From Branchiostoma floridae (lineage: Eukaryota; Chordata; Leptocardii; Amphioxiformes; Branchiostomatidae), in contig NC_049979.1 in assembly GCF_000003815.2 (NCBI RefSeq), forward strand, positions 3,125,353-3,189,352: a DNA stretch of 64,000 nt, read 5' to 3'. Shown one piece after another: positions 1 through 64,000 of the stretch. The stretch's first letter is position 1. Each line of letters opens with the position of its first letter. Under the pieces are notes generated by a model. The model saw only the letters and a list, made by a program, of their open reading frames with translations. It had not been told where the DNA came from and ran no database searches. The position numbers and the translations under genes were made by a program.

Positions 1-112
1 CTCCCACCTCCACTCTAAGTTACTTCAGTTGATTTTGTTACTTTTCTGTTTACTTATTGTACATGTCAAGATTTGTTGCTTATGTTTTGTATTTATTGTT
101 TTATGAATTGTA

Positions 113-215
113 GGACTCCAGGAAGAATAGTGATACTACATTTAGTATCACTAATGGAGATCCAAATAAAACAAACAAACAAACAAACAAACATTTTGCC
201 TAACGGTTGTATATT
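113..215 (+). mobile_element. LINE/SINE 3' tail with hairpin
   Basis: GACTCCAGGAAGAATAGTGA, hairpin AGTGATAC..GTATCACT, AATGGAGATCCAAATAAAAC and a CAAA microsatellite. Other copies at 8600-8655 and 10740-10800. Confidence 0.7.
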
Positions 216-355
216 TTGCAAATGTATATTGTTACTATTGTATATATCATTGTATTGTATATTGTGTTGCGCTATAAATGTTTTGTACGGGAGGGCAGCC
301 TACAAAGGTGAATTTTTGCACCTGTTTTGTCCTCCCTTTCACTATGTGTAAAACC

Positions 356-391
356 CAAACAAACAAACAAACAAACAAACAAACAAACAAA
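356..391. repeat. (CAAA)n microsatellite at AP5M1 exon 12 donor
   Basis: Nine CAAA units touching the exon; on the gene strand the intron begins GTTTGTTTG. A matching array at 1412-1447 does the same for exon 11, and another lies at 173-197. Confidence 0.93.
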
Positions 392-392
392 C

Positions 393-526
393 CTGAGCGT
401 AGGAGTTGAGGCCGGTACAGAAGGGGTCCTCCTGCAGCAGGCTGTGCGGAGGCGTGGCCATGTTGTCTGCAAACGTCACCGTCGCGTTCATCTGGACCTC
501 CAGCGACTTGGTGGGGAACTTCTGAC
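393..526 (-). CDS. AP5M1: AP5M1 exon 12
   Basis: Encodes (G)QKFPTKSLEVQMNATVTF through FCTGLNSYAQ, matching vertebrate GQKFPKSMEISLSGTVTF and ICTGETAYLK. Acceptor CTGCAG|GT. The donor is again the start of a (GTTT)n run. The following C-terminal exon is not found in 1-392. Confidence 0.93.
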
Positions 527-3500
527 CTGCAGGTCACGTGGGAGGGGAGAGAAGATTATCGTTCCTCACATTTTCTTTGCAAGTTTCCACAAGTTTCAAA
601 TTCAATAAGTGTAGCAATAAAAACTATTGCCATGGCGATGGTTTTATCATTTATAAGTTTTAATCATTGTTGTTGTAGGTGTGTTGCATGTTTGTGTTCT
701 ATGCTTTCGCCTACTGTATGTACGAAGATTGTTTTACACGATGGATGTTTGTAGGGCATTGCTGTTATATTAACAAGAAAGGCCTTCTCTTGTGACGAGT
801 GACCTATCATAAATGTTTCTCATTGATTATACAAACGAGGTTCTCAAAAAAGCTATAACTTGAAAAGAAGTCACTTGTAAAGGAGTGCATCTACATGTAA
901 CCCTCTCAGCTTTCCACCCAATATATAGTAATGTTGGCATCACACAGCAGCAAAATAGCTCGCCCAATCCAACTAGTCTGTGAGCTCTGACTGGACATTT
1001 TCAGCACCAATATAGTCGGCGTATTCTTGTTCGGTGTGCAATTTTTGTCGTTGTTTGCAGGTGACTAAGATCAGTTGGAAGCGCGGTGTGAAGCCTTAAG
1101 CAGCAGCAGTATAATCAAATATGGATACTACTAGTACCTTCTTTGGTCAGTACTGACCATAGTAAAATCTTAGTTGATATCAACCGTACAGCTTCTGCTA
1201 TGTCTAAAGAGTCCTATGCCAGAACGACAGTCTCTACCACATAGGTCACATCTGTAAGCTAACTCATGAGTCTTTTGCAAAGTTCTTTTCTCTTGATCAG
1301 TCTGGCTTCTCCTAATTTTAGCTGCCTGGACAGTGCGCATGGACACTATAATATATAAGACATGTAGTTCTCTCTTTCTGTATCCATATTATATATTGAG
1401 CTTGAGAAAGCATGCAAACAAACAAACAAACAAACAAACAAACAAACCAATGTTCCATGCCAGGATCCTCCTGTCCGCTGACAGAACAGTGGAGCCCACA
1501 GAGGGAGTTGTTTTGTACGTCTGGATCGGGCCCCTGGACAGAAGACAAGACAGTTTACAGTAGTGGTAAAATGTTGCACAGAAGTTTATGCACATGCAAT
1601 TAACCAATGAAGGCCTGCAAAAGTAGATAGAATGTTCCTATAGCTCAACTGGTAGAAGCCTTACAGTGGAGCTCTTGGTTCCATTTGGCTGGACCTGATC
1701 GGCTCAGCTCTTCTCCTTTGGAAGGGACATAAAATAGGGGTCCCATATGCATCTTTGAGGAGTTGCCCAGAGCACGCATGTTGAAATGGGAAGGGCTAAC
1801 AATCCCTCCCTTTACACGACTTTCCTTGCTCTACCCAGGTGTAAAACGGCTACCTGGCTTTGTTTGGAGAGGTACATGTAAAAGACATCCGTGTTGGAAA
1901 ATCGTCTGATCCTGAAAAAAAGTTCCCCTCCGACCCTTCTATAGAAACTTGCTGACCAATGTGCAACTAGGCACAAAAAGGGGAACAACACAACAACAGG
2001 CCTGCAACATCTAAATGTACAAAATGTAGTTTGCTATTTAGATTTAAGCTATAAAACAGGACCTTCTATCAGACACCATCATCAGGGTAGAATGACTGGA
2101 AACTACTTGTTGCTGCTACTTAGTACTCCCTGGTTGTGCCTAAAGAACCTTAAGGTACTATATGAATAATTGCGAACCTGATGAAGTTATTTACGGATGT
2201 ACAAAATGCAGTTTGCTATGGAGATTTAAGCTATAAAACTGGTCCTTCTGGATGGTGCTCATCATCATCATCAGTCACTGGGTTCTGCATCTCACCTGTT
2301 GTAGAACGGGATCTGAAGCTCACAGAACTCGAAGTGGTTCTTGACCTTGGAGCCCAGCTTGAGTTGCACGAGGAGCTTCACCTTGTTCCCCTCTCCCTGT
2401 GGCAAAAGGAAAGATTGCAGTACCACTGAATCCGCCAGGGGGCTCAAAATCTGAATATCTTGTTTATACAATGTGTGTCAGTCGTTCCCTAAGTTTTCAG
2501 AAAAACGAAGTGGATGGGCCTAAAATAAATTGCACATACAGCGGGTTGTGCCCTTAGCTTCACTCACCCTCATCTGGTAGTACCCCCTGATGGGCAGCTC
2601 GCGGACCTGTGAGGTGTAGTGGCACAGCGTGATCATGTGGAGGGGCGGCGTGAAGCGCAGCTTGTACGGGCCCATCGTGGCCGTCTGGTGCTGCGCAGAG
2701 CTCGCACAGTTGTTCAGGATCTGCAGGAAGTGTGAAAGTAAAAACATTAGCATGTTAATAGAAGAAACCAACAACAACAAAAACAGAAACTTCCTTTCCT
2801 TCCATTCAGGTCGCATGACATAGGCCTCAAGTAACTTCAACCTGCCACCAGGTTAGTAACCTTGTTTTTTTTCTTACGTATGCACCTGGCCTATGAAAGC
2901 AAGGACATGCTGTACTATGCTCAATCGAGCCCATAACACTGAGGAAGAGACACGGTGAAACATGTTTGTTGTGTGTTGGTTCGAATAAAGTTCCTAGACG
3001 GGGAACATGCGGCTCCGGTGTCTTTTCTAAGGATGTGGCGTAAGTGTGAACGGTTGGCTTGAGGTTGTCCTTCTCCACATACTCTTGTTTTCTACTTTCT
3101 CTACAAAAACATGGCATAAATCTTAAATTACTGTCACAGATGAACTTTCATTAGATATTTCCTTTCCTGTTATCATAAAGCTAAAACAAGATGCTTGCTA
3201 TAATGTCAATGTCGAACCACATTTAATGTCGGGAAGAACCCCTTCATCCTCAGCATGACCCCATCACAACCCCTAACCCCAGCATGACCCCATCACAACC
3301 CCTAACCCCAGCATGACCCCAGCACGACCCCTGACCCCCAGAATGACCCCTGACCCCAGCATGACCCCAGCATGACCCTGACCCCCAGCATGACCCTAGC
3401 ATGACCCCTGACCTGTGTGTCAGTGCTCTGCACACAGGGGTGCACCAGGATGTTCTCCAGGGGTTTCCCCAGGGGTGGGGCCGGCAACGACAGGTTCACC

Positions 3501-6500
3501 GTAACGTCTGGCATCACCCCTTCTAGCTCCGTCTGCAAGTAAACAACAACAATAAACAATAACAACAAACAATAAACAACAGTCCAAAATGTTTAGCAAG
3601 GGGCAACGACAGGTTCACTGTCACGTCTGGCATCACCCCTTCTAGCTCCGTCTGCAAGTAAACAATAACAACAACAAACAGATAAACAACCGTCCATAAT
3701 GCTTAGTGAGGGGCAACGACAGGTACACTGTCATGTCTGGCATCACCCCTTTTAGCTCCGTCTGCAAGTAAACAATAACAACAAACAATAAACAACAGTC
3801 TGTAATGTTTCTCAGGGGTGGGGCAGGTAACGCTTGGGTTCCTGTAAAAACCGGGGCCCCGCGGGGCCGCGACGGGGCCCCGTCGGGGCCCCGTACGGGG
3901 CCCCGTTTGCGGAGTGACTTGAAAAAAAAAAACTAGTTTTGGATTTCTCACCATGATTTCCCACCAGCATTTCTCAGCAGGATAATCAAAATACATTGAT
4001 ATTAATCATTAATATAATAATCATTGTGTAATAATCAAAATACATTGATATCAGCCGCACGTTGCGTCGTTGCCGAGTCCATAGTTCCTGCGTGCACGAA
4101 TATGCTGTATCGTAAACTGTTACGGCATCAACAACAACGAGCGTGTGGCGTATGACAATCTATCGGTTTAAATTTTATATTCTGTGCATAGAAATTTTTG
4201 GTAAGTTTCGGCTGACTTCGATTTTGGGGTTCCTTCCGACGGACGAGGGCTTTAATACTGGTGAAGCGTTCCGCCAGGTTGATCTTGCAGTGGGGGTGGC
4301 GAGAAATTAATAAGATAAGACAGTCGGTCTCATCCCACGTAAAATTACCCCGCTAAATCTAACTTTACGTGTATCTCCATATATTCAATATATATTGCGT
4401 AACATATTTAACGTGATAGACAAACTGTATTCATTTATTGAATTGTCTAACTCTTATTATTATAAGACTCTAAAGTCTACCCCCAGATAGTGTGGTATCA
4501 TGACAAAACTGCCCATCTATCGGCGTTGTTCAAAGCTCCACATGTTGGTTATGCCGCTGACTTTCGGTGCTGGTTTGCGATCCACTCCAATTTTTCGGCA
4601 TCCTAACCTGTATTGGGTTACGCACCCCGACCTTGAGGTCGACCTCGGACATCTGCACGGAACATGAAAAGTTAGAAAAGTGCGTAATGAATAACAGAAA
4701 ATACGGTACATGTGTGCATTGAGTCTGAATCCGTACCGCCCCCCGATTGCGCAATTCATTTTGGCATGATTAGCTTCGCGTAACATGATACATGCAGCCG
4801 TGGGAAGCCAGAGTTGCCTGCCCTGTGTGAGGCACTGTGTGCTCCTCCCACTTCCGACTCATGTTGCCGCCCGCTGCATATGAATGGTGCGTTATTTTAG
4901 TCAGCGTCATCTTTGAAACCCTGACTCCCTGGCTAGTCAGAAACCGGCAACGCTGACTCGTCAGAAATAGGTCCCTGACGCGTCATTGACACAGTATCTA
5001 AAACTTCATATAATAATATGATGATGATATAAGACTATGGTGATTACAATATTTTAGCAAGCAAAATTGGCCATTTTGTGTTCACCATGCATATCCATGT
5101 GTAACAACACTCAACATGTTTTTTCAACTCAATTCATAGCATACAGTTACCTGTGTGTTTGGTGTCCATAAAAATGTGTAGTAGCCTTATAAGTTATACC
5201 AGTGTAGGTTCATGTAGTTGTACAACACACCTATGTATTATAATGACTTCTACCAACACAGATAAACTTTCAAGATAACACCTATTTATGTGTACACTGT
5301 AAAAATGAAAGGAAAATTGAGTGCAGCATGTTAGCATGCATGAACCTGAATTGTCTAGCATTACTGATTAACTACACCCTGGGTGCCAAGAAGAATGCTA
5401 TCCCTAACCATATCTATCTACACAGTATCCAAGCTCACGGACAGTGTTAAAATGGATGATATACACATTGTGTGTAATACATGTAATATGCATATACAAT
5501 TATACAATTATTATATTACTACTGCAGACAACAACAACAGCAGTAGTAGTTATTATAGTTTAGTAGTAGTACCCAGTCTTTAGATGTTAAGACCAATATA
5601 TGATCTTTTATACCTATGCCTATACTGAGTGTTTCCTACGGTGGTGTGTCAAGTTGATAATAAACTCCTTTAAAGTATAAGAAAGACTGCTGTGATCATT
5701 CACATAATATTATGATAATAAGGACCTACATGTACACTAATATGAAGCCTTCCTGACAGCGTCCTTGGTTCTAGTACACTCAGATCCATGTACCAAGAAG
5801 CAGAATTTTTTTTTTCCGACCACTATGTGATCCCTTTTTCATTAGTTTTTGGTTCCTTTCCTCCACAACACCCCCCACTAATGATGTATACATCAATAGA
5901 AAGCTAAGAGTCTCTACTTTCTAGAAATATCATGCAGGTTTCAGTGTCAGTAGTATGATGTACAAGGTCAATAATTCAATAAAACATCAGTTTTGTGATC
6001 ATTGTATTACAGTATCCTAAACTATGTCAAAATTCCTGACATGTCCTGATAACATCGATTACATACACGAGAAAAGATTGTACCCAGGTATGACTACTGG
6101 TGAGTTAGTGACTACAGACTGTCATGGGTGCTGAACTGACTACTAGTATTAGGCTGTTCAAAACAAATTGGATGGGGGGTTGAAGAGCTTGGATTTTCTA
6201 CTTTCTGACTTCCCTTTCATTATTATCCTAGTACCTTGACCCCCTTTCATTTCATCCATATCCAGGTGCCTTGGCCCCTTAAAAATTTTATCCAAGTGAC
6301 TTGACCCCCTATAATTTCATCCAAGTCCAGGGTTTTCTTCTTTCAAGTTCTTGTAAACCCCCTTCAATCCAAAGCCAACAAAATCCACTCCCACTAACGT
6401 AAAATCCGACCTCTTCACCCCCCCCCCTCCTCAGTTATTTTTTGAACGGCCCATTTCAGCTGAAAGGCTTATCTATTTCAACATGATGTTCTCCTTTCTG

Positions 6501-9500
6501 ATGCTTCCTTTGCAAGAGACATTCCTTCAAAACAGGAGAAAGCTTACAGCTTGTCTTTTCTTGAGAAATCTATATCAGCTCAGTAACATAATCTTCATGG
6601 GCAATAAATGCATAAAATGAAATATAACGGTTACATTTCCCACTTTCATGTTACACACATTTTACCATATGCTCCCCACATCGTCGCTACTTTTTGGAGA
6701 ATCCTCACCAAAGGAAGGATAAATTCCCCTAAAATCAATAGTATCAAGGTCCCCAAGCACGTATTTCATCGTAAATACAGACATTTCGGGGCTAAAATCA
6801 GAAATTTATCGCAAATAAAAAAGAGCGCCGCCATCTTACCAACTTTCGGCCGCAAGGCATTGTGGTTGCGTATTGCCGTTTGACCCCTGACCTCCTCCGC
6901 CCCGCAAACGCGAAGTCACTCCAGATCCAGATCCCAGCGCCGCTAAGCTAAGCCGAAGCTAATTACTCATTAAAAATGTCGTTACAGCGTTTATCAGCGT
7001 TTATTGTACAACGGGGGCCCCGCGGGGTACCCCGCGGGTCACCCCGCGGGGTACCCCGTGGCCCCGCGGGGCCCCGGTTTTTACAGGAACCCATATCCAA
7101 GAAACAAATCCATTGATTTGTAAACATTATGCACAAAATGTATGATGATGATGATGTCATGTACAAAATTGAAGTTTGACATTGATAATGTCCTCATCAT
7201 ACATTTCAGTTGACACCACCTAGTGAGGATACTCCTACTGTGCTTGTTCCACTAGATACACACGATATGTGTGAGATGACAACGGTAAATGCTTACCTTG
7301 CATGTGACTGTGCCGTACACCATGTAGGCATCTGGCTGGCCCTTCTTGTCATACTGTAACAGGGAAGACAAGAATCAAATTTTGAAGAAAATACTGCATC
7401 TCCTTTCAAACAACAATAGACTGTAACAGTTGCAATATTGTTCAACACTGGAAACAAGAAGGATACAGCTACATAGCACATGACGTTTGTGTAACATTGT
7501 TCAAGACAGTACCCATACCAATAGGCGTTGGTTTCAAATTGCAATATTTTTAGTATATAGCACTCTAAAACTACCACCTGCCGGCTTGTTGTTCCTAAAT
7601 ACCCTGTTTTGAAAGACAACGGATATAGGTTACCCTGCGGATAAAGGTGAACAAGCGTTACTTCCATGTCCCTATACTTCACGTATCGTTTATTGACTTG
7701 ATGCAGTTGTAAATAACAGGAAATCACATCGTCCCACCCTCACGGACACCAAATTATCTGCACCACAGGAGACAGGATTTGTGCTTGGTTTGGGAGGGAT
7801 GCTTCATCAAATATGGAAGTACTGCACGTAAATGCATTTAACCTCGCACGGAAAAGGGAAAAAGGACTTTTCGCAGTGGTTTTAAGTTCGCGGTAGTCCC
7901 ATGGACTGTAGTCTCTTACTGCCATGGAAAAATGTTCGCGGTAGATTTAATAAGCTCGCGGTGAAGCGGCCACTGCAAAAAACGCTAACATCAAACCATT
8001 GTCAAAAGTTTCTGCATTTACAGTATATTATAAAAAAAGTCTTGGGATACGAATAAAGAAGTCTGAAATAGAAGTCTGCCTTTCGGCACATCTTTCAAAA
8101 TTGTTGTATATAGTATACTGTTTGGGTTTGTCCATTTGAACTGTCGTCACAAAGATGATATTTTGCATAGGGTTGCAAACAGTACTTTTGGCTGGCAAAC
8201 TCCACTGGCATGCAATCTATCTATTTGGCCAGTTTCTACAATGTCCCAAGCCACGTGCATGTAGAGCCTGGTAGAGGCTACTAGTAGTTGAGATCGCGTG
8301 GTGCAGCGGCAGCGTATTTGGCTCAGGACTGAGATGTTTCGGGTTTGAATCCTGCCGTGTTACTGATCTTGTGCCCTTGGGAAAGGCACTTTACATGACA
8401 TTCCTCACTTTGCTCAGGTGAAAATGAGTACCTAGTTTGGGCCAGGGCAGTCCCTCGGATAGGACGTTAAATGGAGGTCCCGTGTTTGGGGAGAGCCACA
8501 CGCCACGCACGTTAAAGAACCCACCACACATGGTGCGGTGCGGTGTGCAACAGTGCAAATCCTTTCGTCTAGAGTTGGTGATTCCCTACAAATCAACCAG
8601 ACTCCAGGAAGAATAGTGACATATCAGTCACTAATGGAGATGTATCAAACAAAACCAAGTTACAGTAGACTGGGGTAGCTTGTCTTATCTTACCTGAACG
8701 GCCTTGATGTGTTCTGTGATGGCAAAGTAGATCTGAGGCTTCCCCTTGAAGAGCTTGGGCTTCCAGGCAGGTTGCTATGGTAACAGTCAACAGTAGCCAT
8801 ATGTTAAAATGGGATTAAATCTTCAGTCTGCTAAGGCCTATTTCCGAACCACGGCCCAGCCAGGCAGCTTTTGGGAACGAACTGGGGCCCAGTGGGGTAG
8901 CTTTTTTTAAAACTTACATTAGATATTTCCTTTCCTGTTCGTTCTGGCCGGGCAGCTTTCAGGAACGAAAAGTATGATATAAAAAACACCAAAATACACA
9001 AGACTTAAAGAGAAAAGTTGTGTGTATTATTTGTGTATATTTTTTTTTAGTATACATCATTTTCTATGTTTCATTTCCACAAACAGCTTGGCCGGGCCAC
9101 GGTTTGGAAATGAGACCCTTGTATCAGCAGATTGCATGATTCCATTACCCTGAAAAAAAAAGTGTTTGGGAAGTCTCTAGTATAGCCATAACCAAATTCA
9201 ATATGCAAGGAAACCAATATTTTTTAAAAGAATATTTTAGACTCAATTGCAGAACTCTTTATTCCTTTTTATTCTTTTTTGAGGCATCTCCAAAAAAGAC
9301 ACAATGTGACCTTACCTTGACCTTGGGTGCAGGGTCAGGTCTGTCCAGCAGTACTGAGGTCACAGTGAAGGGGTCAACGTCCAGAGGTGAACCGAAGGGG
9401 GCGGCATGACACAGGTAGTTATACAGCTCCAGGAACTTTGGTGAACTCTGGAGGGGAGTTTGTGAAACAGAAATGCAACAATCTCGTATGTCTGGGAAAT

Positions 9501-12500
9501 TTTAACTAGGTCTTTATATAATAACTAAGTCTTAACTAGGAGTGGGCACCAATACAGAGATTCAGGTCCAGGTACAGTCCAGGACCAGAGGACAGATTAA
9601 GGTCTGGACCTGAAATTGGACCTAATTGTTTGTGAATGGGCAATACTCGAAACAATGGTCCATTTTGCTACAAAGGTATCTGTAGAAACTTAATAAAATG
9701 ACTCTCCTCTCTTGCTATTTACTTGAACCAATAAGCCTCAAAATATGTGAATGCCTGCTGCCATAGTGCCAGTATAATCTGTCCATCCGGTCCAATGATT
9801 TTTTTCAGGTCCGTTTTTTCTGGACCAGTCCAACAAGAAAAAAACGGTTGTGTACCAGTACACCGTACCAGTACCCACCCCTAGTCTTAACACAATCATG
9901 TCCATTTCACACATTACATGCTCCACTCATAGTTCACTCTAGGACAACTAGAACTACGCAGAACGTATGCAAACTCCCTGCAAAGTTCCCCGATCTTTAG
10001 AGACTGATTTCCATCGTGCCGCAAGGTGATCTCTGGTAGAAAATCTCAGTCGAATAACCCATTACAGACAGAGTTAAAGCTACCACTGCTCGATGCACAA
10101 AGAGCCCCATTTACTATATGGTGTACCTTGATCTATATCCGTCCGCTTATACCATCGGGGGTGTCGTGGGGAGGAGGAGAACCTCGTTAAATAATGTCAA
10201 TTAATAGTATATCAAATTTGAATTGTAATTTGTAAACCGGCCAGATAATTTGCAAAGCATCATATTTTGATTGTCAATTCAGCACCAGGGCTGCTATGGG
10301 GCCCATACTTGTCGTCCTTTATTGCAATAGCCACAGGCAGCTGTTGGAAATGTTGGGGATAGCTCATAGAAAAACACAGCATATAAGGAAAAGATCCAGA
10401 TTTTCCCCGTCAACCTCTGCTTGGAGAGCAAGATTAAACATTGATATCAATGCCTGCAAACAGACCTTCAACCTTCCTAGGAGTGAATGTATGGCATGTT
10501 TAAGCTTGGGGCCTTGGAAAACAACAAGTAATCAGTGTGTTCATGCAAAAAGATATACTCATCTCATTATTAGGAGAATCAGTCCAAGTCTTTCTGGGGA
10601 CACTTTTTACAGACAGATGGTTGATTTATCTTATTTTGCATTGAATTATGTCTATCACTTTGATTTTGAGTTCATCCAATGTTTTTTCAAAGTCATAATT
10701 TGTTGTATATTTCTGTTGCTATAGTATAATTCTAATATGGGCTCCAGCAAGAATAGTGATGTACATGTATCACTAATGTAGATCCCAATAAACCAAACTG
10801 GTGACATTTAGGTAACGTTGATACATAACATTTTTAATACATTCAGAGGTGGTGTGTGTGTCCCCGTTGCCAATAGCAACAACTGTCAGGTAAAATTATA
10901 CAAGAGGCTGGTTGCCATGGTGATGCTGGCGAAAGATGAAGATGCGTGCTTTGATGATTAAGCTTGTTAATGTAAGGGGGATACCTGCCAGCTATAGCGG
11001 AAAAGACCGGTCTTTCAAACCTGAGTTCAGTGCCCTCGCTGCCCCATTTTCTTGCCGTGTGGCTGGATTCATGCTGCTTTATATGCTCATACATGTGTTG
11101 GTTGGGCCACACAATTTGTCGGTTACTTGATTTCAAGACTTGAATTTTCGAAATATTACTCTTCAAGGCCACACCGATTTTATTTGTTGCTTCTCGGATT
11201 CACTTGACTTTTGAATGTCTATTTTTTTTCATTTTCACAAAAAAAAGTGCAGGGAAAAAATGATGCAGGTTTTGCTATCACAAAGCTGTAAATACTACTA
11301 TTCAGAGCCACATACATATAGTTTCAGTCTAAAAACAATGCCTTTTATTCAGCACATCTATTTTAGTAAAAATCAAAGGAAGGGATTCATTGCATAAAAC
11401 ATGCCACTAAACTCCTCAGTCTGTTTTTTTTTTCTTATTTAAGCCATACATCTTCACCCTAGACCTTTTGAAAGAAATTATTTTATTTCTTTTCGACCTG
11501 CCGGTCCAATTTTTTTCTGAAAAAAATCCAAGAGGCAGCAAATAAATTTGGTGTGGCATAAATAAAAAAAAAATGAAGAGTACCCTGATTTATTTGCGCT
11601 TCTAAGGCCCGTCGTACATTGCCGCGGGGAGGAGGCTACAAGCTCCGGATAGTGGAGTTTGCGTTACACAGACTAAATGAAGAGGTGCTATGAAAAAAAA
11701 TATGCTCAAGTTGCATAAAAATAGCAATATACACATTAGCAACAGACGAAGATCGAGGCATGATTTTCAGCACCTTGCTGCTTTATATGCTCATGCATGT
11801 GTCGGTTGGGCCACACAAATTCAATTTGTCGGTTACTTGATTTCAAAAAATTAAACTTTTGAGAGATTACTACCTATGGCCACAACAATTTTCTTGTTGT
11901 TTCTCGGATTCGTCTGTCCATTTTTTTTTCATTTTCAAAAAAAAAAAAAAATGGACAGAGAAAAAATAATACAGGTTTTGCCGGATACTTGATTTCAAGA
12001 CTTGAACTTTCGAAAGATTACTCCCTAAACATTAAAAAAATGAAGAAGTGCTTCAAGAAAAAAAGGTGCATAAAATCAGCAATATACACAGCAAGGTTTT
12101 CAGTACCTTGGACAGGAAACTGGTTCTTTTTTTTCTTATTGACAAAAACTGACAGTATTCATTTAAATAGAAAGCAGACTGAATAAAAATTCTACACTGC
12201 CCATCCCCCAGAAAAGGCAGGTTTTTCTAGGGTAGGTAGGGAAAAAGGAGACACAAGATTTTTTTCCTAGGCCCTACCTTGGTGATGTTTTTGGAGAGAA
12301 TAAGAGGACAGCTGTTACCTTGGTGATGTTTTTTGAGAAAATAAGAGAACAGCTGTTACCTTGGTGATGTTTTTTGGCAGCTGACCCAGGAAGTCTAGGA
12401 TGCCCAGCAGCAGGGAGAATCCAGCCGTGATACCTGGCCTGGAGAAACACAATGTCATCACGGTTAATCCTGAAATATTCACGGTTGTAGGTAGAGATTG

Positions 12501-15500
12501 AATTGTACTTCTGAATCAAAATTGTTTTCCTGGATGTCTTACCTTCATTAACGTATTCATGGCGGCTCTTTTTACATGCACCAAAAAGCAATTGCTCATT
12601 ACAAACAACTAGATATGGTTTTGGAAAGGGTAATACATTTCAGATATACCGTTATCTTTTGCCAGTGACACTTTTTTTAATGGCTTTTGCATGCATATTT
12701 ATGTGGGTAAGGATGTGTGTGTCTCTTCTAGCAAAGGTAATAAAGGCTCAAATACTCCTAAGCTTGTGGCTATTGCACTGCCGTGCCCACATCTGTGCCC
12801 ATATTACTGCTGCATGTGGTGTGTGGGAGGATTTCAGCTCAGTAACTCCACTGTGGCTATTTCTGGCTACACTTGTAACAGTATTTCTGGCTACACTTGT
12901 AACAGTCTGCACTGACACACCCACACAGCTGCCACAAAATGTGAAGATCACAATTATGTATTTTTGTCGCAAGAAACCAAGAATAGTGTGTAGACAACCA
13001 ATAATAGTACGTAGAAACGGTTTAACGCCCGCTACAATTAACTTCCATTTACATAGATTGTCATAGATTGCTTCGGGTAAGTCTATTCTTATCAACTCAT
13101 ATTCAATTCATGCTAACATGCATAGAAAAGGCTCACTCTCACTTGTACATGTAAAGCTGATAATGTTTTATAAATAATATATAGATATTACTTGACAATG
13201 TACTAGTAGATATTTCTGAATAACGGCCATCACTGAAGGAGATGAGTAGACATATCTAAACTTTATCACTCGGCTTGGAACACCTGAATCGAACGTCATC
13301 GCGGCCCAGGTATGACATCATTAGTACTACGGATGCATGGCGCGTTGGATACACCGATACCTTCATCTCAGAAGTTAAGCAACCAAGGACGATCAGTTGC
13401 TGTAGCCTCACCAAGTTTTTCACGGAAGGTGCCTCTACCACGTTAATCAGCCTCATTACTCAACACATTGGGTACATACTGGCTGGTAAAACACACCAGA
13501 TATTATCATTATTATACATGTAAGTTGATGATCATATCCGGAGGACTCACACTTGGATAAGGGGAGGTCTGGATGCCGCATCTCCTTCCACCAGTGTCAG
13601 ACAGCAGAACAACAGGCCGTGCTGCATGGAGAAGTAACATACAAGTTTCGTAATGCATTAGTTAAATGTGACACTGTGTTAATCCACTTCAAGGGAGGGA
13701 AGTTTTGTTTTTGATGTGAAGACTAGCCGACTGCTACCTACCCCTGCGTCAGGAATCTCAGCAGCAGTATACTGTAAATGCATTTAAGATCCCGGAGATT
13801 TAATTTCGCGGCAGCGGGAAAAAGGACTTTTCGCTGTGGTTTAAGTTCGCGGTAACACCATAGACTGCAGTCTAATACCATAATAGAAAAATGTTCATGG
13901 TGGTTTTAAGTTTGCGGTGAAGCGGTCACCGCGAAAACCGCGAACATTAACCCACCGCGAACAATGGATAGTGAGTGAGTTTGTGGTAGCAGAGCGCAGT
14001 TTTCCGACTACTGGAGATTTCTATAGTTAAGGGCCACAGGGTGACTGGCTTTGACGCGTTAAAACTTATAGTAGGGTGCACTTCAGGAATACTGAAAACA
14101 AAGACTGTATGAGTCATTGAGTATCAAGAAACGAAAAATTCTGTTGGTGTATCAACTTCTCATGTTCACTTTGAAATGCGAAGTTCAAATATCTGTGGCC
14201 GGCTCACACTTGAAAGGCAGTTGTGTAATGGGGCGCATTTACACACGAAATGGTAACCTTTCACAATTGAAATCATACAATCATCATCAAAGTTGATACA
14301 TTCCTTGACCTTGCAGCACAGGTTAAACATTGTATCTGGCTGCCTCTGAAATAAGGCTTCCTACCAAATCTTCAACACAGGGTTGTAGCCAATGCCGGCG
14401 TTCTTTGACGGAATTTTGCAGCTGCGGACGGAAAAAATGTTGCCTATTCCGTCCTCTGTGACAAAAATTGATATATAAAGTCAGTTGAGATAAAAAAACC
14501 TTGAGTAATTTTTCACCAAAACAGATAACCACCAAAATTTACACCTCAAATGCAGGAAAAAACAATTCTTTTTCCAGAGGGTTTGGATTTAAAAATTTTC
14601 TGGGGAGCATGCCCCTAGACCCCGCTGGGAACCGCCTTAGGATTCAACTTCTAGGGGATGGAAAATTATTTCAGGCTGGCTACAACCCTGCTTCAACAAT
14701 TCATCCGCATTACTTTTAAGGTACCTACGTCATAGACCTCAGGTGTGACAGATAAATATTGTGTTCTGCAACCTCGAACATACTTGACTTTGGCCCTGTC
14801 ACAGAAATTTTCAATTTTGGTGAAAAATGAAATTTCAGTGTTTTTTTTACATGTCGTGTTTAAGGCTGTATTTCTTCCCTATTTTGCTCTCCGACGATAC
14901 AGCGACGACTTCCTTTCATAAAAACAGCTCCCATCTCCTGGGCTTTCCTCTCGAGTATCTGCCTAATTGTGATAATTGGGTACTTTGCTTCTGCTGAGGT
15001 CTATTATCACCCCAGTCGTAATGAGGTACCTGAGTTCACATGGAGGGCTTACATAAGCTGTTGTGGTTAATGCGTGTCTATTGCACATTGTTGGAATGGC
15101 TCAGGCGAGCCCAAAATAGACATAATTACAGTCCAACACGGCTGATGTGAATGTGAATACGAAATCCTTGCAGTTGTGTGGTACAGTACTAGTGTAAAAG
15201 ATTGACTGGGTTAATGTTACAGCTTTTGAATTTTCACTTCCATGGTTCAATTGACAAGCAGACATGTATTGAGTTACCTGATAACTAACCAAGGACTTCT
15301 TAATGTGTGTAGGGACAAGCCTGTGGGTTTAGAATTGCATCATAAATGTATATAAGATAGTCCATCAATCAATCAAACAATAATCAATCAATCAAAGAAC
15401 AATCAATCCCCAGTCTATTCATTCATTCATTCACTAATTCATCTATTATTCTTTCGTATAGTGAAGTGTGTGACTGAGTGATTGCCTCCAAAATACATAA

Positions 15501-18500
15501 TAATCTAAACTAATCATCAATTGCTTGGGATTGTTTGCTAACGATCAAGTGATGAAGTGATAGATATGATCAAGGGTTCTAGTACGGCAATGAATCCATT
15601 CATGCATTTGTTATCTCTCATCCAGTGAATCCTTTATTCTTTCACTGACTCACCCACTACCTCCCTCCCNNNNNNNNNNNNNNNNNNNNNNNNNNNNNNN
15701 NNNNNNNNNNNNNNNNNNNNNNNNNNNNNNNNNNNNNNNNNNNNNNNNNNNNNNNNNNNNNNNNNNNNNNNNNNNNNNNNNNNNNNNNNNNNNNNNNNNN
15801 NNNNNNNNNNNNNNNNNNNNNNNNNNNNNNNNNNNNNNNNNNNNNNNNNNNNNNNNNNNNNNNNNNNNNNNNNNNNNNNNNNNNNNNNNNNNNNNNNNNN
15901 NNNNNNNNNNNNNNNNNNNNNNNNNNNNNNNNNNNNNNNNNNNNNNNNNNNNNNNNNNNNNNNNNNNNNNNNNNNNNNNNNNNNNNNNNNNNNNNNNNNN
16001 NNNNNNNNNNNNNNNNNNNNNNNNNNNNNNNNNNNNNNNNNNNNNNNNNNNNNNNNNNNNNNNNNNNNNNNNNNNNNNNNNNNNNNNNNNNNNNNNNNNN
16101 NNNNNNNNNNNNNNNNNNNNNNNNNNNNNNNNNNNNNNNNNNNNNNNNNNNNNNNNNNNNNNNNNNNNNNNNNNNNNNNNNNNNNNNNNNNNNNNNNNNN
16201 NNNNNNNNNNNNNNNNNNNNNNNNNNNNNNNNNNNNNNNNNNNNNNNNNNNNNNNNNNNNNNNNNNNNNNNNNNNNNNNNNNNNNNNNNNNNNNNNNNNN
16301 NNNNNNNNNNNNNNNNNNNNNNNNNNNNNNNNNNNNNNNNNNNNNNNNNNNNNNNNNNNNNNNNNNNNNNNNNNNNNNNNNNNNNNNNNNNNNNNNNNNN
16401 NNNNNNNNNNNNNNNNNNNNNNNNNNNNNNNNNNNNNNNNNNNNNNNNNNNNNNNNNNNNNNNNNNNNNNNNNNNNNNNNNNNNNNNNNNNNNNNNNNNN
16501 NNNNNCACTGGGCAGACAAAGAAAACTCAAGAACTGGAGCAAGCCTTGGTCACGATGCAAGGATACAAATTTAGCACTTGTACAATCACCCATCACCACA
16601 GGCTAATTTAACACCCCCCTTATTACATTGATGTTAAGATTGTCTCCTTGATTACAGGTCTAACCCATATGGGCCTATAAATATACAGCTGCCACACAGA
16701 TCATTCCTGTAATGAAGTCCTGAAATATAGTTATGTCTCTGTTAAGCTCATTGAATACTGGGCTAAATTTAGCTGCCACACAGAAGAAGATCATTGTGTA
16801 ATGAAGTCCTGAAATACCGTTGAAGAGGTTCATCAGTCACGTATGCATACAGTTATAACAATTTTCTTCAATTTTCGCAAGAACTGAGACTAGCTCATTC
16901 CCCTTGATGAAGATGTGCTGGTAGACATTGAAAATTTGGGAGGTATGTACTGTACCTTTACAAAACAGTCATTGATTGAAGAAAATTGTTATAACTGAAA
17001 TACAGTACCATTACATGTATTTGGCCAGGGCTCGAAATACTCCCAAAAGGTCTGAAATCTTGAACAATAACAAGCAACTGTTTCTTCACAACCCAGACTT
17101 AAACTTACAGCCAACGTTTTGCTGACTTTCCCTCTTCCACTGATCAGTATTTTACAAAAGGTTAACACTATCTTCACCCTAATTGTTACCATAGCTCTAA
17201 CCCTACCCCTTACCCTTACCATAATCTTGACCCAAGCCCTAAACTTTACCTTAAGGTATCTCGGTTGGCTAAATTGGCATTTTGACCTTCCACTGCTTTC
17301 TTATTAATGAATTAAGAACGAATAGAGCCGTAACGAATGTTGATAGATGGGCATGAAAGATTTCTAAATCTGATTTTTTTGGGGGCCAAATTGATGACGT
17401 CATCATTTTCATTGCCTCTGTTTTTATTTTTCTATGACAAAATACAGCACTTTGGTACATACCACTGTAATGAAACTTCGTTTTTCGTTGTATAATGATG
17501 AAAGCTACAAACTCACGGTTGTGCAAATTGATATCTACTAATGATCTGTAGTAATTAGAAAATGTTTGTTTTCATCTAAGATACCTTAACCTAATCCTAG
17601 CCTACAAGTCTAACCCTAAACTTTACTCTAACTCTTACCCTTACCCCTAACCCTACCCCACTCTACCTTATTGCTACTCGTGTTCGGTCCCAGTTCTTCA
17701 ACCCTAACCCTAACCCTAACCCTAACCCTAACCCTAACCCTAACCAAAACCATAACCCTAACCCTAACCCTAACCCTAACCCTTACCCCTAACCCTAACC
17801 CTTACCCCTAACCCTAGCTCTACCCTACCTTATTGCTGGTCCTGTTCAGTCCCAGTTCTTCCACCAGTGCATTACAGAAAGCCACGTCGTCCAGCATCTG
17901 CACAGTGTTGCCTCCTCCCCCGGTCAAGATGGCCGCCCGACGCTCCACCGTTGGGTAGTGGCTGCAAGAGGAAAGTTGCACTGGAGTTACGTGGAGACCG
18001 GTTGTTCGGTTAAATTAAGTTGGTATATAATTTGAAGGTACTAGTCCAGAGATCACCTCTGCATAACGTAAGGACCACCTGGTCATTGATATACAGTGAA
18101 GTCTGTACACAATTGACCACCTCAGTACATAAAAACCACCTGTCCATTGATATACAGCTAAACCTGTACTAGTGACCACCTCTACATAAGGACCACCTGG
18201 CCATTGATATACAGTGCCAGTTTTGCAGCTCGGGGCGGAAAAAAATTTTGCCCATCCCGTCCTTTGTGATGGACAAAAATCAATGTGTAAAGTTAGTAAA
18301 GATATAAAAAAAAAACTGTCTCCCCTGTGTAATTTGTCACCAAAACAGATGAACAGCTTACTAGTAGTCTACCAGCAAAATTTATACCTCAAAATGCTGG
18401 AAATAGCATTTCATGAAGGTTTCAAAATTTTCCTGGGGAGCATGGCACCGGACCCCCCTAGGAACGTTGCGCATTCGGCTCAACAGCATTCAAAATAAAA

Positions 18501-19756
18501 AATGATTTTAGGCTGCCTACAACCCTGGATGTGACCTCTGCACGGCAAACTCAAAACCAACACAAACATTTTCCCCACTCAATCATGATCATAAACGATC
18601 AAGGACGTCGACTCGAAGGCACGCACGCAAACACGCGACTCGGTCATACCAACAGGAAGTGAGTAATGCTACATTATGCGTTTCTAATGAAGCCTTCCGC
18701 ACATGAGAGCCACTCTCGGATAGCTTCCGGCAGCTGTGAATGCTACAAAATATAATAAGTTGGGAAGGAAATACAGCACGAACCGCAGGGCAAATACTAA
18801 CCGCATTATTTTTTTTTTAATCCATGCATTGCTTGCAGGGCTCGAAAATTTATCTTGGAAGTATATGTGCATAATTTGGTGCATCTAGATTCTAAAACTT
18901 CTGGTGCAAAGGAAAATTTTTTGGTTGCATGACAGGAAATTATGGCAGCAATTGTGTATTTACAAACCTCACTGCCTCTCTTCTGGGATTGAATTTTAAA
19001 GCCTTTAATTTTAAACTGCCAAATATACATGTCCTGTGTGCCACACCCGGATATATCCGGGATAGCGTATTCCCCTGAAGTAGCAGCTTTGCGGGCGCGT
19101 AGCGCACGAACCCTGGAAGTAAGGAACTTCGGCCTTGTTCGGGGGTTTCTTTTTGGAGGTCAGCAGCCAACCTTGGCACTGATAGCATTTTATAGGACGG
19201 AAACTCTGGCAGTTTAAGGGTTAAGGTCTATAGCTAACATTTTAATACACAATGAAGTAAATACAACTAGTGTGTGTGTGTGATGGGAACTCCACTGTCC
19301 AGGACTGTCATTATAACTGGCAGCCCCCTGGTATAAGCGCAGCTGATTTTTCTGACACTTGAATGTCAAGAAATGTACAGTAATAATGCTTTGATGCATG
19401 TAACCTTATAGTTTCACAAACATCTACATGTAGGTGCAAAAAATTAAAGTGCGCACCCCAGATCTTCCGCGACTGAGATCCGAGGTAGAGGCACAAAAAA
19501 AAAATGACAAAAAGGGTTTTGAGGGTCTTGGCTTGACTGTGCATTTCTCATCATTTACTGCAAAATGACATCAAATGGCTGAAATGGAAGTGGTGGGTCT
19601 TTAGGGAAAATTCTCTTTTGGCCGATTGTGTGCCTAATTTTTGACATGAAAATAATGTCTTTTTCCTCTAATTTGTCAAAATTAGAGAAGTTGAAGGATT
19701 GAAACTCAGTTGGTAGCTGAAAGAATATCCTCTCACTCTATATATGTGTATATATA

Positions 19757-19800
<44 letters not shown>

Positions 19801-22800
19801 CATACATACATACATACATACATATAAAGCTCTGTTTTTTTAACGCTGCTTGTAAACCTTTGAGTTTGAGCAGGACCTCACAATTCCATGGAGTGGATAC
19901 GTCAAAGGATGTTCTGTTTTCATATTGTCGTCATTCTAAGTTTATCGCTTTAAAATGTCACGGAATCAAGGAGATAGATACATAGGGTAGGCCTACTGAT
20001 GATAAAATCTTACCATATATGTACATGTGGCTTATGTTAAAGATGTCCCAAGAAATGTGACGATCCTGATTGTATTACAAAACACTCCAATCCGACCACC
20101 TGTCCTGGTATTGGCTTACAAGTAAACAGCAGTAACAATCTTAAATGAATCACCTCAAAAATCTAGAAACAGGCTTCTTTTACGTCTTTGACTTTGAGCA
20201 CATCTTAGGAATGCCAGTCTAAGAATCGAATGGAGTAAAGTGAAAGCTGCACTTAAGTGAACTCACAGGTTCAGAGCCAAGACCGCTCCATACTAGACAA
20301 GATTCCTTACAAAGGAAAGACAGATCTGGTAAAGATCGGACGGCTTCCGCCATAGCACTTTCTGGCGGCACTACGTAAATAACAGTTAACTCTTTGTAAG
20401 TGTAGTTTTTTTAAATCTTTGTACTGTGTCTGCTTTTATGGGCCATGGGCCTGATGCAAACAAATAGATATTAAATAAAAATAAAACTCCAGTGAATCAT
20501 TTCAACAATCCAATAGCAGGTCTGCTACTTGTCCACCCACATTCAGCATTATATTACCTACATCACAGCGTTTACCTGCACCACACTTCATCTATAGAAA
20601 TGGCTTTTCTGTCAGAAATCTTTCATGCATGAAAGTGAAGCATATCTAAGCCTTCTAAGCATGATGCAAAAAAAAATCAAACTTACCAACCTTTTATTGT
20701 AACATAACCGCAAGCCATGCTCCTTTTCTCCCTGTGATTTTTAAATCAAAGCTGCATAGCTTCTCCTCTAGCGCGACACATCAAAGGGTATGCATACTCG
20801 TAAGCGTTTCTATTACTAGTGGGGCAATATAGGTTATTTGATAGTCAAGATAAGAAGAAGCATGCCCCACCACGCACACTCTCAGACCTCCCCTCCCAAC
20901 ACACACAAGTTGAGAGGTACCCAAAAAGGACGCCCAATGAATCCTGTCTTAAATTTCTGTTTTTTGTACCGATTGAAATCCTCTCAAAAATGCAGGAAAC
21001 ACCATTTCAGAGGGTTGAATTTTCAAACTGTTATGGGGGTGCATGCTCCCGAACTTACCCAAAATGGCTGGACTCATGCTTTCCACACTATTAGTACGTA
21101 GCTAGTCCCCCCCCCCCGAATTTTAAACAAAATCCTGGCCACTAGCATACTAGTATATTGCTGCATGCTGCTCCATGACATGTTGTGTTGTTATAATTTG
21201 AATAAAGTAAGATAAAATTAAGATAAGATACACCAGGACAAATATATTAAAGCACTCTAACTATAGCACAGACTTCCACGTTGACTGATAGAAAAACACA
21301 AGTCGTTTATTACCCTTATAAGAAATCTAGAAAAGACCCCCTCCAATGTTTTTAGCAAAATCAAGGATACTAGCATATATTGCAATACGTGATGTTGTTA
21401 TAATTCCAATAAAGTAAGATAAAATACAATAGTTAAAAAATATTAGCACTCTAACTGTAACACAGACTTCCACGTTGACTGATAGAAAAACACAAGTCGT
21501 TTATTACCCTTATAACATAAGTCATTTCAGTTTTGTACACGGCTACTTCACAATCTAATGTACCCATTTTTTTTCTGACATGTTATCAGTTGATAGCAAA
21601 AGATACACAGCCTATAGCTGTTTTATAAATTCATTTCCCAAAACCTGGTACAACAAGGAACATGTCACAAAAAGAATTTTGTAAATCGGTCAATATTTGG
21701 CGAAAATATTGACCAAAATATAACCTAAAAATGCCCAATTTTAAGCGTTATCGGGGACCATTCAGTTTTTACTAATTCTGAAACCTCTGATCTAACAGAA
21801 AAATTGTAGTTGGTAGTTAGAAACCACTTGCTTTTGATATGCGGTCATGTGACTACTAGTGATTTTATTCTTTTTTTGAAGGACATGACCATTTTTTGGT
21901 TCCATAGGGACTATTTTTCCATTTTACCCACATGTTGACAGATTCCAATGTTATTTTAACTGGATATATCTGTAGTCTGTAGCAGCTAATTGTTTGGTAA
22001 TATTGGTGCTGTCTTTGTATGTAAAAGTAAGGTATTATGTGTATATAAGGTCAGAAGTAGAATAAGATCAGTAGCACACTCTTATGACATATTATTTACA
22101 AGCAAAGTCCAGGATGTCATTTTCCGAAAAAAATCTGTAGCGTCCGTACCCCCTTTAATTTCTGTACTAAGTAAATCCCACAAGCTTGTGATTATGACAG
22201 TTTAGAGGTCTCTATTACCACATACTAGAACACCCTTTAAACCATTGCTGTCCTGAGAACTCTGTCTAGTATAGCACCGTAAACATCAAAATGTAGCGTC
22301 CGTACCCCCTGTAGCGTCCGTACCCCCACCTGTAGCGTCCGTACCCCCATTTGAAGCTTTTTAGCAAAATGCTGTTAAAATTGCTGTCCAACTGCTACAA
22401 TTCTGGTTCAATACATTAATTAGAGTTCTTACAGATATGATTGGTTAACTTTTTTCTCTAAAAATGTGACTTTTCAATGAATTTGAGCTGCATTTTTCTG
22501 AGATTTTCCTCCACAAATCCACATTTGCTACACCCCCTCAGACTTCATAAATGGTTCATTCCAAAGCAGCCAAAGATGGATGTGAGATGATATTTGACAT
22601 TCCCCCATGAGTTTAGCTGATATAAGAACACCAGTTTGGTAGATCTACATTATACAAGGCATAAATTAAACATAGTATTACATAGTATGTAATGTGTAGC
22701 GTCCTTGCCCCCTGCACTATTGTTTCTCTTGTCCAAACCAATATGTACATAGCATGTATTCAAGAAAGATGCAAGTATACATTGCTGGTTTGATGGCATG

Positions 22801-24497
22801 GGAAGCACTGTGTTATATTCTTTTATGTAAACCATCACTTCTTTATCACAGATTCTGTAAAATCTTATCTAATCAGTAGGCCTATTATCAAAAAGTAGAG
22901 TACAGATCCAACTGGGTGGAATCTCAACTGGCATATTTATATTCTCATTTTCTTTGTTAAACTGCTGCAGTAGCATTAATGGATGCTTCAATTAATAAAT
23001 AGTTAATGATTATTAGAAAATAGACATGTTTAGTGGGCTAATTCCATTGTTCACTACCAGTCTTTACTATAATTGTGTAGCGTCCGTACCCCCTTGAAAT
23101 GTTCATTAATGGTCATATGAAAGATTCTATGCTATGTTATACACTATATCTGTTGTAATCTTATGTAGAAGCCCAATAAGGATAGATAACCACCAAAATT
23201 TAGCTACTATGGTGCCTGGGTTAAGAATTATAGTATTTGATCTTTGCTTCAAGCCAAAATACCCGCATATCATTATAGCTGCTTTAGTAACAGATGACCA
23301 GAAAATGACCTAACATAGTCATACTGCAACTTGAGTTGATTTTCTAGCATAGCAAATGCTAATTATACAAGAAGATAAGGATAAAACACCAATTTTTGGT
23401 TCTAATGTTGAATATACAGTATGCTGCAGTTCCAGTTATTCTACAGTTGTAGCGTCCGTACCCCCTTAGTGATCCCTTTATAAAAGCCCATGCACCGAAG
23501 TTATGAAAGCTCGTTGTGCAGAGATCCTTTAGGATAGTAAGCGCAAGGTGTGTACCTTTGAACTGCTAACAACAAAAAAAGAATAAAATGGAGTTGAATT
23601 TTCACCCCTAGTGACCCCCTTTTGGTACATTAGATTGTGAAGTAGCCGACAGGACAACATGAACAGAGCCTTAGCAACGACTCCATCTGTTCCAGTCATA
23701 ACACAGGGCTTGAAATACCCACTTGCCCACTTGAAAATGCAATCACATTTTGCTTGGCGCAACTTAATTTTAAACCCAGGTTGCACACTGCGCAAACTAA
23801 AATTTTGCAGTTGGAACTTGGAACACTGCTTTTCCCCCACCTACGTGCATAAGCTTTTGTATTTATTTTTTGATAACATAGAACATATGAATGGAAGAAA
23901 AGATAATGGATAGGTAGCTGATTTGAAAAAGGTAAAAAAGTGGGGCAACCTGAAATGTTGATGGCGCAACATGGCTTTTGACTCAGGTTGCCACTTGGAC
24001 AACCTGGCTGAAAAAAGTATTTCGGGCACTGTAACAGTACAGTAGTGCCGACACAATCCCGGGGCTCCTGGCATGTTCATTAGCTCAGAGCCGTAACACT
24101 TACTTGGCTGTAAGTCCTTGCTGTAAGTCAGGACCGGGAGAAGTGGGCTAATGCTAAACATGACACGATGACGCTCCAGGCTAAAAGCTGGTGTACACCT
24201 GCGTCTGCAAGCTCCCTGCTGGCTATATATAATGTTATATACATGCAGCAGCCACAACCTGTACCACGTACGCACAGCACTGATGATTCGTGCGGCATGC
24301 ATTTGCACAAAAACGAAACCCTGCGCAGTTTAAGTGGTTGTAAAACCGTGATGCACACATTAAGCCCATCATGATGTTCTAGACAACTGACACCTGTTCA
24401 CCTGCACACACACCCTGTCTCACCTGGAGAAGAGGACACTTGCAGGGTTGTTTTCTCCTGTGCCGGGAGAGATCACCCAGAGCCCGCGAATGCTCAT
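393..24497 (-). CDS. AP5M1: AP-5 complex subunit mu-1 (gene span, 3' end outside window)
   Basis: Medium (mu) subunit of the AP-5 adaptor complex, which in animals works with SPG11/SPG15 on late endosomes and lysosomes in cargo retrieval. Twelve minus-strand exons join in phase into 407 codons that follow vertebrate AP5M1 from the start (MSIRGLWVISPGTGENN) to the mu-homology domain (GPYKLRFTPPL, HFEFCELQIPFYNR, ILAWNIGQKFPTKS). All exons have GT-AG borders. The vertebrate protein is about 490 residues. The missing part is about 35 residues between exons 2 and 3, possibly in the N gap at 15670-16505, plus the C-terminal strands, which must lie left of position 1. The start is head-to-head with SELENON, 652 bases apart. 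Three exons have tandem copies of their splice borders in the adjacent intron. Family identity is by remembered similarity and is strong; exon borders are read directly. Confidence 0.95.
1412..1447. repeat. (CAAA)n microsatellite at AP5M1 exon 11 donor
   Basis: Tandem CAAA units ending at the exon 11 border; the donor is the first GTTT of the gene-strand array. Confidence 0.93.
1448..1533 (-). CDS. AP5M1: AP5M1 exon 11
   Basis: Encodes (R)GPIQTYKTTPSVGSTVLSAD then RRILAWNI(G), matching vertebrate RGPITHLEYKTSFGQLEVF and LIWIIGQKFP. The donor GT is the first repeat of a (GTTT)n microsatellite. Confidence 0.93.
1630..1900 (+). mobile_element. tRNA-derived SINE, degraded
   Basis: Head CCTATAGCTCAACTGGTAGA and body CCCTTTACACGACTTTCCTT, CCCAGGTGTAAAACGGCTAC, CTGG. 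Same body as the 8285 SINE; B box damaged. Confidence 0.7.
2010..2282. repeat. ~170-bp spaced duplication next to AP5M1 exon 10
   Basis: ATGTACAAAATG(T/C)AGTTTGCTAT and GATTTAAGCTATAAAAC(A/T)GG occur at about 2014 and 2198, each followed by CATCATCA-rich sequence; the second ends 14 bases from the exon 10 donor. Confidence 0.8.
2296..2396 (-). CDS. AP5M1: AP5M1 exon 10
   Basis: Encodes GEGNKVKLLVQLKLGSKVK and HFEFCELQIPFYN(R), matching vertebrate INLKLHESVKNNFEFCEAHI. Acceptor CCACAG|GGA, donor AG|GTGAGA (phase 2). Confidence 0.94.
2568..2720 (-). CDS. AP5M1: AP5M1 exon 9
   Basis: 51 codons including GPYKLRFTPPL and LCHYTSQV then GYYQMR, matching vertebrate GPYKFPFTPPL, LCFYTSQV and GFYQMK in the mu-homology domain. 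Acceptor CTGCAG|ATC, donor AGG|GTGAGT. Confidence 0.95.
3242..3410. repeat. AGCATGACCCC minisatellite after AP5M1 exon 8 donor
   Basis: Irregular units of AGCATGACCCC, TGACCCCC and ATCACAACCCCTA. On the gene strand it is GGGGTCATGCT, so the intron starts with dense G-runs right after the donor GTCAGG. Confidence 0.88.
3413..3532 (-). CDS. AP5M1: AP5M1 exon 8
   Basis: 40 codons beginning TELEGVMPDVTVNLSLPAPP and continuing to LENILVHPCVQSTDTQ, matching vertebrate [20 protein letters not shown]...LQDILVHPCV. Acceptor TTGCAG|ACG, donor CAG|GTCAGG. The 5' border is tandemly repeated upstream (3533-3830) and a G-rich minisatellite follows the donor. Confidence 0.95.
3485..3830. repeat. Boundary-spanning tandem repeat, AP5M1 exon 8 acceptor side
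   Basis: About 117-bp units each carrying CATCACCCCTTCTAGCTCC and GTCTGCAAGTAAACAA, i.e. exon start plus its acceptor. The true exon is the lowest copy (to 3532); two clear copies lie at about 3602-3715 and 3714-3800, and a partial fourth GGGGTGGGGC(A)GGTAACG at 3813. Confidence 0.9.
3833..3912. repeat. GGGGCCCC palindrome array, left
   Basis: TGGGTTCCTGTAAAAACCGG then GGCCCCGCGGGGCC and repeated CGGGGCCCCGT palindromes. Its inverted partner is at 7011-7092. Confidence 0.88.
4660..7010. other. AP5M1 intron 7 interior of the GC-palindrome-bracketed segment
   Basis: AT-rich, short open frames only. Phrases such as CCTTGACCCCCTTTCATTTC recur loosely at 6235-6310. No transposase seen. Confidence 0.5.
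7011..7092. repeat. GGGGCCCC palindrome array, right (inverted)
   Basis: GGGGGCCCCGCGGGGTACCC..GGGGCCCCGGTTTTTACAGG then AACCCA: outermost 32 bases are the exact inverse of the left array start. With 3833-3912 it brackets 3.26 kb of AP5M1 intron 7. Confidence 0.88.
7297..7353 (-). CDS. AP5M1: AP5M1 exon 7
   Basis: A 57-base exon encoding YDKKGQPDAYMVYGTVTCK, matching vertebrate YDKQGIADTWQVVGTVTCK. Acceptor GTTACAG|TAT, donor AAG|GTAAGC, phase 0 at both ends. Confidence 0.94.
7495..7660 (+). mobile_element. Foldback MITE fragment (same family as 45766)
   Basis: In AP5M1 intron 6. Shares GGTTTCAAATTGCAATATTT and the right end ACGGATATAGGTTACCCT then GCGGATAAAGGTGAACAAG. Confidence 0.6.
7820..8025 (+). 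mobile_element. MITE with TACTGTAAATGCA termini (copy 1)
   Basis: In AP5M1 intron 6. Left end TACTGCACGTAAATGCATTT (one small insertion), right end TTCTGCATTTACAGTA, same internal blocks as the 44.7-kb copy, including CCATGGACTGTAGTCTCTTA. Confidence 0.8.
8285..8655 (+). mobile_element. tRNA-derived SINE with LINE-like tail
   Basis: tRNA-like head with A box TGGTGCAGCGGC and B box GGGTTTGAATCC, conserved body CCTTGGGAAAGGCACTTTAC, CAGGTGAAAATGAGTACCTA and GGACGTTAAATGGAGGTCCC, then tail GACTCCAGGAAGAATAGTGA shared with LINE ends at 113-215 and 10740-10800. Not a functional tRNA: no proper 3' acceptor arm. In AP5M1 intron 6. Confidence 0.85.
8694..8774 (-). CDS. AP5M1: AP5M1 exon 6
   Basis: 27 codons, including QPAWKPKLFKGKPQIYFAIT, matching vertebrate QPAWKTGTYKGKPQVSISIT; this is the entry to the mu-homology domain. 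Acceptor CATAG|CAA, donor CAG|GTAAGA. Confidence 0.94.
8840..9118. mobile_element. Palindromic MITE, diverged relative
   Basis: Ends AAGGCCTATTTCCGAACCAC and CCACGGTTTGGAAATGAGAC are inverted; CCAGCCAGGCAGCTTTTGGG / GGCCGGGCAGCTTTCAGG inside. Confidence 0.7.
9316..9447 (-). CDS. AP5M1: AP5M1 exon 5
   Basis: 44 codons, phase 0 at both ends, including SSPKFLELYNYLCHAAPFGS, which matches the vertebrate LPDLLLQACPFGTLLDAN segment. Acceptor CTCCAG|AGT, donor AAG|GTAAGG. Confidence 0.92.
10738..10800 (+). mobile_element. LINE/SINE 3' tail with hairpin
   Basis: GGCTCCAGCAAGAATAGTGA then TGTACATGTATCACTAATGT and AGATCCCAATAAACCAAAC. The ~440 bases upstream (10296-10737) are open on the plus strand but I see no reverse transcriptase motifs. 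Confidence 0.65.
11010..12030. repeat. Duplicated ~210-bp segment
   Basis: GCTTTATATGCTCAT..GGTTGGGCCACACAA..TCGGTTACTTGATTTCAA at 11078 and again at 11781, with shared TTTTTTCATTTTCA tail; a third partial start (ACTTGATTTCAAGACTTGAA) at 11984. In the AP5M1 intron between exons 4 and 5. Confidence 0.85.
12191..12278 (+). mobile_element. Short interspersed element fragment (TTTTTCTAGGGTAGGTAGGG)
   Basis: CTACACTGCC..GGCAGGTTTTTCTAGGGTAG and TTTTTTTCCTAGGCCCTA. The same segment is inverted at 42673-42745 (SELENON intron 9) and its end recurs at 43020-43045. Confidence 0.7.
12270..12375. repeat. Boundary-spanning tandem repeat, AP5M1 exon 4 donor side
   Basis: ACCTTGGTGATGTTTTT occurs three times (about 12277, 12319, 12359), separated by GAGAAAATAAGAGAACAGCT spacers. 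Each copy contains the last ~17 exon bases plus donor GTAACAGCTGT on the minus strand. Confidence 0.92.
12360..12438 (-). CDS. AP5M1: AP5M1 exon 4
   Basis: Encodes PGITAGFSLLLGILDF then LGQLPKNITK, matching vertebrate GVSQGFEFLFGIQDFLYSG. Acceptor CTCCAG|G, donor AAG|GTAACA. The last ~19 coding bases plus donor are present twice more in the intron (12274-12340). Confidence 0.92.
13551..13621 (-). CDS. AP5M1: AP5M1 exon 3
   Basis: Encodes HGLLFCCLTLVEG then DAASRPPLIQ(V), matching vertebrate MIYACVPLVEQTLSPRPPLISV. Acceptor CATGCAG|CAC (phase 0), donor CAAGT|GTGAGT (phase 2). Relative to vertebrates about 35 residues are absent just before this exon, so a further exon is expected between 13622 and 17828. 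Confidence 0.92.
13770..13963 (+). mobile_element. MITE with TACTGTAAATGCA left terminus (copy 2, right end lost)
   Basis: In the intron upstream of AP5M1 exon 3. Left end TACTGTAAATGCATTTAAG, shared core; it stops at CCACCGCGAACAATGG without the right terminal repeat. Confidence 0.78.
14378..14690 (+). mobile_element. hAT-type MITE with perfect 8-bp TSD
   Basis: Ends CAGGGTTGTAGCCA and TGGCTACAACCCTG, target duplication CTTCAACA at 14370-14377 and 14691-14698. Related copies at 33602-33928 and 18213-18527. Internal landmarks CTGCAGCTGCGGACGG-type start and TTTTCTGGGGAGCATGCCCC. Confidence 0.93.
15670..16505. other. Assembly gap (836 N)
   Basis: In AP5M1 between exons 2 and 3, where about 35 residues are missing. 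Confidence 0.99.
16686..16820. repeat. ~82-bp tandem duplication
   Basis: AGCTGCCACACAGA..ATCATT..GTAATGAAGTCCTGAAATA appears at 16687 and 16770. Confidence 0.8.
17582..17828. repeat. Interstitial telomere-like (CCCTAA)n array
   Basis: Perfect CCCTAA units from about 17701 to 17743, more at 17756-17780, and degenerate TACCCCTAACCC on either side. It begins next to the AP5M1 exon 2 donor; on the gene strand it is TTAGGG. A weaker degenerate stretch lies at 17175-17260. Confidence 0.93.
17655..17865. repeat. Boundary-spanning duplication, AP5M1 exon 2 donor side
   Basis: CTACCTTATTGCT..TCAGTCCCAGTTCTTC at the true border (17826-17863) is repeated as CTACCTTATTGCTACTCGTG then TTCGGTCCCAGTTCTTCAA at about 17655-17701, with the telomere-like array between. 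Confidence 0.87.
17829..17961 (-). CDS. AP5M1: AP5M1 exon 2
   Basis: Encodes HYPTVERRAAILTGGGG through EELGLNRTSNK, matching the vertebrate RYPTVEKRARVFNG...LLFELRLL stretch. Acceptor CTTGCAG|C, donor AAG|GTAGGG. The donor is followed 10 bases on by a telomere-like array, and the last ~45 bases of exon plus donor are repeated at about 17655-17701. Confidence 0.93.
18048..18212. repeat. ~60-bp tandem repeats (GACCACCT..CATTGATATACAG)
   Basis: Three units with GACCACCT, GGACCACCTGGYCATTGAT and ATACAG, directly before the hAT fragment at 18213. Word content resembles the Tc1-like element at 38480. Confidence 0.8.
18213..18527 (+). mobile_element. hAT-type MITE, left end lost
   Basis: Starts inside the family at TTTTGCAGCTCGGGGCGG and ends GCCTACAACCCTG. 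Confidence 0.8.
19738..19832. repeat. (AT)n then (CATA)n microsatellite
   Basis: TATATATGTGTATATATATG, about 20 AT units, then CATACATACATACATACATA. Confidence 0.95.
20240..20485 (+). mobile_element. Truncated LINE 3' end (GGGCCATGGGCCTG tail)
   Basis: Contains TTTCTGGCGGCACTACGTAA, equivalent to the F-W-R-x-Y-V-N-N-S-stop end of the 59-kb LINE, then CTTTTATGGGCCATGGGCCT and an A/T-rich tail. In AP5M1 intron 1, plus strand. Confidence 0.75.
21120..21525. repeat. ~220-bp tandem duplication
   Basis: CACAGACTTCCACGTTGACT and GATAGAAAAACACAAGTCGT occur at 21268 and 21467; upstream ATTTGAATAAAGTAAGATAA / ATTCCAATAAAGTAAGATAA also repeats. In AP5M1 intron 1. Confidence 0.88.
22136..23465 (+). repeat. 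Dispersed 18-mer TGTAGCGTCCGTACCCCC, seven copies
   Basis: Starts at 22136, 22292, 22310, 22331, 22695 (two mismatches), 23076 and 23448. All on the same strand. The last four are 364, 381 and 372 bases apart; flanks do not match. In AP5M1 intron 1. Confidence 0.9.
23704..24031 (+). mobile_element. hAT-like element (CAGGGCTTGAAATAC ends)
   Basis: CAGGGCTTGAAATACCC at left and GTATTTCGGGCACTG at right form inverted ends; interior repeats GCGCAACTT / GGCGCAACATGG. Left-end relatives at 17030 and 18838. Confidence 0.65.
24424..24497 (-). CDS. AP5M1: AP5M1 exon 1 (start codon)
   Basis: Begins ATG at 24497 and encodes MSIRGLWVISPGTGENN then PASVLFS, ending in phase 2 (AG|GTGAGA). It aligns with the vertebrate start, which also reads R-x-W-x-I-S and ends in F-S-R before YPTVE. 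The reading frame stays open upstream to 24692, but the homologous start is this ATG. Confidence 0.92.
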
Positions 24498-25149
24498 CTT
24501 TGCAGCTTGTTCGGCTTGCAGACTGCCCTGGCACGGTGTGTGTGTGTGTCCGTCTGACAGTCTTACAATTACATCCTGTGAACGCCGCTTGTTTGGAGAG
24601 AAGAGCCGCTCGAGGCAGGGGAGCTGGGCTGAACCATGTGACCAGCAGGAGGAAATGATGATGAGGATGCTGTGGATGATGATTACCCACACCGTGACCT
24701 CTCACCTCCCCGGCAGGGGATGCGGGCCTCTGATTGGTGAAATAAAACACCAATAACAGGGCGGAAGAGCCTACTCAGTTATGGGAGAAACTTTTTCTTT
24801 CTTTTATAATAAAATTTTATTTTAATCGGATGTAATATACTGATATGTAAAATAAAGGATTTTAGAAGTCAATAAGTTGCATATTCAAAAGGTATAGGCT
24901 TGTTTGTTATTATCTATCATTAAAAGGAAAACATTTCACCCTTATTTTAGAATGGTATGAGCCAGGCAGAAGTTTTTCCCATTTCCGGGTTGTGAACAGA
25001 TTTGGATCGTTGGTTGCGTGTGTTGTGGTCGGTCAGTCGTTGCGTTGCGGATAAGTTTGTGGATTTTCATCGGAGTTTCGCCTTGTTTCCCGGTGCATAG
25101 AACCTGGTACAACTCCCACATGTGCTGTGTAGAGTAAGGGGCGGTAAAA
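24498..25149. promoter_or_regulatory. Divergent AP5M1/SELENON intergenic region
   Basis: The two start codons face away from each other across 652 bases, so core promoters for both should lie here. Visible elements: an inverted CCAAT (TGATTGGTG, near 24731) facing a direct ACCAATAAC (near 24750), a GGGCGGAAG box near 24761 that could serve GC-box or ETS factors, a CATGTGAC E-box/M-box near 24632, and GGGGCGG near 25138. AAAATGGCG at the SELENON start resembles a YY1 site. There is no obvious TATA box. The sites are read from sequence; their use is inferred. Confidence 0.6.
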
Positions 25150-25476
25150 ATGGCGTCGGAGGGGAAAAGAGACCCGCCGGACAAGCGAGGCGGTGGCGGG
25201 GACGCGGCCGGTACAGATCACCGTCGTAGCGTGACGACGAAGCGCTCCACACTGCGCTCGTGTTGTTTCTGGGTGTGCGCGCCTGCCGCGGTGCTGCTGG
25301 CGGCCCTGGGGGTGGGGATGTACCTGGACTACAGGCGGTGGGTGCGCAAGGAGGTGGGGATGATGACCTTGGGGACAGAAGGCACATCGCTGTTCCTGGC
25401 CTACGACACGAACGAGGACGGACACCTGAGCATGGAAGAGTTCAAGCCCCTGCTAGACAGGCTACAAGGGAATGAG
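25150..25476 (+). CDS. SELENON: SELENON exon 1
   Basis: 109 codons from ATG 25150. They include the membrane helix ([20 protein letters not shown]), the [13 protein letters not shown] segment and the EF-hand (acidic positions D, N, D and final E all present). Donor GAG|GTAGGC, phase 0. The first coding bases are very GC rich and continuous with the divergent promoter. Confidence 0.95.
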
Positions 25477-28400
25477 GTAGGCAAAAATTTATTAGGGCAC
25501 GGTATCACCTGGACGCTTCGACACCTTGATGCATCGGTCCCTAACCGATCAGGACAGCTTGCCAACAGGTCTAAGCTAGTACGACCAAGCTCGTGTTAGA
25601 ATTTGGGTTCTGGTCGAGCTAGAATTGTCTAGAAACAGCCCTCCAAAGCCTAAAGCCCAAAGGCATAATTTGTGCCGAATCAACCTGATCGGCTAGTGGC
25701 CGGACTGTCCAGTTTAGGTCGACTTTTACTGTGCACTGACCCACCTAAGACATGTTTGCCTGGCCCCATTCTTTACCATCCCGCATTTTGGTGAAAACGC
25801 GATTAAGCCATTTCACAGGGCACGCTGCCATGGCAACGCCACGTCCAAGGTTGAGTTGACAGAGGTTATAGGTTTGGAAAACTTTGGAAAAGCTCACTGC
25901 AAAGAATTGCATACAGCATCAAGGAGGTTTTTTTTACCTCATTGCATGCAGCAAGGACTTGCATACATACATTTATACATCTGCACACACGCCTACTGCA
26001 ACCTACAATTTGTCTCAGAAAATTGCAGAATCTGTCAACCCGAATTTGTCAAAATTATGGAGAATGTCATGTTAAGTTCCTCATCCAAGAGCACAAAATC
26101 GTTGTTGGTGACACGACACGACAGGATTTGAACCCAGGACCTCTGGATTCTGGGCCTAACACCTTGTTGTTACTGTTAGGTAACATAATGGTTATAACCT
26201 GAAGTTTTTATCTCCTAGTGAAGATTAGCCTGGATTCCATACCCCAACCTCAAGATATATCTTTCGTGTTTTTTTCCATACCCCAACCTCAAGATATATC
26301 TTTCGTGTTGGCACGATAGATACTTGAGATCGGGCTGGGGTTTGGTAAGGCTTAGGTCACATTTCCAAAGCGAGGCCCGGCCGGGATGTTTTAAGAAACG
26401 AAAGATTAAAATGTATACCTAGAAATATACACATATCATGCCTATGAATCTTATTTTGACATTCTGTGCAATTTGATGTATTTTATATAATTCTTTTCGC
26501 TCCCGAAAGCTGCCCGGCCGGGCCCCGCTTTGGAAATGTGACCTAAGCCTTACCAGGCTAAGTGAAGATAGAAGCACAGCAATATTTTTATAGTATTGAT
26601 TTGTTCTTTGCCAGCATCACTTACCTCCTTTACTTAAGTATTTAGCTAGGCGCTTAAACACAATTAGTGGGCTGATATGGGGAAACCCTGCAGTAATGAG
26701 GGTCTGCATAGGGGTCCTGACAACGCTTTACGCTAAATTCGGGATGGCTGGCTACGCTTTACATTAATTCATGAAGGCCACCATTTGGCCCACCAACACT
26801 TTAGGCTTCGTCCCCACTGCGAATTACGTAAAATAAAATAGCTTCCCTACGTCTGTAACAAGGCTGTACAGAACACACAAGCTGCCATATGTTGTGATGA
26901 CTGCAATAGATGGTATCACAAAGATTGCATTGGGCTATGTTCCCAGGTATACACTGTATTAGAAACCCACAAATCATACTCATGGATATGCTGTGACTGC
27001 GGCACACCAAACTTTGCATCAGACATGTTCGACATCACTGATGACAGCTTCCATTCGGTAAATTCATTTGATACGCTGAACCCAAGTTTACTAGGTGACA
27101 CACCGGCGGCAACATCCACCCCACTTAGATCAAAGCAGGGGAAAACTCACACTAGAGGTAATAGCCACAAAAAGAACAAGGCTAAACTCCTGCTGGTAAA
27201 CTGCCAGAGTGTTCGAAATAAAACTGCTGAATTGGCAACTGTGATTGACACTTATAAACCAGACATATTAGTGGGCACAGAGTCATGGCTTAATGAAAAT
27301 ATATCAAGCAGTGAAATATTCCCTGACAACTACATAGTACACCGTAAAGACAGAAAAACTGGCCCAGGAGGTGGTGTATTTCAGGCAAACAGGGATGATC
27401 TGATTGTCACCCACAGACCAGATCTGGACACAGACTGTGAGATCATTTGGACACAAACCCAACTTGCAGGAAAGAAACCGCTAATGATTGGTACATACTA
27501 CAGGCCGCCGTCGGACAAGGGCAATAGTCTGGATGAGCTTGACAGCTCTATAAATAAAGTGGGAACTAAGATAAACTCCGACAACGTAATTATTCTTGGA
27601 GATTTTAACATCCCTGGTATTAATTGGGATGCTAGCACAACAGACAACGCTCAGAACCATACAGGACAGGCACAGAAACTACTACACTTAGTGGACAACC
27701 ATGGGCTATTCCAAACAGTTCAGGAACCAACTAGAAATGGTAATCTTTTGGACCTGGTATTAGTTAATAACCCAAACATAATTGAAAAAACCACAGTTGT
27801 TCCGGGAATAAGTGACCATGACATGGTTCTAGTGGACGTAAACTTGGCACCCAAACAGAACAAAAAACCAAAAAGGAAAGTGTATATTCGCACCAAATCT
27901 GACGAGCCGGCTATCAAGAATGACCTTGAGGACTATGCAACAAACTTTAACATGAGAACAAAAGACATGTCAGTGGCACAGAAATGGGATGACTTCAAAA
28001 GCAAAATGAAGCACACAATGAACAAGCACATTCCTAGTAAAATGACATCAAGCAGATACAATCTACCTTGGTTTAACAGAAACTTAAGAAGGCATTGTCG
28101 GAAGAAGCAACGTCTTTACAATAAAGCTAAGAGAACAGGACAAGAGGAAGACTGGAACAAATATAAGAAAGTAAAAAAAGGAGTTCAGAAAAGCATTAGA
28201 TCAGCACACTCAAAATACGTGGCAAACATACTGGGAGAAGCTATAACTGACAAACCCAAAACATTCTGGTCATACATAAAAGGCCTGAGGAGAGACCTTG
28301 TCGGGGTAGCCACTCTAAAGGTGGGGAGTACCATTATCAGTGACAGTGAGAAAAAAGCAGAGGCACTCAGTTCACAGTTTAAAAGTGTATTCACAGAAGA

Positions 28401-31400
28401 AGACACTACAGACATGCCATCCCTCGGGAATCCCTGCACCCCTCCTATGGAACAAATAGAAGTTTCTACTTATGGTGTTGAAAAAATGTTGCAAGGCCTC
28501 AATCCCTCCAAAGCATCCGGGCCAGACCAAATACCTCCTTGGTTCCTCAAAATGACAGCCAGTGAAATCGCACCTGTTTTAACCAACATTTTCCAACAAT
28601 CGCTTGACACAGGAGAAATCCCCAAAGACTGGAGAGATGCAAATATATGCGCCATTTTCAAAAAGGGAGATAGAGCGATCCCTAGTAACTACAGACCTGT
28701 TTCACTCACAAGTATTTCCTGTAAACTACTGGAACACATTATCCACAGCCATATCATGAAACACTTAGAAGGCCACAATATACTAACGGACTACCAGCAT
28801 GGTTTCAGAGCAAAACGATCCACAGAAACACAGCTTATTTTAACAGTTCACGACATAGCTGGGGCACTGAACAATAAAAGACAGGTGGATCTAGCAATAC
28901 TCGATTTCACTAAAGCCTTCGATAAAGTCCCACATAGCAGACTCATATCAAAACTGGAGTTCTATGGAATTCAAGGTACTACACTTAACTGGCTGAAGGC
29001 TTTCCTGACGAATAGAGAGCAAACGGTAGTGGTGGAAGGGAAGGCCTCAGCTCCAGTTAAAGTAGCGTCGGGAGTTCCACAAGGGACTGTGCTGGGACCA
29101 TTGCTCTTCCTCTTGTACATAAACGACTTGCCAGACCAGCTCGATTCAAGTGTGAGGTTATTCGCCGATGATTGTCTGTTATATATAGAGGTATCCACAC
29201 AAAATGATTCACAAGTTCTTCAGAAAGATCTGAACACCCTGGAAGAATGGCAAAGGAAATGGCTTATGCAGTTCAATCCTGATAAGTGCTATATCATGCA
29301 CATAACGAACAAACGAACACCAAAAGTGTCCCCTTACCAGTTTTGTGGTCAGACATTAGAAACCACAAAAACCCACCCATACCTGGGTGTTACATTAACA
29401 ACTGGGCTGAAGTGGGGTGTCCATGTTAACAAAATAACAACCAAGGCTAAACAGACATTGGGAGTAATCAAACGCAACCTGTGGGCATGTCCAACCAGGG
29501 TAAAATCACTTGCATACACGTCACTAGTAAGACCTAACCTTGAATATGCCGCTACAGTATGGGACCCGTATACAAAGAAAGACAAAGATAAACTTGAAAG
29601 GGTACAGAACCAAGCTGCCCGATTCTGCACAAACAACTATAACAGGGATTCTAGTGTTACCAAAATGAAAACAGATTTGCAGTGGATGTCACTTGAAGAT
29701 AGAAGGAAAATGTCCAGACTTTCCATGATGTACAAAATGACTAATAAACTGGTGGACGTACCAACTGATAAGTATCTAATACCAGCTCAGAAAAGAACAA
29801 GAAACAGTCATGCATTCAAATACCAGAGTTACCAACCTAGGATTGATGTGTTCAAAAATTCGTACTTTCCCAGAACTATCGTAGAGTGGAATTTGTTATC
29901 ACCAAGTACAGTAGGGGCATCTTCTCTGGGTAGTTTTAAAGAACGCTTGCAGATAGATGTGCAAAAGGTAGGTGTAATGAGTCATTCGGTGTAATATAAA
30001 CAGCTGCTGCCGCGCCGCGTGCCTGCGAAGCTGGTGTGTTACGCCGAACGGCGGTTATACCGGCTATATAGATACAGATACAGATACAGAATTACGGGAA
30101 ATTAAAAAAGGCCTGCCTAGTCGCCTTACAGGAAAGAGCATGCAGACCCTCAGTAATGGCCATTAACTCCAGTTTAACTGTAAGGTCATTTTTCATCCAC
30201 TGGAATTCCTCAAGCATGAAGTCATGATGAAGCTCTAAGTGAGTATGGAGTGTTGATGATGACCAGACCCAGGGGATTGTAAGCTCCAAAGCAGTTGTCT
30301 ACTGCTCTGGCTTGTTTTGTACTTTTATACTTGTTGAGATCTACTCAATCATATTAAAGTACTATATACATGTAGGTGTATGTGAATTGTTATAAGTTGC
30401 AATGGCTGTTACAACCTATGAAGTATAAAAGAAAATATAGCAATGGTTTCTAATCAATTTTAGTATGATCCATACTTTCTAAATTCAAAGTGGTGTAGGT
30501 AACTAAAGTTTGTCTGGTGCAGGTAATTTTCAATGTTCAGTCCTCCTGCAAGCTTTCACCCTACAAGTCAACTAGGGTTGGTGACTGGTGAGACATAATG
30601 TTATATACTGCTGAAGAATTGCCAGGAATCTGTTATTATTGGCTTTGTGTGTGAAGCCAGACAAAAGGTTTTTGTGTCATCTGTTTCACAGTAACACCAT
30701 GTGCACAGGGATAGGTATGGTACAGACAGAGCAGAGGGCACATATGGAACTCATCCTTGTGAAAAACGTAGTGGTTTAGAACAGAAGCATATCTTGTATG
30801 AAAGGAATTGAACTTGACACTTGTAGCTGCACAGGTGTGACACATTACACCTCCATGATTACGAGGAACTGGTTTCAATGAGAAGTAACCCGACCTGCCT
30901 CCTTATCTTACAGGTATAATTTGTCTCAAGGTAAATCTTGAAGCAGATGTGGGAAAGGCTATAGCTAGTAGAAGTAAATTCTTACATGTATGTTTTTCTC
31001 CCCGACATCTGCTTGAAGATCTCAAGCTATCAATGCTGCAATCTACATGTATCCATCTATTGACCTGTTGTCTGGACTAATCTAGTATGTGCTTTGTTCT
31101 GCCAAGCAATGTTTTTCATCTGTCATCAGTATTGATCCTGAAGAAGGCAACAGTGGTAATTGGAAATTTGATTTTTTTAATCGATCCATGTCTACTTTTA
31201 TGTTGGAAGAAAGTTTTAAAGCTTTGTACTATGATTATAATAAATTATTACCAACACAGATGGGCTTCCAATATGATAATATTTTTCCAAGTTCACATAG
31301 TGTCTCCAGTTAAAAAGTCAAACTTCTGCAATGGACTAGGCCTCACAGTTTCCACTGGAGGAAATTTTACTCAACAGTGAGTGGGCTTAGCTTCTGAGAC

Positions 31401-34400
31401 AAATGTGGGAGTGTTCCATAGAGTCTGTTTTGAAAATTACTTCATCTGCTTTGATGCTACACCTTCCCTCCATTATACTTCATAGAAATGAATAAATCTA
31501 CTAGTACACCTCTGCAAAAGGGCTGAAAACTTCAGATGTAAGTTATGCGATGTTTTACTGTTATGTTGAGGCCCTTGTTTTCAAAGGTAGCTTAGAGATG
31601 GTAAATCTATACTTGGCTTTTAAAGAGAAAATTGTGCCCAGTCAGTGGTCCCAACATTTTGGCATTGATCCAGATCAGCAACTTGTTTGCAAAATCTTTT
31701 CTAATTAGGAAAGGAATGCTGTAAGATTTACAGCAATGTCGCCTGGAAGTCTGAAATCGACTCCAACTGAAGGTTTGCATGTGAAATATTGTGTTGGGAA
31801 GGGTTGCGGTACATGTAGTATTATGTGAGGGTCTGCATGCTCTTTTATGTAAGACGTAGGCAGCCTATTTTGATTTCCCATCTTATGTCATCTACGTAAT
31901 TCGTAGCGAGGCGATCAAATTTAGCGTAATTGCCTTCCTTGATTTAGCGTAATACATGGGTTCTTCTGAATTCAGCGTAAATCGTTGCCGGGGACCCCCC
32001 ATGCAGACCCTCCTACATGCAGGGCACTTCTGTACTGGGTATTTTATATGAGGTCCAGACAAGTCAGATGTGGGACAGTTTATTTTGTGCTGAGGCCAAC
32101 ATGTGGAAGACAGACTAGAGAGACCTCACTGAGTACTCAGTACTGTGTATATACACAGTGTACCCCAGGGCTGTCTCCAGCTTTGAATTTTTTTCCGTCC
32201 CACTCATTGTTTGGGAGCTCATCTTGTTAATTTGCCATCTTAAATCTGTCATTTGAAGCAAAGGAAAATACATTTTTATCAATTTTGGGTCGTAAAGCTC
32301 AAATTTTTGGGACAAACTGAATTTTTGTCTGTCTTAATTTCAACTAGAAAACTTCTGGGATAGAAGGACGGGTCCTGGAGACAGCCCTGCTTGGCAAAAA
32401 TCAAAATTTCTTAATAAGTGACTTAACTTAACTTATATCAAATTTATTCACTGTCCAAATTTTTAGATTTAGGCTCATAAATTTAGGTTCATAAATGTCA
32501 CTGAAAAATGGATTGAAAACAGTAATATTTATATCCTCTAAAACTGAAAAGTTCCTTTTGATTTTGCTTTGTTAAAGTTGTTCTCAGCTAAGTTAACTTT
32601 GACTTGACTTTATTTGCATGGCAACAGGTACAAATGAAATTAAAGAAGACAGGTACCTACCTACCTACTTAGTCCCTTGACCTCCAGGTCGTTGGGGGGA
32701 CAAGGTAGACATGAAGACAGGTAAGGGATGTTTAGATTGATTGGGTAGAACGTTCAAAACAGCTACTTTAACTTTGTTTCACTAGCTTAAAACACTCAGT
32801 TCGGTGGCTTTTTACTTTTACTAGTTTTAGAGAAAAAGCCACACAGCAAAAACATTCCCTGTACTCTATTATTATAGTCTAATACCTTCAGGGAACCTGC
32901 TCCTATACAACATGTACCATCCCAAGTTTTAACAACTTTTATTCCCAGGAGTATGAAAGGGGACCATATGTCTTAATTCCCACTAATGGCCAGGTTACTG
33001 AGGGCAGATCTGTCTGTATGATAACAGATGCCTCACCATATGTAACATGTCTGTCAGCTCTCTGTGTATAAAGATCTAATCTCCAAGCAGAGGCCGGGAG
33101 GGAAAATAGCCTGACCTTGGCCTGACTAAAATCAGGGCCCTAGCAGCTGGCCCTCAACAGTTGCCGTCACCTAGCTAGGGGAGGGGGTCATTAACCCCAG
33201 CCAGCAAGAGATTGTGTAAACACAGGCTAGGAGGGAAGGTTGCAATACTCAATGGCAACAAGGCCATCAAAGATAGCAGACTTCATTTCCTTTCGGTACC
33301 GTTACAGTGCCGCCAACAAAAATGGCAACACTGTAACTGGGCATGTATGATAACACTACAATGTAACTTGTATTTTAGAAATATTTACACACTCGCTGAC
33401 ACCACACACACACTCACTGACACCACACACACACTCCCCTGGGGTAAAGTAATATCTGTTAACGCAGCTATACTGGTAGTACTAGTAACCATTAACTAGT
33501 AAGCTAGCCTTTCTGAGAAAGTCTGTGAGCCAGTCGGACTTTTTCTGCCACTGCTAGGCAAGCCTCATTCACAACAACCTGCTGCAGCTTGCCTGTAACA
33601 CCAGGGTTGTAGTCAGCAGCCGTCCTTCCGTCCTTTGACAGAATTCTGCAGCTGGGGACGGAAAAAAATTTTGCCCATTCCGTGTAAAGATGTAAGAAAA
33701 ACTGTCTCCCTTGTGTAATTTTTCGCCAAAACAGATGCCGTTGAACAGCCTAGTCTACCAGCAAACTTAACACCTCAAAATGCAGGAAATAGCATTTCAG
33801 AGGGTCTAGATTTCAAAATTTTCTGGGGGTGCATGTGCCTGGAAGCCGTGGGAACGTCGCACCTTTGGCATTAAAGAGGATTTATAATTGAGGGGACGGA
33901 AAATGACTTCAGGCTTGCAACAACCCTGGTTGACACACATTTGTGCCTGTTTGAAAGGAGGGAGCATTGTCTTCCTTTCAACTCAAGATACCGGTCAAGG
34001 CCACTGCGCACAGATGTCATCCATGAAAAATAAACTCAGGTGTGTGTGGTGTAACTGTAAGAGAAGGGTGACATGATTAGCCTTTAGTACCAACTTGTAG
34101 GAAGGTTGTTGTGTCTACCAGAGTCTCTGATCATGTTTTACAGAAGTGCAGGGAAATGAGTTCTGGAGTAGCCTGTTTTGACTGTTTGAGCCTGTGTCAG
34201 CAACATGGAAGTCAGACTGTTGCCAGGGCTCACTTACCACATGTACACTGGGGCTGACATGACATCAACCCCCCCCCCCCAAGAAACTTTGCCTCAGCCC
34301 CTACCCCAAGGGTGAATCCTCTTCATTGAGCACGCAATGTTTCCTACGGGGGTATCCTATGATGGCCCTTGAGCCAAGGAGCTGGCCTGTGCAGCCTACA

Positions 34401-37400
34401 GTAGGCCCTGGCAACAGCCTAACCTAGTATTTAGTCTACTGTGGCTTGGCCAGGTTCTCTTCAGGCACAAGGCCAGGTGAAGCTTGGCTGGGGGGTAAAT
34501 CTTTGGCACACGTTACAAGTTACTAGCCTGATTTGATTGTGCTTCTTATTGGCCCGTCAGCCCCGGAAAGTTTGCGTTACACAGACTAGGGTTTTAATTC
34601 TGACTGACTATTTTACATGGTAGGGGTTTTACTGTCGGTGACCAAAGCTTCTACAGCGCAAAAGAACCGCCGGGTGCCTTTAGATCACCCAGAGAGCCCC
34701 GTGAGCCTCAAGAAAGCTCGGCCAAGGATAGCCCGGACGAACGACGATAGACTAGATGCCAGGGTAGCAACAATCTGGCTTCCCGTTCACAAATGTCCAT
34801 GTTGCTGGTTACGGTGTGCACCAGGAAGCTCGTCACAGTTTGCTGGTGTGGGCTCTGCGTGTTGGAGTCAGGGTTCAAGAACCCGGGAGAATGGAGGGCG
34901 GGTGTGGAGGTGCTCATCACACGTTTACACTAGAGTCAACTTACTTTAAGGAACAATGCTGATGACTTCTGCTCCCAATGGACTGTGGAGCAGCTGAAGC
35001 ACTGGTCCAAAACTGGGCGCCAAAGTAACAAACTGATAGCCTGGTATATCCAGCCATATTTTAGCTCCCAATTCTCAATTCTGTCCTTTCCTCAAATCCA
35101 GAAGAGACTTGAGAGATATGATACAGCTGAAAACCAGGCTAACAAACTGTAGCTACAAGCAGAGTCACGCCTGTGTATTAGTTGCCACTCAAGGGTCAAG
35201 GAAAATGGTCACAATAGACAAATAGCCACCATAAGTATTTGTGATTGGGTCAGTAGGAAAAATAATCCAAGTGACTTTCAGGTGGTCCTTCTGCAGTGAG
35301 TGCAGTAGGAAAGGTTCTCTGTGTTGCAGATATTTGCCCCTTTTTTTCTGTGAGAAAAAGTGGCAAAGTTTGCAATTTGAGTCATCATTTGTAAGTAAGA
35401 CAACTTGTGGTATCTCTATCAGGCTTTCACAGGGCAATCACCCCAGTTCTCTCCTTGGGATTAAAAAAAGGCAGAATGAAAATAAATGCTTCCAGAACAC
35501 AGGGTCAAATCTTGCTATCAAATAAAATAAACCTTTCTAAAGCACTGTCATCACACTCCTAGGGTTTCCTCACTTCCTTCAGACTATTTATTTTATTGAA
35601 GGAGGGTGTGAGCGCAATTGCTATAAGGGGCTGAAACAGCAAACATGGTTGAGCTGCCGCAGGCTTCTGTGTCAGAAGATGCCAAGGTAAAAGAGTCTGG
35701 TGACAAATTGCACATCAGGCAGTGCTGAATGGCAGCCAGCCCAGTAGAATGTTGAGCAAAATTAGTCAAATTTTCGACATCAGCCATTCGGTGAAAGATC
35801 AGCAGGGTTGTCACTAGGACCTGAGTTTCCGTCTTGGGGCGGAATTGTTATTTGTGACACACACACGCAGAAAATTCACCCCATCCGTCCATCGTTCCTA
35901 GGCTTGAAATGACAGGTTTTAACAAAACAAATGACTTGGATGGAATTGGATGGAAGCCAATTCAAAGTTGCAGACAGCCCCCTCAGGTGACAGATAAATT
36001 GCACATCAGACGGCATGCAAATGAATGTCTGGGCCAGGGCTGTCTCCAGGACCGTCCCTCTGTTCCGGGACAAAAGTTTCCTCGTTGGGTTGAAGAAAGC
36101 TTTCACTCCATTTGCCAAAAACTTCTGAACTTTGTGACATGAAACTGATGAAAATGTATTTTCGTAAGCTTAAAATGACAAATGTTAATAGCAAAAGTTA
36201 TCAAAATTAAATCTCGATATCTGGTGAGTGGGATGGAAAAAAAATTCCTGTTCCTTGTTGTTTTGGTGATATACAGTAACTTTGTCTGTTCACTATGTTT
36301 GAATGTTTCAATTGAATTTTTATTCTCTCCCCAGACGAGTTACCCGGTGGACGAGGAAATCGACCAAGCGGGAGAGATCATCGTGCTGAAGACGCACTTC
36401 GAGCCATTCGTTATGCAATCCATGTCCAAGAACAAAAACCCATTCGGGGTGAGTATCTTGTGTCAAATAAAGATATATATGCACTATCAAGAAGATCATT
36501 TAGCTATAGGGAACCAGGAAATCTGGTCTATGTGCACATGTGGTCAATATAGACAGGATTCTTAATGCTTGTGTCAACTGGAAAATCATATAAGAGACCA
36601 ACAAGTCTGTCAGTTCAGTCCCTTCTGTATTTGCAGAGAGGAGGAAAGAGCTATACTAGATTTTTGGATACCAGTCTACGATTTTGGTGCTGGAACATTC
36701 TTCACATTGCACAAAGTTGTGTGGCCTAAGGGCTACAGAAATGGAGATGGGCACTGCCTCATACACCATCACCATTAGAACATACAATCTTTCTGTGTAG
36801 AACAACCCTCTACGATATATTTCCTGTGTTGCCATCATTATCATTTTTGGTTGGATCTTGATGTATTATTGTTTACAACTTACGTTATGTTTGATTTGAC
36901 TTTCTGTTATATTTTCTAGTTTTGGTGTCTTATAAGCCCATGCAGGCTGGGTGAATTGTGGTCGCAAGAGATTAAATTAACATTTATCCATCCATCCATC
37001 CATCCATCCACCCATCCATCCATCCATCCATCCTTCCATCCATCTTTTCACAATCACAATCTAAAAAAAATTAGCTAACTTTCTTTTCCGCTTTCCCGCC
37101 AGTTTCTTGGAAACAGTAACTTGCAGGGTCTGAGGGAGTGGCGGGAGCCGGTGCGAGAGCTGGCGTCCTTCGGAGCGAACCACTTCGCCCCCTTCCTGCC
37201 GCCTCCTGCCGCATACTCCGTTCTGGGGGCTGCCTACGAGATCATCCCATCTACACTCAGCCCCTTCTCGGGTAAGTTTTGTTTGTTTGTTATGTAAAAC
37301 TGGTACAGCACTTTCAGGTGGTACACACCAGTTGTGCACTGGTGATGACGGAGAAGACAGACACCACATAAATTAAGTACATGTACATGTAAGGTTTGTT

Positions 37401-40400
37401 ATACCAGGGAAGTTCCCTTAGCTATTTCGACAATTGCAATCAACAATTGACCACAGCAGAACATCCTAAAGCCGGCTTTACAATTCATGCGAATGCTGGC
37501 AAAATTTGTTGATCGGTCAGAGCTTGCTGAGCATTAGCTGTATTTTTTGCTGGAAATCTGCCCCCTTTACAAATAATTGGCCGGGCTTGGGCGACGTCTA
37601 ATGATTAGATCATCTCTTGGACATGGACAAAGAGAAAATCGATTTCCTATGTGAGGACGGGCTTTGTAACTGTATGTTCCATTGAATAAAGAGACTCTTT
37701 GTACACAACCACTGCTTTATTCACACCAACGTTTCGGTGACAGTCTGTCAGCTTCTTCAGTGACATACCAACCTGATGAAACTATTCACGGATGTATGTT
37801 CCTTCCCTTTGCAGGCACGCTGTTGAGTAACCGGTACTTCCCGCCCTTCCCGATCATTCAGCGCCTGGCAGCTTTACGTTATCTTTTAGGTGCCCTAACT
37901 ACTGTAGATGATGTGCACATGTAATATGTTCCATCTCTTTGCAGGCACGTTGTCGAGTAACCGGTACTTCCCGCCCAGGGTGTCCAACAAGGAGGTGATC
38001 CTCCACCGCCTGCTGGGCCTTTTCCACCCCCGACCGTTCGTGCACATGCGCTTCGCTCCGCAGGGCGCCGTGGCAACCGTGCGGGCCGAGAACGAGCGCT
38101 GGGTGGACGTGGTGTTCAGGTAGCTCAGTGGTTCATCCTGTTGACTGAGATGGGGTTTTTGTACGCTGTCTAACACTTCTTTTTGTTATAGTAAAGCCTA
38201 TATGAGCGATGGCTGTTGCTGTTTATATCCGGGTATTTGATGGCTGTTGCCTACTAGGGCATTAGTAGATTGGATTAACAACTGATATTTAAATCAGCAG
38301 GTCAAATTACTGGTCAACATGTAACTCAATATTTTCCAAATCACCTGCTTTTTGTCTACCACTACATCACCGTGACATCATCGCGATCACTCGTATTAAG
38401 ATAAGGAGTATTTAGGATTAAAAAGTATCAACATTGGATTACAAACAATGAGGAGTGGGACAGAAAAAAAATTAAAGTACAGTCAAACCTGCCCGAGCGA
38501 CCACCTCTTCTCAGCGACCACCTGGCCATTTCGACCGCTTTTTCTCGGTCCCAATTTATTTTCCCATTGACGTAAGCATTAAGTGACCTTTTCTCAATGA
38601 CCACCTGGCCAACGCGACTGCGACCGGCCCAAATTGGGACCCACAACGACCGCATCATCTTCAAATTGAGGTTTTCATCGATTTTTCATGATAACTAGCG
38701 TGATTTTGTGCCGAAATCGGCCAGTTTGCGTCGGATTTGGGGGTTAAATTTACAGTTTACAGTGTGCGTGTTGTATTTGACATTAAAGACCTCGCTTCTT
38801 TGTGTGCGTGCAGTGTTCTTGCTATTTGCCATTAAGCACAACGGAAACCATTTATACCTTGCATCAGGCATGTTTTGAGTCGATACTCTTCTCGGCGACC
38901 ACCTGTCCAAATCGACAGTTTTTTTCCGGTCCCCCGGGTGGTCGTCTTGGGCAGGTTTGACTGTATAGACAGCTTCAGGTCACTGAACTAACGCTCACAT
39001 TGTAGCAGCATCTCTTTTCCCTAAAGGTGGCCAGTGCAGCACTGTGGGGTTTGTTCACGGCGGCACTGTTTAGTTATTTTTGCAACTTGTGATAATTTAG
39101 ATATTGTGCAATATGTAAAAGTATGACTTAGAAGACAACAAGATACACAAAATGGAAGAAAATTTATTAGTTCTTTATCTCTGAAATTTGTTGAGTCATC
39201 TACGAACCCCGCAGTGCCGCGCTGGTGTCGCAAGTGCAGTGAGAGTCCACCTTGAGTTTGAAACATAGAGCAAGCTGGACTTAATGGCTGGTTTTGTCTG
39301 TTTTTCAGGATCCATGCCGAGTTCCAGCTGAACGAGCCCCCGCTGTACCCCTTCTGGTTCACTCCCGCTCAGTTCACCGGGAACATCGTCCTCAGCAGGG
39401 ACGCGTCTCGCGTCAGGCACTTCCACCTCTACGTGCCAACAAACAGGTCGCTCAACGTGGGTAAGTCACAAGTTTGTTTCTTTTTTGAATGAATGAATGA
39501 ATGGATGAATGAATGAATGAATAAATGAATAAATGAATGAATGAATGGTTTTGTTTGTTTGTTTGAGCTTTTATTGACTCATGAAAAATCGTCCTACATG
39601 TCACTTTTCATTGAAGTCATGAGGGAAGAGGTAAGGGTCAGAAAAAATTAACAAAGATACAGATTGAATACCTAATGAATCCATAGAATTGATATCATAT
39701 AATCATATTTTTCAACAGTATCCAGATATTTTAAAAACACAGTAAAATGCTTGCATCTCTGCAAACTTGCAACCGGTCACTGAATATGGTGTGAGCTCAG
39801 CTACATAAATTTCTTGCACTAATTTTCTTACCAATAATTTCAGTATTTTTTAATGATTGCATGAATGAAAGGATGAATAAATGAATTGATGGATGAGAGA
39901 ACAAAGTAAGAAGGTAAGAAGAAGAATTACCTAACAGACATGGATTTGCTGCACGGTCCAGGGCACAAAAAATAGGGAGGTGGACATTAAATGGGTGGAT
40001 GGACGAATGAATGAATGAAAGGAAGAAAGAATGAATGAATGAATGAACAAACAAACAAAGATGATAATTAAGTACCCTTACTATGCAGACATGGAATGGC
40101 TGCATGGCCCGGGGCATGAGAACATGGAGGTTGACATCAAATGAATGAACGGAATGACGGATGAAGGAAGGAAAGGAGAGGAAAGAATGAATGAAAGAAA
40201 GAACAAAAATTAATGAATAGATTAACAAACAAATAAAGAAGTGCCTGTCCATTCCATTGCAGACATGGAGAGGTTGCACACTCCCATTCACGAGAACATG
40301 GAGGTTGACATCAAATGGTGGACGGACAAATGAATGAATGAATGAAAGAAAAATGAATAAATGAACAAACAAATAAAGAAGTGCCTGTCCCTTACCTTTC

Positions 40401-43400
40401 AGACATGGAGTGGCTGCATGGGCCGGGACACGAGAACATGGAGGTGGACATCGGGTACATCCCGCGGATGGAGCTGACCTCAGTCGCCCCCTCCACGCCC
40501 GTACTCATCTACCAGGAGGATGGGTCTTACATGGACCAGCGGGACGCCGAGCTCAGCGAGGTACGTTTTGTTTAGTTTATCTTTTAGCTTTATATGTAAC
40601 AAATGGCTGAAGGTTATGGTTGAATTGTTGACTAAGAATCTAGAGGTTCTGGGTTCGAATCAGGCCCCAATGTTGTGCCCATGGAAAGGCGCTTTACACT
40701 TTTTTTCTTCATTCAACTCAGCTGAAAATGAATATCTGGCTTTGGTAAGAGAATTCCTCCATAATAGGACAGAAAGCCATATTCTAAGTGAGCCACACCT
40801 TGATGTTAAAGACCCAACCACATGGACACTTCTCAATAAGAGAAAGGGTCTGCCTCAGTGTAGATATTTAAACAAGTATCAAATCTACTCCACAGGAGCC
40901 TACAATTTTCCTGGAGGAGGACTCTGGAGACATCAGGTGGAACTCAGAAATCTCCATGGAGGAGGCCATGAAGAGCCTGGAGGTCAAGATGTACCCTTTC
41001 AAGACAGTAAGGAAATACTGTAGATTCCTGGATATATATGAATGCTGTAGGAACTAGTTTTTTAAGATATGTAAGAAAATCACAATTATGTCAACATCGA
41101 AAAAATGTAAACTGTGTGTCTTCTCTTTGAATACAGATAGATGCTTGTGTACATAATTTTTACTGAAGAACATCTTACATTGCACTGAACAATGTCCACT
41201 GCACCTAGTATATTGTATTTGTCTTTTTTCCTGCCTTGGCTTGAGCCCTCATGACACAAAGACCTGACCTGGATGTTTTGAAAACATTGCAGTTTGATAT
41301 ATCCACAGATATAAGTCACTCCATGGATAAAAGTGAACTAGCATTAGAACAAATGTCAGACCATTTGGCAAGAGAACAAACTTTTTCTGGTAGTGGCATG
41401 CTTCACAAAGTTTGATAAGAAAGACGTATTTCCCATCGTTTGTTGACGTAACAGTCACAGGTTGGCGTTATGATACACCATGTTTGTGGCTGATGTTTCT
41501 GTACTTGTTTCCTGTGAATGTGAAGTATTTGGCCTTGGCAGGCTGGCCAGTCCTCAAGTGTCTGTCAACAGTGCTGCTGGATTTCGTTAGACCACTGACA
41601 AATGTGATTTTGCGGATGATGTTAACTGCCTACTCCAACTCGGGCCCAGGACAGAATGTTTCTGAATTAATGTGCATGAATAATTGACCGATTCATAGCA
41701 AATATGTCATAAATGTAGTTTGCCATAGTTTCATGAAAATATTTCAATTGCAGTTTTAGCAGCTTTTCACTATTTCTTGCCCAGAACTGTTTTTTATTTG
41801 AAAAATCCGTAAGGAATACTTTAAAAGACTTTAAAGAATGATACATGCTGCTTTCTCTGCTTAGCCCTCAGCACCAACAAGAAAGAGTATGGGAGTTAGA
41901 CACACACATCACTACCATTGGACTAGCCCCCTGCTCTAGTGTCTTGCACAAATGTGTAGCCCAAGGGCTACAGAAATGGAGATAGGTGCCACCCCTGAGC
42001 ATCTGTTACAGATGCAAGGGCAACTTTTAAAAACTTCTGTACCGTATCTATTATTTGAACTGAAGAGAAATGTTCCTGTGTGTGTCCCCCAGGTGCCATA
42101 TTACAACTTCACCGAGGCTTTCAGTCGAGCTGAGGCGGAGAACAAACTGGTCCATTCCATTCTGCTGTGGGGGGCGCTGGACGACCAGTCCTGCTGAGGT
42201 AATGTACTGTGGAAACTTTGAATAAAAACTCATTTGTGTTGGTAGAATTCATAGTTGTGCAATTTGCACTTTATTCCAACACAAAGGAAAGGTCGATCTT
42301 GCCAACCTTTATCAGATGTCGATGTATCGAACGTTTTCGCGTCACAGGTATGACATAAATACCTTGTATTTCGCTTTGTAGATTTTATGGATTAGTGTAC
42401 TTTGTATCTTGTATTGCCAGCCAAACAAATATATTGGCACTTGATTTTCTCCATTGTTACCCTTGAGCGCCTAAGTCTAAGTAAGTCACTCTTGCAGGTT
42501 CGGGGCGGACACTCCGGGAGGGCCCCCTGGAGAGTTCGCCCATCGTGAAGATGCTGACGGATCACTTCATCAGCACCTGGGTGCTCGTCGCCGAGCTGGA
42601 GGGCATCAAGAACAGCTCCTCCGTACCCAAGCACAAGGAGCTGGCCACGATGGCGTTGGGTGCTTATGTGTAAGTTAGGCCAAGAAAAAAATTCCCTGTT
42701 TCCCTACCTACCCTAGAAAAACCTGCCTATCCTGGCAGTGTAGTCACACAGCTTTCAGTTAGAATTTTAGAATTCAGCTTGCTTCCTATTGAAGTAAAAA
42801 CACTGCTTGTCCTTTCTAATGAAGGATAAATGTATCTATGAAATCAAAATCAAAGTTTGACATTGAAAGACAAATGTCCTCATGCATTTCAATTTACTTT
42901 GTTCAACTGTATTGTAATATTATGTATCACTAGAGTTTTGGACTGACTAAAAAAAATTACAAGAAAAAAAAAGATAATGCATTCCGAGCCTAATCTTTTT
43001 AGGACTGAAACAGGAAACACAACATTTTTTCCTAGGCCTTACATTTGCTGCTGCTGTAAGGCCACAGCAAGTAAATTTGATGGATGGGTTTGTCTTGATA
43101 TGCATAAGGGAAGAAAAAACAAGATGGGCCCAAAAAATGAACAAGTTTCGTTTTCAAAATATCTAGGCTATAAATGTAACAAGAATTGAAACAACAAAAT
43201 ATGGCACATGTATCACAACCAACAAGTCTTTTATTTCCCCACTTAAGAAGTGCAAAAAGAGACAGATTGTGATAAGGTAAATATCAGATCAAGTCGAATG
43301 TTCTGACACCTTTGCCTCATACTTTCCCAGGTTCCCAGTAGAATTGATGGTGTCCCTGCCAAATGGTCCCATTTATTTTCGATATCTTATACATTGAATA

Positions 43401-44600
43401 TCAAACGATATGATAGTTATATTATGTAGAATGATTACATTTTATGTTTTTGAGACTGTTCTGTATTTTCTGACAACTCTGCATGTTTGCCTCAATCCTT
43501 TAAGGTTCCTGGTAGAAATAATGGTGTCCCTGCCTACTGGTCTCATTTATGTACCTTCATGTATCAAACATGAAACGATATGATAGCTATATATGTAGAA
43601 TGATTACATTTTATGTTTTGCAGACTGTTCTGTATTTTCTGACAACTTTGCACGTTTGCCTCATACTTTTCAGGTTCCCAGTAGAAATGATGGTCTCCCT
43701 GCCAAATGGTACCGTCGTTCACCACCTCAACGCTAACGACCTTCTGGACATGAGCTCCGGAGAGTCGTTTGACGTGGCCAGCAACATGATGCAGTGAGTA
43801 GGGACGTTGATCTGTTCAAAGATTTGTACTTTCTCAGAACTATCGTAGAGTGGAATTTGTTATCACCAAGCACAGTAAAGTATCTTCTCTGGGTAGTTTT
43901 AAAGAACGCTTGCAGATAGTCGTACAAAAGTTAGGTGTGACGGGTCCTTCAGTGTAATGTAACCAGCTGCTGCCACACTGCGTGCCTGAGAAGCTGGTGC
44001 GTTATGCCGAACGGCGGTTATATCGGCTATATAGATATAGATCCAGATATAAAGAGGATAATGTTATGGAAAATTCCTGACACATGACACATCGTACATA
44101 ACAGTACCGGTATAGAGAGCTGCCTGGTGTATTCCGTATCACTTTAGGTACCTAGCCATTGGTCAGATTGTCGAACTGTTTGAAAGTGACCCAACTTATA
44201 AGTGGGGACCGATTCTTCTGATGTCTGAGAAAACACAATCTCAAACTGGAATGTGCCAGAATTTGAGAAAATCTAATGTTCTCAAACAAAGTTGTAAGGA
44301 CCAATGTCCATATTTTTGGAAATTTTCTGGACTGGTCTGTGTTTATAGTATTTCACAGTTTTCTACTTGTATGCCACAACCTTCAATGAAATACATTTTT
44401 ACCATATCTTTTTATGGGTTTGAACCTCTGTTTATTCATGAAAGCTCAAATTGGGTATTCTATTCCTTGTATGTTTGTTTGTTTGTTTGTTTATTCTTGT
44501 CTCGACATCTCTTCTCTCGCACAGGTGGATGGACCCGACGTCTGTCACCTACAGCAAGTTCCTGAAGGAGGGAATGAGGAAGGCTGGCGTGGAGGAGTAA
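25150..44600 (+). CDS. SELENON: Selenoprotein N (full gene span, 11 exons, UGA recoded)
   Basis: Selenoprotein N is an ER membrane glycoprotein that senses luminal calcium and keeps SERCA calcium pumps reduced. Eleven exons join in phase to 1680 bases (559 residues plus stop; vertebrate forms are about 556-590). Domain order: cytosolic basic N-terminus, one membrane helix (residues ~36-58), an EF-hand loop ([12 protein letters not shown], ~79-90), the conserved luminal region ([34 protein letters not shown]), then the redox motif SCUG with Sec at codon position 437, and the C-terminal [17 protein letters not shown] and [10 protein letters not shown]. The UGA at 42195 is within [20 protein letters not shown], the exact family context. 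Recoding signals SRE and SECIS are both present. Four exons carry no mishaps; three have decayed copies of their 5' borders in the preceding intron. Confidence 0.97.
26070..26195 (-). mobile_element. tRNA-derived SINE fragment
   Basis: On the minus strand: TTAGGCCCAGAATCCAGAGG then CCTGGGTTCAAATCCTGTCG, a B box in tRNA-like context. In SELENON intron 1. Confidence 0.65.
26344..26554. mobile_element. Palindromic MITE (GGTAAGGCTTAGGTCACATT)
   Basis: Arms GGTAAGGCTTAGGTCACATT..CCAAAGCGAGGCCCGGCCGGG and the reverse complement at 26510-26554; 211 bp. A relative lies at about 8840-9118. Preceded by a direct duplication of CCCCAACCTCAAGATATATC (26239, 26281). Confidence 0.85.
26829..30088 (+). mobile_element. 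PHD-endonuclease-RT LINE (CR1/Jockey-like), in SELENON intron 1
   Basis: Inserted in a DNA element and flanked by GAATTACG on both sides (26821-26828, 30089-30096), so target-primed integration is supported. The 3' end runs past the stop through a short UTR ending in an ATAGATACAGATACAGATACA microsatellite-like tail. The 5' end is truncated within the zinc finger. A 3' fragment of the same family is at 43813-44060. Low decay suggests a fairly recent copy. Confidence 0.88.
26842..29994 (+). CDS. LINE polyprotein: partial PHD finger, endonuclease, reverse transcriptase
   Basis: The open frame runs from a TAG at 26839 to the stop at 29992-29994; the first ATG is 27025 (989 residues). The 61 codons before that ATG encode a PHD-type zinc finger ([30 protein letters not shown]) lacking its first cysteine because of the 5' truncation. 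From the ATG: EEP endonuclease motifs [29 protein letters not shown] and [10 protein letters not shown] (residues ~50-270), then reverse transcriptase [54 protein letters not shown] and catalytic FADD (~500-730), and the usual LINE C-terminal region. No frameshift or internal stop: potentially functional protein apart from the finger. The clade is a judgement from motif style (CR1/Jockey superfamily). Confidence 0.92.
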   Translation, partial: LPYVCNKAVQNTQAAICCDDCNRWYHKDCIGLCSQVYTVLETHKSYSWICCDCGTPNFASDMFDITDDSFHSVNSFDTLNPSLLGDTPAATSTPLRSKQGKTHTRGNSHKKNKAKLLLVNCQSVRNKTAELATVIDTYKPDILVGTESWLNENISSSEIFPDNYIVHRKDRKTGPGGGVFQANRDDLIVTHRPDLDTDCEIIWTQTQLAGKKPLMIGTYYRPPSDKGNSLDELDSSINKVGTKINSDNVIILGDFNIPGINWDASTTDNAQNHTGQAQKLLHLVDNHGLFQTVQEPTRNGNLLDLVLVNNPNIIEKTTVVPGISDHDMVLVDVNLAPKQNKKPKRKVYIRTKSDEPAIKNDLEDYATNFNMRTKDMSVAQKWDDFKSKMKHTMNKHIPSKMTSSRYNLPWFNRNLRRHCRKKQRLYNKAKRTGQEEDWNKYKKVKKGVQKSIRSAHSKYVANILGEAITDKPKTFWSYIKGLRRDLVGVATLKVGSTIISDSEKKAEALSSQFKSVFTEEDTTDMPSLGNPCTPPMEQIEVSTYGVEKMLQGLNPSKASGPDQIPPWFLKMTASEIAPVLTNIFQQSLDTGEIPKDWRDANICAIFKKGDRAIPSNYRPVSLTSISCKLLEHIIHSHIMKHLEGHNILTDYQHGFRAKRSTETQLILTVHDIAGALNNKRQVDLAILDFTKAFDKVPHSRLISKLEFYGIQGTTLNWLKAFLTNREQTVVVEGKASAPVKVASGVPQGTVLGPLLFLLYINDLPDQLDSSVRLFADDCLLYIEVSTQNDSQVLQKDLNTLEEWQRKWLMQFNPDKCYIMHITNKRTPKVSPYQFCGQTLETTKTHPYLGVTLTTGLKWGVHVNKITTKAKQTLGVIKRNLWACPTRVKSLAYTSLVRPNLEYAATVWDPYTKKDKDKLERVQNQAARFCTNNYNRDSSVTKMKTDLQWMSLEDRRKMSRLSMMYKMTNKLVDVPTDKYLIPAQKRTRNSHAFKYQSYQPRIDVFKNSYFPRTIVEWNLLSPSTVGASSLGSFKERLQIDVQKVGVMSHSV
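30160..31826. other. SELENON intron 1, no recognised feature
   Basis: Between the nested LINE and its DNA-element relative. No coding motif, palindrome or tandem array noticed. Confidence 0.5.
31827..32012 (-). mobile_element. Intact relative of the LINE-split DNA element
   Basis: Ends GAGGGTCTGCATG and CATGCAGACCCTC, 186 bp, repeated TTTAGCGTAAT/AATTCAGCGTAAA blocks also seen at 26720-26830. In SELENON intron 1. Confidence 0.7.
32166..32389 (+). mobile_element. hAT-type MITE (CAGGGCTGTCTCCAG termini)
   Basis: Inverted ends CAGGGCTGTCTCCAG and CTGGAGACAGCCCTG exact over 15 bp, 224 bp. No clear TSD. A related fragment, opposite orientation, at 36035-36250. Confidence 0.85.
33602..33928 (+). 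mobile_element. hAT-type MITE (CAGGGTTGTAGTCAGC family)
   Basis: Ends CAGGGTTGTAGTC and CAACAACCCTG; shares GCTGGGGACGGAAAAAA and AAATGCAGGAAATAGCATTT with its relatives. TSD eroded. In SELENON intron 1. Confidence 0.85.
33930..36030. other. SELENON intron 1, no recognised feature
   Basis: Low-density sequence with short open frames only. A fragment starting CAGGGTTGTCACTAGGACCT at 35802 looks like another hAT-type end. No exon matching SELENON is found here. Confidence 0.5.
36035..36250 (-). mobile_element. hAT-type MITE fragment (CAGGGCTGTCTCCAGG)
   Basis: Begins CCAGGGCTGTCTCCAGGACC and shares GAAAATGTATTTTCGTAAG-type inner sequence with 32166; the other end stops at GGGATGGAAAAAAAATTCC, about 85 bases before SELENON exon 2. 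Confidence 0.7.
36335..36448 (+). CDS. SELENON: SELENON exon 2
   Basis: 38 codons beginning [20 protein letters not shown] and ending [10 protein letters not shown], matching vertebrate PSEETLTIEARFQPLLPETM. Acceptor CCCCAG|ACG, donor GGG|GTGAGT. It joins exon 1 directly across the 10.9-kb intron 1; no counterpart of the primate Alu-derived exon is expected or seen. Confidence 0.92.
36971..37042. repeat. (CATC)n microsatellite
   Basis: CCATCCATCCATCCATCCAT with a few variants; in SELENON intron 2, 60 bases before exon 3. Confidence 0.93.
37103..37271 (+). CDS. SELENON: SELENON exon 3
   Basis: Encodes [26 protein letters not shown] and [12 protein letters not shown](G), matching vertebrate FLGVSRLALSGLRNW, HFQPFLPPP and IIPSELSMFTG. 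Acceptor CCGCCAG|TTT, donor G|GTAAGT. Confidence 0.94.
37800..37980. repeat. Boundary-spanning duplication, SELENON exon 4 acceptor side
   Basis: CTTTGCAGGCACG(C/T)TGT(T/C)GAGTAACC and GGTACTTCCCGCCC occur at 37808-37847 and 37938-37977. The first copy keeps an intact acceptor and a frame open for 36 codons; the second is the real exon. Confidence 0.92.
37945..38119 (+). CDS. SELENON: SELENON exon 4
   Basis: Encodes (G)[18 protein letters not shown] and [20 protein letters not shown], then [18 protein letters not shown](R). This is among the most conserved parts of the family ([18 protein letters not shown] in vertebrates). Acceptor TTTGCAG|GC, donor AG|GTAGCT. A copy of acceptor plus the first ~33 exon bases lies at 37815. 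Confidence 0.95.
38480..38963. mobile_element. Tc1/mariner-like MITE with TA duplication
   Basis: Starts CAGTCAAACCTGCCCGAGCG, ends TTGGGCAGGTTTGACTG, flanked by TA (38478-38479, 38964-38965). Subterminal CGACCACCTGGCC / CGACCACCTGTCC repeats. In SELENON intron 4. Confidence 0.85.
39309..39460 (+). CDS. SELENON: SELENON exon 5
   Basis: Encodes (R)[37 protein letters not shown] and [11 protein letters not shown], nearly residue-for-residue the vertebrate sequence. Acceptor TTTTTCAG|G, donor G|GTAAGT. Confidence 0.95.
39487..39546. repeat. (GAAT)n microsatellite
   Basis: GAATGAATGAATGAATGGAT-type run shortly after SELENON exon 5; similar GAATGAATGAA runs separate the exon 6 boundary copies at 40008-40360. 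Confidence 0.92.
39930..40460. repeat. Boundary-spanning tandem repeat, SELENON exon 6 acceptor side (4 copies)
   Basis: AGACATGGA..TGGCTGCA..GAGAACATGGAGGT..GACATC blocks start at about 39938, 40086, 40260 and 40401, spacing about 140-175 bases, separated by GAATGAATGAA-rich intron. Divergence rises with distance from the real exon (last copy). Confidence 0.92.
40403..40560 (+). CDS. SELENON: SELENON exon 6
   Basis: Encodes (D)[20 protein letters not shown] and [20 protein letters not shown], matching vertebrate [20 protein letters not shown]. Acceptor TTTCAG|AC, donor GAG|GTACGT. Three decayed copies of its first ~50 bases, each with an upstream acceptor-like tract, precede it. Confidence 0.95.
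40598..40850 (+). mobile_element. tRNA-derived SINE, degraded
   Basis: B box GGTTCTGGGTTCGAATC, body GGAAAGGCGCTTTACACTTT, CAGCTGAAAATGAATATCTG and TGATGTTAAAGACCCAACCA. In SELENON intron 6, ending ~45 bases before exon 7. Confidence 0.8.
40896..41006 (+). CDS. SELENON: SELENON exon 7
   Basis: 37 codons beginning [20 protein letters not shown], then [17 protein letters not shown], matching vertebrate EEIKWQQELSWEEAARRLEV and AMYPFKK. Acceptor CCACAG|GAG, donor ACA|GTAAGG. Confidence 0.92.
42093..42198 (+). CDS. SELENON: SELENON exon 8 (contains the Sec codon)
   Basis: Encodes [18 protein letters not shown] and [16 protein letters not shown], then UGA and one further base. Vertebrate proteins read [39 protein letters not shown]. 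Acceptor CCCCCAG|GTG; donor GTAATG starts one base after the UGA. Confidence 0.96.
42195..42197 (+). other. SELENON: UGA selenocysteine codon (SCUG redox motif)
   Basis: TGA directly after TCC-TGC (Ser-Cys). When spliced it is followed by GGT TCG GGG CGG ACA CTC CGG GAG (GSGRTLRE). Conservation on both sides shows this is recoded as selenocysteine, not a stop. Confidence 0.96.
42498..42669 (+). CDS. SELENON: SELENON exon 9
   Basis: Completes Gly after Sec, then [40 protein letters not shown] and [13 protein letters not shown], matching vertebrate SGRTLRETVLESSPILTLLN and ESFISTWSLVKELEEL. Acceptor CTTGCAG|GT, donor GT|GTAAGT. Confidence 0.95.
42503..42541 (+). promoter_or_regulatory. Selenocysteine codon redefinition element (SRE) stem-loop
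   Basis: In the spliced mRNA this stem begins 6 nt after the UGA. Arms 42503-42518 and 42526-42541 pair at 15 of 16 positions (one A-A mismatch, two G-U pairs) around a 7-nt loop AGGGCCC. Vertebrate SELENON has a stem-loop at the same spacing that promotes Sec insertion. The pairing is read directly; function is by analogy. Confidence 0.85.
42673..42745 (-). mobile_element. Short interspersed element fragment, inverted copy
   Basis: Reverse complement of the 12191-12278 repeat (CCCTACCTACCCTAGAAAAA, then CCTGCC..GGCAGTGTAG). It starts 3 bases after the exon 9 donor. Confidence 0.7.
43311..43730. repeat. Boundary-spanning tandem repeat, SELENON exon 10 acceptor side (3 copies)
   Basis: TTTGCCTCATACTTT..CAGGTTCCCAGTAGAA and GATGGTGTCCCTGCCAAATGG repeat at about 43311, 43488 and 43657, spacing ~175. 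The intron part ACGATATGATAGTTATAT and ACATTTTATGTTTTG is repeated too. The third copy is the real exon. Confidence 0.93.
43674..43793 (+). CDS. SELENON: SELENON exon 10
   Basis: Encodes [20 protein letters not shown] and [19 protein letters not shown], matching vertebrate [20 protein letters not shown] and NYFLD. Acceptor TTTTCAG|G, donor CA|GTGAGT. Two decayed copies of its 5' part precede it at about 43331 and 43504. Confidence 0.95.
43813..44060 (+). mobile_element. 5'-truncated 3' end of the intron-1 LINE family
   Basis: In SELENON intron 10. Shares AGAACTATCGTAGAGTGG, TGGGTAGTTTTAAAGAACGC and GCCGAACGGCGGTTATA with the 29.85-30.08 kb end of the LINE, then an ATAGATATAGATCCAGATA tail. 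The reading frame is broken by a short deletion (CACAGTAAAGTATC). Confidence 0.85.
44525..44600 (+). CDS. SELENON: SELENON exon 11 (stop codon)
   Basis: Encodes (Q)[17 protein letters not shown] and RKAGVEE, then TAA at 44598-44600; vertebrate counterpart is FEDPSTATYMQFLKEGLRRG. Acceptor CGCACAG|GTGG. Confidence 0.94.
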
Positions 44601-44676
44601 TAACTTCTCCGCACGTCACTGCAGACAGCTGTCACTCAACAATACAGATCCCGTCCGCTCTCATTTCAAGACTGAA

Positions 44677-44888
44677 TACTGTAAATGCATTTAAGTTTGC
44701 GGGGATTTGATTTTGCGGTAGCAGGAAAAAGGACTTTTCGTGGTGGTTTTAAGTTCGCGGTAGCACCATGCACTGCAGTCTCTTACTGCCATGGAAAAAT
44801 GTTAACGGTGGTTTTAGATTCTCGGTGAATTGGCCACCGCGAAAACCACGGACATAAATCCACCGCGAACATTTCTGCATTTACAGTA
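44677..44888 (+). mobile_element. MITE with TACTGTAAATGCA termini (copy 3)
   Basis: Starts TACTGTAAATGCATTTAAG and ends TTCTGCATTTACAGTA, with the family core AAAAAGGACTTTTCG and repeated GCGGTGGTTTTAAG blocks. Related copies at 7820-8025, 13770-13963 and, inverted, 45091-45260. Confidence 0.85.
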
Positions 44889-45090
44889 ACATAGCCTTAG
44901 TGCTTCCTCAATTGATTCCACTGTATATATGGTTGATTTATGAACTTTCTCTTTGTCTTTTTATGTTGCAAGACACAACAACTTGAAAAAGAAAGGTAGC
45001 TCTACTCCCTGCTGTGCAGGAGTGTGTCTTCTATGATGATGTTGTCTTTCCAAATCTACGTACTTCTCAAAGACACCTGTCAGGGAGGAA

Positions 45091-45260
45091 TACTGTAAAT
45101 GCAGAAACTTTTGCGGTGGTTTAATGTTCGCTAACATTTTTCTATGGCGGTAAGAGACTACAGTGCATGGTGCTACTGCGAATTTAGAACCACCGCGAAA
45201 AGTCCTTTTTCCCGCTACCGTTAAAATAAAATCCCCGCAAACTTAAATGCATTTACAGTA
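45091..45260 (-). mobile_element. MITE with TACTGTAAATGCA termini (copy 4, inverted)
   Basis: Reverse-oriented relative to 44677-44888, 170 bp, both ends intact. The internal part is shorter. Together with the upstream copy it could pair into a long hairpin in the SELENON 3' UTR. Confidence 0.85.
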
Positions 45261-45587
45261 TGCTTTACTGAATACATGTCAGTAGCTTCTCAAAGAAGAC
45301 CTTGCAGACGTTGCTTTTATTTTTGGGAATACTAATGAATTGTTGGTTGTTTTGTATCAAGTATGCAGTATTTTGTTTCCTCCATGATATTTTTAATGGT
45401 CATCATTTGTAGTTTGTTTTCCAAAGTACAACTTGTAGGTATTTACTGCAAGCTGTGTCTTTTCTGAACCCTTGTATGAGCCTTGCAGTACCGGGTACAC
45501 TCACTAGAGGGCCCTGTTGATGTGTGCCTGGTGTGTTAATTCTTGTGCATTGTTTACTATGACCCTGTTGTACTGTTGGGCACCAGT

Positions 45588-45657
45588 CATGTCTCAGATG
45601 ATGGCCCTGCCGGAAAGTGTCGCAGACACTGGGCAGAGCCGGATGGATGGAGATGTG
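45588..45657 (+). promoter_or_regulatory. SECIS element (type II) in SELENON 3' UTR
   Basis: Helix I CATGTCTC (45588-45595) pairs with GAGATGTG (45650-45657). The non-Watson-Crick quartet is TGAT 45599-45602 with GGAT 45641-45644, giving U-U, G-A, A-G, U-G in order. Helix II GGC(C)CTGCC pairs with GGCAG(A)GCC, eight of nine positions. Unpaired AAA lies at 45614-45616, 12 nt from the core ATGA, and an apical mini-stem GTGTC/GACAC (45617-45629) makes it form II. It lies 987 bases after the stop codon. Every SECIS consensus feature is present. Confidence 0.93.
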
Positions 45658-45765
45658 GTGGTGTCTATACTGTACAGGTCTCTTTTTCCCACCATGCAGT
45701 TTATGTAATGACCACTGTTACTTTGGCATTCATTGGTACATTTTATAACTCAGATGCTTAAACAC

Positions 45766-45980
45766 TAGTTCACCTTATCTGTGGACTGTAACCTATATCT
45801 AAGGTTATAAAAAACAGTGTATTTAGGGATATCAAATTGATGGACAGTGGTTTCAAATTGCAATATTTGCAAAATATTGCAGTTTGAAGCTACAGTCCGT
45901 CAACTGGATGTCCCTATAAAATACACTGTGTTTTAAAAACAATGGATATAGGTTACCCCAAGGATATTTTATCTGTAATG
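45766..45980 (+). mobile_element. Foldback MITE downstream of SECIS
   Basis: Imperfect palindrome: left arm GTTCACCTTATCTGTGG..CTGTAACCTATATC and right arm GGATATAGGTTACCCC..GATATTTTATCTG, with inner arms around CAAATTGCAATATTTGC. Related copies at 46455-46685 and about 7500-7660. Confidence 0.7.
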
Positions 45981-46454
45981 TAGTAATTAATGACCTTCGT
46001 ACTTAAGACAAGTCTTTGGGTCAAGGCAATTTTCATGTTTTGAATTGAGTTGCCTTAGAACACCTTAAAAGGGTGACTACAAATCTCAGTTTTGTAACTC
46101 AAGCATGTTACTTTGCTTATATCTTGTATGCATTCATGCATTTAACTTTACTGTGTTTTAACAAGGACGTTATAACGTTACAACTTCATCACTTACCAGA
46201 TGCCATTGAGAAAGGTTGTTTCCATCTGGGAAAACCTAATCCTAGATAAATAATAGTTACAGAATCAGAAGTGAGCTGCTTTAGATAACCAAGATAACTT
46301 GATATGAATATTGGAAATGTTGACCAAGAATCTATTTTACCTATTGTATATAATGCTTCTAGATAGAACAAATAGCTTATATATGATATGATACTTGCCT
46401 GATATGTTCTTTGATAGCAACCTGGTGATGTAGTTTTTGGAGATAGGTAAGTTA

Positions 46455-46685
46455 AACAATAGTTCTCCTTTATCCATGGGTTGGCCTATATCTGTTATTT
46501 AAAAAAAAATTAAAACAGCATTAAGGGATATTGACAGTCTACAGTGGTTTTAAATTGCAATAAATAACTATATTTTCAAGATTTTGTAGTTTGAAATCAC
46601 TGTCCTTCGATATCCTTAAACACACTGTGATTTTAAAAACAGTGGATATAGGCTACCCCGCAGATAAAGGTGAACTTGTGTTTTC
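46455..46685 (+). mobile_element. Foldback MITE, second copy
   Basis: Same family as 45766-45980: right end GTGGATATAGGCTACCCC then GCAGATAAAGGTGAACTT, centre TTTAAATTGCAATAAATAAC; left arm eroded. Confidence 0.65.
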
Positions 46686-47585
46686 ATACATTGTATTTAG
46701 TTAATAGTAGTAGAGAAACGAAATGAAAACACCCAAGGACCCAGCTAAGTTGTATACTTGTAATACAAATTAAGACATCAAACAACCCCCACTGCTTAAA
46801 CATGTCAGAGATAGCCTGGTACTTTTTTCTTGCCATGCAATGTTATGTCTTTTTTATCTTGCCGCAACTGCCTCTGCAACTATAATCATGATTGAAATTA
46901 AACTTGGGGGCCTTATTGAAACTGGGCAGTCAGAAAAAGTAGTAACTATAGGTAGTTGTGTCTTTATCACTTGAATTTTTTAAGAAGCACAGGATCCGAA
47001 ACATTTGTGCACGTCGCATCTTATTTTCCATAGGATGCCTGTATCTGTATGTCCTCATGCAGTTGTGTTTCAAATCAGTCCTGCAGATTGTTGAAATCTA
47101 GTCAAAGGAACATCTTTCATCTGGAAGATTGTGGTACTTTTTAGCACACCAAAGTGGTATTTTCTATCGGATATGGAGTTAGACGACAGTTTTTTTTGTG
47201 TGTGAAGGGGGCGATTATGTGGTAACGGGGTGGGGGCACAAGGGGGTGGAATTAAACTTTTTTCAACAGGTAAAAGATGGGTGAAAAAGTGCCATGTGGT
47301 GTTTCTCTTTGCTGACACTTTTATCGTAACTTTGCTATTGCCTTTGAGAACCTGAACTTGGTTTGAGAGAATGGTGTAAATAAATTTGAATATGAAATAT
47401 TGAAACATGTTGTTTCCTGTTATATTGGTGTAGTCTACATATAGGTGTAGATTTATGAGTGTAACTCCATGTGGAATTTGAATTTCTGTTTACGAAAATT
47501 ATCCTCCTTGCAATAGGCTGGCTGCAAACAGGTTTCCATGCATTACTGAAACTAGACTTTCATGGCCTCGTACATTTGGCAATGT

Positions 47586-48138
47586 ATATTTATGTTTTCG
47601 AGACATAGGCCACAGCAAGTAAATTTTATGGATGACATCCTCTGCAGACTGCAAAAATAATGAGATAGGGCGAAAAAAAACAAGATGGGTAAAAAAAAAC
47701 ATTAGATGGCGAGATTTTCAAAATAGACACCATAAATATTGCAACAAGAGTTGAAGTGACAAAACAAGGTAGCACTGACAACAAACCATTCATTCCTGCA
47801 TTCAAGACTTGAACTAGTGTAGCAAAAGTGACACTAGTGCAGTAGACTGGTATCTCTTATCAACATGACACTACACTCATGACTTCCATAGTGGTGCCAC
47901 TTTTTCAACTATCGAGCTGGTTTCACTTCTATAACTAGTCATGGCTACCTGCTGGCTAGTGTCACCTCTACAAGTACAATCATTGGGCTAAAACACAACA
48001 TACTTTCCCATTTTGGTACTTTCTCGTCATGTTCACCATCTCCAAAGAACAAAAAAAATCTTGTTTTTTTTCTGAAATCAGGCGAAAATTAATGAGCGCG
48101 CGGATGTCATCCAGAAAATTTACATGCTGTGGCCTTAG
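47586..48138. mobile_element. DNA element with GGCCACAGCAAGTAAATTTT termini
   Basis: Left TAGGCCACAGCAAGTAAATT then TTATGGATGACATCC; right end is the reverse complement (about 36 bp, four differences). A single-ended copy begins at 43055 (TAAGGCCACAGCAAGTAAAT). No coding capacity. Confidence 0.75.
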
Positions 48139-48353
48139 TTACACAGATGTCATCTCAAATAGCAAGGCTGTTTGGGTATTTGTCTCTCTCACACATATGC
48201 ACATATTTTTATCTATCAGACTATCTACGAACCATTAACTTTTTAACATTTCTTATTGCGAAAAGTCACATTTTTGCCGCTCGAGCATTGGCACTACGAC
48301 GTGTGAAGTGACCTTTATATTACCTTCCCGCGACGTGTAGCAACATGAATAAA

Positions 48354-48497
48354 ACTGACAATGGCTTCGTCAGCCCTGTCTTGTGATCATGAAGTGACCT
48401 TTATGCACGACGTGTTGCCATATGCTCAATATTAATGACCATGCAGGTGTTCTCCCCTAGGCAATAGGCAGGGCTGACGAAGCCATCATTGTCAGTT
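48354..48497. mobile_element. 144-bp palindromic MITE
   Basis: Ends ACTGACAATGGCTTCGTCAG and CTGACGAAGCCATCATTGTC are inverted repeats, both continuing with CCCTG/CAGGG. Confidence 0.8.
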
Positions 48498-49103
48498 GTT
48501 GTTTTTTCCATCCGTGGTTGAATTTGTTTTGTCACATATACTCAGGATATACTGAGGTTGAAAATATGCAAAGTCATATCAGTTTGTAAAGCACTTAGCA
48601 TATTTCCTGTCGACTTGTCTCGATTGTCTTCAACACACTGAAACACTGCAAATGAAACGTAGAGTATTACTGATTTCCATCGGTTCATCATCAATTTCAT
48701 ACCCATCGATTCCCATCTATAACATTGTCCGATTTAAGTATATAAACATGTTGATAATGATTGGAAAACACACTATTTCAAAATACAAATACGGAAAGTA
48801 TGTAGGAACCATAACGTCACTTTTTGAGCAAGAGTGTGTACTAAGAAGTATTTCTTATCTCTGTAACATCTCTGTAACATTGTAAATGAAAAATAAAGTC
48901 CATGGCTACGGACCATGGGAAGATAAAAAAAAAGAAGATTTCCATCGGTTCATCTCCAGGCAGCCTGTGGCGCTCTGTGATTATATTAATCTTAACTAAG
49001 TTAACATTCCCAATCTTTACATCTGTATAACATCCGATATAGCTGTTAATATTACAATGGTAGTAAATTTAGACGGCGGCAGGCAGTTGCTCAACGGAAC
49101 TGC

Positions 49104-49335
49104 CATCGGTCTGTTGTGGAATATTCTATCCAACATTTGTTGTAACATACATACTCATTATAGCTATCAAAACCATCGGTCTGTTGTGGTATATACAAGT
49201 CAATATTTGTTGCAAAATGCTCATTATAGCTATTAAAACCATCGGTCTGTTGTAGAATATTCAAGTCAATATTTGTTGCAAAATGCTCATTATAGCTATT
49301 AAAACCATCGGTCTGTTGTAGAATATTCCATCGGT
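49104..49335. repeat. ~60-bp minisatellite, four units
   Basis: Units ACCATCGGTCTGTTGTGGAA..CAATATTTGTTGCAAAATGC..TCATTATAGCTATTAAA. A minus-strand open frame (NEHFATNIDLNILQQTDG) is a by-product. Related CCATCGGTTCATCATCAATTT words recur at 48677, 48940 and 49328. Confidence 0.88.
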
Positions 49336-50014
49336 TCATCATCAATTTGATATCCCGTATATATATCTGTACATAACTATAATATTTCTAGGATACTTTA
49401 AAATGCTGTATTGTACATATTCTATGTTTTGTTAAGTTTGTCTTTGTTACATATAGGCCAGTGAGTGCCTGAAATAAAGAAATAATAATGATATCCATCG
49501 ATTCCCATCAGTTCATTATCAACAAGTAGTTATGTCTAATTTTACATGTATGCAATAAGATTCCAAATGGTAGAATACAATGTAATAGCTTCGATTCTAC
49601 GATTAGTTTAAGTGCACTAATTGCTTGCCAATAGGATAATTCGTTTGATTACGCCATGTTTTGCCAGTTAGGCTTACAATCAAATACAGCTTCCAATTTA
49701 TTTTGGACATATGGAGGTACAAAGTTCATCTTCTATGCTATTCAGTTGAAATATCAGTTTGATCTATACCTAGTACAAGGTAGATAAGTAGTGTAAAAGG
49801 ATATATCTCCATGAGCCCTTGTGCAAACTTTAACCCAAGAAGCAAGGAGAGCATCTTAAACGTCTTCGTCTAACATTCTTAATCCTCCGTGTTCAAAGAT
49901 TCCAATAAGAGTTTTGAGTTAAATCCTGTCTTTTTTTTCCATTCCAAATAAAATCAAATAGGTAAATAAGCAACATTGAAGGTGTGCACAAGTCATGTGC
50001 TGTGGTCTCGTCAT

Positions 50015-50075
50015 TGTGTTTGTTTTTAGGGGCCATGGGCCTGATGCAAATAAATAAATAAATAAAAACAAATTG
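50015..50075 (+). mobile_element. LINE 3' tail fragment (GGGGCCATGGGCCTG)
   Basis: TTTTTAGGGGCCATGGGCCT then GATGCAAATAAATAAATAAA: only the tail of the family seen at 59085 and 20436. Confidence 0.65.
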
Positions 50076-50091
50076 GATGACGGGTGACAAT

Positions 50092-52965
50092 TATTATTAA
50101 TATAAGAATTTTATTTGCAAGTTCGTGCCCGAGGGCTAATTGCAAGTACATGGTATATACATAGTGACAATGGACAGTCATAAACAATGTTCTAATCTAA
50201 TACTAGTGTTGGCTATTTCTAAGCAGGTTGGGTTTGACTTCTTTTTTGGAAGCAGAGGGAGACGAAAAGCCCCACATTTTCTAAAATTTGTGGGTTCTGC
50301 GATTTCAAGAGAAAAGTGGCCTTCTGTTTGTCTGGCAATGTGGGGAAGTTGGGATAAGTCTTTGTGACTTCTCTAAACAGGGTGATTCTTTCGGTTTCGT
50401 TGAATGAACATTTGGAAATGAAGTGTGTCTCGTCTCCCACTGCTTTAGATGTACAATATTTACAAATCCTTTCACACACTGGTAATCTCTTGTATCTCCC
50501 TCTTTCCACTTCTAGAGGATGAGCGCTAATTCTGAGTTTGCTTATTGCGGAGCGCAGCTCGAAATCAACTAGTTCTAAGTACTTCTCTCTAGCGTATACA
50601 GATTTACAAGTTTTGTAGAATCTCAGCTTACCGGTATCTATACTTATATTATGTAGAGACGTCTGGATATACATATTGGTAATTCTGTTCCTTATCATAT
50701 TACATACATATACAGGGTCATAGAGTGAGTTGTCAGAGTACCAGAGATAAGAATATCCACTATAATCAAGTATTTCTTTAACACGCTGCAACAATGATCT
50801 TCTCCGGCCGTTTACGACGGAGTTATGCTGTTCCAAGAGTGCATTTACTTGTAATGGATGCTTAGTATAATCCATTTGTGTTAAACACAACCAATATTTT
50901 ACAAGTCGAACGGAAATATCTATGTCTTGTGGAAATCTACCTAATTCGGACCTACATGCTAAATTACTACTATTTCTAGAGACTCCAAGAATGTTCTTGC
51001 AGAATTGGTTGTGTGTAATTTCGATCGGAGATGTATCATTTAATTTCTCGGTACCCCAAATTTCACAGCCATATAACAGAATGGGTTTAACACAGGAATC
51101 GAATATTCTTAGTAGGCTATCGGGTGAGACTGATGAACGAGTTAGACATTTGAAGCTGTGCATGGCTTTGCGCGCTTTGTTTGACAATTGTTTTTTGGCT
51201 AATGAAAAGGTACCTGATGATGTTATGGTGATACCTAGGTAGCAATATGAAGATACGATGTCTACTCTCTCTTGTCCGAATAAAAAGTTTTGTTTTGAAA
51301 ATAATCGGCCAGATTTGTTGAATATGATAATTTTTGTTTTCTTTAGATTCACTTCAAGCTTCCATTTAGTGCAGAATATGTTTAGTTTATCTAAAGAGCT
51401 TTGCAGTCCTTTTTCGGTCTCAGAGAATAAAACTACGTCGTCTGCATATAGTAAACTTGACACTAATAAATTATTGAGTGCGGGTGGAGAACATTCGGTA
51501 TTATCTAACTCGTGAACAAGGTCGTTTATAAAAAGATTAAAAAGGGTAGGGCTTAGGTTGCACCCCTGTCTGACACCCTTATTGGTAACAAATGGAGGTG
51601 TTAGGCCGGATGACGTTTTGACGCATGTGCTGGGTTTTTCATACATGCATTTGATAAGACTGTAAAAGTTCCCTCCTATTCCCGAGTTGAGTAATTTGAA
51701 GCGGAGCCCTTCTCGCCAAACCGAGTCGAACGCCTTTCTAAAATCTATAAAACACGAATATAGTCGTTTGTTTTCGGATGTATATTTACTAATAAGGGTA
51801 TCCATGACAAATAGGTTGTCTCTTAAGCTTGTTCCAAAATGTTTCCTAAAACCGGCTTGGTTGGGTGAGATTAGTTTGTATTCGTCTAAGAACTCTGTAA
51901 GGCGTGTGTTTAAAATAGAAGTGAATAGTTTTGCTAGACAACTCGTCACTGAGATCCCCCTGTAATTATTAGGGTCGTCTTTTGTACCGCCTTTATGTAA
52001 AGCCACAATGTGGCTGGTGCACCATTCGTGGGGAAAGTACCCTGCAGACAGGAACAGGTTAAAAAGTTTGACTAGTGGTTCTAATATAATGTTTGATGAG
52101 CACTTCAACATTTCATTTCGAATGAGATCACTTCCCGAAGCTTTGCCGTTTTTAAGATTAGAGAGTGCCTGTTTAACTTCAGCTTTGCTTATTGGGAAGT
52201 CCAGGGGATTATTTTCAAGATTTTTCTCTAGCTTGTATAATTCATTTTCTATGTGTGTTTCAAAGCTGCTGCGTGGTTTCGAGGTGTTTGGGTCTATGCC
52301 ATAAAGCTTTTTGAAGTGCGAGTGTAGGCTTTCAGTTGGAATCGTTTCGTGATCGTCAGTTTTATCATTAGATTTGTACTCTTTAAGAAGTGACCAAAAG
52401 CCCGAAGGGTTGTTATCGGATAATGAATTTAGTTGCTTAAATATCTTTTCTTTGTGCTCTTTCTTGATTTTCCGTATAGGTCTGGTGTATTGTTTTTTCT
52501 TAACGAAATAGGATCCTCGAATATGAGGGTCGCGTGGATTTCTAGAAAGAAGCTTAGCAAGGTTTTGTAGTTCACGTCTAGCAGAAGCGCATGTTTGATT
52601 AAACCATTTCTTCTTGTTTGATTGTTTCGAACTGGGTTGTCTTTTCGTCTTTTTTGTGCTATGTAAGGAAAGAGACTTTTTTCCGGCTTCTTGTAATGGT
52701 GTAACGAGGTCTTGTAGGGCAATCTCTAAGGATTCGGGTTTTAGCTCGTAATTTTTGGGGATGAATCTGTCAATGTTTGAGGAAAAAGATACTGAGTTAT
52801 TATTTCGGTGAACTTTTCACTAGAATCTGAATTCCATGTAAATCTTCTATAAGGCATTGTCGACAGTTTGTTTACCTTTTGTTGGGACTGAAGTGGTTTT
52901 GGGTTGCCTTCTAACAGTAGAGTGAGTTTGCAATGGTCGGAGAGTGGCGACAATTACCTCGGACG
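50092..52965 (-). mobile_element. 5'-truncated LINE with RT and C-terminal zinc knuckle
   Basis: Minus-strand element starting inside the endonuclease domain (LSDHCKLTLLL at about 52948) and ending near an AATAAAATTC signal at about 50100. One frameshift near 52800 separates the endonuclease tail from the linker; the rest is open. A short 3' tail of another LINE family abuts at 50015-50070. Confidence 0.85.
50219..52741 (-). CDS. LINE reverse transcriptase (open downstream of a frameshift)
   Basis: The frame is open from about 52795 through the linker to the stop at 50219; the first ATG-started segment is 630 residues (52111-50219). Motifs in order: LFNLFLSAGYFPHEW, NNYRGISVTSCLAKLF, QAGFRKHFGTSLRDN, DFRKAFDSVWREGL, GVRQGCNLSPTLFNLFINDL, catalytic LLYADDVVLF, and the thumb SYCYLGITITSSG. 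Near the C-terminus a CX2C...H...C zinc knuckle (CKYCTSKAVGDETHFISKC) is intact. This style differs from the intron-1 LINE; I do not assign a clade. Confidence 0.88.
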   Translation of the reverse strand, partial: KPESLEIALQDLVTPLQEAGKKSLSLHSTKKTKRQPSSKQSNKKKWFNQTCASARRELQNLAKLLSRNPRDPHIRGSYFVKKKQYTRPIRKIKKEHKEKIFKQLNSLSDNNPSGFWSLLKEYKSNDKTDDHETIPTESLHSHFKKLYGIDPNTSKPRSSFETHIENELYKLEKNLENNPLDFPISKAEVKQALSNLKNGKASGSDLIRNEMLKCSSNIILEPLVKLFNLFLSAGYFPHEWCTSHIVALHKGGTKDDPNNYRGISVTSCLAKLFTSILNTRLTEFLDEYKLISPNQAGFRKHFGTSLRDNLFVMDTLISKYTSENKRLYSCFIDFRKAFDSVWREGLRFKLLNSGIGGNFYSLIKCMYEKPSTCVKTSSGLTPPFVTNKGVRQGCNLSPTLFNLFINDLVHELDNTECSPPALNNLLVSSLLYADDVVLFSETEKGLQSSLDKLNIFCTKWKLEVNLKKTKIIIFNKSGRLFSKQNFLFGQERVDIVSSYCYLGITITSSGTFSLAKKQLSNKARKAMHSFKCLTRSSVSPDSLLRIFDSCVKPILLYGCEIWGTEKLNDTSPIEITHNQFCKNILGVSRNSSNLACRSELGRFPQDIDISVRLVKYWLCLTQMDYTKHPLQVNALLEQHNSVVNGRRRSLLQRVKEILDYSGYSYLWYSDNSLYDPVYVCNMIRNRITNMYIQTSLHNISIDTGKLRFYKTCKSVYAREKYLELVDFELRSAISKLRISAHPLEVERGRYKRLPVCERICKYCTSKAVGDETHFISKCSFNETERITLFREVTKTYPNFPTLPDKQKATFLLKSQNPQILENVGLFVSLCFQKRSQTQPA

Positions 52966-53173
52966 TGTTTTCAGTTTAACACTAAACACCATTACAACAT
53001 GGCTACTCAGACTCCGTTGCAGTCTTCGAACGGGGCTGGTTTTTAATTGGGGGAAGGGGTGGGGGGTGTTGGTTCGCGATCTTCAACGTTGGCTAGGTTC
53101 TCTTGTGCCGGGAAAGGGAGTTCGCCAGGGACGGGGCAAATCTCCAACGCCCCCCCCCCCCCCCGGAATCTAC

Positions 53174-53470
53174 ATGGCTACACCGTCTTGGGAACAGCAG
53201 TTTACCTGCAAGTAGTTTAACCCGGAGCTCACTAGACATGTCAGGGTTTCCAAAGGAGATACCTGTGTGCATGCAGTTATACTACCCTCCATAGGGTTAG
53301 ATGGATGGACAGAGGCTCTGGAAATGATACAGAAAGGCATTACTTCCCCGATGACATTATATAGCATTTCCGGGTACCAGTCTGGCAGTGAGGAATAATA
53401 AAGTTGCATTCTTTGTGGGGTTCTTCTCAAATGCCTGCATGAACACAGCCCATAAACTTTATACAGTAGT
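53174..53470 (+). pseudogene. Decayed copy of the exon at 62198-62657
   Basis: Begins MATPSWEQQFTCK then a stop; fragments in shifting frames match the 62.6-kb exon: LDMSGFPKEIPVCMQLYY, EALEMIQKGITS, SGYQSGSEE and VAFFVGFFSNA. The middle acidic serine stretch is shortened. Opposite orientation to the parent exon. Several stops and frameshifts, so not coding. It is cut off by the gap at 53505. Confidence 0.75.
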
Positions 53471-53504
53471 ACATCCAAGTTGTTGGATCAGTTAATTAGG
53501 CAGA

Positions 53505-53604
53505 NNNNNNNNNNNNNNNNNNNNNNNNNNNNNNNNNNNNNNNNNNNNNNNNNNNNNNNNNNNNNNNNNNNNNNNNNNNNNNNNNNNNNNNNNNNNNNNN
53601 NNNN
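53505..53604. other. Assembly gap (100 N)
   Basis: Exactly 100 N, likely an unknown-size gap; it cuts the pseudogene copy that starts at 53174. Confidence 0.97.
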
Positions 53605-54125
53605 CGGATTTTGCAAGTGCACTATAGGGAACCTGTGAGAAAAAGAGTTGAAACCAACATGGCAAGCGGTGAGCAACATAGTATAAATATTTTAAATGCA
53701 TCACTTTAAATGGAGTATAACTGATAATCGATTATCAATCCAATGGCGAGTTCATGAAGGAATCAACACTGGCATGTCAGGTGAGTAGGACGGAAATAAA
53801 CACTCGGTAGGATAAGGATAGTTCCTATGCGGTAGCATGCTACTTTAATTTTGGTCATGTACGAACTATTCCCTGTGCTCATCAGACTTCGATAATCACT
53901 GTTTATGTACAGATGTTCCAAAACAAAAAGTATGAAAGGTACTTCGAAAGGTTGAAATCGGTCCATAACTAGGAGTCATCAATTATCTAACAATTTCCAA
54001 ACGGAGTCATCTTGATTATCAAAACCTGGTAGATTCGTATATCATGTTCTTGAGTCGTGTAATATTGTGTTATATCCATTTCATACCTTCATTGCTAATT
54101 TCGGAATCTGAATGATCATTCTTAC

Positions 54126-54190
54126 CTGAAAAGATGAGCTTGCTTGGCGGCTTCGAACCCCACCGAGAGCTGTAGCTGTGCGTTCTTCTC
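54126..54190 (-). CDS. Candidate internal exon of an unidentified minus-strand gene
   Basis: Flanked by a polypyrimidine-poor CTTCAG| acceptor and a strong |GTAAGA donor. In phase 0 it reads EKNAQLQLSVGFEAAKQAHL then F and a split codon; another phase is also open. It lies 8 kb downstream of the 62198-62657 exon on the same strand, but that exon ends in phase 1, so the two do not join in the better-looking frame. I do not recognise the protein. Confidence 0.4.
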
Positions 54191-54507
54191 CTGAAGTTTA
54201 AAGAATGGTTTAGGAAATGGTTTGAAAAAATGCTACATAATCAATAATAATACACAAATAAAACAGAAAGTTGTAAAATGTTTGCAGCATAAAAGAGTAG
54301 CTTGTAGTAATGTGTTGCCATTTATCATAAAATATTTCGATATGTTTTAAAAGTATTTTAATACTTACAGTTCTTAAAAGAACTGGTAGAGGAAGACATT
54401 GATGAATCACATACGGCAAATATAATCAGTCATTACCCCCCCTGGACATCAGCCACCTGCCCGCGTTTCTGCCTGCATCACAACCAACACAGGTGGAAGG
54501 GGTCTAC

Positions 54508-54845
54508 CGAAAGTGCGAAAAGGAACGAAAAGGAACGAAAAGGAACGAAAAGGAACGAAAAGGAACGAAAAGGAAAGAAAAGTAACGAAAAGGAACGAAA
54601 AGAAACGAAAAGGAAAGTACCGAAAGTGCGAAAAGGAACGAAAAGGAACGAAAAGGAACGAAAAGGAACGAAAAGGAACGAAAAGGAACGAAAAGGAACG
54701 AAAAGGAACGAAAAGGAACAAACGTTCCTTTTCGTTCCTTTTCGCACTTTCGGTACTTTCCTTCTCGTTCCTTTTCGTTCCTTTTCGCACTTTCGGTCCT
54801 TTCGCACTTTCGCTACCGAAAGTGCGAAAAGGAACGAAAAGGAAG
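54508..54845. repeat. GAAAAGGAAC minisatellite, left foldback arm (internally palindromic)
   Basis: 10-bp units GAAAAGGAAC to 54720, then the reverse complement to about 54812, then forward again. Larger units start ACCGAAAGTGCG. Palindrome centres near 54722 (AACAAACGTT) and 54812. Open frames reading KERKGTKRNE are by-products. Confidence 0.93.
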
Positions 54846-55986
54846 GAAGTATGAAGCAAACTAAAATAAAATCAATGAGAATATAAGGAACCGGTACTGC
54901 GGGCGTTAGAAGCCTATGAAACATGTTTTAAAACGTGTTTTATTTTAGAATTTGGCAATATGATTTTTTTATGGCGCTGTTTTAGGCGGTTGTGTTTGTG
55001 TGGCTAAATTATTCTCTGAAGATCAGCGAAATACAAGGAAACAGAACTGAGATAAGAAAGTAAGGACTAAAATTCAGTTACTGGCGGGTGATTATATTAT
55101 GATAAATATCGATTAACGTACATTTTCAGAATGAGGCAAGATTGTAGCGTTGCTGTTGTATTTGGATGGCTTCTGTTCTCCCAAGATGGGAGCACCGCAT
55201 GCAATTCTTGCGATTGTTTACGTCTAATAGAAATCCGGCCTGGAATGATATGCTAATAAACTGCTGCCCCACTAGCATTACAGCTCCCTTCAACAGGGCC
55301 CACAACATGTTTTTCTGGAGACTGGAGACATATCTTCTTGCTCGTTTACGACAAAAGAAAAGGTGTGAAAGGATAGGCATGTATACACTATAGTGATTGT
55401 ACCAAGGAGCTTTCATCACGTTGTACCATGAGTATTCATAATTTTGGCGGGAAGAAAGGACAACGTGAAGAATTTGTGCAAAGGATATTGGGAAACTACG
55501 GAGAGATTTGGCCGTTGACTCACGTCTCCCGTGCGGGTTCGACAGAAAAAGTCTTTGGAACCAGACCTCGAATTGAAATCAACGCGGTGTCCCGATTGCC
55601 CGGGGCCACATATAATTTAGGCCGGGACCACTAGAAAACGACTTTGTGACATTTTTGAGACCGTAGAAAAATAATCTACACCAGAATGTCAACCCGTTTT
55701 TCAGGCGCGCTACTCAGCGGCTTTTACCCCCCTCCCCCCGAATTTGATCTGTGACAGCCCGCGTGGGAACCCGAGACGCACTGATTCGTGACTCCGCCCA
55801 TCGCCTTTGATTTGTATTTAGCTATTTCCACGCGTGCACTTTCCCGCTGGTTCGCCGTTTAACCATTGGAGCTCTAGGAATTTCGTGGAACAAGTCGCAA
55901 AATGCAAAAATAAAGTCCGTTGCAAATGCATTTGCCGATCACCAGTGCGTTACCTTATATTCCCATCGATTTTATTTCACTTTGCT

Positions 55987-56086
55987 NNNNNNNNNNNNNN
56001 NNNNNNNNNNNNNNNNNNNNNNNNNNNNNNNNNNNNNNNNNNNNNNNNNNNNNNNNNNNNNNNNNNNNNNNNNNNNNNNNNNNNNN
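55987..56086. other. Assembly gap (100 N)
   Basis: Exactly 100 N at the inner edge of the right minisatellite arm of the foldback element. Confidence 0.97.
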
Positions 56087-56332
56087 CTTTTCGCACTTTC
56101 GGTACTTTCCTTTTCGTTCCTTTTCGTTCCTATCCAATCTTTTCGTTCCTTTTCGCACTTTCGGTACTTTCCTTTTCGTTCCTTTTCGTTCCTTTTCGCA
56201 CTTTCGGTACTTTCCTTTTCGTTCCTTTTCGTTCCTTTTCGTTCCTTTTCGTTCCTTTTCGTTCCTTTTCGCTCCTTTTCGTTCCTTTTCGTTCCTTTTC
56301 GCTCCTTTTCGTTCCTTTTCGCACTTTCGGTA
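56087..56332. repeat. GTTCCTTTTC minisatellite, right foldback arm
   Basis: Reverse-complement units of the left arm, with CGCACTTTCGGTACTTTCC spacers, running out of the N gap to the element end. Point variants include GCTCCTTTTC. Confidence 0.93.
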
Positions 56333-56337
56333 CACCG

Positions 56338-57779
56338 GGTGGAAGTATGGGAGATGTACGACAGGTTGCAGAAGGTACGTGTGCGGAAGGCGGCCGGCCC
56401 GGACAACATCACGGGGCGGTTGATAAGGGAATTTGCATATGAACTCAGCCAGCCACTGACGCGCATCCTAGCTGAATACATCCCTGCACGAAGGCCGTGT
56501 TCCCAGGGAATGGCGGGAAGCAACCGTCATTCCCATCCCCAAAACAAAACCCCCGACTGTGGAAGATCTCCGACCAGTCTCGCTAACCTCTACATTAGCA
56601 AAGGTGTGCGAAGGATTTGTCGCCAAGTGGACATTGTCAGACATCATCCCCAACATCGATCCTAAACAGTTTGGCGGACTACCTGGGAAATCAACAACAC
56701 ATTGCCTGGTGGATATTCTAAACCATATCAGTTCTACCTCGGACCGGAGAGGAACACTTAGCAGCATTGTTCTTACCGACTTCTCCAAGGCATTCGATCG
56801 TGTTGAGCACACGACCGCGATAACAAGGCTGTTGGAGTTAGGCTGCAGACCGTCACTGATCCCTTGGATATGTAACTTCCTAACTGAGAGGCGACAACGT
56901 GTCTTGTACCAGGGTTCCTATTCAGTATGGGAGGTACTTACCTGCGGTTTGCCACAGGGCACTGTTCTGGCACCAATCATTTTCATAGCCATGATTAACA
57001 GCGCCGCCAAAGGTACACGATCGGAAAACTGGAAGTTCGTAGACGATCTTTCAAATTCAATGATTGAAAGCAGACTCTTACATGAAACATCACTCCTGCA
57101 GCACGACCTCAATGTCCTAGAACAGTGGACTTCCGACAGTCACATGAAGCTGCACCCCAAAAAATGCATGGTTATGCATGTGTGGTTCACAAAAGTTCCA
57201 CCTCCCCTTCCAACGTTATATATTGATGGTCATCCCCTTCAGCAAGTCACTTTTGCCAAGCTGTTAGGGGTGATAGTGCAGTCCGATCTGAAATGGAACG
57301 CCCACGTGAACCACATCATCAGTCAGAGTAGCAGACGACTCTTCCTACTACGCCACCTTAAAAGATTCAAACTCCCTGTACCTGACCTGGTGACTGTGTA
57401 TATAACCTATGTGCGTCCTCTGTGCGAGTATGCCTGCCCTGTGTGGAGTCCTGGGCTTACATCAACACAACCAGCCCAGATAGAGAACATTCAGCGCCGT
57501 GCCTGTCGTATAATCCTCGGTAGATGCTATACAAGGTACTCGGAAGCATGCAATCAACTGGGGCTACCAACTCTCCAGCAAAGACGTGAACAGCTTACTG
57601 TGAAATTCTGCTGCACCTTGTTGCAATCCAGAACATTCAGACAGTGGCTCCCACCACCCCGAGGCGAAACCAGTGGGCGACTCACCAGATCACACGGCAA
57701 ACTGACCACTATCAGTGCCAGAACAGAGCGATATAAGAACAGTACAATTCCGCACATTGTCAGACTACTGAACTCATAG
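56338..57779 (+). pseudogene. LINE reverse transcriptase (frameshifted, interrupted)
   Basis: First frame 56338-56480: KAAGPDNITGRLIREFAYEL. After a one-base shift: EWREATVIPIPKTKPP, LRPVSLTSTLAKVCEGF, QFGGLPGKSTTHCL, LTDFSKAFDRVEHT, GLPQGTVLAPIIFIAMINS, then catalytic FVDD (KFVDDLSNS, unlike the usual YADD/FADD) and the thumb region FAKLLGVIVQSDLKWNAHV. The uninterrupted part (406 codons from 56559) has no stop. CR1-like by motif style. Confidence 0.85.
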
Positions 57780-57985
57780 ACTGCGTTATTTTTACCATAT
57801 CCGTTTTATCGCTCAATCAAATATGTAAATTTTAGATATTTTAATACGCTGACAAATATGAATGATTTTAAATGTCCGTCTTAAGTTTGTTATGGTACGT
57901 TGATGTATGTACAGGAGCAATTCAGGGCCTAGTGTTAGCGCCCTGCCATTCTGTACATGTTGAGCACCAAATAAACCATTATTAT

Positions 57986-59084
57986 TATACTAGTAATCAG
58001 CTTTTCGTATGTTTTGCACCGGTTGTGTTTACATTTATTTATATAGTAGTCACTGTCCCTGGAGGGGTAAATATGTATTGCCCGCTGTGACAATTTATTG
58101 TAAAACTGTTATGTAGGATCAATTAAAATACGAGGCATACATATACTACAATACATCCTTAATTGTGACAGCTAAAAACAATTTGTCAGCTGTGCCATCT
58201 TTAGCAGTGATGGCATTGTACTGAATCTTGTGATGAGAGTAGTTGTTATAGTAAGTGTTTTTTTAGTTTAATTAAGGTTACGTGTGACTCCGCGAGTAAC
58301 AGGTCTGCAGTTCTGACTTCTGTGTGCTATGAAGCCACAGTACATAGTAGCTAAGTCAGCCACCGGAATTCCGGACGTCTTGTGTCTTTGGAGCATAAAA
58401 ATGCGTTTTAAAGCTTTAGCTTTTTTGGGGGGTTAATCACAGACCTGTTTGTCTCACGTAAGGTTGGACTGCAACCACATTACGAGCACTTTGGCAACAT
58501 CCACGGTCATATGGAAGAAGCTCTTGTTTGGTGCAAATATTTATTTTTAAACTTCGTCCACTTGTCCCCCTGCTTACCTTGTAGGTTCATGCGCACATTT
58601 CTGACATTCTTAGTACAGTGGAGACATTGAACTCACCCCTCATCCTTTTGCTGCTACCTGGCGTTGTTTCTTGTGACGTTAACCAATGCCTCTTGACAGA
58701 AAGTATCGGCGCCGCAACACTACTATGTCGTTTTTCTTCCAGCATTGTTAACGCGTCAATGGTCTCTTTCTCGCCCTTCTTACTGGGTTCAGCTACAGCT
58801 GGGTTCCGAGAAAAATCATTTCATCAGCCAAGTCTAAACAGCATCATATGTAAAATTGATAGGTGCAATTCAGTTCTGTGCAATTTAAATGAGAACATCC
58901 TAAATGAGGTCTTGTCACTACATTACTCTTGACTCGATTACATTGAATATGCGTTGGAGTTTTAATTACAAATCTGCTTTAGTCTATGTCACATCCGTTT
59001 TGGTTTGGATTTGAAGGATATTTCAAACCCATTTTGATCAAATGTAGATGTGCTCTTATATCAATATTGCTATTTTATGTTTAT
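57986..59084. other. Unassigned spacer
   Basis: Between the tails of two convergent LINEs. Longest open frame is 104 codons (58618-58932, plus) with no motif I recognise. Nothing else seen. Confidence 0.6.
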
Positions 59085-59157
59085 TTGTTTGATTCAGGCC
59101 CATGGCCCATAAAAACAGTCACAGAACAGAGGTTAAAAAGACTACGCTTACAACTGA

Positions 59158-61190
59158 TTAACTATTATTTACATAGTGTCGCCAGAATGTGCTAAAGCGA
59201 AAGCCGTCCGAGTGGACAAGCACTCGGATGATGTCATTGTCAGACGACAGCAATCGCATAGCAAATGCATGGGTGACCTTACGGCGCCTTGCGTCAAACA
59301 TGTCGGTCCGATTACTAACAAACAAGCAACTAGTGCTTGTGTGCCTGCCGACCGAAAATAGGAGTTTAAATGCGCTGTGGTAAGCCACACGCAGTTTCGA
59401 GATTGCACTCACGCTGTAGTTGCTCCAGATTTCAGCACAATGCATTGGGGAGCAATATGCTGAGAACAACTCACTTTTTACCGCCGCTGAGCAGTTACGA
59501 AACCGTCCGAGGAGTGAATTTGCCCGAGAATAAAAACCTCTGACGTGGGCTCGAATTGCTGTGTCATCCGAAAGGTCAGAGGTAATTATGTATCCAAGAT
59601 AAGTGGCAGAGGAGACATACTTTAAGGCGGTACCGTACAGCATCAGCGGCGGCAGTGACATACTCATGCCGAAGCGGCGACACGGGAAGTACATACATAG
59701 TGTTTTCGTTTCATTAAACAACATGTCAATATCCGCTCCAGAGAGCTCACAAATACCAATCAATTTCTGCAACGCTTTAACAGACGGACAGACGAGGCAA
59801 ATGTCATCCGCGTACATCAAGTGGTTGACTAAGGTGTCCCCAACATAGCAACCGACTCCAGACCTCAGTAGCTCGGTACTCAAATCGGATACATACACAT
59901 TGAACAAGATGGGTGACAATATGCTGCCTTGAGGCAATCCATTCATAGCAGTAAACGTATCCGAAAGGGTGTGGCCCCAACGGACACAGAATGACAACGT
60001 GCTATACCACACGACCAGGAATCTAACTAGGTACATCGGAACCCCTCGATCCATAAGTTTTTTAAACAATGTCCAGTGGTTTACACGGTCAAACGCTTTG
60101 GATGCGTCCAGAAAACATGCGAATACAGGAGAGCCCCTTTGTCGATAATACTGAATAATTTCTTTGAGGGCAAATATGCATAGATCGGTTCCATGTTTTT
60201 TCTTAAACCCGAACTGGTTGCTCGGGGAGCATAGGAAATCGTCAAGGTATGTCAATAATACAGATTCGATGACTTTTAACAAGGGGCTGGCAATTGCAAT
60301 CGGACGATAACTGTCCTTGTTCGAAGCATTACAGCTGGGCTTCTTCAATATAGGGACGAGTACAACGTTCAGAATGCTAGGTGGCACATAGGCGTGTCTA
60401 AGCATAGAGGAAATTAAAATTGAAAGCAAAACGGGAAGTTGGGGCCCGGCGTTCTTAAGATGCTCAGCTGAAATGCCTTGCACGTCACTAGCCTTCCCAT
60501 TGGATAAGTCATTGATAGCCTCACATACCTCTCCTACTGTTACCGTGGTTACATCGCTAACATCAGATTCCATTGCATGCATAACAGATGGCTTGTGATT
60601 AGCGGAATTAACCGAATTAAACAAGGAACTGTAGTAGTTTCTCCACATATTGGCAATTTCTGTAGCCCCCGTGTAACCATCAACCGTGCTGGGAAGATTT
60701 GGCTTGGAGCGGTTTTGCGAACGCAGAGCATTCCAAAAACTCTTGCAACCCCCCTGATGAAGATGCATGGCAAGCGCGTCCGCTCTAGACTGGGCCTCAG
60801 AGCGGCGACACTGCCTCAGTAACTTGTTTTACGCATGATATTCCAGACCGCTCCATGCCTAGGACGGCCCAACTGCCGCCAGAGAAGGAAAGCATCTCGG
60901 GCGGCTTGATGGGCCTCCTTGACAACGGCGTTCCAGCCGGGTACAGAGTAAGGGGAGGATCGTTTCTTATTAGGGAGAGAAGCGGAGGCGGCTGCATGAA
61001 GAGTGTTTATTATCTGGTTGGAAAGGTGAAGGATGGCATTCTTATGAGTATCATTATCACAGTTAGGGTTGTTACAGTAGAGAACGTCATCGGGGATGAA
61101 GATATTAGATACGAGTGTATCAGAGTAGGTTTGGTAGCGAAGCAGATCGGCTGGAGTTGCGCGTTCCCAATTAACATACTTAACATTCAT
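59158..61190 (-). pseudogene. LINE linker and reverse transcriptase (one frameshift)
   Basis: Linker from MNVKYVNWERATPADLLRY (61190) is open to the shift at about 60833; then SEAQSRADALAMHLHQGG leads into the RT: SYRPIAIASPLLKVIESVLL, NQFGFKKKHGTDLC, FLDASKAFDRVNHWTLF, GLPQGSILSPILFNVYVSDL and catalytic LMYADDICLV, then YLGYIITSDLSDD. The last 536 codons (60768-59158) have no stop. It ends FSTFWRHYVNNS. No clade assigned. Confidence 0.87.
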
Positions 61191-61223
61191 AGGTGGGTTC
61201 TCAGCTGTGTTTACAAATAATGG

Positions 61224-61815
61224 CTACCAGTGGAACGATACTTGCAGTGGAAAATGATCGGACGACAGGAAGCCATGATCAACCTTCATGTCTATGATGT
61301 TGTTATGCATGGTTTCGGAACAGACGCAGTGGTCCAACCAAGATGTTGTCCCATGAGCGTCACTCAAGTACGTAAATGTGTCATTGGGAAGCAACTCAAC
61401 GTCGCTGACATGAAGGTTGTTGTCCTGACAAAATTCATACAGCATAGGGGCAAACCGCCCGTCAGGACGGGTGTTAAAGTCACCCATAATACAGATGTTA
61501 GAGATACCTAGATCATTCGAGAGTGACTCAATCTTACCAAGATTCTCCATAAACAATTCAACATGATTGCCACAGCCAGTTGGCATATAAACACATACAA
61601 GGAGCATTTGTCTATCTCCAGACTTAACACTTGCGGCTAAAATTCGATCCTCATCGCAACTCTCGATACTGACCTCTAGACCAATGTTCTGCCTCCAAAG
61701 GACAGCTACACCGCCATATGGGCGACCTTGAAGAATACCCTCCTCTGTGTTAACGGGGGAGGTACCGAAAGCTAAGAAATCATCGTCGAGTTCTGATAAA
61801 AGGTGCAGGTCCTGT
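61224..61815 (-). pseudogene. LINE EEP endonuclease domain (truncated)
   Basis: Frame reads LSELDDDFLAFGTSP, GRPYGGVAVLWRQNIGLEVS, LLVCVYMPTGCGNHVE, GDFNTRPDGRFAPML, SWLDHCVCSETMH and LSSDHFPLQVSF, the apurinic endonuclease-like core including GDFN and SDH. The first part of the domain is lost. Ends at an in-frame TAG. Confidence 0.85.
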
Positions 61816-62197
61816 TATGATGGAAGATATCCAATGATGCATTTACAATATAATGGTGTTTAAAAAAAATCAGATTACAGGTGTTTGGACTTTTAAACCT
61901 GTAATGCTATAATTGTATGTAATTGGTTATCGGTTGTCATTACTGCTGGCCATACCGTTGAATTTTATGTTGTCTTCAAATAAACAATACCAGAAACTAA
62001 TTTCGGGTAAATTCTAAACTGGACAGTGGGGTTCAAAGGAGAGGAGGGTAAAAGGAAAGTGAAAGGGACGATTTATTTTCCTGTTTCAGTCGCTGTCTAT
62101 AGCACTGAATATAAAGTGCAAATTTGTGATGGGAACGGCGTGAATCGATTGGAAAGTATAACCACCTGGTTGCAGTAGGAAAATATAACAAACTTAC

Positions 62198-62657
62198 CCA
62201 TAGTCCCGGGTTCTGGAAATGTTTCTTCGCTTACATACGTCAGAAACTGCTCTTCACCGTCAAAAGGGTCACATTCACATTGCCTTCTGCGCTCTTCCAA
62301 ACATTTCCTAATAGTGATAAGGAACACAGATTTCTTTACTCTGTCTTTTGAGAAGAACCCCGCAAAGAATGCAACTTCATCCTCCTGGAGAGGTCCTTTG
62401 CTCTGCTCTTTCTCTTCACTGCTGGAATTGCTGGAAGACTCGTAATCCTTCGGAAATACGATTCCACTTTCATTGGCAAAAGAATGCGATTGACCACGCT
62501 GTATCATTTTCAGAGCCGCCATCCATTGCTGTGACCTTATGGACCTCAAGTAGAACTGTAGACACGTAGGCATGTCTTCAGGAAACCCGGACATATCAAG
62601 CCGCCCCGGGTTGACCCACGTACAGGTAAACTGCTGTTCCCAGGAAGGTGTAGCCAT
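62198..62657 (-). CDS. First coding exon of an unrecognised gene
   Basis: 153 codons from ATG 62657 ending ACT ATG G|GTAAGT (phase 1). Protein starts MATPSWEQQFTCTWVNPGRL, continues DMSGFPEDMPTCLQFYLRSI, has a helix-like SQQWMAALKMIQRG, an acidic serine-rich stretch around residues 72-92, then a conserved-looking block DEVAFFAGFFSKDRVKKSVF and a basic segment RKCLEERRRQCECDPFDGE. No signal peptide or membrane span. I do not recognise the family. A decayed copy at 53174 conserves the MATPSWEQQFTC start and VAFF-GFFS block, which supports a real coding ancestor. Downstream exons should lie at lower coordinates, beyond the LINEs. Confidence 0.7.
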
Positions 62658-62747
62658 GTTGTTAACAGCAGACTAGTGCTGCCTCTGTCCCACTAGAGAA
62701 ACAGTCGGTATTGGTTGCTACTCGATGTTTTGACACATAACATACCG

Positions 62748-62786
62748 GACGTCACATGACGAGACCTGACGTCACATGACGAGACC
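62748..62786. promoter_or_regulatory. Tandem CRE/M-box-like sites upstream of the 62657 start
   Basis: GACGTCACATGACGAGACC occurs twice in tandem (62748-62766, 62768-62786). The second copy holds a full TGACGTCA cAMP-response palindrome overlapping TCACATGA, an M-box/E-box type site; the first has only the ACGTCA half. About 90-130 bases upstream of the start codon. Regulatory role is inferred. Confidence 0.5.
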
Positions 62787-63049
62787 ACTGCACACAATTG
62801 GTGCACGCCTTCGATGTTGCTTATACCCCCCTCACATTAGGCGAAAATCGATCGGACGACGAGTCTGCTAGCTCTAAATTACGAGGAGACATGACCCTGA
62901 CGGTTGCGGTCGCATTTGTCTCGTCACGAAAATGCAAATGAGCAAACGCCCGATTTCACGACCACGAAATTGGAATATGACCTGACGTTGCGACATTGCA
63001 CGTGAGTTGCCCAATCCCGGCACGCGAGGAAGCCCAGGACAGCGATCGT

Positions 63050-63525
63050 GCCCCACGACGTATGTCTATGATTCTCAAACTGACAACATACAATTGACGA
63101 ATCGCTGGGAAAAATGATGCCCCACGACGTATATTTAACGTTATGTCTATGATTCTCAAACTGACAACATACAATAATTGACGAATCGCTGGGAAAAATG
63201 ATGCCCCACGACGTATGTCTATGATTCTGAAACTGACAACATACAATTGACGAATTGCTGGGAAAAATGATGCCCCACGACGTATGTCTATGATTCTCAA
63301 ACTGACAACATACAATTGACGAATCGCTGGGGAACATGTTGCCCCACGACGTATGTCTATGATTCTCAAACTGACAACATACAATTGACGAATCGCTGGG
63401 AAAAATGATGCCCCACGATGTATGTCTATGATTCTCAAACTGACAACATACAATCGACGAATTGGTGAAAAAAATGATGCCCCACGACGTATGTCTATGA
63501 TTCTCAAACTGACAACATACATCAG
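63050..63525. repeat. 69-bp minisatellite, seven units
   Basis: Unit begins GCCCCACGACGTATGTCTAT and contains CTGACAACATACAATTGACG. Units start at about 63050, 63119, 63203, 63272, 63341, 63410 and 63479 (last partial). Unit 2 is longer by 12 + 3 bases. Because 69, 12 and 3 are multiples of three, two minus-strand frames stay open for over 200 codons (23-residue repeat with VCCQFENHRHTSWGIIF). Confidence 0.93.
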
Positions 63526-63627
63526 TTCTGTCATATCTGAATTCACCTCTGACAGAGCTACCGCCCTGATGTGAATATGTGACATATGACAATGCGAAGA
63601 ACTTCTGTCATCTGCCCTACTATGATG

Positions 63628-63740
63628 ACCTGCAATATTACACCAAGTCAGGATTTTAATCTAACATCTGACATTGGTCCTTACACCAAGTCAGGTTTTT
63701 GATCTAACATCTGACATTGGTCCTTGCGCCATGTCAGATA
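63628..63740. repeat. Short tandem repeat of a ~43-bp unit
   Basis: Units CACCAAGTCAGG..TCTAACATCTGACATTGGTC, two and a half copies, with a diverged GCCATGTCAGATA start to the third. TCTGACA/TGTCAGA words continue to the gap and beyond it. Confidence 0.8.
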
Positions 63741-63859
63741 TTTAAATCAGATTTTAAATTGAAAAAATCTGACTGTTTGAAGACCCCCGCTTGATGTTTG
63801 ATTCAAAAATCTGACAGTGCTACACAAAGTGTCACATGTTAGACTAGAAATCTTACATT

Positions 63860-63959
63860 NNNNNNNNNNNNNNNNNNNNNNNNNNNNNNNNNNNNNNNNN
63901 NNNNNNNNNNNNNNNNNNNNNNNNNNNNNNNNNNNNNNNNNNNNNNNNNNNNNNNNNNN
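63860..63959. other. Assembly gap (100 N)
   Basis: Exactly 100 N within TCTGACA-rich repeats near the right edge. Confidence 0.97.
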
Positions 63960-64000
63960 AGACAGGAAATCTGACAATAATATGAAAAATGTCAGGTGTT

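Follow-up and report, generated by a model that had tools for sequence, protein, structure and literature searches.

A probable non-autonomous foldback transposon family with 10-bp tandem-repeat arms in amphioxus

Short tandem repeats, among them a 10-bp unit, make up the arms of the Drosophila Foldback (FB) element, and FB insertions are flanked by 9-bp target duplications. Sea urchin TU elements have short arm repeats and 8-bp duplications, and Galileo duplications are 7 bp long, unlike the 8 bp of the amphioxus family described here. With regard to the superfamilies, hAT ends usually begin with CAGNG or a similar sequence, Mutator elements usually produce duplications of 9–11 bp, and P elements produce 8-bp duplications with the preferred site GTCCGGAC, in which position 2 is T and position 7 is A.

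Foldback elements are named in PMC4079207 from Drosophila, Chironomus, rye, Arabidopsis, and sea urchin. The arm repeats of Galileo are described as containing extra transposase binding sites (PMC3688188). Galileo is also described as undergoing exchange between its copies and as a cause of chromosome inversions in Drosophila (PMC3573991). For the hAT element Hermes, the BED domain of the transposase is described as binding short repeats inside the ends (PMC10368747).

In this study, a window of 64,000 nucleotides from Branchiostoma floridae (contig NC_049979.1) was analyzed, in which the first-pass annotation had recognized a foldback element at 54500–56337 with arms of a 10-bp minisatellite in opposite orientation. 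That description was borne out, and the element belongs to a genome-wide family with the ends as named. We consider it, with a probability of roughly 0.8, to be a non-autonomous cut-and-paste DNA transposon of foldback type. This reading is based on the defined ends, the 8-bp duplications, the empty site, the dispersed copies, the differences in arm length, the occurrence of both orientations, and the arm-only copies.

Layout of the element and its empty sites

The window copy is 1838 bp long, of which 100 are N, and its features are as follows.

54492–54499, plus strand: left target-site duplication GGTGGAAG, found as a single uninterrupted copy in the empty LINE paralogues L048–L050
54500–54517, plus strand: left terminus GGGTCTACCGAAAGTGCG, with 153 exact matches genome-wide
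54500–54854, plus strand: left arm of 355 bp, built of 10-bp units CGAAAAGGAA and also containing the terminal motif TACCGAAAGTGCG in repeated form
54723–54812, minus strand: inverted block within the left arm; similar blocks were seen in several other copies
54855–54888, plus strand: left inner inverted-repeat domain, pairing with 55953–55986
54855–55986, plus strand: interior, with no coding match
55953–55986, minus strand: right inner inverted-repeat domain, pairing with 54855–54888
55987–56086, no strand: assembly gap of 100 N, in the right arm
56087–56337, minus strand: right arm, with the minisatellite in opposite orientation
56320–56337, minus strand: right terminus, CGGTGTACCGAAAGTGCG read inward, with 142 exact matches genome-wide
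56338–56345, plus strand: right target-site duplication GGTGGAAG
56346–57779, plus strand: host LINE resuming after the element, with reverse transcriptase (PF00078, E 1.7e-23 over 56472–57779)

Exact matches to GAAAAGGAAC were found 16 times on each strand of the window, every one of them within the element. The block at 54723–54812 corresponds to the second inversion that had been noticed in the left arm. When the left arm was folded as single-stranded DNA, an energy of −101.26 kcal/mol was obtained (z −14.71), and none of 100 shuffles was as low. The inner domains, 54855–54888 and the reverse complement of 55953–55986, were identical at 30 of 34 positions, and their pairing score of 48 exceeded the maximum of 35 among 500 dinucleotide shuffles. 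Thus, the two sides of the element belong together. Judged from related copies, the sequence actually missing at the gap would amount to about 13–23 bp and not 100. Over 1124 positions, the interior agreed with the 1132-bp interior consensus at 98.9% identity, and an Rfam scan of 53600–57500 gave nothing at the gathering score.

The target duplication proposed earlier is exact, with GGTGGAAG on both sides of the element. When the element and one target copy were removed, the LINE read TQVEVWEMYDRL in a single frame across the join. The claim that removal restores the frame therefore held, and the host LINE copy loses its frame further downstream by itself. A query made of the joined flanks found 11 places in the genome, two of which were the window's own pieces. 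The junction was spanned by six of the 11 at 91–95% identity and by a seventh at 71%. The three junction-spanning places that were read, L048, L049, and L050, contained one unbroken GGTGGAAG without an insert.

Elsewhere in the window, approximately 21 copies of AACCCT (85% matches), the vertebrate-type telomere repeat, occur at 17700–17827, internally on a long contig. An open frame of 1050 aa at 26842–29994 appears by eye to encode a LINE-like protein with endonuclease and reverse transcriptase, and a 69-bp unit is tandemly repeated in 5.5 copies (93% matches) at 63142–63521.

Copies, arms, and interiors across the genome

The genome searched comprised 513,431,437 bases in 431 contigs. The 18-bp left end had 153 exact matches and the right end 142 in this 513-Mb assembly, and the reversed control of each had none. 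The positions of 100 left and 100 right ends were among the matches listed, covering contigs C1–C13 whole and C14 in part. Among these, 62 of the 100 left ends had a right end as partner at no more than 30 kb (two of the left ends sharing one right end), with 59 of the pairs at 121–1950 bp and the other three at 3201, 3829, and 4685 bp. Again among the matches listed, 38 left and 39 right ends (of 100 each) remained unpaired by exact 18-mers, partly because the listed places reach only into C14.

Target duplications were measured in 35 copies. The first-pass annotation had counted a lack of other copies with 8-bp duplications as evidence against its reading. Such copies were found: the duplication was exact over 8 bp in 28 copies, contained one mismatch in three (L021, L022, and L034), and contained two or more in four (L025, L028, L032, and L039). 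As these elements were picked because they resemble the window copy or have paired ends, the sample favors complete copies. L004, L010, and L026, in which a single end is visible, were left out, and L029 and L030 are repeats of L005 and L006. No N was present in 24 of the 31 elements counted, and the gap-free copies share the plan of the window copy.

A search for ends without the usual unit after them gave four matches, three of them at ends already listed. A 12-base end followed by divergence gave 36 matches, compared with 172 for the reversed control. Two of the 36 adjoin listed ends as mutated partners, and no left–right pair within 30 kb was noticed in that list. The 20-base arm motif had no matches in viral_contigs. 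Its two matches in genome_contigs were both from Anoxybacillus and were regarded as chance. In L022, at 3448–3930, a left end plus flank is apparently duplicated in inverted orientation, and the outside flank recurs, diverged, past the inverted end and beside an N gap. This arrangement is either a true inverted duplication or a product of joined haplotypes.

The left arm ranged from 45 to 355 bp in 18 copies, and the right arm from 56 to 351 bp in 18 copies (one of the right arms being gapped). In addition, the right arm of L019 was 570 bp long and contained a gap and other DNA. Arm length varied in steps of approximately 10 bp while the interiors remained nearly identical. L013 and L016, whose left arms measured 96 bp (7 units) and 136 bp (11 units), differed at four of 1176 interior positions, and L005 and L023, with left arms of 285 and 45 bp, at eight of 951. 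The expansion and contraction suggested by the first-pass annotation is thus seen as length change between near-identical copies, and slippage, which it had named as the cause, may account for this change. At 355 bp with its inverted block, the window left arm is longer than the left arms of eight young copies (76–245 bp), and it matches the arm-only copy L006 at 90.5% over 317 bp. An exchange between copies like that of Galileo would explain both its length and this match.

Arm-only copies with an exact duplication were L006 (367 bp), L027 (333 bp), L035 (148 bp), L036 (171 bp), and L037 (202 bp). One small copy of 121 bp had a duplication matching at 7 of 8 positions, and the arm-only L039 (359 bp) had none, with at least two mismatches in the 8 bp. 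Since small copies carry duplications, short ends seem to be sufficient in cis. Of 62 arms, 36 contained two or more copies of the terminal motif TACCGAAAGTGCG. In 45 of 70 cases, the distance between successive terminal motifs on the same strand was 10n+3 bp (33, 43, 53, 143, and other distances), and 14 cases formed a second series of 62 and 72 bp.

When 14 gap-free interiors were aligned, eight of them formed a young group with a mean pairwise identity of 0.981, and this group contributes the largest number of rows to the interior consensus. The other five forward copies were 92.5–94.4% identical to this consensus. Among the 27 copies scored for orientation, 20 were forward, five were inverted, and two were without an interior. 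The five with an inverted interior, as judged against their ends, are L009, L019, L031, L032, and L033. These five match the consensus at 82–84% over about positions 1–634, and all except L032 also match a short stretch close to its far end. The remainder of their interiors had no match to the consensus.

L009 and L019 were 94% identical over 1293 bp and lie at separate sites with different duplications, which indicates that the turned form has transposed. L059 carries an L009-type interior (91% identity over 1335 bp) that is oriented the other way. A second, partial copy and a gap come before this interior, and the element is flanked by exact duplications CTCCAGAG. Thus, one interior type is found both ways between the same ends. 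An open frame of 140–198 aa recurs in the L009-type copies (L031 3944–4366, L032 2996–3418, L033 577–1173, and L059), and that of L031 gave no Pfam match above a cut-off.

Target preference, transposase search, and alternative explanations

Twenty-seven of the exact sites showed a weak consensus, S-T-T-W-A-A-A-S, and 22 of these sites began with G or C. At positions 3–6, the commonest letters were T, A, A, and A, and there was no CCGG core. The pattern nTnnnnAn preceded 36 of the 153 left ends (two of the 36 being one palindromic locus, L022), compared with approximately 13 that the composition of the flanks would predict (p 3.6e-8). If the background was set at 0.12, the p value was 5e-5, and the pattern was absent at the other 117 left ends. 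Among these 27 exact sites, six fit the pattern on the duplication itself, compared with 0–4 at shifted positions. The ends GGGTCTACC and CGGTGTACC start with GGG and CGG and not with a hAT-type CAGNG or similar start.

The label hAT-like, which had been attached to the duplication, is therefore upheld in part. The 8-bp length and the modest nTnnnnAn bias agree with it, but the start of the ends and the distance of the hAT places on C1–C13 from the listed ends do not. As P elements share two positions of nTnnnnAn and the ends are not hAT-like, the family is not filed under hAT. The target preference resembles that of hAT elements, and with ends unlike those of hAT and no autonomous partner found, no superfamily was assigned.

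The observation that no transposase is visible was confirmed in the interior and in the long spans that were read. A Pfam search with three frames of the window interior gave no match at E up to 1. Three frames of L031 gave two matches at E 0.11 and 0.12, which were below the cut-offs. L031, with the longest listed span (4685 bp), contained no gap-free open frame of more than 140 aa. The extra length of L032 (198–2404) and L033 (1505–3202) is mostly unread N and represents gaps, not inserts. Since the listed ends cover C1–C13 and part of C14, and L032 and L033 contain N, an autonomous copy could have been missed.

Across the genome, the hAT dimerization domain was found at 33 places, 23 of them on C1–C13 and all of these more than 95 kb from a listed end; Merlin was found at three places, one on C1–C13. 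On C1–C13, no hAT, MULE, Merlin, or P-like match lay within 77 kb of a listed end. Fourteen transposase loci were read (six hAT, two Merlin, two P-like, and four MULE), and none had the family ends in the stretches read, which may end before those transposons' own ends. A search for arm units in 12 of the 14 gave a lone 10-base match with one mismatch or fewer, in L045, and L044 and L045 had an isolated end motif at three mismatches. L045 also contains, at 536–4388, a separate hAT-like element with the 8-bp duplication GCCTTCTT and the ends TAGTGGTGCGTACC.

Two readings that involve no transposon can be set against this body of evidence. An ordinary minisatellite that had grown in place within the LINE would explain why the arms are true tandem arrays of varying length. 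However, the 28 exact duplications among 35 copies, the fixed 18-bp ends, and the shared interior of approximately 1.1 kb all speak against it; the empty site, together with the dispersal of the copies, refutes this reading, and we give it almost no weight. The first-pass annotation had itself raised the second, a fusion of unrelated loci by the assembly, which the 100-N gap in the right arm might suggest. Such an artefact is equally improbable and is refuted by the inner domains, which match across the gap, by the matching duplications, and by the gap-free copies of the same plan.

A foldback transposon could also be moved by enzymes other than a hAT transposase. A P-superfamily transposase would agree with the 8-bp duplications and with the T2 and A7 of GTCCGGAC, and Galileo is described as a foldback-like element with long, internally repeated ends and P-superfamily transposase sequence (PMC3573991, PMC3688188). 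However, the genome contained three P-like matches, the nearer of the two on C1–C13 being 77,934 bp from a listed end, neither of the two P-like loci read had the family ends, and the duplications have no CCGG core; a P-type source is judged unlikely. We regard a Mutator-like transposase, as proposed for most foldback elements, as just as unlikely. In 28 of 35 copies, the duplication measures 8 bp and not the 9–11 bp of Mutator, the 21 MULE matches on C1–C13 (27 in the genome) are all at least 149 kb from the listed ends, and none of the four MULE loci read had the family ends. A hAT-like transposase is, by a small degree over even odds, our favored source; otherwise, the enzyme would come from a different superfamily, such as P or Mutator.

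For the preferred reading, a non-autonomous foldback transposon, the following mechanism is proposed. A transposase supplied in trans would bind both the terminal motif and the further copies of this motif within the arms, so that the arms would represent arrays of putative binding sites, by analogy with Galileo and Hermes. Slippage or unequal exchange would alter arm length, and exchange between the inverted arms would flip the interior, the flipped forms transposing afterwards. The most specific version, with a hAT-type transposase, arms that grow as binding-site arrays one helical turn apart, and arm recombination that flips the interior and leaves both orientations competent for transposition, is put forward tentatively, and we think it doubtful that all of its parts apply.

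Significance and comparison with known systems

A foldback element is a known kind of transposon, and this family is new as far as our literature searches go. Among the papers listed on foldback elements and amphioxus transposons, judged by titles and the beginnings of abstracts, none described the family. The 'mirage' minisatellites of amphioxus, described as tandem copies of intron–exon boundaries (PMC3087553, PMC3902484), differ from the element and were set aside.

The findings represent a chordate foldback family with young copies and a 10-bp unit. Its near-identical interiors with differing arms allow the rate and step size of arm change to be measured. Moreover, it provides an unusually clear natural record of arm change together with an interior in both orientations. 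Because Galileo causes inversions, the copies of this family are candidate breakpoints for rearrangement in amphioxus.

The arm plan of FB and TU, as these elements are generally described, resembles that of the amphioxus family. Hermes is similar in its 8-bp duplications, in left and right ends that differ at two bases, and in short repeats inside the ends, and its nTnnnnAn preference recalls the modest bias of the amphioxus family. It differs in its 17-bp inverted repeats and in having a gene for a transposase, of which none was found in the amphioxus family; the ends of the latter start with GGG and CGG (PMC10368747). Galileo differs in that some of its copies contain transposase sequence and its repeats are approximately 210 bp long, but it is alike in its foldback-like ends, the variation of its arms by tandem repeats, copies that consist of two ends only, and chimeric subfamilies (PMC3573991, PMC3688188). 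Tetris of Drosophila virilis has a tandem unit of approximately 220 bp compared with 10 bp in the amphioxus family. Like the amphioxus family, it is non-autonomous and has long inverted ends, internal tandem repeats, and an inner domain, and its target duplications of 8–10 bp and ends common to a MITE were also counted as likenesses (PMC4079207).
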